64,000 nt of DNA, from assembly GCA_948144175.1 (NCBI GenBank), contig CANXME010000886.1:992001-1056000 (forward strand), read 5' to 3'. Source of the DNA: Closterium sp. NIES-65 (taxonomy: Eukaryota > Streptophyta > Zygnematophyceae > Desmidiales > Closteriaceae). This document shows positions 1 to 64,000 of the stretch, piece after piece (positions within the stretch are counted from its first letter, which is position 1; every line of letters starts with the position of its first letter). The notes under the pieces are model-generated. The model saw only the letters and a program-made list of their open reading frames with translations, did not search any database and was not told where the DNA came from. The position numbers were made by a program, and so were the translations under genes.

Positions 1-325
1 AGGAGGCTAGCGCGGGGCCGATCGGGGGCCTTAGGAGGCTAGCGCGGGGCTAGCGTGGGGCCGACGGGGGCTTAGGAGGCTAGCGCGGGGCCGATCGGGG
101 GCCTTAGGAGGCTAGCGCGGGGCTAGCGTGGGGCCGACGGGGGCCTTAGGAGGTTAGCGCGGGGCCGATCGGGGGCCGTGAGAGGCTAGCGCGGGGCCAT
201 ACGGGGCCTTGAGAAGGAGGCGCTCGAGGCGCAGGAAAAAGAACGGCGGCGCACGAGGGCGCGGCTAGCGGAAACGGTGGGCCCTATCGTTTCGGTCCTA
301 GGTGGAACCTAGGCTCGTAATACCA
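1..325 (-). repeat. GC-rich leader of copia element G (partial)
   Basis: Tandem variants of a unit containing GGCTAGCGCGGGGCC fill about 1-215, followed by a short spacer, the motif GGTGGGCCCTAT near 276-287 and, on the minus strand, a degenerate primer-binding site (TGGTATTACGAGC) abutting the LTR at 326. The order LTR, primer site, GGGCCC motif, GC-rich repeats is the same as in copia elements B, C, I and J of this window. The rest of element G lies left of the window. No gene is seen. Confidence 0.6.
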
Positions 326-460
326 TGTCAGAATGAGAAACGAGAATGAGGAGTGACTAGCAGGAACAACAGTACAAATATGTCAAACCCTAATCTGGTG
401 TACCCCTTATGGTGTGACCCACTACAGCCTAGAACCACACAAACATATAAATGTTTGACA
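326..460 (-). repeat. 5' LTR of copia element G
   Basis: A 135-bp LTR, on the minus strand starting TGTCAAACATTTATATG and ending CATTCTGACA. Its layout (GGCTGTAGTGGG, then a TAGGGTTTG stretch) matches the other copia LTRs here. It interrupts the integrase zinc-finger region of gypsy element A: the minus-strand gypsy frame runs up to 461 and is lost at the LTR border. The other LTR is outside the window, so the target duplication cannot be checked. Confidence 0.7.
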
Positions 461-2512
461 GCAGCTGCTGCCGTGTTTTCTCTACCCCCAAATGTCCCGA
501 GGTAACTCCGTCATGTGCCTCCCGTAACAGTAGTTCCCGTAGCAGTGTATATCCTGGTGCCCAAATGCGTTCGGTCCCGGCTTTTACGCAATAGACTCCC
601 TTGGCTGCTGCGAACTGCTGCAAATTTCCTCCTGTGAAGAATGGGTCCGTTTGATATCCGTGGGTAAATAGTCCTGTCAGTAGCGGGCTGGTCTGGGCGA
701 GTAGTATCGCATGGATCTGGGCAGTGGGGCGGGTCAGTGCGTCGGCGATGTTCGAGGCTCCCTTTTTATATGTGACTATGTAGTGGAAGTTGGATTTGAG
801 GAAATCGGGCCACCGAATCTGTCGTGGGTTGAGGTGGGGCTGTGCGCGGAGGTACTATAGGGATCGGTGGTCTGTCCGTACTGTCACGTCTGCGCCGGTC
901 AAGTAGCAGTGCCACACTTTGAACGCATGCACGGTCGAGAGCATTTCACGGTCGTGTATCGGGTAGTTTTGTTCGGGCCGATGCAGTTTTCGCGATTCGT
1001 ATGCGATGGGTTGTAGGCCGTTGCCGAAGTCCTGTAACAGTACGGCTCCAATGGCGATGTCGCTTGCGTCTGTAACAACTTCGAAGGGGCGATGTGGGTC
1101 AGCGATGCGCAGGACGGGTGGTGAACAGAGAACATTTTTCAGGGCAGAGAAGGCAGCATGCTCTTTCTACCCCCACGTAAAAGCGACCCCCCTGCGTAGT
1201 AAATCTGTCAGCGGGGCGGTTAATCGTGCCATGTCGGGGACGAACCGACGAACATAATTAACGAACCCTAAAAAACTCTGTAGTTCTGTGATGTTCGTCG
1301 GCGGAGGCCACGCTTTGACCGTATCCAGCTTCTTGGGGTCGATTTCAGCTCCAGCCTCCGAAATAACGTGCCCTAAAAATTCGAGCCTGTCCCAAAAGAA
1401 CTCGCACTTAGAGCCCTTGGTGAGTAACCGATGTTCCTCTAAAACTTTAAACACTGCTTCGAGATCTGCTAAGTGCTGCTGCTTGTCGCGACTGTAAACG
1501 AGGATGTCGTCGAGGTAAACTATCATGCATTTATCTAAAAGTGGCCTAAACGCCTCGTTCATGGTCATCTGAAATGTTGCGGGCGCGTTGGTCAGCCCGA
1601 AAGGCATCACCGTGTATTCGAACGACCCGTACCTAGTCCTAAATGTTGTCTTGGCGCAGTCCGACGGTTCAACCCGAATCTGATGGTAACCCCCCTGTAA
1701 GTCTATTTTCGAAAACATCCGTGTTGTTCGCAGTTGGTCGATCAGTTCGTCGGCGCGGGGAATGGGGTACCGCAATTTGACTGTTACCCTGTTAAGCACT
1801 CGGTAATCGATGCACATGTGAAACCCTCCGTCTTTTTTCGGTGTGAACAGTATCGGTGCGGCGAACGGTGACGAGCTCGGTCGGATAAATTGCTTCTCTA
1901 ACAAATAATCTAACTGCTTCCTTAGTTCGTCGAGCTCGGGCTGTGTCAGTCTGAACTGGCGCTGTACAGTTGGTTGTGCCCCCGGTTCTAACTCGATCCT
2001 ATGGTCATGCGCCCGCTGAGGTGCCAGCCCTTGCGGTAAGTCGTCTGGAAAAATCCCCGGGTACTGTTTCAACAGATGCTGAAGTTCGGGCGGTACTGCT
2101 GCCAACAGTTTCTGAAAATCGCTCGGCTGTTCCTCTTCTCCCACTAATGCTATATCCACTGCGTACACGTCAGCTCCTGCGGCGACAACCCGTTTCATCG
2201 TGATGGCGTTGACGTGGACCGTTGAAGACTCGGGTGACTGCCAGCGAAGTAGTTCGACCCAATTACCACTACTTCGCACGGTGCAGCTACCCGTCGTAGT
2301 CAATTCGCGGGTTATACCGTCGCAGCCAATCACGTCCCATTAAAATATCGTGCCCATCCAGTGTCGTTGCGAGCATTTCCTGTGTAAACCCGAAGTTCCC
2401 TCCGCAGCGGACTTTTACTTGCTCCACCTTTTCCCGTATGGCCAGTGGCGTGCCGTCGACTAAGCGTGCGTCTATCTCAGGTAAGCAACGGTTAAGTGTT
2501 AGCAGTAGTTTT
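461..2512 (-). pseudogene. Gypsy A pol fragment: protease end, RT, RNase H, start of integrase
   Basis: This is the 3' part of a Ty3/gypsy pol gene read leftwards. From right to left it shows the end of the aspartic protease (a GRDWL-type stretch just upstream of 2333), a reverse transcriptase open from 2333 to 1167 with the YLDD catalytic motif near 1507-1518 (VYLDDILVYS), an RNase H with the FEVVTDASD-type motif near 1090, and the start of the integrase H2C2 zinc region (HDGVTSGHLGVEKTRQQLL) near 480-560. The frame breaks around 1140-1167, an in-frame stop lies near 857, and copia G truncates it at 460. The 5' half continues at 12698, beyond the copia I insertion. Domain order and length match element H at 35.5-40.9 kb, which is about as divergent as a different lineage. 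It is inactive. Confidence 0.85.
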
Positions 2513-2640
2513 TGTCAGATTTATATGACATAGCTGTTGTAGGCTATAGTGGGGTAGCACATATGGGGTACAGCTTTCAAGGGTTTGTATTTGTACCCAA
2601 CTTTCACTTAGTCATTTTCATTCTCGTTTTAAGTTTCTCA
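2513..2640 (+). repeat. 5' LTR of copia I
   Basis: A 128-bp LTR starting TGTCAGATTTATATGACA and ending AAGTTTCTCA, immediately followed by the primer site TGGTATCGAGC at 2641. The partner at 12580-12692 is 113 bp because of a roughly 15-bp deletion (GTGGGGTAGCACATA region) and has several substitutions. Confidence 0.85.
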
Positions 2641-3294
2641 TGGTATCGAGCAGGTTCCCTCGCGGGATCTGTTCCTAGGGCCCACCACATCGAATTTTTT
2701 CTTTCCTCCCCAGAGCGTGCTCCCCGAGTCGCACTCCCCTCTCTACATTCGTCGAGCCGCCCTAGCGGCCTCCCTTGCGGCCCCGCCGCCCTCACTTGCG
2801 GCCCCGTCGCCCTCAGTTGCGGCCCCGCCGCCCTCACCTGCGGCCCCGCCACCCTCACTTGCGGCCCGTCGCCGCCCTCGGTTGCGGCCCCGTCGCCGCC
2901 CTCACCTGCGGCCCGTCGCCGCCCTCACTTGCGGCCCCGCCACCCTCTATTGCGGCCCCGCCGGCCTCACCTGCGGCCCCGTTGCTGCCCTCAGCTGCAG
3001 CCCCGTCGCCGCCCGCACCTGCGGCCCGTCGCCGCCCTCACTTGCGGCCTCGTCGCCGCCCTCAGCTGCAGCCCCGTCGCCGCCCTCACCTGCGGCCCAT
3101 CGCCGCCCTCACCTGCGGCCCCGACGCCGCCCTCAGCTACGGCCCCGTCGCCGCCCTCACCTGCGGCCCCGCCGCCCTCACTTGCGGCTCCGCCGCCCTC
3201 AGTTGCAGCCCCGCCGCCCTCAGTTGCGGCCCCGCCGCCCTCACCTTAGGCCCCGCCGCCCTCAGTTGCGGCCCCGCCGCCCTCACCTGCGGCC
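2641..3294 (+). repeat. Leader of copia I: primer site, GGGCCC motif, GC-rich array
   Basis: The primer site TGGTATCGAGC lies at 2641-2651. CCTAGGGCCCACCAC lies at 2675-2689 and is followed by a T-rich tract. From about 2765 to 3294 there is an array of a unit close to GCGGCCCCGCCGCCCTCAC. The array is open in several frames as proline/alanine/arginine-rich nonsense, a by-product of base composition and not a gene. Confidence 0.75.
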
Positions 3295-3421
3295 TGGCAG
3301 AACATTATAGCTTATACATTTGTGTAGGCTGTAGTGGGGCAGCCCATAAGGGGTACAACCCAATTAGGGTTAGTACTTGTACCCAACTCTTTCATAGTTC
3401 AATCATTCTCACTTCTCGTCA
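3295..3421 (+). repeat. 5' LTR of copia J
   Basis: A 127-bp LTR starting TGGCAGAACATTATAGC (first bases altered from TGTCAG) and ending CTTCTCGTCA, followed by the primer site TGGTATCGAGC at 3422. It is closer to the LTRs of copia B and C (GAAC-ATATAGC type) than to the LTR of its host element I. No matching 3' LTR is present. Confidence 0.75.
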
Positions 3422-4496
3422 TGGTATCGAGCAGGTTCCCAAGTGGGAATACTGCCTAGGGCCCACCACGTACTTTCTCTCCTCTGCCCAGAGCGCGCTT
3501 ACCTCCTACACCGAGTAGCGCCCCGAGATGCCTTTTTTTTTTTGCCGCCCTTACTGCCCCTCGAGCCGCCCTGCTTAGGCCTCGTTGCGGCCCTGCTTAG
3601 GCCCCATCGGCCCCCTCCCTTCAGCCCCGTCGGCCCCTCCTAGGCCCCGTCGGCCCCGCTATAGCCCCGCTACAGGCCCCGATTGGCCTCGCTTAGGCCC
3701 CGTCGGCCCCGTTGCGGCCCCGCTACGGCCCCGCTTAGCCCACCGTCGGCCCCACTTAGGCCCCGTCGGCCCCGCTATAGCCCCACTTAGGCCCCGTCGG
3801 CCCCGTTGCGGCCCCACTTAGGCCCCGTCGGCCCCCATTTCGGCCCCGCTACAGGCCCCGTCGGCCCCAATTCGGCCCCGCTACAGGCCCCGCTAAGGGC
3901 CCAGTCGGCCTCGTCGGCCCCACTTTGGCCCCGCTACAGGCCCCGCTACAGGCCTTGTCGGCCCCACTTCGGCCCCGCTACAGGCCCCGTCGACCTCACT
4001 TAGGCCCCGCCGGCCTCGTCGGCCCCACTTCGGCCCCGCTACAGGCCCCGCTACAGGCCCCGTCGGCCCCACTTTGGCCCCACTTAGGCCCCGTCGCCCC
4101 CCCCCACTTCGGCCCCGCTACAGGCCCCGTCGGCCCCACTACGGCCCCGCTACGGCCCCGCTCAGGCCGCGTCGGCCCCACACTGCGGCCCCTACTACGG
4201 CCCCGTCCCAGCCGCCGGACCGCCAGGCTGCCGAGCCGCCCGACAGCCGAGCCGCCCCGCAGCCGAGCCGCCCAGCAGCCGAGCCGCCCCGCAGCCGAAG
4301 CGCCCAGCAGCCGAGCCGCCCCGCAGCCGAAGCGCCCAGCAGCCGAGCCGCCCAGCAGCCGAGCTGCCCTGCAGCCGAGCCGCCCGTGTAGCCGAGCCGC
4401 CCTGCAGCAGAGCCGCCGAGCAGCCCGATCGCCCCACCTGCCCGGTAAGAGCTCAGTCTCTTCCTCACTGCGCCCACTGCCTGCCTACTGCAGTTA
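3422..4496 (+). repeat. Leader of copia J: primer site, GGGCCC motif, two GC-rich arrays
   Basis: The primer site is at 3422-3432 and CCTAGGGCCCACCAC at 3455-3469. A T-tract follows near 3532-3542. An array of GGCCCCGTCGGCCCC-type units runs from about 3585 to 4195, then an array of CAGCCGAGCCGCC-type units from about 4210 to 4415. The second array type also occurs just upstream of gag in copia E (about 16630-16870) and, inverted, in copia B, so the leader has two repeat modules in a fixed order. Confidence 0.7.
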
Positions 4497-6990
4497 TGGC
4501 TTCCCCTAGCGTGATGCTGCTACTCGCCTTGCTGTTCGCCGTCACTTACCGACCACTGAGCGTTCGCACTTTAGCCAATACAAGAGTGCTCACACCTTGT
4601 ACGACGCTGTAGTTGCACGCTACTCTTCCCCTGCCACTGCTGCACTGAGTCGCCTCATGCTTCCCTTCCTCTTCCCTGACCTTGCTGCCTTTCCCACAGT
4701 CGCTGACCTCATTACGCACCTCCGCACTCTTGACACTCGCTGAGTTCTGCGCCAAGAACCCCCCCCCATGTACATCACTCTCTACTACATAGTCACCCGA
4801 CTCCCTGACTCTCTTCGCGTAGTCAGGGACCACTTCCTCTCTGTTTGCCCCACCACTCTCACCGCTGACCTCCTCGAGAAGGCCCTCCTAGCGATAGAAA
4901 AGAGCATAGTCGCTGTAGGAGCCTCTCGTGGTGACCCTCGCACCCCCGTCTTTGAGGGGTGTTCTCCCTCCCCCCTCTTGCTCTCTGCCGCCTCTGCTGC
5001 TGCGGCCGACCTCGTTGGTTTCGAGTCGGTCGGCGCTGCGTCTGCCCCGAGTGGGCGACGCCGCACTGGCAAGGGGGGGGGGGGGGGGGGGGGGCAAGGG
5101 CTCTGGAGGGGGTGGAGGGGGCGGTGGAGGTGGTGGTGGAGGCGTTGGAGGGAGTGGGGGTGGTGGTGGTAGTGGTGCCGGGGGTGGTGGTGGCAGCGGC
5201 AGCAGTGGAGGCGGCGGAGGCGGTGGAGGTGGCGGAGGGAGCGGAGGCGGCGGAGGTAGTGGAGGAGGCGGAGGTGGAGGAGGCGGCGGCGGCGGCGGAG
5301 GCGGCGGTGGCGGTGGCGGCGGCGGTGGTGGTGCGGGTCGCGACTCTGCACCGAGGAGTGGCTCCAGTGGTGGTCAGCGCCAGCAGCAGCAGCGGAGCGG
5401 AGCGATCATGTCCCCTCAGCAGCTTCGTGAGTGGTACACTGCACGCCAGCGAGGTGGGGGTTTTGGTCCCTGCTCCTACGTTCTCCGTACTGGCGACCGC
5501 ACTAGTGAGCAGTGCGGGGGTCCGCACTCCACCCAGCGTTGCTTTGGTCGCCTGACGGACGCGTGGCGTCGCCAGTTCCCTGAGGCGTCAGAGATCCCTC
5601 GCTAGGGAGATCTGGCCAAGGCTGGGGTTGCTATCTTTGATCTTGACTTTGATGCTATTCTTGCTGCCATGTATGGTGTTGCTGATAGTGTTGAGGGTGC
5701 CTGTTACCTGTGTGTACCGCATGACCCGAGCATTGAGGCTGCTGCACTAGGTGCTGGTGAGACTGCTGCTCTAGGTGCCAGTGCGTATGCTGCCCCAGGT
5801 GCTGGTGAGTCTGCTCTCTCAAGTACCACTTCGGCTCAGGCCCTCCACACCTTCACCTTGGACTCAGGTGCGTCCCGCTCCTTCTTTCGAGACCGCACCA
5901 CTCTTACGCCGCTTAGTCGGCCGGTTGCGGTCTCCCTGGCAGACCCCTCTGGGGGTCCTGTCCTTGCTAGCTTCTCCACTGTTCTTCCGTGCCCTACAGC
6001 CCCCTCTGGCACCCTGTCTGGTTTGTACCTCCCCTCGTTCTCTACGAACCTGGTGAGTGGAGCGGACCTTCAGGATCGAGAGGTTGACCAGTTCACTCCT
6101 GCGAGTCAGCGAGTGACCCACTGCACGTGTGCTCGGACAAGTCGACACCTGGCCACGTTCAGTCGTCGGCCAGGGTCGAGCCTGTACACCCTTACTACTA
6201 CGTCTTCTTCTGCACCTGCGTCTGCCCAGGTAGCTGCGTCAAGTCAGGTGTTTGCTGCGGCATCCAGGTCTGGTCCTGAGTCTGCCCCCTGCTCATGTCG
6301 TCTGCTGTCCCACCTGACTCTCCTTTGGCACCACCACCTTGGTTACCCTTGCCTGCCTCGTCTCCGAGGCATGGCGTCCCGTGTCCTTGTCTCTGGTCTC
6401 CCTCGGTCGCTCCCTCCCCTTCCTCCGGGGCCTAGCCCTACCTGCGTCCCCTGCGTCGAGGGGCGACAGTGTGCCGCCCCTCACTCCTCCGACTTTCCTC
6501 TGACAGAGGCTCCACTACAGACTCTCCACATGGACGTGTGGGGCCCAGCCCGCGTCAGTGGGCAGGGACGAGAGCGGTTCTTTCTGCTGGTTGTTGACGA
6601 CTACTCGTGTTACACCACAGTCTTCCCCTTGCGCAGCAAGGGTGACGTCACTAAGGTGCTGATCGACTGGATCCGCGCAACTCGTCTCTAGCTCAGAGAG
6701 AGTTTCGGCTCGGACTATCCTGTTCTGCGTCTGCACTTGGACAGAGGCAGGGAGTTTTCCTCTGCCCATCTGAGAGCCTTCTGTCGTGCACATGGCATCC
6801 GCCAGACCTTCACGCTTCCGGCCTCTCCACAGCAAAATGGGATTGCTGAGCGTCGCATTGGCATGGTCATGGACGTCGCTCGTACGTCCATGATGCATGC
6901 GGCTGCCCCCCATTTTCTGTGGCCGTTTGCGGTTCGGTACGCGGCGCATCAGATCAACCTTCACCCCAGGGTCTCCATGCCGGAGACCTG
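4497..6990 (+). pseudogene. Copia J gag-pol, truncated in integrase
   Basis: The start at 4497 resembles the gag start of copia E (16978), but roughly 190 bp of gag N-terminus are deleted. It continues through gag, a glycine-rich linker (about 5073-5335, opening with a run of 22 G at 5073-5094), a cysteine/histidine knuckle, an intact-looking protease motif LDSGAS near 5860, the gag-pre-integrase HLGYP...CVPC region (6330-6460) and integrase (DVWGPARV near 6532). Breaks seen: a C9 run near 4761 that shifts frame where C10 keeps it in elements C and E, a TAG at about 5603, and a TAG at about 6689. At about 6990 integrase stops and the sequence jumps back to gag of the next copy. Inactive. Confidence 0.8.
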
Positions 6991-9900
6991 TACTCACTGT
7001 AGGAGCCTCTCGTGGTGACCCTTGCACCCCCATCTTTGAGGGGTGTTCCCCTTCTCCCCTTATGCCCTCTGTCGCCTCTGCTGCTACAGCCGACCTCGTT
7101 GGTCTTGAGTCGGTCGGTGCGGCGTCTGCCCCTAGCAGGAGATGCCGCTCTGGCAAGGGCAAGGGGGGCAAGGGCGTGGGTGGAGCTAGCGGGGGTGGTG
7201 GAGGTGGCGGTGGAGGCGGCGGAGGGAGTGGGGGTGGCGGTGGGAGTGGTAGCGGGGGTGGAGGCGGCGGAGGCGGTAGCGGTGGGAGCGGAGGCGGCGG
7301 TGGTGGCGGAGGTGGAGGAGGCGGCGGTGGAGGAGGTGGAGCTGCTCGGGGTGGCGCTTCGCAGTGGAGCGGCTCCGGTGGTGGTCAGCGCCAGCAGCAG
7401 CAGCAGCAGCATCGGTCTCGGGACATCCCCCCCCCTCAGCAGCTCCGTGAGTGGTACGCGCAGCGTCAGCGTGGTGGGGGTTTTGGTCCTTGCACCTACG
7501 TCCTTCGCACCGGCGACTGCGCGGGTGAGCAGTCTGGGGGTGCACACCCCACCCAGCGCTGCTTTGGCCACCTGACGGACGCTTGGCGTCACCAGTTCTC
7601 GGAGGCTACTGAGATCCCCTGCTGGGGAGAGCTGTCTAGGGCAAGAGTAGCCATCTATGATCTTGACTTTGCTGCTATCCTTGCTGCAATGTATGCTGTG
7701 ACTATTAGTGATAAGGGTGACTGTTACCGGTGTTTCCCGCCCGACTCGGGCATTGAGACTGCTGCTCTAGGTACTGGTGAGGCTGCTGCTCTAGGTGCCA
7801 GTAAGGCTGCTGCTCTAGGTGCCAGTGCGTCTGCGTTCTTGGGTGTTGGTGAGTCTGCGCTCTCAGGTACCGCGTCGGCTTCGGCCTCCCTCACCTTCAC
7901 ACTTGACTCAAGGGCTTCTCGCTCCTTCTTTCGAGACCGCACCACACTCACACCGCTTGGCCGGCCGGTTGAAGTCTCCCTGGCAGACCCCTCTGGGGGC
8001 CCTGTCCTCTCTCACTTCTCTACTGTCCTCCCGTGTCCGGCTGCCCCCTCTGGCACCTTGTCTGGTCTTTACCTCCCCTCGTTCTCTACGAACTTGGTGA
8101 GTGGCGCAGACCTACAGGATGCGGGGGTTCACCAGTTTACTCCTGCGAGTCAGCGGGTGACCCACTGCTCCGACGCTCGCACAGGCAGACACCTGGCCAC
8201 GTTTACGCGTCGGCCGGGGTCGAGCCTCTACACCCTGACCACTGAGTCTCCTCCTCTCCCTGCGTCTGGCCAGGTAGCTGCGTCGGGTCAGGTGTTTGCT
8301 GCTGCGTCCAGGTCTGGTCCTGAGTCTGCACCCTGCTCGTGTCGCCTCCTGTCTCACGAGACACTCCTGTGGCACCACCGTCTTGGTCACCCCTCCTTGC
8401 CTCGTCTCCGAGGCATGGCTTCCCGTGTCCTTGTCTCTGGTCTTCCCCGCTCCCTCCCTCCCCTTCCTCCGGGGCCTGGTCCTTCCTGCGTCCCCTGTGT
8501 CGAGGGGCGACTCCGGGCTGCCCCGCACTCCTCTCAGTTTCCCCCGACAGAGGCCCCGCTGCAGACGCTTCACATGGACGTGTGGGGTCCGGCCCGCGTC
8601 CGTGGACAGGGTCACGAGCGCTACTTCCTGCTGGTGGTTGACGACTACTCGCGTTATACCTCAATCTTCCCCTTGCGCAGCAAGGATGATGTCACTGAGG
8701 TGTTGATCGAGTGGATCCGCGCAGCTCGTCTCCTGCTCAGGAGGAGCTTCGGCTCGGACTTTCTTGTTCTACGTCTGCACTCTGACCGAGGCGAAGAGTT
8801 CTCCTCTGGCCTTCTGTGAGCCGACTGCCGTGCGCGAGGCATCCGTCAGACCTTTACGCTTCCGGACTCTCCACAGCAAAATGGGATTGCTGAGCGCCGC
8901 ATTGGCATGGTCATGGACGTCGCTCGTACGTCCATGATGCATGCGGCTGCCCCCCATTTTCTGTGGCCGTTTGCGGTTCAGTACGCGGCGCATCAGATCA
9001 ACCTTCACCTCAGGGTCTCCATGCCAGAGACCTCCCCAGCCTTGCTGTGGACGGGGAAGGTGGGCGATGCGTCTTCGTTCCGTGTCTGGGGATCTCGGGC
9101 GTTTGTCCGCGACTTGTCTGCGGACAAGCTGTCCCCTCGTGTCGCTCCTTGTGTCTTCCTTGGCTTCCCCCTTGACGCACCAGGGTGGCAGTTCTACCAC
9201 CCCTCCTCTCGTCGTGTTCTGTCCTCCTAGGACGTCACGTTTGACGAGTCGGTCCCCTACTACTGTCTCTTCCCCTACCGCATTCCTTCCCTCCCCCCGC
9301 CTCCGCTCTTCCTTGTGCCAGGTCCCCCCCTGGTAGACCCCCTCCCCCCTCAGGGTCCTGCCCCTTCAGGTGTGTCCCAGGTAGACGCAGTCGAGCCGGT
9401 CGAGGTTGCTGGTGACTCTGGTACTGCTGCGGATGCCGAGCCTGGGGATGCTGAGACTGGGGGTGCTGAGCCTGGGGGTGCTGAGCGTGGGGATGCTGCC
9501 ACTAGGGGTGCCACGTCAGGAGCTGCTGAGCCTGGAGGTGCGCAGCCGGCGGCCGCTAGGCTTGCTCGTGTGGTTTCTGGCGGTGCTGAGCCTTGAGGTT
9601 CTCCGAGTGCTTCGTCTTGACGGGAGCCGCTCTCTCCACAGGAGCTGCGCGAGTGGTTCGCCCGGCGCTGGAGGCGTACTGCTGGAGCTTCTTCGGCTGC
9701 TGAGGGTGCTGGTACCGCCGGTCCCGGCGGTGCTCGTCTGGTGGGTGTTGGAGCTGCTGTACCTGCGGGTACGACTGGAGCTAAAGCTGCACAGGGTGAT
9801 GGCGCTGAGTCTACTGCTATCAGTCTTGCCGGCGGTCCTGCTGCGGGTGCTGCTGGTGCTGCTGGTGGTACTCCAGCTGGAGGTGCTGTTGGCGCTGGTG

Positions 9901-12347
9901 CTGCCGCTGAGGGTGCTGGTGCTGTCCCTCCTGTGCCTGGAGCCGCCGCGCGGCCTCCGCCGCACTTCGTTCCGCTCCTTCAGTAGGTACTTGGTCCTCC
10001 TCCTCCCGTAGGGTGTCCACCGCCTGTCCAGTCACAGTCACAGTTACCGCCGGCCTCCCCACTGCCTGCTCCTCCTCCCTACACTGGTCCTACTAGAGGC
10101 CTTGCTGAGCGTCGTGAGCCTGCGTCTCGTCCTGCCTCGCTTGTTCGTGCTGCTCGCGCTAGTGTTCGCGGTTCACGTAAGTGTGTTCCTCCTGTCCCTG
10201 GCATGCACCGGATGTCTCTGCGTCCGTCCACTGCTCCTCTGTTTGTCCCTTTGCCTTCTCCTCCTAAGTCCTCTCTTCCTGCGCTTGCCGACCCAAAGTC
10301 GGGCTCTCTTCGTGCTGCCAGTCCTACTGTCACACGTCTCCATACTACTGTCGTCACTGACCCCTCTTTTGAGTCCACTGCTGCGTCTGCTTTTGTTGCT
10401 GAGCTCGTCGACTTTGCTGCTCGCTGTCGTCTATACTACGCTGCTAGTCTTGTTGCTGAGTCTGCGTCTGCCTGTCCTCCATCCGTCGGGGGTGAGTGTG
10501 CTCTTGGCACGGACGTCCTTGAGGACCGGCAGGAGGAGTTCCATTGTCTGGCTGCTGCTTCACCTCATCTCGTGTCTGTACTGCTTACCCCTGTGGGAGA
10601 CCCGGATGCACTTGACATCCCGACTCCGCGCTCTTACGCGGAGGCCGTAGAGGGTCCCTACTCCTCTCAGTGGCAGGCAGCTATGGATTCAAAGATGGAT
10701 TCTTTGAAGTCCACAGGCACCTACGTTGACGCGTTTCCCCCACTTGGGCCAAACATTGTCAGTGGCAGGTGGATCTTCAGCGTGAAGCGGCCGCCGAGCT
10801 CTCCACCTGTCTTCAAGGCGCGGTACGTGGCTCGTAGCTTCAGACAGCGGCAGGGAGTTGACTACTTTCAGACCTTCTCTCCCACCGCGAAGATGACCAC
10901 TCTTCGGGTGCTGCCCAGCGCGACTACTAGCTTCACTCTATTGACTTCAGCACTGCTTTCTTGCAGGGTAGCCTGCACGAGGAAATGTGGCTGCGCCGTC
11001 CACCTGGCTTCACTGGGACTTTTCCTCCTGGCACCCAGTGGAGCCTCCGACGCCCAGTCTACGGTCTCCGCCAGGCACCACGTGAGTGGCACGACACACT
11101 GAGGACTACACTTGCGGCTCTTAGGTTTACTCCCTCTATTGCCGACCCGTCGCTGTTTCTACGCACCGACACTTCTTTGCCAGCGTTCTACATCCTCGTG
11201 TACGTCGACGACTTGGTCTTTGCCACTGCTGACACTTCTAGACTCGCCCACGTGAAGTCCGAGCTGCTGAAGAGACACACGTGCACAGACCTGGGTGAAC
11301 TGCGCAGCTACCTTGGCTTGCAGATCACCCGGGACAGAGCACGCCGCACCATTACCCTGACTCAGTCACACATGGTGCAGCAAGTCCTTCAGCGCTTCGG
11401 CTTCACGTACTTCTCGCATCAGGCCACTCCTCTGGCTACTCGCCACTCGCTCTCAGCTCTGCCTTCGGATGAGTTCGTAGAGTCGAGTGGCCCGTACCCA
11501 GAGCTTGTTGGCTGCCTCATGTACCTGATGACCTGCACACGACGTGACCTTGCATACCCTCTTAGCATTCTTGCACGCTATGTTGCTCCTGGGAGACACA
11601 GACCAGAGCACATGGCTGCAGCGAAGAGGGTGTTGCGCTACTTGTGCAGTACGTCGGGCATGGGGCTAGTGCTTGGAGGGCGGAGTCCAGTGGTCTTCAC
11701 TGGGCACGCGGACGCTTCTTGGGCTGACGACCAGGCTACGCAGCGGTCGTCACAGGGTTACACGTTCAGCCTTGGTTCCGGCTTTGTTTTGTGGCGGGCT
11801 ACTCGCTCGTCGTCTGTTCTTGGCTCCACTTGTGAGGTTGAGATCTACGCCGGGGCCATGGCTGCTCAGGAGCTTCGCTGGCTCACCTACCTGCTGATTG
11901 ACCTCGGAGAGCCGACTCGTTCTCCTCCAGTGTTGTATGTAGACAACAAGGCCATGCTGACCTTGTGTTAAGAGCAGAGACTGGAGCACAGAACGAGCAC
12001 AGAACGTAGACAACAAGGCCATGGCTGCACAGGAGCTTTGCTGGCTCACCTACCTGCTGACCGACCTTGGAGAGACGCCTCGTTCTCCTCCAGTCCTGTA
12101 CGTAGACAACAAGGCCATGCTGGCCTTGTGTCGAGAGCAGAGACTGGAGCACAGAAGAAAGCACATTTCTTTTCGCTGCTTCGTTGCTCGTGAGCTACAG
12201 CACCGTGGTCAGTTGCGGCTTGCGTACGTGGCCTCTGAGGCCAACACTGCTGATGTTTTCACCAAGGTACTTTCGCCTTGTGATCATCAGCGCTTCTGCA
12301 CTCAGCTGGGTCTTGTCCCTATCTTGCCTCACTTGCTCATCCCTTGA
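6991..12347 (+). pseudogene. Copia I gag-pol, missing the gag N-terminus
   Basis: It enters gag at the GASRGDP motif (about 7005). Domains in order: glycine-rich linker (7180-7350), Cys/His knuckle with spacing C-x13-C-x3-H-x4-C (7490-7570, one Cys changed), protease near 7900 where the catalytic DSG is DSR, gag-pre-integrase HRLGHP...CVPC (8370-8500), integrase (DVWGPARV 8577 onward), a Glu/Gly/Ala pentapeptide-repeat linker (9400-9600), reverse transcriptase (about 10640-11330, YVDDL at 11201-11215) and RNase H to 12347. Breaks: TGA at 8817-8819 inside integrase, TAG near 9228, frame changes in the linker and in RT near 10915, TAA at 11969, and a 163-bp tandem duplication in RNase H (11855/12018). 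Changed protease active site and many stops make it inactive. Confidence 0.85.
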
Positions 12348-12579
12348 CCTTGCTTATACTCTTACACACACACACATATATATGTATATATACACACCTG
12401 CTCTTGCTTGTCTAGTCTTATATATATATGTTTACTCCTGCATGTGAACTGACCTTGTGGCCTTGACCTTGTGCTCGGACTGTGTGGTGACTTTGTGATC
12501 CACCCTGAGCTTGCTTTGTTTTTCTTTGCTTGACTGGTCTTGTGACCCCTTGTTCTCTCCCACTTTGCCTATGGGTGTG
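12348..12579 (+). other. Copia I 3' UTR and polypurine tract
   Basis: It holds a CA/TA-rich microsatellite (about 12363-12432), then a segment ending TGTGGTGACTTTGTGATCCA and a purine tract (CTATGGGTGTG) just before the 3' LTR. The same GTGTGGTGAC-TTGTGATCCACCCTGAGCTT block occurs before the 3' LTR of copia B and C and of D1, D2 and D3. Confidence 0.7.
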
Positions 12580-12692
12580 TGTCAGATTTTTATGACATAG
12601 CTGTTGTAGGCTATATGGGGTATAGCTTTCTAGGGTTTGTATTTGTACCCAACTTTCACTTAGTCATTTTCATTCTCGTTCTAAGTTCCTCT
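12580..12692 (+). repeat. 3' LTR of copia I
   Basis: 113 bp, starting TGTCAGATTTTTATGACA, aligning along its length with 2513-2640 apart from one short deletion. It ends about 12692 where the gypsy A frame resumes. Confidence 0.8.
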
Positions 12693-12697
12693 GCTTT

Positions 12698-14096
12698 CGT
12701 GCGGTTGCGGTATTAACTAAACTATGACTTGCTCCTCCGTCAATAAAAATCTTCACTGCTGCTCCCTGTATTTTCCCGTGGATCAGTACTGGGCCATCCG
12801 TTCCTGTACCCTCCTTATTTATCCGAGCCCGATCGATGGCGTGAATCGGTACTGTGACTCGGTGAGGGTCGGTGCGGTTGGGCGAGCAGGCAGTGTCGTC
12901 AGTAGTTGGCCCAACTTCAACTAACTGTTGGCGTTTCCCTGCCTCTAAGACTCCCTCCCCTGCTCTGCTCCGCGTCGCCTCAGCTCCTCTGGGCATTCGC
13001 TCTTGCGATGGCCCGGCCGGTTGCAAGGAAAGCAGCGCCCCTTAAACGGTGCGGCAACTGCATTCGTTGCAACGGTGTGTACAGTGGCGTGCTCGGTCGG
13101 TCCCCGAGGGTGATGTCCGTAGTAGGACCCCGGTCTCGGTCGGCGTAGAATGTCAATTTTCTCGGCGAGCGCGAGAATCTCGTTGAAGTTGGAGAGTCCG
13201 CGCAGCATGATTTCGTGCGAGATATCCGGCATCAGCCCTCCGACGTAACGGTCCACCCGCTCCGCTTCGTGCATGTATCCGACCTGCTCGCAAAGTGCAA
13301 GAAAACCGCTCGTGTAATCTTGAACCGACCCGAGCTGCCGCCAAGTGAGCAATCTCTGACGCACCGAAATGGAAGCCGCAATCAGCTCGAAGCGCGCCCG
13401 AAGCCCTGCGCACCACGCATCCCACGTGCTGTATTGGGCGGTCTCGCAGAACGAACTCCAGGTGACAGCTGGACCCATGGGCCCTTCCTCGTGCTACGGT
13501 GGCACGTAGGCGCGTGGCGATGTCACGATGACTCGTCACCAGTCCATGGCGGGGCCCCTTAGCAGCGAAACTGCATACCTAATCTTCGCGGCGTCCGACT
13601 CGACGTAGTTCGCCTCGAAGAAGACATTCATCGTGAAGACCCACGGTTGAACCGTCGGACCTCCACGTTGGGTTGGGTCGAAGCAGGGCGGGCGTTGCGG
13701 CTTGAGCGGCATTGGTGCCATAATGGCCTGTTCGCCACTTGTCGCCGCGAATTCCACGTGCCGACGGGCTTCACGGGGCTCCCGCGGGCTTGGTGCGACC
13801 CTGCTTCCTCCCATGCCAGGCATCGGCTGGGCGGTGCCATCACTGGTTGCGCCTGAGCGTTGTCCCATGCTGTCGTGTTGCGTTGGTGTGTCGGACGAAA
13901 TGATGATCGGCTCGTCCGATTGTGCAGATGCATTTGTCAGTGCGTGTGATGTTGCTGGAATGTTCACTGTGAATTGTTGACGGGCGGAGTCACGTTCCGC
14001 CATGAGCGTCGCAATTTCGAGCGCCGAATCTTCAAGTTGGCGCACGAGACGATTAAGCTGCTTGTGCGTCAATGTGGCGAGCGTGAAATCGGCCAT
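12698..14096 (-). pseudogene. Gypsy A gag and start of protease
   Basis: The minus-strand gag probably starts at 14096 (MADFTLATLTHKQL). It has a retrotransposon gag domain (WSSFCETAQYSTWDAWCAGL near 13400-13460) and a CCHC zinc knuckle CFPCNRPGHRKSEC near 13000-13041. The following frame carries the protease motif FIDGGASHSLVN near 12730-12765, with DGGAS in place of the usual DSGAS or DTGAS, as in element H. A stop near 13536 and frame changes near 13490 and 12950 break it. The protease is cut by copia I and continues at 2512. Confidence 0.8.
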
Positions 14097-14278
14097 GGCG
14101 GGGGTGTCAGGCGAGCTCAGCGAGAGCCTCGGTCGTGGCCGTGCGTGCTTACGAGAGAGCACTACGAGCGGCGGTGCTGTATCGCTGAGAGACGTCTACC
14201 CCCCCCAAAAATTGAGATAGTGGGGAAGCGAAAGTGAGGGTGCGGTCCGAGAGGAGATCGTAGGCTCTGAATACCAAG

Positions 14279-14619
14279 TGTTACGAGTGCAATTGAGTGA
14301 ACGAACGAGAATTGCACTATCGAAGCAAGAATACAATGAGCGAAGGCATGAGCAAAGAATATATAGCGAAACCACAGTGGTAACGGTAATGGACTGTGGT
14401 TGTCGCGCGACAGGCCTGGGACTGAGGTTGGGAAAGTGTCGAAGCGGAGGCTCCGATTGAGGGTTACCAGCCGAGCCGTGAGGTCGGGGTGCGATGTGCG
14501 AAAGTGGCGGGCTGATTGTCGATGCGAGGATCGCGAGTGGTAACGGTGCTGACTGTGGTGCTACAGTGATGTACGCGTTGAGCAGGGATGCGAAGTAAGG
14601 AAAAGGGATTTTCTTTACA
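14279..14619 (-). repeat. 5' LTR of gypsy A
   Basis: A 341-bp LTR. On the minus strand it starts TGTAAAGAAAATCCC (compare TGTAAGGAATTTTTGCC in element H) and ends CTCGTAACA. Just inside, at 14264-14276, is the primer site TGGTATTCAGAGC, the Met-tRNA type with one extra T. The 3' LTR is not in the window. The right border is set by comparison with element H only. Confidence 0.65.
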
Positions 14620-14751
14620 TAACCCCTCTGCATTCGGTTTTTGCATGATCGATTCCGCGCAGCATCGAATGTTTACGGAGTTGAAAACGGTTCCAAAACT
14701 GTAGAGGTGACATGTCATGGGTCCACTCTACAATTGTACGATGATGACCTC
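14620..14751. other. Short unassigned stretch
   Basis: 132 bp between the gypsy A LTR and element L. No gene or repeat recognised; presumably older DNA into which both inserted. Confidence 0.4.
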
Positions 14752-14965
14752 TGTAAGGATTTACAGAATCCTTACTGAGGCACTCGTTAGCGAGGCCATC
14801 ACGAGAGTCACGCGACGAACCTGTCCTTCCTATTTCGTCGCACCGAACCACTCCCGATTCGGCCTCCGCTCCAATCGCAACCATCACCGAGCCATCCTCG
14901 CCGAACCTCCCCACCTAGCTAGCTTGTCCCCTATTTAGGCCTCGTCCCTTCCATTGTACCGTCAT
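14752..14965 (+). repeat. 5' LTR of element L, first part
   Basis: 214 bp matching 32034-32247 of the 3' LTR with scattered differences. It is interrupted after CGTCAT by element N and resumes at 19790. Confidence 0.8.
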
Positions 14966-15106
14966 ACCCCGGATATACCCCCATAGGGGGCAATAATAAA
15001 GCAGGTTTCTTTAGGGGGGTGGGCTAATAATCGAGCAAATTTATAAGCGCCGGCGTTTGTAAAATGGCATATATGTATATTTTTTCTATTTTTTAACACC
15101 AAACTG

Positions 15107-15230
15107 TGTCAGAATATTATGCTCTAGCCTTTAGTGGGGTGCTCTTTAGCGACTACAACCCTTCTAGGGTTTGCTATTTGTATCCTCATTCTTGCTAGTG
15201 CAACCCTCTTCTTCCTTCTAAATTTTCACA
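15107..15230 (+). repeat. 5' LTR of D1
   Basis: 124 bp, followed directly by the Met-tRNA-type primer site. It differs from the 3' LTR (19324-19447) at several positions (for example CTTTAGTGG against CTGTCGTGG). Confidence 0.85.
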
Positions 15231-15752
15231 TGGTATCAGAGCAGGTCGATCCCCTAGGAGCGATCGTGTGGGTGGGCTTGCCACCTCGTTGCTTCCGCTG
15301 CAACTCCTACTGCTACTCTCTGTGCCGCACGCCCCGTGGCGTGCGGCAGCTTTTTCTTCCCACCGTGCGCCCCGAGGCGCGCGGCGGTTTTCTGCCCGCC
15401 GTACGCCCCGAGGCGCGCGGCGGTTCTCTGCCCGCTGTGCGCAACGAGGCGCGCGGCGGGCTTCTGCCCCGTCATTCGCCGTGTCGCCCTCGGGAGGCGC
15501 CGCGACGGGCGACGGGGACCCGCGCGTCGCCCCCCGTCGCCCATCGTGGCCTGCGAGCAGCCCGTACAGGCAGCGCGCGGCCCGTACGGGCTGCGCGCGG
15601 CCCCTACAGGCAGCGCGCGGCCCGTATGGGCTGCGCCAGGCCCGCGCGCGACCCGTACGGGCTGCGCCAGGCCCGCGCGCGGCCCCTATGGGCGGCGCCA
15701 GGCCCGCGCGCGGCTCGGGCCGCCTGCGTGCGGCTCGAGTGACTGTACCAGG
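15131..15752 (+). repeat. 622-bp direct repeat, copy 1 (D1 LTR part and interior)
   Basis: Nearly identical to 17975-18596; the one difference I found is GGCGGCGCC against GGCGACGCC near the 3' end. It includes the last 100 bp of the D1 LTR, the primer site and the GC-rich interior up to ACCAGG. Confidence 0.9.
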
Positions 15753-15889
15753 TGTCAGAACATATCTATAGCTTATACTGCTGTGTAGGCTGTAGTGGGG
15801 TATCCCATAGGGGGTACAACCCAGTTAGGGTTTCATATTTGTACTGCTTTCATTCATAGTTGATTCATTCCTGTTTTCCTATTTTCACA
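15753..15889 (+). repeat. 5' LTR of copia E
   Basis: 137 bp, of the same subfamily as the LTRs of B, C and J (GTGTAGGCTGTAGTGGGGTA, then GGGGTACAACCCA). No 3' LTR is present. Confidence 0.8.
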
Positions 15890-16977
15890 TGGTATAGAGC
15901 GGGTCCTACCTTAAGACCGTTGTCTGGGCCCACCGACGCGCGCCCCGAGGCGCGCCCTTTTTTTTTAGCGACCCCTCGGGTCGCCTTTTCACTCGCGGCC
16001 CCGCCGCCTCCTCTGACGCGGCTTTGCCGCCTCCCCTGACGCGGCCCAGCCGCCTCCCTTGACGCGGCCCCGCCGCCTCTTTTAATGCGGCCCCGCCGCC
16101 TCCCTTGACGCGGCCTCGCCGCCTCCCCTGACGCGGCCCCGCCGCCTCCCCTGACGCGGCCCTGCCGCCTCCCTTGACGCGGCCCCGCCGCCTCCCTTGA
16201 CGCGGCCCCGCCGCCTCCCCTGACGCGGCCCCGCCGCCTCCCCTGACGAGGCCCCGCCGCCTCCCCTGACGCGACTCCGCCGCCTCCCCTGACGCGGCCC
16301 CGCCGCCTCCATTGACGCGGCCCCGCCGCCTCCCCTGACGCGGCCACGCCGCCTCCTCTGACGAGGCCCCGCCTCTGCTGCCGACGGCCCCGCCGCTGCA
16401 CTCTACGGCCCGCCGCTGCACCCTGCCGGCCCGTCGCTGCTCCTGCCGGCCCGCCGCTGCACCCTGCCGGCCCGCCGCTGCTCCTGCCGGCCCGCCGCTG
16501 CACCTACCGGCCCGCCGCTGCACCCATCGGCCCGCCGCCTCTTACGGCCCGCCACTTGCACCTGCCGGCCCGCCGCTGCACCTGCCGGCCCGACGCTGCA
16601 CCTGCCGGCCCGACGCTGCATCTCCCGGCCGAGCCGCCCCAGCAGCCGAGCCGCCCGGGACCCGAGCCGCCCTGCCGCCGAGCCGCCCGGGAGCCGAGCC
16701 GCCCTGCACCCGAGCCGCCCAGCCGCCGAGCCGCCCGGGAGCCGAGCCGCCCTGCACCCGAGCTGCCCAGCCGCCGAGCCGCCCGGGAGCCGAGCCGCCC
16801 TGCGCCCGAGCCGCCCAGCCGCCGAGCCGCCCGGGAGCCGAGCAGCTGTGCACCCGAGCCGCCCGGTCGCTGAGCCGCCTTTCTGCTGACTGCACGACCT
16901 GCCCTGCCTGGTGAGCACTGTCCCACTGACACTGCGAGCTCTTTCCCTACTGCTTGCACTGCGTCGCTGTCGTCACC

Positions 16978-17974
16978 ATGGCTACCCCTAGTGTCCTAGC
17001 TTTTGACGCTGAGGGTCGCGCCATTGATTTTGAGGTCTGGTTAGACGACCTGCAGCTGTTCTTACAGTGCGACAGGGCTGACGACCTTTCTCTCTTTGAC
17101 CTCACCTCTGGCGCCTCTCCTGCCCCTGCTGCTGATGCTGATCCCGCTGTCCGCTCTAAGTGGGCCACCCGCGATGCTGCTGCACGTCTTGCTGTGCGTC
17201 GCCACCTCCCTACCTCTGAGCGTGCGCACTTTAGTCAGTACAAGAGTGCTCAGACCTTGTACGACGCTGTAGTTGCGCGCTACTCCTCCCCTGCCACTGC
17301 TGCACTGAGCCGTCTCATGCTTCCCTACCTCTTTCCTGACCTCTCTGCCTTTCCCACTGTCGCTGACCTCATTACGCACCTCCGCACTAGTGACACTCGC
17401 TACCGCGCCGCCCTTCCTGCTGAGTTCTGCGCTAAGAACCCCCCCCCCATGTACATCGCTCTCTACTACGTAGTCGCACGCCTCCCTGACTCCCTTCGCG
17501 TCGTCAGGGACCACTTTCTCGCAGCCTGTCCCACCACTCTCACCGTCGACCTCCTCGAGAAGGCCCTCCTTGCAGCGGAGAAGAGCATAGTCGCTGTAGG
17601 TGCTTCTCGTGGTGACCCTCGCACCCCCATCTTTGAGGGGTGCTCTCCTTCCCCCTTGCTGCCCTCTGTTGCCTCTGCTGCTGCTGCCGACCTGCTTGGT
17701 CTTGAGTCGGTCGGCGCGGCGTCTGCCCCTAGTGGGAGACGTCGCTCCAGCAAGGGCAAGGGGGGCAAGGGCGCGGGTGGAGCTGGAGGGGGCGGTGGCG
17801 GTGGCGGCGGTGGCGGCGGAGGGAGTGGGGGTGGCGGCGGGGCTAGTGGCGGGGGTGGTGGTGGTGGTGGCAGCAGCGGCGGAGACGGTGGTGGTGGTGC
17901 AAGCGGTGGTGGTGGAGGCAGCGGCGGGGGTGGAGGCGGCGGAGGTGGAGGCGGTGGAGGCGGCAGCGGAGGTG
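16978..17974 (+). pseudogene. Copia E gag, cut in the glycine linker
   Basis: It opens MATPSVLAFDAEGRAID, the best-preserved gag N-terminus in the window, with the tryptophan codon that is a stop in copia C. The first 240 residues match the copia gag (UBN2/retrotransposon gag type: SRLMLPYLFPDL, ITHLRTSDTRYR, FLAACPTTLT), with C10 at the NPPPM site keeping frame. Then come basic KGKGGKGAGG and a glycine-rich linker. The frame runs on into D1 sequence and ends at 18042, so the last 22 residues are not gag. The knuckle, protease and all of pol are missing. Confidence 0.85.
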
Positions 17975-18596
17975 TTAGTGGGGTGCTCTTTAGCGACTAC
18001 AACCCTTCTAGGGTTTGCTATTTGTATCCTCATTCTTGCTAGTGCAACCCTCTTCTTCCTTCTAAATTTTCACATGGTATCAGAGCAGGTCGATCCCCTA
18101 GGAGCGATCGTGTGGGTGGGCTTGCCACCTCGTTGCTTCCGCTGCAACTCCTACTGCTACTCTCTGTGCCGCACGCCCCGTGGCGTGCGGCAGCTTTTTC
18201 TTCCCACCGTGCGCCCCGAGGCGCGCGGCGGTTTTCTGCCCGCCGTACGCCCCGAGGCGCGCGGCGGTTCTCTGCCCGCTGTGCGCAACGAGGCGCGCGG
18301 CGGGCTTCTGCCCCGTCATTCGCCGTGTCGCCCTCGGGAGGCGCCGCGACGGGCGACGGGGACCCGCGCGTCGCCCCCCGTCGCCCATCGTGGCCTGCGA
18401 GCAGCCCGTACAGGCAGCGCGCGGCCCGTACGGGCTGCGCGCGGCCCCTACAGGCAGCGCGCGGCCCGTATGGGCTGCGCCAGGCCCGCGCGCGACCCGT
18501 ACGGGCTGCGCCAGGCCCGCGCGCGGCCCCTATGGGCGACGCCAGGCCCGCGCGCGGCTCGGGCCGCCTGCGTGCGGCTCGAGTGACTGTACCAGG
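17975..18596 (+). repeat. 622-bp direct repeat, copy 2
   Basis: Second copy of 15131-15752, joined on the left to copia E gag with the short shared sequence AGTGGGG near the join, and continuous on the right with the rest of D1. Confidence 0.9.
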
Positions 18597-19323
18597 CCCG
18601 TGGTGGGCCCCTTCCTTGCTGCCCCTGCCCTCCCCGCTGTCCCCCAGTGCTTCTACTAGCGCCCCACCCCTCCTACTCCCCATTCTTCTGAATTAGGGTT
18701 TGGGGTGAGGGGTATGGGGGTGAACCCACTGTGTGCCGTTTCCTGCTCCTCCTCCTCCGTCTCCTTGTGCTGCAGCTGCCGCTGAGGGGGGGTGGACTTG
18801 TTGGAGCCGGTGGAGTGGTACTAAGGGGGGGTGAAGGGGGAGTGGAGCTAGGGGTGTAGCAGCCGGTGTGTGTCACGGGGAGTGGGATAGTTTGGGGAAG
18901 CTGAATGGAGGTTGCCGTCGTGTCGCCAGCAGCACCTGTAGTCCGGGGAGTTGCTCCGGTAGCCTAGTCGTAGCCAGCTGTGCCAGTCGCCCGTGGATCC
19001 GTTGCTCGTCTGCTGCTACTTTAGCCGTGGGGCCAGTTACTCCAGTAGTCCGGAGCGTTGTTCCGGTAGCCACTGTGCCAGTGTGCCTCCTGTTGCCCGT
19101 GTGTCTGCAGCTTCAGCCGTCGCCTCCTATCTCCTCTCCTCTCACTCTCTCTCCTCCTCCTCACTTGCCCGTTGTGACTACCACTAGCTTTGCTCATAAT
19201 TGTGAACTTAAACTATTGCTTCTTCAACTTGTGCTCAGAATGTGTGGTGACATTGTGATCCACCCTGAGCTTGTACTGCTTTGCTTGCGCTGCTGATTAC
19301 ACCCCACTTTGGCTATGGGGGTG

Positions 19324-19447
19324 TGTCAGAATATTATGCTCTAGCCTGTCGTGGGGTGCTCTATAGCGAGTACAACCCTTCTAGGGTTTGCTATTTGTAT
19401 CCTCATTCTTGCTAGTGCAACCCGCGTCTTCCTTCTAATTTTTCACA
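19324..19447 (+). repeat. 3' LTR of D1
   Basis: 124 bp from TGTCAGAATATTATGC to TTTTTCACA, preceded by CTATGGGGGTG and followed by the target duplication AACTG. Confidence 0.85.
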
Positions 19448-19789
19448 AACTGTAGATCTCGTTCTTGCCTTTTCAATCGAGTCGAAGTTACGTGGGGTCG
19501 TTTGTGAAATTCTCGCGCGCGCAGGGAGATACACCCAATCTGACTCATATCCAGCTCCTGACAGCTCCTGCTGACTGGTCCCGCATCCAGTGCAGGGTCC
19601 GAATGTGAAGGGAACCGAATCTGCAGCACATCCGCCTGCTAAAGCAAAAATCGTTACAGCTTTTTGAATATATTTCAAAATTTCAAGTTTACGTGCGCTT
19701 ATAATAAAACAAGTTTTTTCAGGGGGTGCGCTTATAATCAAGCAGGGGATATAAGCGCCACATGCCAATTAAAAGCGCCAGGCGTCATT

Positions 19790-19857
19790 CAGTAATTGAA
19801 TACTCAATCATTCTCGATATTCGTTTTACTGCGCACTCTGCAAGTTCATTCATAACA
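19790..19857 (+). repeat. 5' LTR of element L, second part, and primer site
   Basis: 68 bp ending TTCATAACA, completing the LTR begun at 14752. TGGTATCAGAGC follows at 19860-19871 after two spacer bases. Confidence 0.8.
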
Positions 19858-19871
19858 TCTGGTATCAGAGC

Positions 19872-20660
19872 TACTTTCCTAGTTTACCCCGCTTTTTAGA
19901 GTGTAGTATCCCTCGGGGGGGGGGGGGGGGGGGGGGGGGACGAGGAAGGATGTCTTGGGGTCCAGGAGTTGCGTAGGCCGGCCAGGAGAACGAGTTAGTT
20001 GCTCCTCGCGGCCATGGTTTTACGGGTACTCCTTCGGCACCGCCAGATCCTTGCCTCGAACAGTCGCGATCGACTGTGGCCTCCCTCCCCCCGTGCAACG
20101 GACAGCTGAAGCTGTCTCGACATTAAATGGAGTAATTTCCGCTGCAATTTCCGATGATTTCGGAGCTTGTTTCGTGTGGCAGCTGGCGTCAGCGGACCTG
20201 CGTCAGCATCTGCATGAACAGCCTCGACGTCGTCACTCTGTGTGGCTGTTGACGCGGCGGAACTGAGTCAACAGTTACGCGAAGATTTCGGAAAGATCTT
20301 CGGCAGCTGGTGACAAAGGGCCTGCGTCAGCAAGGGCGACATTTTCGGAGCTTCTGTTGAAGAAAAGTCGGCTGGGGAACTCGCCAGGCGCAAATGGAGT
20401 TTGCGTCCGGAAATATCGGTGGACGAGGAGAGATGATACGCAAATTGCCCGAATTGTGCGGGGTCAACTATCGTCCCGCCCAACCTGAAGTGCAGCGGCT
20501 TTTACTTCATGGCGGGCGCGTCATCGAGTATTTCGGCAGGAGTGCACGTGGACAGACGGGAACTTCAGACCAGCCGACACTTACGGGTTGCAACAGAAAA
20601 CGGAGTGGCTAAATCGCACTCAGGAGGAGTGGGACGCAGGCGGCAAGGGCAACTCGGGCC
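19872..20660 (+). other. Element L interior, left part (non-coding)
   Basis: No retroviral domain in any frame; the longest frames are about 100 codons and resemble nothing I know. It holds an uninterrupted run of 25 G at 19915-19939 and scattered ATTTCGGAG/CTTTCGG motifs that recur in the right part of the interior. It ends at the CATAC target site of copia B. Confidence 0.6.
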
Positions 20661-20665
20661 CATAC

Positions 20666-20799
20666 TGAGAAGAATAGAACAAGAATGAATCAACTATGAA
20701 TGAAGTGAGTACATATAGGAAACCCTAATTGTGTTGTACCCCCTATGGGATACCCCACTATAGCCTACACAACAACATAAGCTATATAAAGTTCTAACA
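20666..20799 (-). repeat. 3' LTR of copia B
   Basis: 134 bp; minus-strand start TGTTAGAACTTTATATAGC, end CTATTCTTCTCA. Confidence 0.9.
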
Positions 20800-23793
20800 C
20801 ACCCCCATTGGCAAAGTGGGGGAGAACAAGGGGTCACAAGACCAGTCAAGCAAAGCAGAGCAAGCTCAGGGTGGATCACAAAGTCACCACACAGTCGGAG
20901 CACAACAACAAGGCCAGAAGGCCAGTTCACATGCAGGAGTACACATATATAAATAGAGCTAGACAAGCAAGAGCAGGTATATATAAGTGACAGTACAAGC
21001 AAGGTCAAGAGGAGAGCAAGTGAGGCAAGACAGGTACAAGACCCAGCTGAGTGCAAAAGCGCTGATGGTCACAAGGCGCGAGTGCCTTGGTGAACACGTC
21101 AGCAGTGTTGGCCTCAGAGGCCACGTACGCAAGCCGCAACTGTCCACGGTGCTGTAGCTCACGAGGAAGGAAGTAGCGGAGAGCAATGTGCTTCGTTCTG
21201 TGCTCCAGGCGCTGCTCTCGACACAAGGCCAGCATGGCCTTGTTGTCTACGTACAACACTGGAGGAGAACGAGGCGGCTCTCCAAGGTCAGTCAGCAGGT
21301 AGGTGAGCCAGCGAAGCTCCTGTGCAGCCATGGCCCCTGCGTAGATCTCAGCCTCACAACTGGAGCTGAGGACCGAAGACGAGCGAGTAGCCCGCCACGA
21401 GACAGAGCCGGAACCAAGACTGAAGGTGTAACCCTGTGACGACCGCTGCGTAGCCTGGTCGTCAGCCCAAGAAGCGTCCGCGTGCCCCGTAAGGACCACT
21501 GGACTCCGCCCTCCAAGCACTAACCCCATACCCGACGTACTGCACAGGTAGCGCAACACCCTCTTCGTTGGAGCCATGTGCTCTGGTCGGTGTCTCCAAG
21601 GAGCAACATAGCGTGCAAGAATGCTAAGAGGGTATGCAAGGTCAGGCCGTGTGCAGGTCATCAGGTACATGAGGCAACCAACAAGCTCTGGGTACGGGCC
21701 ACTCGACTCTACGGACTCATCCGAAGGCAGAGCTGAGAGCGAGTGGCGAGTAGACAGAGGAGTGGCCTGAGGCGAGGAGTACGTGAATCCGAAGCGCTAA
21801 AGGACCTGCTGCACCATGTGTGACTGAGTCAAGGTAATGGTGCGGCGTGCTCTGTCGCTAGTGATCTGCAAGCCAAGATAGCTGCGCAGTTCACCCAGGT
21901 CTGTGCACGTGTGTCTCTTCATCAGCTCGGACTTCACGTAGGCGAGTCCAGCAGTGTCCGCTGTGGCAAAGACCAAGTCGTCGACGTACACGAGGATGTA
22001 GAACGGCGGCAGAGAAGTGTCGGTGCGCAGAAACAGCGACGGGTTAGCAGTAGAGGGAGCAAACCCAAGAGCCGCAAGCGTAGTCCTCAGTGTGTCGTGC
22101 CACTTACGCGGTGCCTGGCGGAGACCGTAGACTGGCCGTCGGAGGCTCCACTGGGTGCCAGGAGGGAAAGTCCCAGTGAAGCCTGGTGGACGGCGCAGCC
22201 AGATCGCCTCGTGCAGGCTACCCTGCAAGAACGCAATGCTGAATTCAAGAGAGTGAAGCTCGTAGTCGCGCTGAGCGGCTATGTGCAGCAGCACCCGAAG
22301 AGTGGTCATCTTCGGGGTGGGAGAGAAGTTCTGAAAGTAGTCGACTCCCTGCCGCTGACTGAAGCCACGAGCCACGTACCGCGCCTTGAAGACAGGTGGA
22401 GAGCCCGGCGGCCACTTCACCCTTAAGATCCACATGCCACTGACGATGTTCGCCCCAGGTGGGGGAACCGCGTCAACGTAGGTGCCTGTGGACTTCCAGG
22501 AAGCCATCTCTGCATCCATAGCTGCCTGCCACTGAGAGGAGTAGGGACCCTCTACGGCCTCCGCGTAAGAGCGCGGAGTCGGGATGTCAAGTGCATCCGG
22601 GTCTCCCTCACGGGCAAGTAGTACGGACGCGAGATGAGGTGAAGCAGCAGCCAGACACTGGAACTCCTCCTGCATGTCCTCAAGGACGTCTGTGCTAAGA
22701 GCACACTCACCCCCGACAGACGGAGGACAGACAGACGCAGACTCTGCAACAAGACTAGCAGCGTAGTCTAGACGACAACGAGCAGCAAAGTCGACAAGCT
22801 CAGTGACAAGAGCAGACGCAGCGTGGACTCAAACGAGGGGTCAGTGACGATAGTAGTAAGGAGCCGCGTGACAGTAGGACTAGCAGCACGAAGAGAGTCC
22901 GACTCCGGGTCGGCAAGCTCAGGAAGAGAGGACGCAGGAGGAGAAGGCAAAGGGGCAGGCAGAGAAGCGCATGACGGACGCAGAGACATCCGGTGCGTGC
23001 CAGGGACAGGAGGAGGACGCTGACGCGAACCGCGACCACTAGTGCGAGCAGCACGATCAGGCAACGCGGGACGAGACGCAGGCTCACGACGCTCAGCAAG
23101 ACCTCCAGTAGGACCAGTGTAAGGAGAGGGAGCAGGCAGCGTGGAGTCGGGCTCTAACAGTGACAGTGACTTGACAGGCGGTGGACACTCTACAGGAGGA
23201 GAAAGACCAAGAACCTGCTGCAGGAGCGGAACGAAGTACGGCCGAGGCCGCGCAGGGACTCCAGACACAGCAGGGACAGCACCAGCACCCTCAGCGGCAG
23301 CACCAGCGCCAACAGCACCTCCAGCGGCAGGACCACCAGCAGCACCAGCAGTAGGACCACCGCCAGGACAGACAGCAGCAGTCTCAGTACCAACACCCTC
23401 AGCAGCTCCAGCTCTAGTAGGACCCGCAGGCCCAGCAGCTCCGGGACCGGCGGCACCAGCACCCTCAGCGGCCGAAGAAGCTCCAGCTCCAGCAGTACGC
23501 CTCCAGCGGCGAGCAAACCACTCGCGCAGCTCCAGTGGAGAGAGTGGCTCCCGCCGAGACGGAGCACCCGGAGAACCTCCAGGCCCAGTACGGCCAGACC
23601 CCACAAGGGGAGGTCCAGCGGCCGCAGGCTCCGCACCTCCAGGCTCAGCAGCACCAGACGCAGCACCCTTAGGCTCAGCAGCTCATGACGTAGAACCCCC
23701 AGACTCAGCACCCCCAGGCTCAGCAGCTCCAGACGCAGCACCCCCAGGCTCAGCACCCCCAGTTGCAGCACCCCCAGACTCAGCACCCCCAGG

Positions 23794-24054
23794 TGTCAGA
23801 ATTATATTTATTATTACTGCATGAAGTTCTAGCTGTAGTGTAGCTATTAAGTTTGTAGGTGGTGCACCTCTTCACTTGTTTCCTTGCAATATGTACTTCG
23901 AAACTATAGTGAAGAACACATTGTCCAATTTCTCCCTTCGAACTCACTCGATACCTCGCCTAGGAGAAACCCACTCGACACTCTAGTTGGGCCTAGGCTA
24001 CTAAGCCTAGGCCCTAGCTTAATCTACTCGTTCGTTCAACTTAATCTCTCGACA
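23794..24054 (+). repeat. 5' LTR of element F
   Basis: 261 bp, containing a near-palindrome around CCTAGGCTACTAAGCCTAGG. It differs from the second LTR at only a few positions. Confidence 0.9.
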
Positions 24055-24846
24055 TGTTATCGGAGCGAATTACGTCCTGGCCTCTGGGCCCGCCCTACAC
24101 TTCCGCTGCTAAGATTTTCCGGTCGCGCGCCTAGGGCGCGTGACGATTTTTACCTTGTCCCGCCCACGGGCGTGTGACTCCTTCTCTGCCCGTCGCGCGC
24201 CCCGTGGCACGCGACGGTGCCCTTCATCTGCCCGTCGTGCGCCCCGTGGCACGCGATGGTGCCCTGCTCGTCGTGTGCCCCGTGGCACTCGATCGGGCCC
24301 TTTAAACTTAAACTTACCCGTCGTGCGCCCCGTGGCCCGCGACGGGCCTTTCCGCACCTGCCCTCCCTGCAGCCGCCCCTGACCTATCAGCGCCGACACA
24401 GTGTAGCCGCTCTGCGGCTTTCTTCCCGCCCACCCCCTCGTCCTTTATTTCTCTGCAGCCGCGGGGAGGAGGGTATGGGGGTGGCGGGTGTTGGGGGCGA
24501 TGGGTCGTTCACTTCCCTTCCCCTCCTCCTCCTTTCATTCCCACTGCTGCAGCTGCCGCTCGGGGGGAGGGTGTGAGGGTGTGGGGGAGCAGGGGGAGTG
24601 GTACCCGGGTGGCGGGTGTGAGGCAACAAGCAGCCGACCCTCCACCTCTCCTCTCTTCCCCCCTTCTCTGCTGCTTCTGCAGCAGTGTGGGGGAGGGGAA
24701 GGAGGAGGGTGAGGAGATGGAGGGGGTGACCAGCTAGTGTCAGCCCGCCTGCATTACCTGCTGTTGCTTGCTTTTTATTGTTCGTTGGTGTACCTCTGCA
24801 GGTTGTGCTCTGCACTTAGCTATTCCTGCATGCAGTTACGGGGGGA

Positions 24847-25107
24847 TGTCAGAATTATATTTATTATAACTGCATGAAGTTCTAGCTGAAGTGTAGCTAT
24901 TAAGTTTGTAGGTGGTGCACCTCTTCACTTGTTTCCTTGCTATATGTACTTCGAAACTATAGTGAAGAACACATTCTCCAATTACTCCCTTCCAACTCAC
25001 TCGATACCTCGCCTAGGAGAAACCCGCTCGACACTCTAGTTGGGCCTAGGCTACTAAGCCTAGGCCCTAGCTTAATCTACTCGTTCGTTCAACTTAATCT
25101 CTCGACA
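24847..25107 (+). repeat. 3' LTR of element F
   Basis: 261 bp, same ends as 23794-24054. Confidence 0.9.
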
Positions 25108-27161
25108 CCAGGCTCAGCACCCACGCGCATGGCACCCCCAGAGTTAGCACCCCTTGGCTCAGCACCCGCAGCAGTACCAGAGTCACCAGCAACCTCGACC
25201 GGCGGGACTGCTTCAACTTGGGACACACCAGAAGGGGCAGGACCCTGACGGGGAAGGGGGTCTACCGGGGGGGGGGACCTGGCACAAGAAAGTGTGGCGG
25301 CGGGGGGAAGGAAAGAGTGCGGTAGGGGAAGAGACGGTAGAAGGGGACTGACTCGTCAAACGTGACGTCCTGGGAGGACAGAACACGACGAGAGGAGGGG
25401 TGGTAGAACTGCCACCCTGGGGCGTCAGGGGGGAAGCCTAGGAAGACACAGGGAGCAGCACGAGGGGACAGCTTGTCCGCAGACAAGTCACGGACAAACG
25501 CCCGAGATCCCCACACACGGAACGCAGACGCATCGCCGACCTTCCCCGTCCACAACAGAGCTGGAGAGGTCTCCGGCCGGGAGACCCTGGGGTGAAGGTT
25601 GAGCTGATGTGCCGCGTACCGAACCGCAAACGGCCACAGAAAATGGGGGGCAGCCGCATGCATCATGGACGTACGAGCGACGTCCATGACCATGCCAATG
25701 CGGCGCTCAACAATCCCATTTTGCTGTGGAGAGTCCGGAAGCGTAAAGGTCTGGCGGATGCCTCGAGCACGACAGTAGGCTCACAGAAGGCCAGAGGAGA
25801 ACTCTTCGCCTCGGTCAGAGTACAAACGCAGAACAGGAAAGTCCGAGCCGAAGCTCCTCCTGAGCTGGAGACGAGCTGTGCGGATCCAGTCGATCAACAC
25901 CTCAGTGACATCACCCTTGTTGCGCAAGGGGAAGACTGTGGTGTAACGCGAGTAGTCGTCAACCACCAGCAGGAAGTAGCGCTCGTGACACTGCCCACAG
26001 ACGCGGGCCGGGCCCCACACGTCCATGTGAAGCGTCTGCAGAGGAGCCTCTGTCGGGGGAAACTGGGAAGAGTGAGGGGCAGCCCGGAGGCGCCCCTCGA
26101 CACAGGGGACACAGGAAGGTCCTGGTCCCAAAGGAAGGGGAGGGAGAGACCGGGGGAGACCAGAGATAAGGACACGGGAAGCCATGCCCCGAAGACGAGG
26201 CAAGGAGGGGTGGCCAAGACGATGGTGCCAGAGGAGAGTCTCGTGAGGCAGGAGGCGACACGAAGAGGGGGCAGACTCAGGACCAGACCGGGACGCAGCA
26301 GCAAACACCTGACCAGACGCAGCTACCTCGCGAGACGCAGGGACAGGAGGAGACTCAGTGGTCAGGGTGTAGAGGCTCGACCCCGGCCGACGCGAGAACG
26401 TGGCCAGGTGCCGGCCTGTGCGTGCGTCCGTGCAGTGGGTCACCCGCTGACTCGCAGGAGTAAAGTGGTGAACCCCCGCATCCTGCAGGTCAGCACCACT
26501 CACTAAGTTCGTCGAGAACGAGGGGAGGTACAGACCAGATAGGGTGCCCGAGGGGGCAGCCGGACACGGGAGGACAATGGAGAAGTGAGAGAGGACAGGA
26601 CCCCCAGAGGGGTCAGCCAGGGAGACCGCAGCCGGCCGACCAAGCGGCGTGAGTGTGGTGCGGTCTCGAAAGAAGGAGCGAGAAGCCCCTGAGTCAAGTG
26701 TGAAAGTGAGGGAGGCCGAAGTCGACGCAGTACCTGAGAGCGCAGTCTCACCAGTACCTGAGAGCGCAGACGCACTGGCACCTAGAGCAGCAGCCTCACA
26801 AGCACCTGGCGCAGCAGTACCAATGCCCAGGTCGGGCGGGAAACACCGGTAACAGTCACCCTCCTCACTAATAGTCACCGCATACATGGTAGCAAGGATA
26901 GCATCAAAGTCAAGATCAAAGATAGCTACATCAGCCCTAGACAGCTCTTCCCAGCGGGGAATCTCACTAGCCTCGGGGAACTGCTGACGCCAAGCGTCCG
27001 TCAGGCGGCCAAAGCAGCGCTGGGTGGGGTGGGCACCCCCACACTGCTCACCCGCGCGGTCGCCGGAACGAAGGACGTAGGTGCACGGACCAGTACCCCC
27101 ACCCCTCTGACGCTGCGTGTACCACTCACGGAGCTGCTGGGGCGGGGGGATGTCCCGCCAA

Positions 27162-27193
<32 letters not shown>

Positions 27194-28229
27194 CTGACCA
27201 CTACCAGAGCCGCTCCACTGCGGGGCACCACCACGACCAGCTCCACCCCCTCCGCCACCGCCGCCTCCACCTCCGCCACCACCGCCGCCTCCACTCCCAC
27301 CGCTGCCGCCGCCACCGCCGCCTCCTCCGCTGCTGCCACCACCACCACCGCCTCCGCCACTACTCCCACCGCCACCCCCACTCCCTCCGCCGCCTCCACC
27401 TCCACCTCCACCGCCCCCTCCAGCTCCACCCGCGCCCTTGCCCCGCTTGCCCTTGCCAGGGCGGCGTCTCCCGCTAGGGGCAGACGCTGCACCGACCGAC
27501 TCAAGACCAAGCAGGTCGGCAGCAGCAGGAGAGGCAACAGAGGGTAGCAGGGGGGAAGGAGAACACCGCTCAAAGATGGGGGTGTGAGGGTCACCACGAG
27601 AGGCTCCTACAGCGACGATGCTCTTCTCCGCCGCCAGGAGGGCCTTCTCGAGGAGGTCGACAGTGAGAGTGGTGGGACATACTGAGAGGAAGTGGTCCCT
27701 GACTACGCGAAGGGAGTCAGGGAGGCGTGTGACTATGTAGTAGAGAGTGATGTACATGGGGGGGGGGGGTCTTGGCGCAGAACTTAGCAGGAAGGGCGGC
27801 GCGGTAGCGAGTGTCACTAGTGCGGAGGTGCGTAATGAGGTCAGCGACAGTGGGAAAGGCAGTGAGATCAGGAAAGAGGTACGGTAGCATGAGACGGCTC
27901 AGTGCAGCAGTGGCAGGGGAAGAGTAGTGCGCAACTACAGCGTCGTACAAGGTCTGAGCACTCTTGTACTGACTAAAGTGCGTGCGCTTAGTGGTGGGCA
28001 AGTGGCGACGCACAGTAAGACGTGCAGCAGCATCGCGGGTGGCCCACTGAGAGCGAACAGTGGGGTCAGCATCAGCAGCAGGGGCAGGAGAGGCGCTAGA
28101 GGTGAGGTCAAAGAGGGAAAGACCGTCCGCCCTATCGCACTGTAAGAACAGCTGCAGGTCGTCGACCCAGACCTCAAAGTCAATGGCTCGACCCTCAGCG
28201 TCAAAAGCGAGGACACTAGGGGTAGCCAT

Positions 28230-29510
28230 TTTGACGACAGTGGAGTAGTGCAAGCAGTAGGGGTAGGGCACGCAGTGACAGCGGTACGGTGCTCACCGGG
28301 CAGGGCAGGTCGGGCGGCTCGGCAGTAGGGCGGCCCGGCGACTCGGCGGCTCGGCTGCTGGGCGGCCCGGCGGCAGGGCGGCTCGGCTCCCGGGCGGCTC
28401 GGCGGCAGGGCGGCTCGGCTGCTGGGCGGCTTGGGTGCAGGGCGGCTCGGCGGCCGGGCGGCTCGGCTGCACTGCGTCTCGGCAGTGCCGCGGCTCGGCG
28501 GCTGCTGCTGGGCGACTTGGCTGCTCCGGTACCGGGCGGCGTGGCGGTCGCCTGCTTGGGCGGCGGGGCCGCGTAGGTGAGGGCGGCAGGGCCGCGTCTG
28601 CTTGGGCGGCGGGGCCGCGTAGGTGACGGCGGCGGGGCCGCGTTGGTGAGGGCGGCAGGGCCGCGTAGGTGAGGGCGGCGGGGCCACGTTGGTGAGGGCG
28701 GCGGGGCCGCGTAGGAGAGGGCGGCGTAGGTGAGGGCGGCGAGGCCGCAAGGCTCAGGGCGGCGGGGCCGCGATAGTAGGGCGGCGGGGCCGCGAGGGAA
28801 GGGCGGCAGGGCCGCGATAGCAGGGCGGCGGGGCCGCAATCAATGGGCGGCGGGGCCGCGAGAGCAGGGCGGCGAGGCCGCGATGGAAGGGCGGCGGGGC
28901 CACGACAGCAGGGCGACGGGGCCGCTATGTAAGGGCGGCGGGGCCGCGACAGCAGGGCGACGGGGCCGCGATCACAGGGCGGCGGGGCCGCGAGAGTAGG
29001 GCGGCGGGGCCGCGATGTAAGGGCGGCGGGGCCGCGACAGCAGGGTGACGGGGCCGCGATGTAAGGGCGGCGGGGCCGCGATGTAAGGGCGGCGGGGCCG
29101 CGACAGCAGGGCGACGGGGCCGCGATGTAAGGGCGGCGGGGCCGCGATGTAAGGGCGGCGGGGCCGTGACAGCAGGGCGACGGGGCCGCGAGGTAAGGGC
29201 GGCGGTGCCGCGAGGCGTAGGGCGGCGGGGCCGCAAGGCGTAGGGCGGCGGGGCCGCGATAGCAGGGCGGCGGGGCCGCGAGGTAAGGGTGGCGGGGCCG
29301 CTATAGTAGGGCGGCGGGGCTGCGATGAAAGGGGCGGCGGGGCCGCGATGAAAGGGGCGGCGGGGCCGCGATAGTAGGGTAGGCCGCTAGGGCGGCTCGG
29401 TGAGAGAATGGCCCGAGGCGCGACTTGGGATGAGGGCGCTTCGGGCAGGAAAAAAAAATCGAGTGGTGGGCCCTAGGCGCAGTTCCAACAGGGGAACCTG
29501 CTCGATACCA
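28230..29510 (-). repeat. Leader of copia B: GC-rich arrays, GGGCCC motif, primer site
   Basis: Read leftwards from the LTR: primer site TGGTATCGAGC, CCTAGGGCCCACCAC (29463-29477), a tract of nine T near 29450, an array of about 22-bp units (plus-strand form GGGCGGCGGGGCCGCGA) from about 29400 down to 28560, then CGGCTCGG units (about 28500-28310), then the gag start. The apparent long frames over this stretch are compositional. Confidence 0.75.
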
Positions 29511-29644
29511 TGAGAAGAATAGAACGAGAATGAATCAACTATGAATGAAGTGAGTACATATAGGAAACCCTAATTGTGTTGTACCCCCTATGGGATACCC
29601 CACTATAGCCTACACAACAGCATAAGCTATATAAAGTTCTGACA
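29511..29644 (-). repeat. 5' LTR of copia B
   Basis: 134 bp; minus-strand start TGTCAGAACTTTATATAGC, flanked on the right by CATAC. Confidence 0.9.
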
Positions 29645-29649
29645 CATAC

Positions 29650-32033
29650 ACCCCGAAGAACACTCGGGTGACGCTGCGTGCCTGGTACTGTTGACTACTG
29701 GCCGACAATTTCGAGAGTGGATTCCGTGTAAGGAAGTCATTTTTGGGGACAGCCTCAACAGCTCACGAATAAACGGTGTTCAAGGTACCACGCCGACAGT
29801 TACGGAGGAGAGTGGTACAGGCCGCCGGGACACACGAGAAGAAACTCCCCGACGGTTAAGCGGGGGTTGAAGAACGGCGTGAAGGGCAGGTTAAAAGCCA
29901 GTGTGAACGATCTGTGACCTTCCGTCGCCTGAACCTCACCATCCCCACCAAGTTTCTAGTTCTGACTCATGCAGTCAACTTGCTTGGCCGAATAACGGGG
30001 GTGAACACGGGCCTACCCTGTGTTGGTTAAAGGTACCTAGATTGGTGCTCGTTCAACAGCTGTACAGAAAAAACAAAAAAAAGGTGGAGTTGCGGCACTA
30101 TTCTACTCCGACAAAAGCGGACTGGGTGAAACAGCACGCGAAAGAATCGGGGCGCCGCATGACAACAATGGTGCAGTTCGCTGGTTTCTCCTGACCCGGG
30201 CGTCTACACGAGGTGACGGCGCAGCGGCGGAGCTGGAACCGGGAGCTGTGGAGTTTTAGTGGCGCGACGGTACGGTGGGCTGCAAAGCGGTTGGGAATGA
30301 TTTCCTTTTAACTAAGGTACCCCGACTCCGATAGACTTTTCTTCTCGACCATGGCTGGGTTCGTGCGGGCAACACCGACTATACCTCATCCGAAAAATGC
30401 GGACGCTGGGTGAACGGCGGGAAGCGGAATTGTCGGGGGGTGAAACGACAAAAAAATTATGAAGCTGCGGGTATTTCTTCGCTTCTTGGAGTGCGGTTGA
30501 GTCGTTGGGAGACTTTGCCTGAAGGGCACTTTTCGAAGTTGCCTGGCAAGAAACACAACGGCAGGATACCTAGGACACCCGGTGTTTAAACGCACACCTC
30601 AGGAAATTCTTCAGATTTAGGGGAGCATGGGAGCAGTCGTAGCTTCGGGATCTATCGACCGGCGACGAGCGATCTGGTGAAACATCTGCAAAGCGCTGGT
30701 GGGAGAAGCATAAATTTTAGTTAAGCGATATCGATGGGAGCAGTTTTGACGACGGAGTCAACGGCGTTGATGCCTCTAGGTTCCGTGAAATTCGGTCTCG
30801 GAATAGCCCAGGGCAGTCCCCGGTTCTCGATTGAACCCACATGCTGGGGTCGGGTAGCCGACGAAAACTGATGGTGACCGAGTGGGCGGCTATAGCACGT
30901 CCGAGATTTTCGGAGGCGAACTACAACTGCAATTGCGGCATTACGGGGTTTGATTCGAGCAACAATTTCGGAGTGTTTACGTGGGGACTTCCCGGTTTTA
31001 CGGCAAGGTGCGCCGACAATTTCGGAGGAGCTGCGACGTTTGGTTAAACGCGCGCGTCAAACGGAGGGGGGCAGCACCGCGAGATTTACATAGACTTTTT
31101 CAGGGGTAGGAAGGACTTACGACGAACTGAAGAAGGCGGCAGCGACAGTGAAGGGGGGGAGCAACAGCTGTGAAATTTCATCCCTGCCCAAGAATCATCG
31201 ACGCATTACGACAAAACTCTCGGAGAAACCATTTCCAACTCTGCTACCGACAACTCGCCTTCGACCCGCCCACGACAACTGCATTAAATCTCAACCACGT
31301 CAGGAGCTGCCACCTGCAACTGCTGAAGATATCGGCTGATTCTGGCGACCTGAAGACAAAACGGTTCAGTTCGAGTATTCGATAATTTTAGTTTCAGTTT
31401 CTGGTCTACATCTTCGGGTTCGCCCTCGAAGAAATTTTGGGCACGTAACACCTGGGATTCGTCATCGAGTTTCCACACCGACGCAAATTTCACCTGGGTC
31501 TCTACGCTCACCAGTCTTCTCAGTGGGACTTCACTCCTGGTTTTGTTGGTTTTCATCTCGGCGCAGCTGCGAAACTTTTCTGTGGAGCATTTCTTGAAGG
31601 GGGTGGAGATAGTGCTTTGCACGATTTCTTTCCTCGGCGTTTTCTCTGCCCAATTTCTGACTTTGTCAGAATGCAGCAGCACGATGGATGACTGCAATCA
31701 CTGCAATCGCTTCACGATCAACGGTTTCTGCAACATCGCAATTGAATTTCGCGTCAGCAGGTTCCCTCCAATCTCGCGTCAGTCTTCGACCGTCAGATCC
31801 ACATCTGCCTCATCAACGGCCCACATTCCAACTTCAACTTCATTTTGGGCTAGTTCATCATCGACCATCAGATCTAAATCGGACTACATCGACGGCCTAC
31901 CTTCCAACCTTTTCAAAAATATTATCGAAGGCATTTCGGCCGTCGGATTCAGCTGAAGGGGAGATCTACGGCATCCTTGCTAGTGTGGGGTCCGTTTTCA
32001 GTACAGGACTGCCTTATTTAGAAGGTGGGAGAG
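29650..32033 (+). other. Element L interior, right part (non-coding)
   Basis: About 2.4 kb with no recognisable protein; the longest frames (up to 137 codons) lie on both strands and match nothing I know. Recurrent words (CAATTTCGGAG, TTTCGGAG, GGGTGAA) suggest it is built from diverged short repeats. It ends in the purine tract AAGGTGGGAGAG. Confidence 0.6.
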
Positions 32034-32316
32034 TGTAAGGATTTACAGAATCCTTACCGAGGCACTCGTTAGCAAGGCCATCCCGAGGGTCATGCGACGA
32101 ACCTGTCCTTCCTATTTCGTCGCACCGAACCATTCCCGAAACGGCTTCCGCTTTAATCGCAACCATCACCGAGCCATCCTCGCCCAACCTCCCCGCCTAG
32201 CTAGATTGTCCCCTATTTAGGCCTCGTCCCTTCCATTGTATCGTCATTCAGTAATTCAGTACTCAATCATTCTCGATATTCGTTTTACTGCGCACTCTGC
32301 AAGTTCATTCATAACA
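32034..32316 (+). repeat. 3' LTR of element L
   Basis: 283 bp, TGTAAGGATTTACAGAATCC to TTCATAACA, with the CGTCATTCAG site uninterrupted, which defines the insertion point of element N in the 5' LTR. Confidence 0.85.
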
Positions 32317-33222
32317 CCCTCCCTGCAATTGTGACCTCGAGAACGTCACCTTCTGCTCGATGTTACTCCTACCGTTCAGCTGGTTTCGCGAATTTCGCAT
32401 ATTCTCGCAGTGCGATGGAGGTTGCAGCCCAACCAGATTCGTTACAGCTAGATCCGTGACCATAAGCTTTCTCTTTCCTCCCTTTCCTGCCGTAAGGCTA
32501 ATGTGTCTCAACCATTGATAATGTACCCGCTCAGCACACCAGCTAGAGATAACTGCTTTATCAGCCCTGAAGACTTGAATTGTGACGTCTTAGCAGCACG
32601 TACGGACTCGCACGTTATAACGAGATTGATGCTTGCGAAATCAGGGAGAAACGCAGATGCGACGTGACGCAGCGAAAGCCGGCTGCAGCAGCGATTGCAC
32701 ATCCAACGCAATAGAATGGTTTTGTGGGTGGGGTGCGGCGATATGTGCACCATGATTTTAATCCGAATTCGTCCTTTCGCCGACGGTGTTTTTGGTGCAG
32801 CTAATGCTATTATCTCAATTCGCCCTCTCATGGCATCCCCCCTCGCTTTGCCATTTTCCGCGTTACGGTCACGACATGTGGGTCACACAGGGTCATGTAT
32901 GTCTGGCCGCACTTCGCCATTTGGTCCACTGTTGCACCGAAGCCCCGCACTTCGTTATCAATGATATTCACCATTCCAAAGCTTTGCGCTTCACCATTCT
33001 TTTGGCTGATGGTCGAACTCGAGGTTATTGAGATCGTGTCCGTCGAGCATCATACTATGATATGAATCCAACCCCATGCCGCCACCATCGTACGAGTCTT
33101 CCAAAGCTCCGCTACTTCGTCATCAATGCACTTTGCCGTCACACCATTGTCATCTATCTGATTTAATTGTCGTGGGATCACATCCATCGAGAGATGAGTC
33201 GATTCACATCGTGCGGCTCCCC
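32317..33222. other. Unassigned, no gene seen
   Basis: About 900 bp without a convincing reading frame or repeat. Frames of about 80-110 codons occur on both strands but show no known motif. Confidence 0.4.
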
Positions 33223-33380
33223 CGCATCATTCTCCCCCGCATCATTCTCCCTCGCATCATTCTCCCCCGCATCATTCTCCCCCGCATCATTCTCCCGCGC
33301 ATCATTCTTCCGCGCATCATTCTCCCCTGCATCATTCTCCCGCGCATCATTCTCCCCCGCATCATTCTCCCCCGCATCAT
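33223..33380. repeat. 15-bp minisatellite
   Basis: About ten and a half copies of CGCATCATTCTCCCC with single-base variants. The 15-bp period keeps a frame open on both strands, giving pentapeptide frames that I regard as accidental. Confidence 0.9.
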
Positions 33381-33550
33381 GCTCGACTGCATGCACGCTA
33401 GTGAGTGAGCAGTGAGCACGCGAATGGGGCGTATAACAAACTGACCGGATTGAGAGGAAATAGCCGGGACTACAGTGGCCGCATGCATCGCTGACGGTAA
33501 GCAGCGGATGCATGGCGCGGGCTCATATGTAGGGTGGGCGATTGTGAGAG

Positions 33551-33660
33551 TTGAGAGGAACTGGTTAAGAGGAGTAGGGTTGAGAGGAATGGGTTGAGAG
33601 GAATGGGTTGAGAGGAATGGGTTGAGAGGAGTGGGTTGAGAGGAATGGGTTGAGAGGAGC
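33551..33660. repeat. 14-bp minisatellite
   Basis: About six clean copies of TTGAGAGGAATGGG (variant TTGAGAGGAGTGGG) with degenerate copies on the left. Confidence 0.85.
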
Positions 33661-34255
33661 AGGGTTATCTGAGGCATGAGTCTCTGCATGTCGTCTTGTG
33701 CGTGAGAAGGATGTCAGGCCCTTAGCTTGTTCAACCTATTTGTAAGTTGTTTTCCCTTCACCACCCCCATATCTCTCCCCCTCCCCCCCACCCCACCCTC
33801 CTTCCAGTCCCTGTCCCTATCCTCCCCCCACCTCCTCCCTTTCCAACATCCCCTCACCCTTAGTCCGTCTTTGAAACTCCTCTCCAGCCACTCCACCACC
33901 CGTTCTCCCAAAGCTTCCAGCCCCCTGCGTCCGTTAAACAAAGGATGCCTGTTTATTTGTTCCCCGGTTTTTATCCCCCCTCTCCCATCTCCTGTGTCCG
34001 CTACCCTCACGTTCCATGATTCTCCTCGTTCACAGGTGTATTTCCCCTCCCTCCCCTCTCCTCTGTCTGCTGCCCTCACGTTCTGCTGAGGCCTGTCACT
34101 CCCTTGTGCTCTGGTCCCGATCGATCCCCACTCACTCATACCATGGTCCATTTCCTCCTGCTAGAACGCATGACGCACAAGCTACATGGCATCAGGGTCA
34201 TGGGGGGTTCATAAGGGTCACGAGTGGTTCGGTAAGGGTCATAAGGGGTTCATGA
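33661..34255. other. Unassigned stretch between minisatellites
   Basis: C-rich, low-complexity on the plus strand (33760-34090); frames of 120-145 codons occur on both strands with biased composition and no known motif. Near 34195-34255 GGGTCATAAGGG-type words prefigure the next array. Confidence 0.4.
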
Positions 34256-34650
34256 GAGTCATGAGGGTCAAAACGGGTTGAGAGGAGTCATGAGGGTCAA
34301 AACGGGTTGAGAGGAGTCATGAGGGTCAAAACGGGTTGAGAGGAGTCATGAGGGTCAAAACGGGTTGAGAGGAGTCATGAGGGTCAAAACGGGTTGAGAG
34401 GAGTCATGAGGGTCAAAACGGGTTGAGAGGAGTCATGAGGGTCAAAACGGGTTGAGAGGAGTCATGAGGGTCAAAACGGGTTGAGAGGAATCATGAGGGT
34501 CAAAACGGGTTGAGAGGAGTCATGAGGGTCAAAACGGGTTGAGAGGAGTCACGAGGGTCAAAACGGGTTGAGAGGAGTCATGAGGGTCAAAACGGGTTGA
34601 GAGGAATCATGACGGTCAAAACGGGTCGAGAGGAGTCATGTGGGTCAAAA
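34256..34650. repeat. 29-bp minisatellite
   Basis: About 13 copies of a 29-bp unit containing GGGTCAAAACGGGTTGAGAG, very homogeneous (most copies identical or one base off). It shares the word GGGTTGAGAGGA with the 14-bp array at 33.6 kb. Confidence 0.95.
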
Positions 34651-34820
34651 AGGGTTATGAGGGTCACGAGGGACAGGGATAGTGTGAGAAGAGGGTGCAG
34701 TGAGGTCTGAGGTTCAAAGTAGGTATTTCTAACAACCTCTTGGGCCAGCTTTAGCATGGTGAAAGTGAAGGCTGATGGTGAAAGTGAAGGCTGATGGTGC
34801 AAGTGAAGTATGATGGTGAG

Positions 34821-34950
34821 GGTGAAGCATGGTGGGGCAGGGTGAAGCATGGTGGGGCAGGGTGAAGCATGGTGGGGCAGGGTGAAGCATGGTGGGGCAG
34901 GGTGAAGCATCGTGGGGCAGGGTGAAGCATGGTGGGGCAGGGTGAAGCAT
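34821..34950. repeat. 20-bp minisatellite
   Basis: About six and a half copies of GGTGAAGCATGGTGGGGCAG, nearly identical. Confidence 0.95.
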
Positions 34951-35511
34951 CTGAACCTCATCTCCTCCTTCCACCCAAACCTCTTTACCCTCAACACTCC
35001 CTCATTTTACCAATTCTTCTTGCCCTATTCCCACCTTCTTACCTTTGAGGCACTGCCTTTGAGGCACTGTCTCTTACTTTCCCTGCACAGAATGCCCCAC
35101 TGCCCCACATTCCCCCATCCAACCTACCTGCGGCACCTCTGATGCTGGTTATCTTGATTGATCGTACTCGTGTATTGATCTAACCTCTCAGAAACATTCA
35201 CTCTAGTCTTCTCAAGGATACTTCAGTCTGATCTAGCCTCTCGCTTGTCAGACGGTGCTTGCATGCAGCAGTGGGCACGCTGCTGTACACCCGCATACCC
35301 TCACTGCGGCCACCTGCTAGGCTGATCCCTACCCTATGCCTTCGTTCCTACATGAAGCCATGAGCTTTGCAGATCCCGAGAGCAGTCACGGATCTGAATT
35401 GAGAGGTGGGCTACGCTGACTGAATTTAGTGCTGGACAAGGGCTGAGATGACATGGCTGGGCTAAATCCAGAAGGCATGTAAGGCTTGTGATGCTAGGCG
35501 GTAGTGTTGTT
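34951..35511. other. Unassigned, no gene seen
   Basis: About 560 bp up to the TTGTT target site of gypsy H. No coding signal recognised. Confidence 0.4.
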
Positions 35512-35791
35512 TGTTATGAGTTGTATGAAAGAAGAGTGCGCAGAATTCAATATCGCGGAAGTGATTACAACTACTGAGCAAGCAACGGGGCCTAGGCATA
35601 ATATAGCATAGCTAGCTAAGCCGGGACCGTGGAGTCATGCGAGGGTTGGGTGTAGGTTTGGGTCTGGAAAACCCGAAGGCGACGCGGAAGACGTTCGGAA
35701 GGCGAGGTCGACGGACCGAGCCTGAATTCCGAAAATTGGGGTTGTACGCGTAAGAGGTGCCTCAGTAAGGAATTGGCAAAAATTCCTTACA
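35512..35791 (-). repeat. 3' LTR of gypsy H
   Basis: 280 bp, plus-strand form TGTTATGAGTTGTATG to AATTCCTTACA. Confidence 0.95.
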
Positions 35792-35804
35792 CTAACCCCC
35801 CCCT

Positions 35805-38800
35805 TCAAGAAAGGTGGTCAACATCAGGCACGTGCCGGCGAGCAAGATATTGCCCAAGGACCGAGTGCCCCTGTAGTGAGTCAGCCGGGACCCACGTGTC
35901 GTCGTCGGTCGTGCGATCCACCCAGCGCAGAAGAAAATCGACGTGTCGTCCAGCTGGGGTCGCACGAATGCGATGATTCAAGATCTTCCAAGGTTGGAGG
36001 GTGGGGTCTGCCACCGGTCGGACACTTGGCGCCTGGTGGGGTCGAGCGACGTCAGATGACTGGGGTGCCACGTAGTGGCGAAGTAGACTGACGTGGAAAG
36101 CGTCATGAATATGCCAGTCGTCCGGGAGGAGAAGTTTCGCAGTGACCGGTGTCAGCATCCGAATGACGCGGAAAGGCCCCACGTAGCGTGGACGTAGTTT
36201 GGCAGGTTGGGGCAGTTTGAGGTTTTTGGTGTCCAGGAGAACCATCTGCCCCTCGCGAAAAGGTAAATTGCGGCGATGTTGGTCAGCGTAGCGGCTGGCG
36301 TTCGAATTTGCTTTTCGGATAAAGTCCGCTGCTTTGGCGCGCGCTGCCTGGAGCTCCGAAATAAACTGCTGTGACCGGGGGACCGGGTTGTCGGGAGTCG
36401 TTGATAAGGGTACCACCGGGTCTATCCCGTAATTGAGGTAGAAGGGTGACTGCTTGGTCGTCGCAGATGGGGCGTTATTGTACGCAAACTCGAGCATGGG
36501 AAGGGAATCCTCCCACTTGGTGATGTCCGGGCAGTTCGTGCGAATCAGCTGCTCCATCGTTTGGTTTGTCCTCTCTGTCTGTCCGTCGGTTTGCGGGTGG
36601 TAGGACGACGAAAATTGCAGGCGGGTGCCGTACTGTGCCCGTGTCTCCTGCCAAAATTTCGACGTGAATTTCGGATCTCGATCGCTGATGATCGCCGTAG
36701 GTAACCCGTGTAGGCGTACGACGGTCGAGATGAAGAGTCGCGCTGTTTCTTCGGCTGTGATCGTTGTACGGCAGGGCGCGAAATGCACCATTTTCGTTAA
36801 GCGATCAACGACGACGAGCACGGAATCGTTGCCACTTGCGCCAGCTGGAAGGCCCGTGACGAAATCCATAGTCACTTGTTGCCACGGTCGTTCGGGTGGC
36901 TTGAGGGGCTGCAATAATCCAGCTGGGCGTTGTCGTGATGATTTCATTGCCTGGCAGGTCGGGCAGGCGGACACATAGCGCTGCACGTCCGACGCCATGT
37001 CGGGCCAGTAGTAATTCCGTTGTAGCAGCTTCAATGTTTTGTCGACGCCGAAATGCCCGGAGAGGTTGGAGTCGTGTACTTCCTGCGTCAGCAATTCGCG
37101 TAAGGGCCGGTAGGAAGGTACCCAAACTCGGTTAGTACCGACTTTTAGGTAGTAACTTCCATGCGGTGTAGTGACCCCGCGGTGTTGACTGGTCCTGAAA
37201 AACCTGTCGATCCTGTAGCCGTGCTTGAACAATCATGCCAATAAAGGGTTGGAATGGGCGATTAGTACTGCTGCGGTCTGCATGGATGGGCGGGTCAGGG
37301 CGTCGGCGATGTTGTTGGTGCCCTTTTTATATGTGATGGTGTAGCGGAAATTTGATTCGAGGTAGTCGAGCCACCGGATTTGTCGTGGGTTGAGCTGTGG
37401 TTGGCTGCGCATGTACTGTAATGACTTGTGGTCAGTTCGGATTGTGACATCCGCTCCCGTGAGGTAGCATCGCCAGGTACGAAACGCATGCACGATGGCG
37501 AGCATTTCCTTGTCGTGAACCGGGTAGTTGCGCTCGGGCGGCTGCATTTTTCTTGACTCGTACGCGATGTCTTGCAGCCCGTTGCCAAAATCCTGAAATA
37601 GCACATCGCCGACGACGAAATCGCTGGCGTCCGTCACGACTTCGAACGGTCGAGATGGATCTGCCAGCCGAAGCACCGGGGGTGAACTCAAAATTCTCTT
37701 CAGCTCGTTGAAAGCCAGCTGTTCTCTCTCCCCCCAAGAAAACTACACGCCCTTATGCAGCAGATTGGTTAACGGCCTGGTTACCCCCGCCATATTGGGT
37801 ACAAAGCGACGGACGTAGTTAACGAAGCCGAGGAAACTCTGCAATTCGGTGATGTTCGTGGGCGGCTTCCACTCCGAGATCGCTGTTATTTTACGAGGGT
37901 CGATTTTAATGCCGTCCCCTGAGACCATGTGCCCCAGAAACTCCAGCTCCGGCTGTAAGAACTCACACTTAGAGCCCTTCGTAATCAGTCGGTTCTGCTG
38001 CAAGCGTTGGAACACCTCGTCCAAGTCCTGTAAATGTTGCTCCCGTGTCTTGCTATACACCAGGATGTCATCCAGGTAAACAATAACTTTTTTGTCCAAC
38101 ATGTCCCGAAACACCCCATTCATAGTGAGCTGGAAAGTCGATGGTGCGTTCGTCAACCCGAACGGCATCACGGTGTACTCATAACTGCCGTAACGGGTGC
38201 GGAATGCAGTCTTCGGGCAGTCGTCGGCGAACACACGAATCTGGTGGTAGCCACCTCGCAAATCGATCTTCGAGAAGAACCGAGCCCCGCGAAGTTGGTC
38301 TAGCAGGTCGTCGGTTCGTGGGATCGGGTGACGCGACTTGATCGTGACCCGATTCAGCGCTCGGTAGTCGATGCACATGCGCAGGCCTCTGTCCTTCTTC
38401 GGCGTGAATAGTATCGGGGCGGCATACGGTGACGTGCTCGGCCGGATAAAACCCTTGGAAAGCAGATAGTCTAGCTGTCTCTGCAATTCGTCGAGCTCCG
38501 GTTGGTTGAGCCGCCATTGTGACCGGATGGTTGGTTTCGCGCCTGGCTCCAGCTCGATCTTGTGGTCTTCCGGACGCTGAGGTGGCAACCCATCAGGCAG
38601 GTCATCCGCGAAAATTTCGGGATACCTCCGAATTATGGTCGCCACGTCGTCGGGTACAGCAGCGCAGAGCGTGTCGATGTCGGCGATTTTTTCGGAAGCC
38701 ACCACCTCGTACAAATGTACGGCGTAGCCTTGCGCTCCCCGTTTTATCGCCCTTTTCAGCGTTATCGCGTTGACACGTGTTGTCGTCAGCTCCGGCTCCG

Positions 38801-39398
38801 CCCATTTCGGAAGTGTCACGCGCCCCTTGTTGCACAGCACCGTGATTGCTCCCGTCGTCCAGTGGATGGTCGGATTGAAACGCTGCAGCCAATCCCTTCC
38901 GAGCAGCACATCGCAACTGTCCAGTGTTGTCGCCAGCATTCGCATGGAGAACCCGAAATCGTCGCCGCACTTCATCCGAATTTGTCGGACCTCGTCCTTG
39001 ATCGCCAGCGGTGTTCCGTCCACCAATCGCGCATCAATCTCTGGTAGACACCTGTCCAGCCTGACTCCAATTTTTTTGGCCGTTGCCAGGTTGACGAGGC
39101 TGTGGCTCGCCCCCCCGTCAACGAATAGTTTTATTTCATGCCCGTTAACCCTCCCTACTACCAGTACAGGGTGATCCACGTGTTCATCCACCTTATTCTT
39201 CCGGTTGCGGTCGATAGTCCGTATCGGTACCACCACTCGGTGTGGATGTTGATTGCCGGGCGACGGGGTCGCGTCAGTAGGTGGCCCGATTGCTACTGAC
39301 TCGTCTCTTTTCCCGACCCCTCTCCATCGTTCCTGTTTCCCTGTTTCAGCTTCGGGCAGTCCTTCCTCCAGTGGCCCGGTTGGTTGCAATTGAAGCAC
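35805..39398 (-). pseudogene. Gypsy H pol: protease, RT, RNase H, integrase, chromodomain
   Basis: It lies in the -1 frame relative to gag and overlaps it by about 105 bp, the usual gypsy arrangement. Order: aspartic protease with LFVDGGASHSLVN (DGGAS), reverse transcriptase with VYLDDILVYS near 38055-38085, RNase H (FEVVTDASD near 37640; TDHKSLQYM near 37425), integrase with an H-H-C-C zinc finger (HFGVDK...CPTCQAMK), the DDE core (MDFVTGLP, IISDRDPKF, QTDGQTERTNQ) and a C-terminal chromodomain (VDFLLRWVDRTTDDDTW). Two stops interrupt one otherwise continuous frame: TAG at 37743-37745 just after RT, and TGA at 37233-37235 before integrase. All catalytic motifs appear intact. It is either a young dead copy or, less likely, uses readthrough. 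Confidence 0.9.
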
Positions 39399-40459
39399 GT
39401 GTTAGGTCCTCGCCTCGGTGCATCCACCCCGTTGATTGTGGGCTGGCGCGGCGGTCCACGAAATTGAGTGCCCTCCCGGGAACTCATTCTCGCCCATTGC
39501 ATCAACGCATCCGTTGATTCAGCCACCTGGACGGCTTCGAGAAAAACACGTGGCCTCGCCCGTCGCACCTCGTACTGTACTTCGTACTTGAGGCCTGCGA
39601 CATAGCGGTCGAGTCGCACCGCGTCACTCATGTCGTCCACTTGGTCAGCTAAATTGCAGAATGTCGCCGTGTAATCTTGGACCGACGCCACCTGCTTCCA
39701 GGTACGCAGCTTCATGCGGGCAGAATCCGAGGCGGATACATGCTCGAATCTGCTTCGCAGCGCGGCGCCCCACTCCGTCCATGTGCGTATCGTGGCCACT
39801 TCGAAGATTGAAGTTGCCTGTTGCGTGACAGCTGCCCAGGTCCCGTCGTTCGCACGTGATATCCCTGCCGGAGCCCACTCTGGTTGAAGAGTCCGCTTCC
39901 ACCACTCCAACGCCGGTCCTCGCAATAGTGATACTGCGAAATTAATGCAGGTGGCATCGTCCGCAATTTGCGCAGCATTGAAAAATACCTCCACACCGAA
40001 CAACCAAGCCGACACAGTGACGGTTTTGTCGCTGGGGTTGAACGGGGGCGGGTTCGTCGGTTTTATCTTAACAGTTGTCGAGACTGTTGCTGCTGCATGC
40101 ACCGAGGGCGCCATTGAAGCCATCACCGGGGTTGTCGCTGTTGCCTGTCGTGGCGTCATCTGCGACTGTTGCCTCGGCTGTGACTGTTGCTCCTGCGTCC
40201 TTTGTGCTCGTTGCATCCGTGCCATCCCCTCGTCTTCAGCGTCCAGCGAGTTCTGTAGCTCGCTGAGGACCTCGTCGTTAGGTGCGAAACTGCTACTCGC
40301 TTCATCCACGGCGGGCGACTCCTGACGCGCTTCACCTCGCGTCTGGCGTAGTTCGGCGTTTTCCGCCCTCAGGCGCTCCAACTCGCCAGACATAGTCTGC
40401 ATGTTGGCCTGCATCGCCCGGAATTGCTGCATGAACTCGTTGAACTCCGCCTGGTCCAT
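39293..40459 (-). CDS. Gypsy H gag
   Basis: 388 residues from a start at 40459 (MDQAEFNEFMQQFRAM). A longer frame extends upstream but runs through the primer site into the LTR, so this start is preferred. An N-terminal segment predicted to be coiled coil (residues about 1-50, with LERLRAENAEL heptads) is followed by a linker, the retrotransposon gag domain (WLFGVEVFFNAAQI; RFEHVSASDSARMKLRTW; VQDYTATFCNLADQVDDM) and a CCHC zinc knuckle CFNCNQPGHWRKDC near 39358-39400. It would form the virus-like particle and bind element RNA. The frame is fully open. Gag-pol fusion would need a -1 shift in the overlap before 39293. Confidence 0.9.
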   Translation of the reverse strand: MDQAEFNEFMQQFRAMQANMQTMSGELERLRAENAELRQTRGEARQESPAVDEASSSFAPNDEVLSELQNSLDAEDEGMARMQRAQRTQEQQSQPRQQSQMTPRQATATTPVMASMAPSVHAAATVSTTVKIKPTNPPPFNPSDKTVTVSAWLFGVEVFFNAAQIADDATCINFAVSLLRGPALEWWKRTLQPEWAPAGISRANDGTWAAVTQQATSIFEVATIRTWTEWGAALRSRFEHVSASDSARMKLRTWKQVASVQDYTATFCNLADQVDDMSDAVRLDRYVAGLKYEVQYEVRRARPRVFLEAVQVAESTDALMQWARMSSREGTQFRGPPRQPTINGVDAPRRGPNTCFNCNQPGHWRKDCPKLKQGNRNDGEGSGKETSQ

Positions 40460-40662
40460 CTGTCGCAGGCTTCGTCTAGCGGGCAGGGGGTTATCAGCGA
40501 TTTTTATGGTTTTGATGAAGGCGCAAACGCTATTAGTCGGAGCGAGATAATCGTGTCTATCTCTCAGCCGACCGCTTTGCAGCCCACCAAACCTATCGCA
40601 CCCCGGTACTAAACTACCCCGGAAAGTGGAGGGTAACCTTGGAAAGTAGCTCTGATACCAGG

Positions 40663-40942
40663 TGTTATGAGTTGTATGAAAGAAGAGTGCGCAGAATTCA
40701 ATATCGCGGAAGTGATTACAACTACTGAGCAAGCAACGGGGCCTAGGCATAATATAGCATAGCTAGCTAAGTCGGGACCGCGGAGTCATGCGAGGGTTGG
40801 GTGTAGGTTTGGGTTTGGAAAACCCGAAGGCGACGCGGAAGACGTTCGGAAGGCGAGGTCGACGGACCGAGCCTGAATTCCGAAAATTGGGGTTGTACGC
40901 GTAAGAGGTGCCTCAGTAAGGAATTGGCGAAAATTCCTTACA
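40663..40942 (-). repeat. 5' LTR of gypsy H
   Basis: 280 bp, minus-strand start TGTAAGGAATTTTCGCC, end CTCATAACA; a TATATTATGC stretch (minus strand) is a possible TATA box. Confidence 0.95.
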
Positions 40943-41895
40943 TTGTTCGAAATGTGTAACGCTGCATGACAGCTGTGTAACCTAATCGTTCGGTCACGTT
41001 TCGCGCAAGCTACACTGCCTCCGATTTCATGATAAGTCCAGAATCCAGGATGGTGTAAATGGGTTGGAAGGGATTGGCTCTTGTGCGGCAGCGCGTTTTC
41101 AACAGCCTCGGGGACTTACTTGCGGATCACTACCGCGGTGTTGTTCTTTCCGCATGCCTTCCGCCAGCCATCCCCACCCACACAACACAACCCGTTTTTT
41201 TGAAAGCTCAAATCGATGACGAACTAGCCATTCCAGCCAGCACATTCTTGACCAAGCTCCCTCTCACTACCAGCAACTCTAGCGCTCGAATCACGTTATC
41301 GCGTTGGTCGATGTGTTACAGTAGTTTTCTGCCTCGGTCGCATTTCTCCCGACTTGTAGCAGTCCGTGCTACTATCAGCTTCTTCTAACAATCTCTAGCC
41401 TATCGATAAACATTGAATGAAGCAATGGCAGCGATGCAATGCAAGGTGCGAGGCAACAGCCTGACGACCGTCACGTCGTTGAATCCCCGATTGGCTCCGC
41501 CGTGGAAGCCCACGGACGGTCACGATGAAGCGGACTTGCCAGCTCCAATCAAACTCTGCGATGTGACTGTAGCGATCGCAGAGGTTCCGCGCGACGCTCG
41601 TTACATGTGCGACCGTACGGAGGACAGAGTGCGTTCCGATTCTTGATGTTTCCAGCCAATCCGATCCCCTTACATTTTCCGAGTGCGCTCCCATTTGATT
41701 CTCAAACAAGGTTTTTTTACGCTCTCAGCTACGGACCACGCTTCGTGTGATGAGGCGATTTTTGAGTCGACTCAAAAATCGCTCTCAGCCACGGACCACG
41801 CTTCGTTTAAAGAAGGGTTGTTTTTATTCGAAATCTAGGGTTTGAGATGAAGCGTAGAAAAGCTCCATGGTTCCTCCCCGGCGTGGATTTGGCAG
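40943..41895. other. Region upstream of the first recognised POLA2 exon
   Basis: About 950 bp. No exon recognised; frames of about 100 codons occur on both strands with no known motif. The missing N-terminal POLA2 exons could be here or left of gypsy H, in which case H sits in a POLA2 intron. It holds palindrome P1 (41755-41782). Confidence 0.4.
41755..41782. repeat. Palindrome P1
   Basis: A 28-bp perfect palindrome, core TTTTGAGTCGACTCAAAA, outer arms GCGAT/ATCGC. It lies between two 26-bp direct copies starting GCTCTCAGC (41721-41746 and 41781-41806; one mismatch), 8 bp after the end of the first and overlapping the second by 2 bp. Confidence 0.9.
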
Positions 41896-44800
41896 GCCAA
41901 TGAGCTGGAGCGGCGAAATCAACGGTTCATCGCAGCCCTTGCTAGGGCGGATCCGACGTTCGACCCCGCGAAGCAAACCCTGATGGCCTCTCAGGTGAGA
42001 TCAAGATCGTCTCAGGTGAGTCGTCTTAGGTGAGATCGTCTCATGTTTTCCAGATGAGATCGTATTTGATGAGCAGGTAAAATTTCTCCAGGCGAGATCG
42101 TTTCAACGTAACCACCTGCCTCCCCCACATCTCCCCACTCCCCCGCCCCACCTCTTCCCCCCACCTGATTCCCCCACCTCGTCCCCCACCTCTCCCCTCG
42201 CAGACCAGTGTGATGGCGGTGGGTCGTGTCATATGCGATGCAGAGGCAGCAACAGCACGCCTCAACGAGTCTTCAGTGCTTCTGGAAGGATGGTGAGTAG
42301 TGCAGACAAGTGCTTGTAGAGGGGGGAAGCTGTTCTTCTGGAAGGATGGCAGGTGCTTGTAGCGGGGGTGAACTTGTTCTGGTTGAAGGGGTATGTGCAG
42401 AGGCAGCATCGGCACGCCTCAATGAGTCCTCAGTGCTCCTGGAAGGATGGTGAGTGTGCTTGGAAGGAGGAAGGGGGGTGTGCTCGCAAGGGGGTGGAGG
42501 GGAGCTTTGTTTGTTGAAACGCCTATTGCAGAGGCGGCATCGGCGCGCATCAACGAGTCCTCAGTGCTTCTGGAAGGATGGTGAGTGCGGACAAGTGCTT
42601 GTAATGGGGGAAGCTGTGCCCCTGGAAGGATAGTGAGTGTGCTTGTAACGGGTGGAAGTTGTGTTTGTTGAAACGCCTTTTGCAGAGGCTGCATCAGCAC
42701 GCTTCAATGAGTCATCAGTGCTCTTGGAAAGATGACAAGTGCTGCTGACACTACTGTAAGTGCTTGTAGCGAGGGATAAGCTGTGCTCCTGGAAGGATGG
42801 GAATCGCTGACACTTCTGAAAGTGCCCAGGGGAATCTGTGCTGTTGCGTAGCATATTCTGAGATGCAGAGGCAGCATCAGCGCGCCTCATCAAATCAGAT
42901 CCTGGCTGTTGAAGGCAGCAACTCATACACTTCCACTCCCGCTCTCCCAATAATCCACCCTACAGCATCGACCCCTGTCAGGGGCGTTCGGGTTCGGCTG
43001 GACTTGCGTCATCTGCCGTCCTTCTCGCTCTTCCCAGGTCAGATCCTGGCCGTTGAAGGCAGCAATTCACACATTCCCACTCCTGCGCTCCCACCACCCC
43101 ACCCTCACAGCATTGACCCGTGTCAGGGCGTGAGGGTGCGTCTGGACTTGCGCCATCTGCCGTCCTTCTCGCTCTTCCCAGGGCAGATCCTGGCCGTTGA
43201 AGGCAGCAACCCCAGCGGCTATTGCCTCGTTGCTAAGCGGATTGTTGCTGCCCTGCCGTACCAGCCCGTGCCGAGCCTGACAGGCTCGGGAGCGCAGGCT
43301 CGGCGGCGGCCGAAGCGGGCGAAAACGGAAGGGACTGGGGGGAGGAGGAAAGGAGAGAGAGAGGCGGAAAGGAGAGGGGAAGAGAAAGGGAGTGGAGAGA
43401 AGGGAGAGGAGAGAGGGAAGGCAGGGGGGGGAGGTGGGGATGCGACAGGAAAGAAGGAAGAGGAAGGGAAGGTTAAGGAGGAGGGGGGTGGACGGAGAAA
43501 GGTGAATATGCTTCCGTTTGGGCTTGAGGAGGTGATTGCGCTTGATGAGATAGAGGAGATGAGGAAGCACGATGGGGGGGATGAGGGGGAGGCGAGCTGC
43601 GAAGGTGGGGAAGGGAGTAAGGTTGATAGAGAGAATGAGGTGGAAGGGGGGAAGGTGAAAGGCGAGGTGGGGGAGGAGGAGAAGAAGGAGGTTAAGTTTG
43701 AGGGTGATGCTGATAAGAATACTGCTGATGCTGAGGCTGGTTCTGGCGGTGATGCTGGTGCTATTGCTGGTGACGGTGGTGATAAGGATGGGGAGGGTGG
43801 AGTGGAGAAGGGGACAGAGGAGAAGGTGGGTGGTGATGCTGCTGGTGGTGGTAACGTGGCTTCTGGCAGTGATGCTGCTGAGGTGCAAGAGAGGGTGGAG
43901 GCTGGGACTGAGGGGATGGATACAGAAGGAGTCAGGGCGGTGGAGAGCGGTGCTGCTGGTGTAAAGGCCGAGGGTAATGAGGAAGAGGAAGAGGACGATG
44001 ATGAGATGAGGATTGTGAGTTCTCTGGCCCTGCTCCCTCATGTGACTTGTGCTCTTGACAAAGTGACTATTGAGTCGACTCAAAAGCCACCTCGTTTTCC
44101 TTGAGTCGACCAGTCAGACGATGACGAGATCAAGATTGTGAGTTCTCTGGCCCTGCTCCCTCATGTGTCCTATGCTCCTCACCAAATTCACTACTTCCGC
44201 CTTTTTTGTCTTGCTCTTCCTCCTGTTGCCATTGCTTCCCGAAAGGGAATATTGAGCAATCAAGGACTCCTTCGACCCCCCTCTGGCGCAGCAGCCGCAT
44301 CGCGTAGAACCATGTTTTTATGGTGTAGAAAACCTTTCACTTGGTTTTCCATGGTTTTCGCCTTTCCATGGTTTTCGCCATTCACCACATTCTACGTGTT
44401 TTGATATCATGTTTCCTGGTCCGTAGCCCGCCATAATTTCTTTCTCCCTGTTTTTTTTTTTTCTTTTCGTTTCTTCCTTTTTGCTTTTGTTTTTTCTTCT
44501 TCTTGTGTGATCAGATCGCGGCAGCAGGTCCCTTCACCACGATTGACTCGTGGTCATTTGAGCCGCTAAAGGACCTGATCAAATTCGCACTGCAGCGACC
44601 ACCGGATGTGCTGCTGCTGGTATGTTAACCTGCCGTTGCCTGCTGTTACCTTGCTACTGGCATGCTGGCATGCTGGCATGTTGACTCGTGGTCATTCAAG
44701 CCGCTCGAAGGTCGTATCAGATTCGCACTGCAACAACCGCCTGACGTGCTCCTGCTGGTATGTGTATGCCTCACTGTACCCGCTGGTTTATTGCTGCTGT

Positions 44801-47800
44801 TATGCCGCTGCAGCTGGCAAGTCAACGCCTCTCTTCACCTGCTGCTGTGTTGCTGTTAGTGTGCTGTGCTATGCCGTGCGGACTTCCTGGCATGCTGGAC
44901 CATGAGTATCCATGCCAGCAAGTACTAGACTCATGCTGTACTAGTCATGGTACTCGACTCATGGTCATTCCAACTGCTAAGGGCCGTCATGAGATTCGCA
45001 TTGCAGCAACCACCGAAACGTGCTGCTGCCGGTACGTGTATGCCTGCCTCACTTCACCTGCTGCTGCCGGTACGTGTATGCCTGCCTCACTTCACCTGCT
45101 GCTGCCTTGTTACTGACATGCTGACTCATGGTCATCTGATGCTCGGAAAGACGTGATCAGATTCGCACTGCAGCCTCCACTGGACGTGCTGCTGCTGGTA
45201 GGTATGTTCACTCAACCCCCCATGACAATGTGCCATTGCTAGCTAGTAGCTCATATGCGCATATGAGCTGCTCTGCATTTGTGTGCATTTCTTCGTATGC
45301 ATGTATGCACATGTGTGGGACGGTTGTGTGTGTGGACGTACTTGGTGAGGCGCCCACTGCCACCCACCCCCTCCTCCAGTTCCCTTTCCCTCTCTGGTGT
45401 ACGCATGTGAGTAGCTCATCTGCATTTGTGTACGCATGTATGCACACATACATGCGTACATGCTCATTTGTATGGGACGGTTGTGTGTGTGGACGTACTT
45501 GGTGAGGCGCCCACTGCCACCTACCCCCTCCCTCCCCGGCCTTTCTATGTTTTCCCCTTTTTATACCACATGAGTCCTTTATCGATCGCGAGCATCCTGA
45601 TGTTGCTTTGGATGGGGCTGTTTTTGTATGAAGGGATGGCCGCTTTGACCAGACCCACGACGAGACGAGGCACTCCTCTCCTCTCCACAGTCCACCTGCC
45701 AATATGACTTTTGAGTCGACTCAAAAGTCAACCAGACCCACGACGAGGCACTCCTCTCCTCTCCACAGTCCACCTGCCAATTTACATATGCTGCCAATTC
45801 CCTTTAGGCTGAATCTGGTTTTTTTTAGAATTCTCAAAAAATTGACCAGACCTACGACGAGGCACTCCTCTCCACGGTCCACCTGCCAATTTACATATGC
45901 TGCCAATTCCCTTGGTTCAATATACCCCACTGGCACTCCACCCCTCCACCTACCTTCACACCAGATCGGCGCCTTTATCGATCGAGAGCATCCTGATGCG
46001 CGGGACAGCTGTGTTGACCAGACCTATGAGGCACCCACCTCCATCCCCCCCCTCCCCCTCCCTCTCCTCCTTGCTCCCCTCCCCCACCCTTCTATGTTTC
46101 CCCTCTTGATCAGATTGGCCCCTTTATTGACAGAGAGCATCCTGATGCGCGGGACGGCTGTGTGTGTGGACCAGACCTATGAGGCGCCCCCATTCCCCCC
46201 TTCCTCTTCTCCCCCCCTCCCCGCTCCCCACCATTCTGTGTTCCCCCCACTTGACCAGATTGGCCCCTTTATTGACAGAGAGCATCCTGATGCGCGGGAC
46301 GGCTGTGTGTGTGGACCAGACTTATGAGGCGCCCCCATTTAAACCTTCTCTTTTCAAAACTGCTGCTCGCTGGAATGTCTAACAACCCACCACCCTACCT
46401 TTTGTATGTTTCCCCTTTTACCCTTTTATCAGGTCGGCCCTTTCATTGACCGAGAGCACCCTGATGCACGGGACGGTTGTGTGGAGCACACCTACGAGGC
46501 GCTCTTTCAGCAGCACATCCGCGCACAGGTGAAGAAGGGGGATGGGCAGGTAGGGGGACAAAGGGGGAAAGCTAGGAGGACGAGAAAGCTGTGTCGACCA
46601 CACCTACGAGGCGCTCTTTCAGCAGCACATCCGCGCACAGGTGAAGATGGAGAGGGAAGGGCAGGAGGAGCAGGAAGGAGACCGTGGGGACCCACGGGAA
46701 AAGCAGCGCAAGTGTGGACCAGAGTAACCAGACGTATGTGGCACATATACGCATCCTTCAGCAGCACATCTGCGCACAAATGATTGGGTGGGGAAGACTT
46801 TTGAGGCGCCTCAAAAGTCCTTCAGCAGCACATCTGCGCACAAATGATTGGGTGGGGAAGGCGGGCTGGCTGCGGAAGGTGGGGAAGACTTTTGAGAGCG
46901 GGCAGGAGGCACCTGCATAGTGGCCCTCCTCTCTCAGGTGGAGGAGTATTGTGAACGGCAGGAGGCACCTGCAAGGTGCCGCTGCTCCCGTCACCGCTTC
47001 TGCTGCTGCTGCCATCCTGACTAATCTTTTCTTTCCTCTCCCCACTCCCTCTGCTCCCATCGCTTTCTATTCCCTGCTCTCTGCCTGCGTTCTCTGGTGG
47101 AGGAGCATTGTGAGCGGGCAGGAGGCACCTGCAAGGTCTGCTGCCACCGCCACTGCTGCTGCTGCTGTTGCCCTGTATGAGATATCCTTTTCTCTCCCCC
47201 CCTCTCAGGTGGAGGACTATTGTGAGCAGGCAGGGGGCACGTGCAAGGTGCTGCTGCTGCCATCATTGAGAGACGCCCACCGCGCCATCTCAAGACACTC
47301 TTTTCCTCCTCTGCTCCTCCTTGTTTCTCTTTCCCCCCTGTATCCCCTGCTCCTGCCCCACCCCTTAGGTGGAAGAGTTTTGTGAGAGGGCAGGAGGCAC
47401 CTGCAAGGTGCTCCTGCTGCCGTCACTCAGAGACGCACACCACACCATGATCTTTCCTCAGGTGAATCCTCAGGTGGCCGTGCTTTCAGGGGGGGGTTCT
47501 CACTCACTCTGAGACGCCCACCATGCCAGGGGGTCTGGCAAGTTCAGACACCGTTCAGCCTGTCTAACACACAGGTATGAAGTATCGAGGTGACTTTTGA
47601 GTCGACTCAAAAGTCACTTCAGACACCGTTCAGCCTGTCTAACACACAGGTATGAAGTATCTCTGTGTGTTACCATCCCTTGGCAGCCTCTGTTTGACCC
47701 ATCTCATTCTGAACAACTGTAAAAGCCCATTGTGACCCTTGAGAAGTCCTCTGAATCCCTCGAATGGTCCTTGCATTAATCAGGGGGGGTGTTACAAGGG

Positions 47801-50730
47801 AGATGCAAACACAAGCAAGACAAACAGCCAGACCTCAATTCTACCTATCACACCTACTCCTTCCCTCTCCCGGCCCCCTCTGTCCGACCCTACTGGCCGA
47901 ACGGGGGCTCAATCAGCTGGTGCAGCTGTCCCTCGCTAAGAGGGACGATGGGGCCCTGCATGCCGAGCTCATCCGCTGCCAAGGCCTCGTTGGTCTTGGA
48001 GCGGAGGGCATTGGCCTGCGCTCTCTGGAGGCAGACACTCCAGCGCTGGCGGTACTCCGTCAGCAGCTTGGCTGCCTCGTATGAGGTAGGAGCTGCGTTG
48101 TATCGCAGCTTGGTCGCTAGCTCCGCGCACTGCCGCAGGTAAGCCAGCACCCCCGGGTAAGCCAGCACCCCCGGGTAAGCCAGCACCTCCGGGTAAGCCA
48201 GCACCCCCGGGGAAGGACAGCCGTAAGTCTCGACTGCGAGGGCGTGTAAGCCCACCCACGCGTTCCTTCGCGCGTATTTCTCCTCCTTCCTAGCTGCTGC
48301 CGCCCTTGCCGCCCACCCTGGAGCCCGACTGCATTCTTCATCCTGGTAGGACACGGAATCCCTCTGTATCCCTCCTTGTGGATCTTCCTCTCTCCCCCTC
48401 TCTGCATGTGAGTAGCCTCCCTTTGGCTCGTCTGACTTTGAAGACCCCCGCAAGCACGTTGCGACTCTTGGATATTCCTCTCAATCCCCCTGAATCCCCC
48501 TGGATCCCCCTGAACTGAATCCCCCTGAATCCCCCTGAATCCCCCTGAATCTCCCTGAATCTCCCTGAATCCCCCTGAATCCCCCTGAATCCCCCTGAAT
48601 CCCCCTGGGTCCCCTGGAATCCCTCTGCATCCGTCCGTGTGGAACACCTCTTCCTCTTTCCCCGTCTCTGCATGTGAGCAGCCCCCCTTTGACTTGTCTA
48701 GCAAGTCCTCACACTAGGCAACCCTCTAAATCCCTTTACATCTCTTTTTTTGGTCCCTTCCTCTCTACCCCTCTCTGCACGTGAGCAGCCTCCCTTTGAA
48801 TCGTCTGACTTTGAAGACCCGCAAAAGCAAGTCTTGATGCTTGGAAACCCCTCTCAACCCCTTAAAATCTCTCCCTAAACGCCCCTTCCTCTCTCTCTCC
48901 CCCTCCCTGCATGTGAGCAGCCCCCCTTTGACTCATCTGACTTTGAAGACCCGCGCAAGCAAGTTCTCATGCTTGGGAACCCCTCTGAACTCCTTTACAT
49001 CTCTCTGTTTGGAACCCTCTTTCATCTTTCCCCCTCTCTGCATGTGAGCAGCCTCCCTTTGACTCATCTGACTTTGAAGACCCACGTAAGCAAGTCCTCA
49101 CACTAGGCAACCCCTCCGCCTTTATGCTCGATAACCAGGTCAGCGTTGCTGTGTTGTGATTTGTTTTTTAGAATTGTAAATTTGACTTTGAATCTGAAGA
49201 CCCACGAGAGCAAGTCCTCACACTTGGCAACCCCTCCGCCTTTACACTGCTATGTTGCACATCCCTCGAATCCATCCACACGATTTTCGTTGATGTGGGC
49301 AAACCAGCGTTGTAGCAACAGGGTTCATCTCGTCGTCTCGTCTCATTGTCACTTTGCGGATGTATCTATGCACAACAAATACCGTATTGTGACCCAAAAC
49401 TCAATTTCCATCAAGACAATTTATTGGAGTTATGAGGCGCCTCAAAAGTAAAATATATGGAGTTTCCACTTGAATTTGTTGATTCGCCTATCTTTGTCCA
49501 CTTCGCCTGCTTCTGGCCGAAGGATCAAACTCCTGAAAATCCTAAAAAGTATCTCTCTTTTGCACTTGCCAGGTTGGCATCGCCTGCTCGTCCACCGACA
49601 TCCTCCGCCACCTCAGCAAGGAGGAGATCGCCCGCGTGGCGCCAGGAGACAGCGCCACGTCAGACCGCATGTCCAGGCTGGCGGCGCACGTGATTGGCCA
49701 GAGGAGCTTCTACCCGCTCTTCCCTCCCCCGCCCGCCACCTGTCTCGACCTCTCCTGCTGCCCCCAAGCCCTGGATCTCCCATTTGCTCCTCACCTCCTC
49801 TTCCTCCCATCAGACCTTGTCCCTTTCGTGAAGGTAAGCCTTCCTTTGCCCTCACCCTCCTTCTCCACTTCTCTTCACTTCCTGTCTCTTGCTCTTCCCT
49901 CCCCCGCCCGCCACCTATCTCGACCTCTCCTGCTTCCCCCAAGCCTTGGACCTCCCCTTTGCTCCTCACCTCCACTTCCTCCCATCCGACCTCGTGCCCT
50001 TTGTCAAGGTGAGCCGTCTTCCTTCCTCAACAACTTCCCCTTTCACGCCACCTGTCTTGACCTCTCCTGCTGCCCCCTTGTATCTTCCTTTCTCTCCTCA
50101 CCTCCTCTTCCTCCCATCCGACCTCGTCCCCTTTGTCAAGGTGAGCCCTCGTCCCTCCTCTTCTCTTCTCCCCCCTTTTCTCCCCTGCCACCTGTGTCGA
50201 CCTCTCCTGCTGCCCCCAAGCCTTGGTCCTTCCGTTTGCACCTCACCTCCTCTTCCTTCCATCTGACCTCGTCCCCTTTGTCAAGGTTAGCTCTCCTCCT
50301 TCGCTCCTCACCCCCTCTCCTTCACCACTTTCAGTCGGCGAGTCACATCTTCTCTTCTCCGTACACTACCACACTCCCTCTCTCCCCTCTCCCACACCTG
50401 CCACCTGCCTCGATCTATCCTGATGTTCCAAAGCCTTGGATCTCCCGTTTGCTCCTCACCTCCTCTTCCTCCCATCTGACCTCGTCCCTTCTGTCAACAC
50501 TTCTCTTCTCTTCTTCACACTCTCTTCCTCTCCCTTCCCACCTCCCCCCCAGTGACACCTGCCTCGATCTCTCTTGCCGCCCCCGAGTCCTCGAGCCTCC
50601 CTTTATCCCTCACTTCCCCTTCGCCCCCCGCCTCCCTTTCGACCTGCACCTTCTGTTACTTCCATCCAACCTCTCCCCTTCCGTGCCATTGTTTCTTTTG
50701 TCTGCAGGTTTTGCCCATGCAACAACCACC

Positions 50731-50768
<38 letters not shown>

Positions 50769-51115
50769 TACAGCAGCAGCAGCACGCAGCTACTGTGGAC
50801 TCAGGTCTTCCAGGTGGTACAACAACACAAGCTGGAGCTCAGGCGACCAAGCCAGATGCAGCGTCACCAGCAACATCAGCAGCAGCCTCACCACTTGCAC
50901 CACCACCTGTACCAGCAGCAGCACAAGCAGTGGCGGCTGAAGCTGCCAAAGAAAACGGTTCGGTGTTTCAGCCTGTGTGCATTAATCCGGGGCACCTTGC
51001 TAAGGGGTCCGGTGGAGGGACATTCGCGGAGGTGATTATCAAGGGGGGTTTAGGAGGCGAAGAGGATGTGGCCCACTTCCATGAACGAGCTGCTGTACAT
51101 ATCTATCGAATCTAG
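41896..51115 (+). CDS. POLA2: DNA polymerase alpha subunit B (non-catalytic subunit), N-terminus missing
   Basis: This subunit tethers primase and polymerase alpha and acts in nuclear replication initiation. My model: exons 41896-41994, 42204-42292, 42982-44014, 44515-44619, 46433-46528, 47369-47461, 49052-49138, 49573-49833, 50708-51115; all introns GT-AG, total 2271 bp, 757 codons with stop, frame kept throughout. Family motifs in order: VMAVGRVICD and SLFPGQILAVEGSN (OB fold), AAAGPFTTIDSW, RPPDVLLL-VGPFIDREHPDA and LLLPSLRDAHH (inactive phosphodiesterase fold), FPQ-PPFDSSDF, SSTDILRHLSKEEIAR, QRSFYPLFPPP, LFLPSDLVPFVK, VCINPGHLAKG-GGTFAEV and the terminal HIYRI. Odd features: a lysine/glutamate-rich insertion of about 250 residues after the OB fold, a glutamine/alanine-rich insertion before VCINPG, and extra partial copies of nearly every exon in the introns. 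The N-terminal helical domain was not found. Identity is secure; exact splicing needs RNA. Confidence 0.85.
41987..42110 (+). repeat. Repeated splice-donor segments after exon 1
   Basis: The exon end and donor TCTCAGGTGAGATC recurs as CGTCTCAGGTGAG, TCTTAGGTGAGATCG, CCAGATGAGATCG, GCAGGTAAAA and CCAGGCGAGATCG within about 120 bp: five or six diverged copies of one exon-intron border. Confidence 0.65.
42236..42895 (+). repeat. Extra copies of the exon 2 end (RLNESSVLLEG)
   Basis: The exon 2 end encoding DAEAATARLNESSVLLEG with its donor (42236-42292) recurs near 42397-42450 (AEAASARLNESSVLLEG), 42529-42583 (AEAASARINESSVLLEG) and 42683-42735 (AEAASARFNESS, decayed), with a remnant at 42862-42895. 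The first three keep the donor GGTGAGT. Each is preceded by TTGCAGAGGC or a similar acceptor-like sequence, so several could be used as alternative exons. Confidence 0.85.
42896..43220 (+). repeat. 144-bp in-frame tandem repeat in exon 3
   Basis: CAGATCCTGG starts at 42896, 43040 and 43184, an exact period of 144 bp (48 codons) twice. The frame stays open through all three. The unit encodes QILAVEGSN, a proline/histidine-rich linker and GVRVRLDLRHLPSFSLFPG. Two full OB-fold strand segments are therefore encoded in tandem if the exon begins at 42982. Confidence 0.9.
43994..44186 (+). repeat. Duplicated exon 3 end with palindrome P2 between
   Basis: 43994-44060 and 44117-44186 are diverged direct copies that include the end of exon 3 (DDDEMRI / DDDEIKI) and its donor GTGAGT. 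Between them lies P2 (perfect core TTGAGTCGACTCAA at 44070-44083; imperfect arms to 44063-44090) and a half copy TTGAGTCGAC at 44101-44110. Confidence 0.85.
44515..45197 (+). repeat. Exon 4 and three extra 3'-end copies
   Basis: Exon 4 (44515-44619) encodes IAAAGPFTTIDSWSFEPL to PPDVLLL. Partial copies starting at GACTCRTGGTCAT lie at 44683-44757, 44956-45031 and 45123-45197. Each keeps about 75 bp of exon end and a good donor (GTATGT, GTACGT, GTAGGT) but lacks the acceptor and first ten codons. The third copy has a frame-changing indel near its end. Confidence 0.85.
45248..45269. repeat. Intronic 22-bp perfect palindrome of another sequence
   Basis: Core CTCATATGCGCATATGAG. It does not belong to the TTTTGAG family. 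It sits at the left edge of a diverged duplication (about 45262-45365 against 45420-45535). Confidence 0.8.
45429..45460. repeat. Intronic hairpin with 14-bp perfect arms
   Basis: Arms TGTACGCATGTATG and its complement around a 4-base loop CACA, inside the second copy of the same intronic duplication. The first copy (near 45293-45312) has only the left arm, so the hairpin arose after or with the duplication. Confidence 0.85.
45705..45730. repeat. Palindrome P3
   Basis: A 26-bp perfect palindrome, core TTTTGAGTCGACTCAAAA, arms TGAC/GTCA. It separates direct copies 45648-45703 and 45731-45781, which differ by a 5-bp ACGAG repeat-unit indel only, with two spacer bases on the left. Confidence 0.9.
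45819..45842. repeat. Degenerate palindrome P3b
   Basis: T-rich arm, AGAATTCT core (45827-45834), A-rich arm, one mismatch in the outer arms. It lies between diverged direct copies 45731-45804 and 45845-45913, in the same position as the family palindromes but with a different core. Confidence 0.55.
46796..46819. repeat. Palindrome P4 (GGCGCC core)
   Basis: A 24-bp perfect palindrome, core TTTTGAGGCGCCTCAAAA, arms GAC/GTC. It separates two identical 43-bp copies (46754-46796 and 46818-46860) with only 21 bp between them. A half palindrome GACTTTTGAG recurs at 46887-46896 at the next junction, directly followed by exon 6-like sequence. Confidence 0.95.
46897..47461 (+). repeat. Exon 6 and extra copies
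   Basis: The complete exon 6 is 47369-47461 (VEEFCERAGGTCKVLLLPSL to TMIFPQ). Copies of its start with an acceptor lie at 46938, about 47095 and 47209; the last encodes VEDYCEQAGGTCKVLLLPSL and runs through LRDAHRAI without a donor. A further AGCGGGCAGGAGGCACCTGC fragment lies at 46897-46916. Confidence 0.85.
47543..47661. repeat. 44-bp direct repeat with palindrome P5
   Basis: Copies 47543-47586 and 47618-47661 are identical over 44 bp (TTCAGACACCGTTCAGCCTG start). P5, a 28-bp perfect palindrome with core TTTTGAGTCGACTCAAAA and arms GTGAC/GTCAC, occupies 47590-47617. The copies contain CAGGTATGAAG, an AGGT splice-like word. Confidence 0.95.
47890..48453 (-). CDS. Unrecognised minus-strand frame inside a POLA2 intron
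   Basis: Up to 187 codons; the right-hand limit is arbitrary because the first residues overlap POLA2 exon 7-like repeat copies. From about 48300 to the TAG at 47890 the composition is protein-like and balanced (ELATKLRYNAAPTSYEAAKL, LTEYRQRWSVCLQRAQANAL), unlike the low-complexity frames elsewhere. An 18-bp tandem array inserts four GVLAYP-like hexapeptides in frame. I do not recognise the family. It could be the end of a transposon gene or a captured exon. It is antisense to POLA2. Confidence 0.35.
   Translation of the reverse strand: MRGSSKSDEPKGGYSHAERGREEDPQGGIQRDSVSYQDEECSRAPGWAARAAAARKEEKYARRNAWVGLHALAVETYGCPSPGVLAYPEVLAYPGVLAYPGVLAYLRQCAELATKLRYNAAPTSYEAAKLLTEYRQRWSVCLQRAQANALRSKTNEALAADELGMQGPIVPLSEGQLHQLIEPPFGQ
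48138..48214. repeat. 18-bp tandem array
   Basis: Four copies of about AAGCCAGCACCCCCGGGT, in frame within the minus-strand reading frame. Confidence 0.9.
48478..48615. repeat. 10-bp tandem array
   Basis: About 12 copies of CCCCCTGAAT, with variants (CTCCCTGAAT, CCCCCTGGAT), in the intron before exon 7. Confidence 0.9.
49433..49444. repeat. Palindrome P6 (decayed)
   Basis: Perfect core TGAGGCGCCTCA with one surviving A-rich arm on the right. The flanks TATTGGAGTT (left) and TATATGGAGTT (right) are a short direct repeat. It lies in the intron before exon 8. Confidence 0.7.
49573..50706 (+). repeat. Exon 8 and five extra 3'-end copies
   Basis: The complete exon 8 is 49573-49833. Copies of its last 100-120 bp (FPPPPATCLDLSCCPQAL to LFLPSDLVPFVK) with donors GTGAGC or GTTAGC end at about 50007, 50139 and 50285. 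Two more, near 50395-50490 and 50550-50680, have lost the donor. The unit is about 130-160 bp. Confidence 0.85.
50738..50786 (+). repeat. CAG microsatellite in the last POLA2 exon
   Basis: A run of CAG codons with two interruptions encodes polyglutamine near the start of exon 9. Confidence 0.95.
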
Positions 51116-51300
51116 TCATAGGTAGGTGCTCAAATAGTTGCATGTTTTACGTGTGGAAGAAAAAATAACAATTATCCATCCAGGGGGTGGATATTTTTGT
51201 TTTCATGAGCAAGGTGTTTTTTATACCAATTGTATATTTTTGTTTTGTAGTTCCATAAGTTGCATTACGTTTTCACTGCAATCTCTAGGAATTCATGTAG

Positions 51301-52329
51301 GGGTAAGTAGCTTTCGCGGGGGTACCACTAGGGACCCCGCGCTTTGTAGGGAGCTACAGTGCCAGCGGGGGGCACTTTCCGCCCCTCCGTGCCTCAGACA
51401 GAGGAATTATAGAAACAACACAGAACTCTTCCCCACATTCACCCACGTGGCACAAGTTTCCATGCCAACTACTGCACTGAGCAACTTGTCAACTGTGCAC
51501 AGTTGACTTTTGTCCCTTCTGCCAAATCGAATCCTCACTCTGGGTGGCTCGGCTGCCACTGTTCCGAAATCTGTTGAGCTAGTTTGTCGCGCCCTAGATT
51601 TCGAAACACAGGCCCAGCTCGCCAGACGGAAACGGAGAACACTACAGCTGATGCCTGTTTGAGCCCCTCCCGGTTGCCTTGTGAAGGGGGCGTTTAAGCT
51701 GTACGAGGCATTTCGCTTAAGTTCGTCAATTCGCAGCTAGCTAAAAAGAATTCGCATGTGCTTATAAACAAGACCCTGCTACCTAGTTACCTTGTTTGAC
51801 TTCAGTCTCTTCTGCTTGACTTCGGTCTCTTCTGCTTGACGCGCTTGTAATGTGGGTGCATGAAGCTGGGGAAACAACCTCGGGTGCAGCGTATCCATCC
51901 GGTGCAAGGCAAATTCGCGCGCATGGGGTGAGCATCAGCTGTAGCATTCCGTCAGGTTGTTTGAATCCCTTGATCTCACGAATGCTAGTGTTCTCCGTTT
52001 CCGTCTGGCAAGCTGGGCCTGTGTTTCGAAATCTAGGGCGCGACAAACTAGCTCAACAGATTTCGGAACAGTGGCAGCCGAGCCACCCAGAGTGAGGATT
52101 CGATTTGGCAGAAGGGACAAAAGTCAATTGTGCACAGTTGACAAGTTCCTCAGTGCAGTAGTTGGCATGGAAACTTGTGCCACGTGGGTGAATGTGGGGA
52201 AGAGTTCTGTGTTGTTTCTATAATTCCTCTGTCTGAGGCACGGAGGGACGGAAAGTGCCCCCCGCTGGCACTGTAGCTCCCTACAAAGCGCGGGGTCCCT
52301 AGTGGTACCCCCGCGAAAGCTACTTACCC
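51301..52329. mobile_element. Long-inverted-repeat DNA transposon, Mutator-like by its 9-bp duplication
   Basis: 1029 bp. The ends GGGTAAGTAGCTTTCG and CGAAAGCTACTTACCC begin inverted repeats of about 344 bp (51301-51644 and 51986-52329), more than 95 percent identical by eye. The 9-bp target duplication TTCATGTAG is perfect (51292-51300 and 52330-52338). A 341-bp middle has no gene. A 9-bp duplication with very long inverted repeats is typical of Mutator-like elements; hAT elements would give 8 bp. It is non-autonomous and lies about 185 bp after the POLA2 stop codon, so it could be in or near the 3' UTR. Confidence 0.9.
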
Positions 52330-52338
52330 TTCATGTAG

Positions 52339-52888
52339 TGTAACTCAAACTTGGATTCTTGAGAGAATTACCGCGGCACGGGGTTGGGCATCTGGAATAT
52401 TTCTTATAGCGTGCCAATTTTGTATTACCACATTGCGACGTGAATCCACCTTTTGTCCCGCGCTTCCCGCGGTGCCGTCATTTCGTATTGAAAAACGAAG
52501 TGTAGCTATCAGTGTACGGTCACTTCGAAAATGTTTGCCAGGATTACACATGGTCGCCTCCAATATTGTTGGAACCAGACCGCAAATTTCGAGGGAGTCC
52601 AAACCTACGTGGATAGGTTTGGCTCGATCCCCCCAACATCCCAGCCATGAGCATGTGTTCGTTTTGACATGTGTTCGCCAGCTCGTTCACCCTAGATGGC
52701 CCATGAATCGCTGACGCGGATTGATAAAAAACCGTCCGAAACACTATAGACGTCAGACTGAGCATCATCCAAGCCACTTCAGACACTGCCAATCAAACAA
52801 CTCGAGGTTAAAAAGCAAGGAGTTTCGATATACGCTGAGCATAATACCAGAAAATATTAATGAATAATACACATAAAACCGTTAACAT
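52339..52888. other. Unassigned, no gene seen
   Basis: 550 bp between the inverted-repeat element and copia C, more balanced in base composition than the rest. No coding signal recognised. Confidence 0.4.
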
Positions 52889-53023
52889 TGAGAAGAATAG
52901 AACGAGTATGAATGAACTATGAATGAAGTGAGTACATATAGGAAACCCTAGTTGGGTTGTACCCCCTATGGGATACCCCACTACAGCCTACACAATAGCA
53001 TAAGCTATATATATGTTCTGACA
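52889..53023 (-). repeat. 3' LTR of copia C
   Basis: 135 bp; minus-strand start TGTCAGAACATATATATAGC, end CTATTCTTCTCA. Confidence 0.95.
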
Positions 53024-53230
53024 CACCCCCATAGGCAAAGTGGGGGAGAACAAGGGGTCACAAGACCAGTCAAGCAAAGCAAAGCAAAGCTCAGGGTGGA
53101 TCACAAAGTCACCACACAGTCCGAGCACAAGAACAAGGCCAAAGGCCAGTTCACATGCAGGAGTACAGACATATATATATAAAGCTAGACAAGCAAGAGC
53201 AGGTATATATATGTGACAGTACAAGTGAGG

Positions 53231-56200
53231 TCAAGAGGAGAGCAAGTGAGGCAAAACAGGTACAAGACCCAGCTGGGTGCAGAAGCGCTGATGGTCACAA
53301 GGCGCGAGTGCCTCGGTGAACACATCAGCAGTGTTGGCCTCAAAGGCCACGTACGCAAGCCGCAACTGTCCACGCTGCTGTAGCTCACGAGCAAGGAAGT
53401 AGCGAAGAGCAATGTGCTTCGTTCTGTGCTCCAGACGGTGCTCTCGACACAAGGCCAGCATGGCCTTGTTGTCTACGTACAGCACTGGAGGAGAACGAGG
53501 CGGCTCTCCAAGGTCAGTCAGCAGGTAGGTGAGCCAGCGAAGCTCCTGTGCAGCCATGGCCCCTGCGTAGATCTCAGCCTCACAACTGGAGCTGAGAACC
53601 GAAGACGAGCGAGTAGCCCGCCACGAGACAGAGCCGGAACCAAGGCTGAAGGTGTAACCCTGTGACGACCGCTGCGTAGCCTGGTCGTCAGCCCAAGAAG
53701 CGTCCGCGTGACCTGTAAGGACCACTGGACTCCGCCCTCCAAGCACTAGCCCCATGCCCGACGTACTGCACAGGTAGCGCAATACCCTCTTCGCTGCAGC
53801 CATGTGCTCTGGTCGGTGTCTCCCAGGAGCAACATAGCGTGCAAGAATGCTAAGAGGGTATGCAAGGTTTGGTCGTGTGCAGGTCATCAGGTACATGAGG
53901 CAGCCAACAAGCTCTGGGTACGGGCCACTCGACTCTATGGACTCATCCGAAGGCAGAGCTGAGAGCGAGTGACGAGTAGACAGAGGAGTGGCCTGAGGCG
54001 AGGAGTACGTGAAGCGGAAGCGCTGAAGGACCTGCTGCACCATGTGTGATTGAGTCAAGGTAATGGTGCGGCGTGCTCTGTCCCGATTGATCTGCAAGCC
54101 AAGGTAGCTGCGCAGTTCACCCAGGTCTGTGCACGTGTGTCTCTTCAGCAGCTCGGACTTCACGTAGGCGAGTCCAGCAGTGTCCGCTGTGGCAAAGACC
54201 AAGTCGTCGACGTACACGAGGATGTAGAACGGCGGCAGAGAAGTGTCGGTGCGCAGAAACAGCGACGGGTCAGCAGTAGAAGGAGCAAATCCAAGAGCCG
54301 CAAGCGTAGTCCTCAGTGTGTCGTGCCACTCACGCGGTGCCTGGCGGAGACCGTAGACTGGCCGTCGGATGCTCCACTGGGTGCCAGGAGGGAAAGTCCC
54401 AGTGAAGCCAGGTGGACGGCGCAACCAGATCTCCTCGTGCGGGCTACCCTGCAAGAACGCAGTGCTGAAGTCGAGAGAGTGAAGCTCGTAGTCGCGCTGC
54501 GCGGCTATGTGCAGCAGCACCCGAAGAGTGGTCATCTTCGGGGTGGGAGAGAAGGTCTGAAAGTAGTCAACTCCCTGCCGCTGACTGAAGCCACGAGCGA
54601 CGTACCGCGCCTTGAAGACAGGTGGAGAGCCCGGCGGCCGCTTCACCCTGAAGATCCACATGCCACTGACGATGTTCGCCCCAGGAGGGGGAACCGCGTC
54701 AACGTAGGTGCCTGTGGACTTCCACGAAGCCATCTCTGCATCCATAGCTGCCTGCCACTGAGAGGAGTAGGGACCCTCTACGGCCTCCGCGTAAGAGTGC
54801 GGAGTCGGGATGTCTAGTGCATCCGGGTCTCCCTCAGGAGCAAGCAGTACAGACGCGAGATGAGGTGAAGCAGCAGCCAGACACTGGAACTCCTCCTGCC
54901 TGTCCTCTAGGACGTCCGTGCCAAGAGCACACTCACCCCCAACGGACGGAGGACAGACAGACGCAGACTCAACAACAAGACTAGCAGCGTAGTCTAGACG
55001 ACAGCGAGCAGCAAAGTCGACGAGCTCAGCGACAAGAGGAGACGCATCAGCGGACTCAAAAGAGGGGTCAGTGACGACAGTAGCAAGCAGACGCGTGACA
55101 GTAGGACTGGCAGCACGAAGGGAGTCCGACTCTGGGTCGGTAAGCACAGGAAGGGAGGACTCAGGAGGAGAAGGCAAAGGGGCATGCAGAGGAGCAGTGG
55201 ACGGACGCAGAGACATCCGGTGCGTGCCAGGGACAGGAGGAGGACGCTGACGCGAACCACGACCACTAGCGCGAGCAGCACGAACAGGCAACGCGGGACG
55301 AGACGCAGGCTCACGACGCTCAGCAAGACCTCCAGTAGGACCAGTGTAAGGAGAGGGAGCAGGCAGTGGGGAGGTGGGCTCCAACAGTGACTGCGACTGG
55401 ACAGGCTGTGGACACTCTACCGGAGGAGAAAGACCAAGAACCTGCTGCAGGAGCGGAACGAAGTACGGCCGAGGCCGCGCGGCAGCTCCAGACTCAGCAG
55501 GGACAGCACCAGCACCCTCAGCGGCAGCACCAGCGCCACCAACACCTCCAGCGGCAGGACCTCCAGCAGCACCAGCAGCAGAACCACCGCCAGGACAAAC
55601 AGCAGTAGTCTCAGCACCAACACCCTCAGCAGCTCCAGCTCCAGTAGGACCCGCAGGCCCAGCAGCTCCGGGACCGGCGGCACCAGCACCCTCGACGGTC
55701 GAAGAAGCTCCAGCTCCAGCAGTACGCCTCCAGCGGCGAGCAAACCACTCGCGCAGCTCCTGTGGAGAGAGGGGCTCCCGCCGAGACGCAGCACCAGGAG
55801 AAACCCCAGGCTCAGCAGCACCAGACGCAGCACCCCCAGGCTCAGCAGCTCCAGACCCAGCACCCCCAGGCTCAGCAGCTCCAGACTCAGCACCCCCAGG
55901 CTCAGCAGCTCTAGACTCAGCACCCCCAGGCTCAGCAGCTCCAAACTCGGTACCCCCAGACTCAGCACCCCCTAGCTCAGCAGCTCTAGGCACAGCACCC
56001 CCCGGCTCAGCACCCCCAGGCTCAGCACCCTCAGCAGTGGCACCCCCAAGCTCAGCACCCCTAGTAGCAACACCTCCAGGCTCGACACCCCCGCGGACAG
56101 CACCCCCAGAGTCAGCACCCCCAGGCTCAGCACCCGCAGCAGCACCAGAGTCACCAGTAACCTCGACCGGGTCAACTGCGTCTACCTGGGACACACCTGA

Positions 56201-59196
56201 GGGGGCAGGAATCTGAGGGGGGAAGGGGTCTACCGGGGGGGGAACCGGCACAAGGAAGTCCGGCGGCGGGGGGAGGGAAGGAGTGCGGTAGGGGAAGAGG
56301 CGGTAGAAGGGGACTGACTCGTCGAACGTGACGTCCTGGGAGGACAGAACACGACGAGAGGAGGGGTGGTAGAACTGCCACCCTGGAGCGTTAGGGGGGA
56401 AGCCAAGGAAGACACAGGGAGCAGCACGAGGGGACAGCTTGTCCGCAGACAAGTCGCGGACAAACGCCCTAGATCCCGCAGACGCATCGCTGACCTTCCC
56501 CGTCCACAGCAAGACTGGGGACATCGCGGGCCGAGAGACCCTGGGGTGAAGGTTGAGCTGATGCGCCGCGTACCGCACCGCAAACGGCCACAGAAAATGG
56601 GGGGCAGCCGCATGCATCATGGACGTACGAGCGACATCCATGACCATGCCAATGCGGCGCTCAGCAACCCCATTTTGCTGTGGAGAGTCCGGAAGCATGA
56701 AGGTTTGGCGGATCCCCCGTGCACGACAGTAGTCTCGCAGAAGGCGAGAGGAGAACTCTCCGCCTCGGTCAGAGTGCAAAGCAGAACAGGAAAGTCCGAG
56801 CCGAAGCTCCTCCTGAGCTGGAGACGAGCCTCGCGGATCCAGTCGATCAGCACCTCAGTGACAGCACCCTTACTGCGCAAGGGGAAGACTGTGGTGTAAC
56901 GAGAGTAGTCGTCAACCACCAACAGGAAGTAGCGCTCGTGACCCTGCCCACGGACGGGGGCTGGGCCCCACACGTCCATGTGAAGTGTCTGCAGAGGAGC
57001 CTCCGTCGGGAGAAACTGGGAGGAGTGAGGAGCAGCCCGGAGGCGCCCCTCGACACAGGGGACACAGGAAGGTCCTGGTCCCGAAGGAAGGGGAGGGAGA
57101 GACTGGGGAAGACCAGAGACAAGGACACGGGAAGCCATGCCCCGAAGACAAGGCAAGGAGGGGTGGCCAAGACGGTGGTGCCACAGAAGGGTCTCGTGAG
57201 ACAGGAGGCGACACGAACAGGGGGCAGACTCAGGGCCAGACCGGGACGCAGCAGCAAACACCTGACCTGACGCAGCTACCTGACCGGACGCAGGGACAGG
57301 AGGAGACGCTGTGGTCAGGGTGTAGAGGCTCGACCCCGGCCGACGCGAGAACGTGGCCAGGTGCCGGCCGGTGCGTGCGTCCGTGCAGTGGGTCACCCGC
57401 TGACTCGCAGGAGTGAACTGGTGAACCCCCGCATCCTGTAGGTCCGCACCACTCACCAAGTTCGTGGAGAACGAGGGAAGGTACAGACCAGACAGGGTGC
57501 CCGAGGGGGCAGCCGGACACGGGAGGACAGTGGAAAAGTGAGAGAGGACAGGACCCCCAGAGGGGTCAGCCAGGGAGACCGCAACCGGCCGGCCAAGCGG
57601 CGTGAGGGTGGTGCGGTCTCGAAAGAAGGAGCGAGAAGCCCCGGAGTCAAGTGTGAAAGTGAGGGAGGACGAAGGCGACGCAGTACCTGAGAGCGCAGTC
57701 TCACGAGTACCTGAGAGCACAGACGCACTGGCACCTAGAGCAACAGCCTCACAAGCACCTAGCGCAGCAGTACCAATGCCCGGGTCGGGCGGGAAACACC
57801 GGTAACAGTCACCCTCCTCACTAATAGTCACAGCATACATAGCAGCAAGGATAGCATCAAAGTCAAGATCAAAGATCGCTACACCAGCCCTAAGAAGCTC
57901 ATCCCAGCGGGGAATCTCACTAGCCTCGGGGAACTGCTGACGCCAAGCGTCCGTCAGGCGGCCAAAGCAGCGCTGGGTGGGGTGGGCACCCCCACACTGC
58001 TCACCCGCGCGGTCGCCGGAACGAAGGACGTAGGTACACGGACCAACACCCCCACCCCTCTGACGCCGAGCGTACCACTCACGGAGCTGCTGGGGCGGAG
58101 GGATGTCCCGCGAACGCTGCTGCTGCTGCTGTTGCTGCTGGCGCTGACCACTACCAGCACCGCTCCGCTGCGGGGTACCACCCCGACCAGCTCCACCCCC
58201 TCCGCCACCACCGCCTCCTCCTCTGCCTCCTCCGCCGCCTCCACCTCCACCGCTGCCACCACCACCACCGCTGCCACCACCACCGCCGCCTCCGCCACCG
58301 CTGCCACCACCACCACCACCACCGCCACCACTCCCGCCGCCACCCCCACTCCCTCCGCCGCCTCCACCGCCACCTCCACCGCCCCCTCCAGCTCCACCCG
58401 CGCCCTTGCCCCCCTTGCCCCTGCCAGAGCGGCGTCTCCCACTAGGGGCAGACGCCGCGCCGACCGACTCAAGACCAAGCAGGTCGGCAGCAGCAGCAGA
58501 GGCAACAGAGGGCAGCAGGGGGGAAGGAGAGCACCCCTCAAAGATGGGGGTGCGAGGGTCACCACGAGAAGCTCCTACAGCGACGATGCTCTTCTCCGCC
58601 GCTAGGAGGGCCTTCTCGAGGAGGTCGACAGTGAGGGTGGTGGGACAGACTGAGAGAAAGTGGTCCCTGGCTACGCGAAGAGAGTTAGGGAGGCGTGCCA
58701 CTACGTAGTAGAGAGTAATGTACATGGGGGGGGGGTTCTTGGCGCAGAACTCAGCAGGAAGGGCGGCGCGGTAGCGAGTGTCACTAGTGCGGAGGTGCGT
58801 AATGAGGTCAGCGACAGTGGGAAAGGCAGAGAGGTCAGGGAAGAGGTAGGGAAGCATGAGACGGCTCAATGCAGCAGTGGCAGGGGAAGAGTAGCGCGCA
58901 ACTACAGCGTCGTACAAGGTCTGAGCACTCTTGTACTGACTAAAGTGCGCGCGCTCAGAGGTAGGGAGGTGGCGACGCACAGCAAGACGTGCAGCAGCAT
59001 CGCGGGTGGCCCACTGAGAGCGAACAGTGGGGTCAGCATCAGCAGCAGGGGCAGGAGAGGCGCCAGAAGTGAGGTCAAAGAGAGAAAGGCCGTCTGCTCT
59101 ATCGCACTGTAAGAACAGCTGCAGGTCGTCGACCTAGACCTCAAAGTCAATGGCGCGACCCTCAGCGTCAAAAGCTAGGACACTAGGGGTAGCCAT
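53231..59196 (-). pseudogene. Copia C gag-pol
   Basis: One polyprotein of nearly 2000 codons. Gag from 59196 (MATPSVLAFDAEGRAID), with TAG at 59134-59136 where copia E has a tryptophan codon; gag core to about 58540; glycine-rich linker (58400-58190); Cys/His knuckle (58050-57960); protease LDSGAS near 57635; gag-pre-integrase HRLGHP...CVPC near 57170-57060; integrase from about 56975 with DVWGPAPV; a frameshift near 56775-56785 just before HSDRGGEF; then an intact frame 56779-53231 holding the rest of integrase (QQNGVAERRIG), the pentapeptide-repeat linker (about 56150-55790), RT (about 54800-54080, YVDDL near 54200-54214) and RNase H (CEAEIYAGAMAAQE near 53560). The copia order integrase before RT is clear. 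The enzymes otherwise look intact. Confidence 0.92.
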
Positions 59197-60153
59197 GACA
59201 GCAGGCGACGGTCTCACCAGACAGGACGGGTCGGGCAGCTCAGTAGCACAGCAGCACAGCAACACAGCAGCTCAACCGGCTCAGCAGCAACAGCAGCTCC
59301 GCGGGACCAGCGGCTCGGCTCCTCCAGCGGTGCAGGCGGCTCGGGCGGCTCGGGCGGCTCGGGCAGTCAGCGGCACAGGCGGGACGGGCGGCTCGGCTGC
59401 TCAGCTGCGCAGACAGCTCGGGCGGCTCGGGTTGCACGGCGGCTTACGGGCGGCGTGGGGCCGGGACGGCGGCGCGCGGCAGGGACGGGCGGCGCACAGG
59501 CGGTGTGAGGCCGGGACGGCGGCGCACGGCTGGGACGGGAGGCGCACGGGCGGCTGGGAGCGGGGCCGGGACGGGCGAGGGGCCAGGACGATCGGCGTCC
59601 TGGCGCCGAGGGGCCGAGACGGCAGAGCGCGGCCGGGGCGGGCGGCGCACGGGCGGCTTGGGGCCGGGGCGGGCGGCGCACTGCGCCGCGAGACCGGGAC
59701 GGGCGGCGCACGGCACCGACGGGCCGGGACGGGCGCCGCACGAGCGCCTAGGGGTGGCGCGACGGCGGCTCGGGGCCAGACAGGCGGCGCGCGAGCGGCT
59801 AGGGTGGCGCGCGAGCGGCTAGGGGCGGCGCACGAGCGGCGTGGGGCCGCGTCGGGCGGCGCGCGGGCGGCTAGGGGCCGGGACGGGCGGCTAGGGGCCT
59901 GGACGGGCGGCGCGCGGGCGGCTAGGGGCCGGGACGGGCGGCGCGCGGGCGGCTAGGGGCCGGGACAGGCGGCGCGCGGGCGGCTAAGGGCGGCGCGCGG
60001 GCGTCTAAGGGCCGGGACGCGGGCGTCTAGGGGGCCGCAGGGCAGGCCGACAGAGTGAGAGTGAGGGCCCGGAGCGCGCTCCGGGCAGAAAAAAAAAAGT
60101 TCAAAGTGGTGGGCCCTAAGCACAGTTCCCACAGGGGAACCTGCTCGATACCA
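59197..60153 (-). repeat. Leader of copia C: GC-rich arrays, GGGCCC motif, primer site
   Basis: Arrays of GGGCCGGGACGGGCGGCGC-type units (about 59450-60030), a hairpin-like GGAGCGCGCTCC and a run of ten T (minus) near 60090, then the GGGCCC motif and primer site. The array sequence differs from those of B, E, I and J although gag is over 90 percent alike by eye. Confidence 0.75.
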
Positions 60154-60288
60154 TGAGAAGAATAGAACGAGTATGAATGAACTATGAATGAAGTGAGTAC
60201 ATATAGGAAACCCTAGTTGGGTTGTACCCCCTATGGGATACCCCACTACAGCCTACACAATAGCATAAGCTATATATATGTTCTGACA
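60154..60288 (-). repeat. 5' LTR of copia C
   Basis: 135 bp, apparently identical to 52889-53023. Confidence 0.95.
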
Positions 60289-60293
60289 AATAT

Positions 60294-60464
60294 AACTAGG
60301 CTTGCATAAATAGTTGAAGTATCTGTCAAAAGCAAGTTTCTTCATAGTTCCAATACATGATTTGTAGTGAAGTAATTTATTTATACTGTAAAACATGAAA
60401 CAACATATATTGGAAACTATGAACATTCGGGGTATAAGATTATCAAATGTTTAGGTTATGCAAT
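60294..60464. other. AT-rich spacer
   Basis: 171 bp of AT-rich DNA between copia C and D2; no gene. Confidence 0.5.
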
Positions 60465-60588
60465 TGTCAGAATATTATGCTCTAGCCTGTAGTGGGGTGC
60501 TCTATAGCGAGTACAACCCTTCTAAGGTTTGCTATTTGTATCCTCATTCTTGCTAGTGCAACCCCTCTTCTTTCTTCTAAATTTCACA
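60465..60588 (+). repeat. 5' LTR of D2
   Basis: 124 bp, TGTCAGAATATTATGC to AAATTTCACA; differs from the 3' LTR mainly at CTAAGGTTT against CTAAGATTT. Confidence 0.95.
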
Positions 60589-61766
60589 TGGTATCAGAGC
60601 AGGTCGATCTCCTTGGATCGATCCTGTGGGTGGGCTCACCACCTCGTTGCTTCCGCTGCAACTTCTGCTGCTACTCGATCTGTCGCACGCCCCGTGGCGT
60701 GCGACCCATTTTTGGCGCGCGGCGATTTTCTCTCTGGCGTGCGCCCCGAGGCGCGCGACCCCTCGCTGCCCCGTCACTCGACGCGTCGCCTTTGGGAGGC
60801 GCTGCGACGGGCAACGGGGACCTGCGTGTCGCCCCCCCGTCGCCCGTTGTGGCCTGCACGCGGCCTGTACAGGCTGCGCGCGGCCCGTAAGGGCTGCGCC
60901 AGGCCAGGACGCGGCCCGTACGGGCTGCGCCAGGCCCGCGCGCGGCTCGGGCCGCCTGCCCGCGGTTCGGGCGGCTGTGCCAGGCCCGTGGGCTGCCCTT
61001 CCTTGCTGCCCCTGCCCTCCCCGCTGTCCCCCGTGCTTCTACTGGCGCCCCACCCCTCCTACAGCCCGTTCTCCTGAATTAGGGTTTGGGGGTGAGGGGT
61101 ATGGGGGTGAAGCCACTGTCTGCTGTTCCCTTCTCCTCCTCCTCCTCCGTCTCCCTGTGCTGCAGCTGCCGTTGAGGGGGGGTGGACTTGTTGGAGCCGT
61201 TGGAGTGGTACTAAGGGGGGGTGAAGGGGGAGTGGAGCTAGCGGGGTAGCAGCGGGTGTGTGTAAGGGAGAGTGGGATAGCTTGGGGTGGTTGAAGGGGG
61301 TGGCCGCCGTGAAGCCAGCAGCTCCAGTCGCCCGTAAGCCCGTTGCGCTAGTCGCCCGTGAGCCCGTTGCGCCAGTCGCCCGTGAGCCCGTTGCTCTAGT
61401 CGCCCGTGAGTCCGTTGCTCGTCTGCCGCTAATTTTAGCCGCGGAGCCAGTTACTCAAGTAGCCCGTGTGCCAGTTGCTCCAGTTGCCAGTGTGCCAGTT
61501 GCTCCAGTTGCCCGTGTGCCAGTTGCTCCAGTTCCGCTGTGTGCCAGCAGCTTCAGCTGCCGCTCACTACCTCCTCTGCTCTCATAGTCTCTTTCCTCCT
61601 CCTCACTTGCCCGTTGTGACTACCACTAGTTTTTCTCATAATTCTGAACTTTAAACTATTGCTTCTTGAACTTGTGCTCAGAATGTGTGGTGACATTGTG
61701 ATCCACCCTGAGCTTGTACTGCTTTGCTTCCTTTGCTGATTACACCCCACTTTGGCTATGGGGGTG

Positions 61767-61890
61767 TGTCAGAATATTATGCTCTAGCCTGTAGTGGGGT
61801 GCTCTATAGCGAGTACAACCCTTCTAAGATTTGCTATTTGTATCCTCATTCTTGCTAGTGCAACCCCTCTTCTTTCTTCTAAATTTCACA
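61767..61890 (+). repeat. 3' LTR of D2
   Basis: 124 bp, flanked on the right by GCAAT. Confidence 0.95.
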
Positions 61891-62435
61891 GCAATGAAAT
61901 TATTTATGTCACTAGTGTTGAAAACATGTAACTGTATAATGTCCCATTATGCATGAGGATAGTAGAAGTATGTGTTACAGATAAATATTATATGTATAAC
62001 ATAAACATGTATGAATTATTAGGACATTAGGAGTATGTGCTACAAATATATATTATATGTATAACATAACCAAATTTAAATTATTAAGATTGCAAAGTAG
62101 ACACTAAAAGGTTTATACATGACAATAAAAGTGGGAAGTTATGACTTGATTATATATTTGTTGTACAAGATGAACAATTATCAAGCATAGCAATGAACCA
62201 TTACTGTTTCTAAATATTGAAAAAAGATGTAGTTATACCTAAGGTAATCTTAAGGTGTATCAATAGTTATACCTACGTCAATAGGGTATGGCAGAACTAC
62301 GTAATGCATACACAACTACACCATACATAAAGGAGTGAGATAGCAAGATTGATAAACAAAAGATTGAATACAAATCCACGGGGTGTAAATTCAAACAATT
62401 GCTTTACCATTTCCAATTTCTCAGAGTGATGATCG
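61891..62435. other. AT-rich DNA, no gene seen
   Basis: About 545 bp, very AT-rich, with a diverged internal repeat (AGTATGTGYTACARATATATAT near 61970 and 62030). No reading frame of note. Confidence 0.5.
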
Positions 62436-62612
62436 TGTCAGAATATTATGCTCTAGCCTGTAGTGGGGTGCTCTATAGCGAGTACAACCCTTCTAGGGTT
62501 TGCTATTTGTATCCTCATTCCTGCTAATGAAATGCTCTCTTTGCCTAAACTGTTTCTTGCCTAGCTAGGGCTTTCCTAGCTTTGGCTCCTACTTCTGCCT
62601 ACTATTTTCACA
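62436..62612 (+). repeat. 5' LTR of D3
   Basis: 177 bp, TGTCAGAATATTATGC to CTATTTTCACA. Confidence 0.9.
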
Positions 62613-63752
62613 TGGTTTCAAAGCGATATTGTCCTGGCCTGTGGGCCCACCACTTCATTGCTTCCACTGCTACTGCTACTCCCTTTCCGCCGCGCGCCTC
62701 GTGGTGCGCGGCGTCGAAATCAGGGTTTTCAGCCCGCCGTGCGCCCCGAGGCGCGCGGCGGTTTTTTGCCCGCCGTGCGCCCCGAGGCGCGCGGCGGTTC
62801 TCTGCTCGCCATGCCTCCCGAGGCGCGTGGCGGGTTTCTGCCCCGTCACGCAGCGTGTCGCTCCCGGGAGGCACTGCGACGGGCGACGGGGACCCGCGCG
62901 CCGCCCCTCGTCGCCCGTCGTGGCCTGCGCGCGGCCCGTACAGCCTGCGCGCGACCCGTACGGGCTGCGCCAGGCCCGCGCGCGGCTTGGGTTGCGTGCG
63001 CGTGGTTCGGGAGGCTGTGCCAGGCCCGTGGGCGGCCCGTTCTTTGCTGCCCTTGCCCTGCGCGCTGTCCCCCGTGCTTCTGATGGCGCCCCACCCCTCC
63101 TGCTGCCTGTTCTTCTGCATTAGGGTTTGGGGGTGGGGGGTATGGGGGTGCAGCTTCTGTGTGCCGTCCCCTGCTCCTCCTCCTCCTCCGTCTCCCAGTG
63201 CTGCAGCTGTCGCTGAGGGGGGGTGGACCTGTTGGAGCCGTCGGAGTGGTACTAAGGGGGGTGAAGGGGGAGTGGAGCTAGGGGTGAAGCAGGGGGTGTG
63301 TGTCAGGGGGGGTGGGACTGTTTGGGGAAGTTGAACGGAGGTTGCCGTCGTGTCGCCAGCAGCACCTGTAGTCCGGGGAGTTGCCCCGGTAGCCCAGTTG
63401 CAGCCACCTGTGCCAGTCGCCCGTGGGTCCGTTGCTCGTCTGCCGCTACTTTTAGCCGCGGAGCCAGTTACTCCAGTAGTCTGGAGCGTTGTTTTGGTAG
63501 CCGCTGTGCCAGTGTGACTCCTGTTGCCCGTGTGTCTGCAGCTTCAACTGTCGCCTCCTATCTCCTCTCCTCTCACTGTCCCTCCTCCTCACTTGCCCGC
63601 TGTGACTACCACTAGCTTTGCTCATAATAGTGAACTTTAAACTATTGCTTCTTGTACTTGTGCTCAGAATGTGTGGTGACATTGTGATCCACCCTGAGCT
63701 TATTCTGCTTTGCTTGCTCTGCTGATTACACCCCACTTTGGCTATGGGGGTG

Positions 63753-63929
63753 TGTATGAATGTTATGCTCTAGCCTGTAGTGGGGTACTCTATAGCGACA
63801 ACAACCCTTCTAGGGTTTGCTATTTGTATCCTCATTCCTGCTAGTGAAACGCTCTCTTTGCCTAAACTGTTTCTTGCCTAGCTAGGGCTTTCCTAGCTTT
63901 GGCTCCTACTTCTGCCTACTATTTTCACA
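63753..63929 (+). repeat. 3' LTR of D3
   Basis: 177 bp; the start is altered to TGTATGAATGTTATGC, the rest closely matches the 5' LTR. Confidence 0.9.
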
Positions 63930-64000
63930 TATCGGTCTTCGATTGTACCAATAGAATGAATGGATGAGAAGACTCAAAGTACTTCGAAATGGGAAATAAC

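What the first reader, a model, noticed from the sequence alone, without database searches (positions are those of the whole stretch)
41721..49460. A family of perfect palindromes marks tandem-duplication junctions in POLA2
Five sites share one design: direct copy, short perfect palindrome (core TTTTGAGTCGACTCAAAA, TTTTGAGGCGCCTCAAAA, or a decayed form), direct copy. They are P1 41755-41782, P2 44063-44090, P3 45705-45730, P4 46796-46819 and P5 47590-47617. P6 (49433-49444) and P3b (45819-45842) look like decayed members. Copy lengths run from 26 to about 70 bp. I see this palindrome nowhere else in 64 kb. Palindrome integrity tracks copy identity: P4 and P5 are perfect with identical 43- and 44-bp copies; P1 and P3 are perfect with one change; P2 and P3b are imperfect with diverged copies. 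So palindrome and duplication probably arose in one event. Candidates are a tiny palindromic mobile element with very long target duplications, or a staggered break filled in and joined through a fold-back. I know of no described system of this kind.
Basis: partly seen in the sequence, partly recalled or inferred. Interest (0 to 1): 0.93.

Follow-up and report, generated by a model that had tools for sequence, protein, structure and literature searches.

The report
Palindromic patches mark duplicated break sites
A green alga's genome carries thousands of tiny mirror-image DNA inserts, most of those examined sitting between two copies of the stretch they landed in, as if broken chromosome ends had been capped with a short copied tag and glued together head to head.

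Summary
The window lies in an 874-Mb Closterium assembly. Exact cores TTTTGAG-N4-CTCAAAA with N4 = TCGA, GCGC or ACGT occur 13,080, 5,851 and 5,047 times; the reversed pattern occurs 0 times in each search. Of 88 isolated fetched sites, 73 lie between direct copies; flanks paired from different loci gave 0 of 260. Two paralogous empty sites carry one copy of the target and no palindrome, so palindrome and duplication arose together. The centre is fixed and the edges are ragged, the opposite of a TIR transposon. Tail starts share more bases with the target end than chance (1.26 against 0.34). Some inserts hold up to seven or ten direct units before a head-to-head centre. I favour two templated tails, each ending in a self-complementary 4-mer, added to the 3' ends of a staggered break, paired head to head and filled in, which duplicates the overhang. 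Enzyme and template are unidentified, and chained inserts are not predicted by the simplest form. I found no description in print.

The parts
41720..41806 (.). P1: direct copy 41720-41746, insert with TCGA-class core 41760-41777, direct copy 41780-41806
   Evidence: core exact, copies 26/27; palindrome extends 41755-41782
43994..44191 (.). P2: direct copy 43994-44067, core with one change 44068-44085, direct copy 44117-44191
   Evidence: copies 64/75; the same changed core is in the paralogue L105:3439, so it probably predates the gene duplication
45648..45781 (.). P3: direct copy 45648/45664-45703, TCGA core 45709-45726, direct copy 45731/45742-45781
   Evidence: 40/40, or 51/56 when extended
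45731..45913 (.). P3b: direct copy 45731-45804, AATT-class core with one change 45822-45839, direct copy 45845-45913; its left copy overlaps P3's right copy
   Evidence: copies 67/74
46754..46860 (.). P4: direct copy 46754-46796, GCGC-class core 46799-46816, direct copy 46818-46860
   Evidence: copies 43/43
47543..47661 (.). P5: direct copy 47543-47586, TCGA core 47595-47612 in a 28-bp palindrome 47590-47617, direct copy 47618-47661
   Evidence: copies 44/44
49430..49447 (.). P6: GCGC-class core with one change; flanking copy not convincing
   Evidence: 10/12, score 5.8

Best explanation
Each palindrome is a repair patch made in one event at a staggered double-strand break. SHOWN: in two cases a single target stretch S of an empty paralogue corresponds to S-palindrome-S; the insert is TTTTGAG-N4-CTCAAAA plus ragged arms; N4 is nearly always self-complementary; the same N4 recurs at the outer end of arms in the ACGT class and between the units of multi-unit TCGA and GCGC inserts; units can be reiterated head-to-tail before a head-to-head centre. 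INFERRED: two nicks tens of bp apart leave S as a 3' single strand on both ends. Each 3' end is placed by a few bases on a short template, most simply the RNA of a telomerase-like or other template-bound reverse transcriptase, and extended to the template's end, TTTTGAG plus N4; occasionally it realigns on the N4 and is copied again. The two tails anneal through the self-complementary N4 and are filled in, which forces symmetry and duplicates S. Later unequal exchange between copies would make the (S-palindrome)n arrays. Several templates would explain the classes and ACGT sub-types.
For: Counts 13,080 / 5,851 / 5,047 with 0 in each reversed control. Copies at 73 of 88 isolated sites, null 0 of 260. 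Two empty sites. Copy length 13-106 in 49 clean sites, no edge motif seen by eye. Spacing 4 in 162 of 163 cores with spacing 0-10; 156 of the 162 centres are TCGA, ACGT, GCGC or AATT, the other 6 one base away. Microhomology 1.26 against 0.34, 0 of 2000 permutations, 35 junctions, 12 of them with none. Same N4 at 13 nt past CTCAAAA in 16 of 95 ACGT arms, 0.37 expected; some arms are array relatives. Both arms of an insertion agree at 6 of 7 bases or better in 12 ACGT sites (one search lists 50), while long arms of different sites are 41% alike. Direct units: about 10 in L085; 44 exact two-unit TCGA places on 24 contigs; of 20 fetched stretches 18 have a direct copy on both sides and 17 reach an intact head-to-head centre. 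The full-arm outward palindrome has 0 exact copies.
Against: No template gene and no enzyme were found. Direct reiteration is rare (44 exact places against 13,080 TCGA cores) and could be later slippage. In 6 of the 20 stretches (L113, L115, L116, L121, L122, L123; two pairs are paralogues) and in L029, L050, L055, L056 a further half or whole palindrome is chained to the first through a short arm, so back-to-back order does occur; the simple two-tail model needs a repeated event for these, ligation of fragments does not. Microhomology is also expected of end joining. That both arms share a sub-type is not automatic if the tails were made independently; it needs one template used twice. 15 of 88 isolated sites (10 of 36 ACGT) had no copy above threshold; a few of these have a short (L006:3288, 11 bp) or interrupted one (L085). 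Three-prime overhangs are assumed. Loci were chosen by three of the cores and include array members, so the spacing and centre counts are conditioned on the search and not independent. Of 300 random positions in the same loci 24% also had copies, presumably because of arrays and satellites.
Confidence: 0.43

Rival explanations
1. A minimal palindromic DNA transposon (a MITE with almost no interior) is inserted as double-stranded DNA by an unknown transposase that cuts the two target strands tens of bp apart.
For: High copy number, several classes, insertion with target duplication.
Against: Ends are ragged while the centre is fixed; copy length varies from 13 to 106, whereas known transposases give a fixed length (recalled); reiterated direct units.
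Confidence: 0.2
2. Filler DNA: an abundant pre-existing short palindromic or sticky-ended DNA fragment is captured and ligated at staggered breaks by ordinary end joining.
For: Ragged ends, microhomology, staggered-break duplications, head-to-tail units, chained palindromes.
Against: Ligation of full sticky-ended units should give the full-arm outward palindrome as well; its exact count is 0 against 44 full-arm direct joins. No source of such fragments is known.
Confidence: 0.17
3. A short hairpin RNA is retroposed by target-primed reverse transcription of an endogenous retrotransposon, with long variable target duplications.
For: Variable target duplication, one arm truncated in many ACGT sites, microhomology.
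Against: A hairpin RNA does not need a self-complementary loop, yet 156 of 162 centres are one of four such; no 3' tail or endonuclease motif seen by eye.
Confidence: 0.15
4. Assembly or library artefact (adaptor or chimaera).
For: Short shared sequence at joins.
Against: Copies are diverged to different degrees, decayed cores exist, P2 is shared with the paralogue including its changed base, paralogue pairs share multi-unit inserts.
Confidence: 0.01

Closest known systems
Interstitial telomeric sequences inserted at double-strand breaks with telomerase (PMC2246262, passages read)
   Same: Short templated repeat units inserted at breaks; microhomology with the break end in 67-80% of informative loci; target-site duplications in part of the loci.
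   Different: There the unit is the telomere hexamer, deletions are 50-52% and duplications 4.6-16% of loci; here units are longer and of several kinds, the two sides meet head to head at a fixed self-complementary 4-mer, and duplication is found at most fetched sites.
Small tandem duplications by fill-in at breaks with complementary 3' protrusions (CST and DNA polymerase alpha-primase; PMC8355091, abstract read)
   Same: Break with 3' protrusions, fill-in and joining, tandem duplication.
   Different: The abstract names no defined insert between the copies.
MITEs and fold-back DNA transposons (recalled)
   Same: Dispersed inverted repeats with target duplication, high copy number.
   Different: Fixed termini and fixed duplication length there; here ragged termini and 13-106 bp duplications.
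LINE/SINE target-primed insertion and twin priming (recalled)
   Same: Variable duplication length, priming from target ends, possible priming from both ends.
   Different: No poly(A) or similar tail and no nick motif seen; the insert is short and symmetric.

Membership tests
TIR DNA transposon / MITE | Defined terminal ends in all copies | tested here: not met
   Arms end at many places, centre conserved
TIR DNA transposon / MITE | Target duplication of constant length | tested here: not met
   13-106 bp in 49 clean sites
TIR DNA transposon / MITE | Autonomous relative with the same ends and a transposase | not tested
Telomerase-inserted interstitial telomeric repeats | Insert is made of reiterated template-derived units | tested here: inconclusive
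   Reiterated units exist but are rare: L085 about 10 units, 44 two-unit places; that they derive from a template is inferred
Telomerase-inserted interstitial telomeric repeats | Unit equals the organism's telomere repeat | tested here: inconclusive
   No array of the units seen by eye in the first 90 and last 60 bases printed of 19 contig-end stretches; the TTTAGGG search did not complete
Telomerase-inserted interstitial telomeric repeats | Microhomology between break end and template | tested here: met
   1.26 against 0.34 bases, 35 junctions, 23 with at least one base
LINE/SINE retroposon | 3' tail and endonuclease target motif | tested here: not met
   None seen by eye in 49 sites; no formal test
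Break-repair tandem duplication | Empty site has one copy of S, filled site two | tested here: met
   L008:7165 vs L008:6786 and L005:2972 vs L002

The most novel reading that the evidence does not exclude
Closterium has a dedicated or parasitic tail-adding activity, telomerase-like in its logic, with several short templates that each end in a self-complementary 4-mer. It caps both 3' ends of staggered breaks and joins them head to head, so that thousands of micro 'telomere fusions' have become a major source of insertions and tandem duplications.
Probability: 0.33. Interest if true: 0.95.

Novelty: categorically new. Interest (0 to 1): 0.87.

Why it matters
It would be a repair or mobility pathway that leaves a recognisable, dateable scar: the palindrome identifies the event, its arms identify the template, and the flanking copies give the length of the stagger. 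That would make the geometry of natural staggered breaks readable across a whole genome and give a concrete source for at least part of the tandem duplications in these introns. If a reverse transcriptase with short templates is behind it, it would be a telomerase-like enzyme acting inside chromosomes.

Tried and rejected
Considered and rejected. (1) Palindrome first, duplication later: against it stand the two empty sites. (2) Fold-back hairpin of one strand: cannot give symmetry to the centre and would give inverted, not direct, copies of S (reasoning). (3) Any palindrome provokes duplication: in 271,612 bases there were 116 palindromes of arm 7 or more; 72 contain TTTTGAG; of the other 44 tested, a copy scored 12 or more at 10 of 16 truncated TTGAG cores and 1 of 28 unrelated palindromes (split counted by me from its list). 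(4) Free ligation of full sticky-ended units: the full-arm outward form is absent, but chained inserts keep filler capture alive as a rival. (5) P1 and P5 as empty-site tests in the POLA2 paralogue on C985: introns too diverged to align there. (6) The third copy beside P3, and L105:5099 against the window exon, were aligned: the first alignment covers only one side and the second did not open the gap at the insert; neither is counted as an empty site. (7) Outer motif CACGTGGC alone: common elsewhere. (8) Organism: first guessed, then supported by protein hits and assembly size. (9) Palindrome in IMG/VR contigs (18-mer) and in the prokaryote genome collection (24-mer): 0 each. (10) Paper searches; only listings and starts of abstracts were seen, apart from PMC10407611 (passages and section 7), PMC2246262 (passages) and PMC8355091 (abstract and section list).

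Not done or did not complete: genome-wide counts of the AATT and of all centres, telomere repeat, further paralogues for L008, template gene, transposase or TERT search, random sampling of the genome.

Full report
WHERE IT IS. The window is contig C885:992001-1056000 of an 874,075,685-base assembly in 2,400 contigs. Its POLA2 coding part hits Pfam DPOA2_OB. The three best protein relatives are from Closterium sp. NIES-64 and Yama58-4. PMC10407611 gives 876 Mb for strain NIES-65 (section 7 read); that the window is NIES-65 is an inference from size.

THE OBSERVATION. The five exact cores, P6 and P3b are there. P4 and P5 have identical copies of 43 and 44 bp; P1 26/27, P3 40/40 (51/56 extended), P3b 67/74, P2 64/75. 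P6 has no convincing copy. P3b belongs to a class with centre AATT, whose genome count did not complete.

GENOME SCALE. Exact 18-mers: TCGA centre 13,080, GCGC 5,851, ACGT 5,047; the reversed pattern gives 0 each time. Of the first 50 listed TCGA places, 28 have a neighbour within 130 bases, that is, they lie in (S-palindrome)n arrays. Besides the window I read about 263 kb of this genome, mostly around listed places.

COPIES. Among isolated exact cores (no other core within 130 bases, at least 100 bases of flank; L061 and the two-unit loci L106-L125 left out) 73 of 88 have a direct copy reaching near both edges: 27 of 28 TCGA, 18 of 22 GCGC, 26 of 36 ACGT, 2 of 2 AATT. Left and right flanks from different loci gave 0 of 260, best score 9.2 against a threshold of 12. 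The middle 90% of copies measure 17 to 99 bp and 17 of the 73 are identical; flanks of 130 bases cap the length that could be seen. Random positions in the same loci show copies in 24% of 300, presumably from arrays and satellites, so the flank swap is the better control. Of palindromes unrelated to the core, 1 of 28 has a copy. In the larger loci, isolated exact cores had copies at 23 of 25, one-mismatch cores at 9 of 15, two-mismatch at 3 of 9; reversed and scrambled cores had no isolated hit at 0 or 1 mismatch and one at 2.

ONE EVENT. A paralogous stretch lacking the palindrome carries S once: L008:6786 against the filled L008:7165 (S 16 bp, insert 28 bp), and L002 against L005:2972 (S 20 bp). 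These were the two clean cases among 135 joined queries searched only against fetched sequence; the other hits lay in repeats of L003 and L021. The POLA2 paralogue on C985 shares decayed P2 with the same changed base. Its other three cores (at up to 3 mismatches) are two GCGC and one AATT, with flanks unlike P1, P3, P4, P5 and P6 (by eye), so insertions are of different ages; its introns are too diverged to serve as empty sites for P1 and P5.

ANATOMY OF THE INSERT. The minimal insert is the 18-mer; around it arms are ragged. TCGA class: (CGAGG)TGAC on the left and its complement on the right; ACGT class: about 12 variable bases then CACGTGGC; GCGC class: GTCGTCTC or ATCGTCTGG. Spacing between TTTTGAG and CTCAAAA is 4 in 162 cores and 6 in one, for spacings 0-10; 156 of the 162 centres are TCGA, ACGT, GCGC or AATT and 6 are one base away. 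Loci were chosen by three of these cores and include array members, so the fractions are not unbiased. Both arms of an ACGT insertion agree at 6 of 7 bases or better in 12 sites (one search lists 50 ACGT sites; in many one arm is truncated), while long arms of different sites are 41% alike over 8 bases. Of nine ACGT sites with both arms bounded by S, seven agree and two (L044, L080) do not, with doubtful boundaries. The same N4 recurs 13 bases beyond CTCAAAA in 16 of 95 ACGT arms (0.37 expected); the TCGA peak in the same call comes largely from loci chosen for it. No motif at the edges of S was seen by eye in 49 clean sites, S 13-106 bp.

REITERATION AND CHAINS. L085 holds TTTTGAG followed by about ten direct 19-bp units between copies of a 41-bp S (S read by eye). 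Two direct TCGA units occur at 44 exact places on 24 contigs. I fetched 20 stretches: 18 have a direct copy on both sides and 17 reach an intact head-to-head centre; L106 has seven TTTTGAG units at 17-nt spacing; L119 has two units on one side, one on the other and an identical 52-bp S. Several of the 20 are paralogue pairs, so these are fewer than 20 independent events. In 6 of the 20 (L113, L115, L116, L121, L122, L123) and in L029, L050, L055 and L056 a further half or whole palindrome is chained on through a short arm. The full-arm outward palindrome has 0 exact copies. A two-unit insert could also arise by slippage; the frequency is low.

JUNCTIONS. At 35 usable junctions (arm not diverged from its partner before the junction, template remaining beyond it; the number dropped was not printed) the target end shares 1.26 bases with the template, against 0.34 in permutations, 0 of 2000 reaching it; 12 of 35 share none. 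Without the one array-like outlier the mean is 1.12 (my arithmetic).

MECHANISM. Centre fixed, edges ragged, microhomology at tail starts, recurring N4, occasional direct reiteration and absence of the full-arm outward form are what two templated tails joined through a self-complementary 4-mer would leave. A staggered break with S as 3' overhang on both sides and later fill-in gives S-palindrome-S. Tandem duplication by fill-in at breaks with complementary 3' protrusions is known (PMC8355091, abstract), and telomerase patching of breaks with microhomology and some duplications is known (PMC2246262, passages). That the tails here come from a reverse transcriptase is inference. Chained inserts need repeated events under this model and are easier for filler capture. 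I put the two-tail model at 0.43 against a palindromic transposon, captured filler and a retroposed hairpin RNA.

NOVELTY. No paper in the listings of the searches made appears to describe it; the library holds only open-licence papers, and mostly titles and starts of abstracts were seen.

Noticed in passing
window 45300-46500 and 48380-50300: POLA2 introns hold several decayed copies of exon-like stretches, most of them without any palindrome; they may be older scars or another process.
   Followed up: no
L021:4634, 4690, 4760, 9053 and L016:2128: Long perfect palindromes built on GAACATGTTC, arms up to 23, not flanked by direct copies.
   Followed up: no
L029, L050, L055, L056, L113, L116, L121, L122: Inserts with two or three palindromes or halves chained through an arm, as if a new tail had started at the end of an old arm.
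   Followed up: partly
window 36000-37232, 53234-56779: Gypsy-type and Copia-type open frames lie on either side of the gene; no exact NCGN-centred core lies outside 41.7-47.7 kb of the window.
   Followed up: no
L105 (C985:976000-985500): POLA2 paralogue with its own GCGC and AATT members and a tandem array of a 17-bp stretch that is about two copies in the window.
   Followed up: partly
L019:1359 and L028:167: Two cores with the same non-palindromic centre AATC; either the same mutation twice or a rare class.
   Followed up: no
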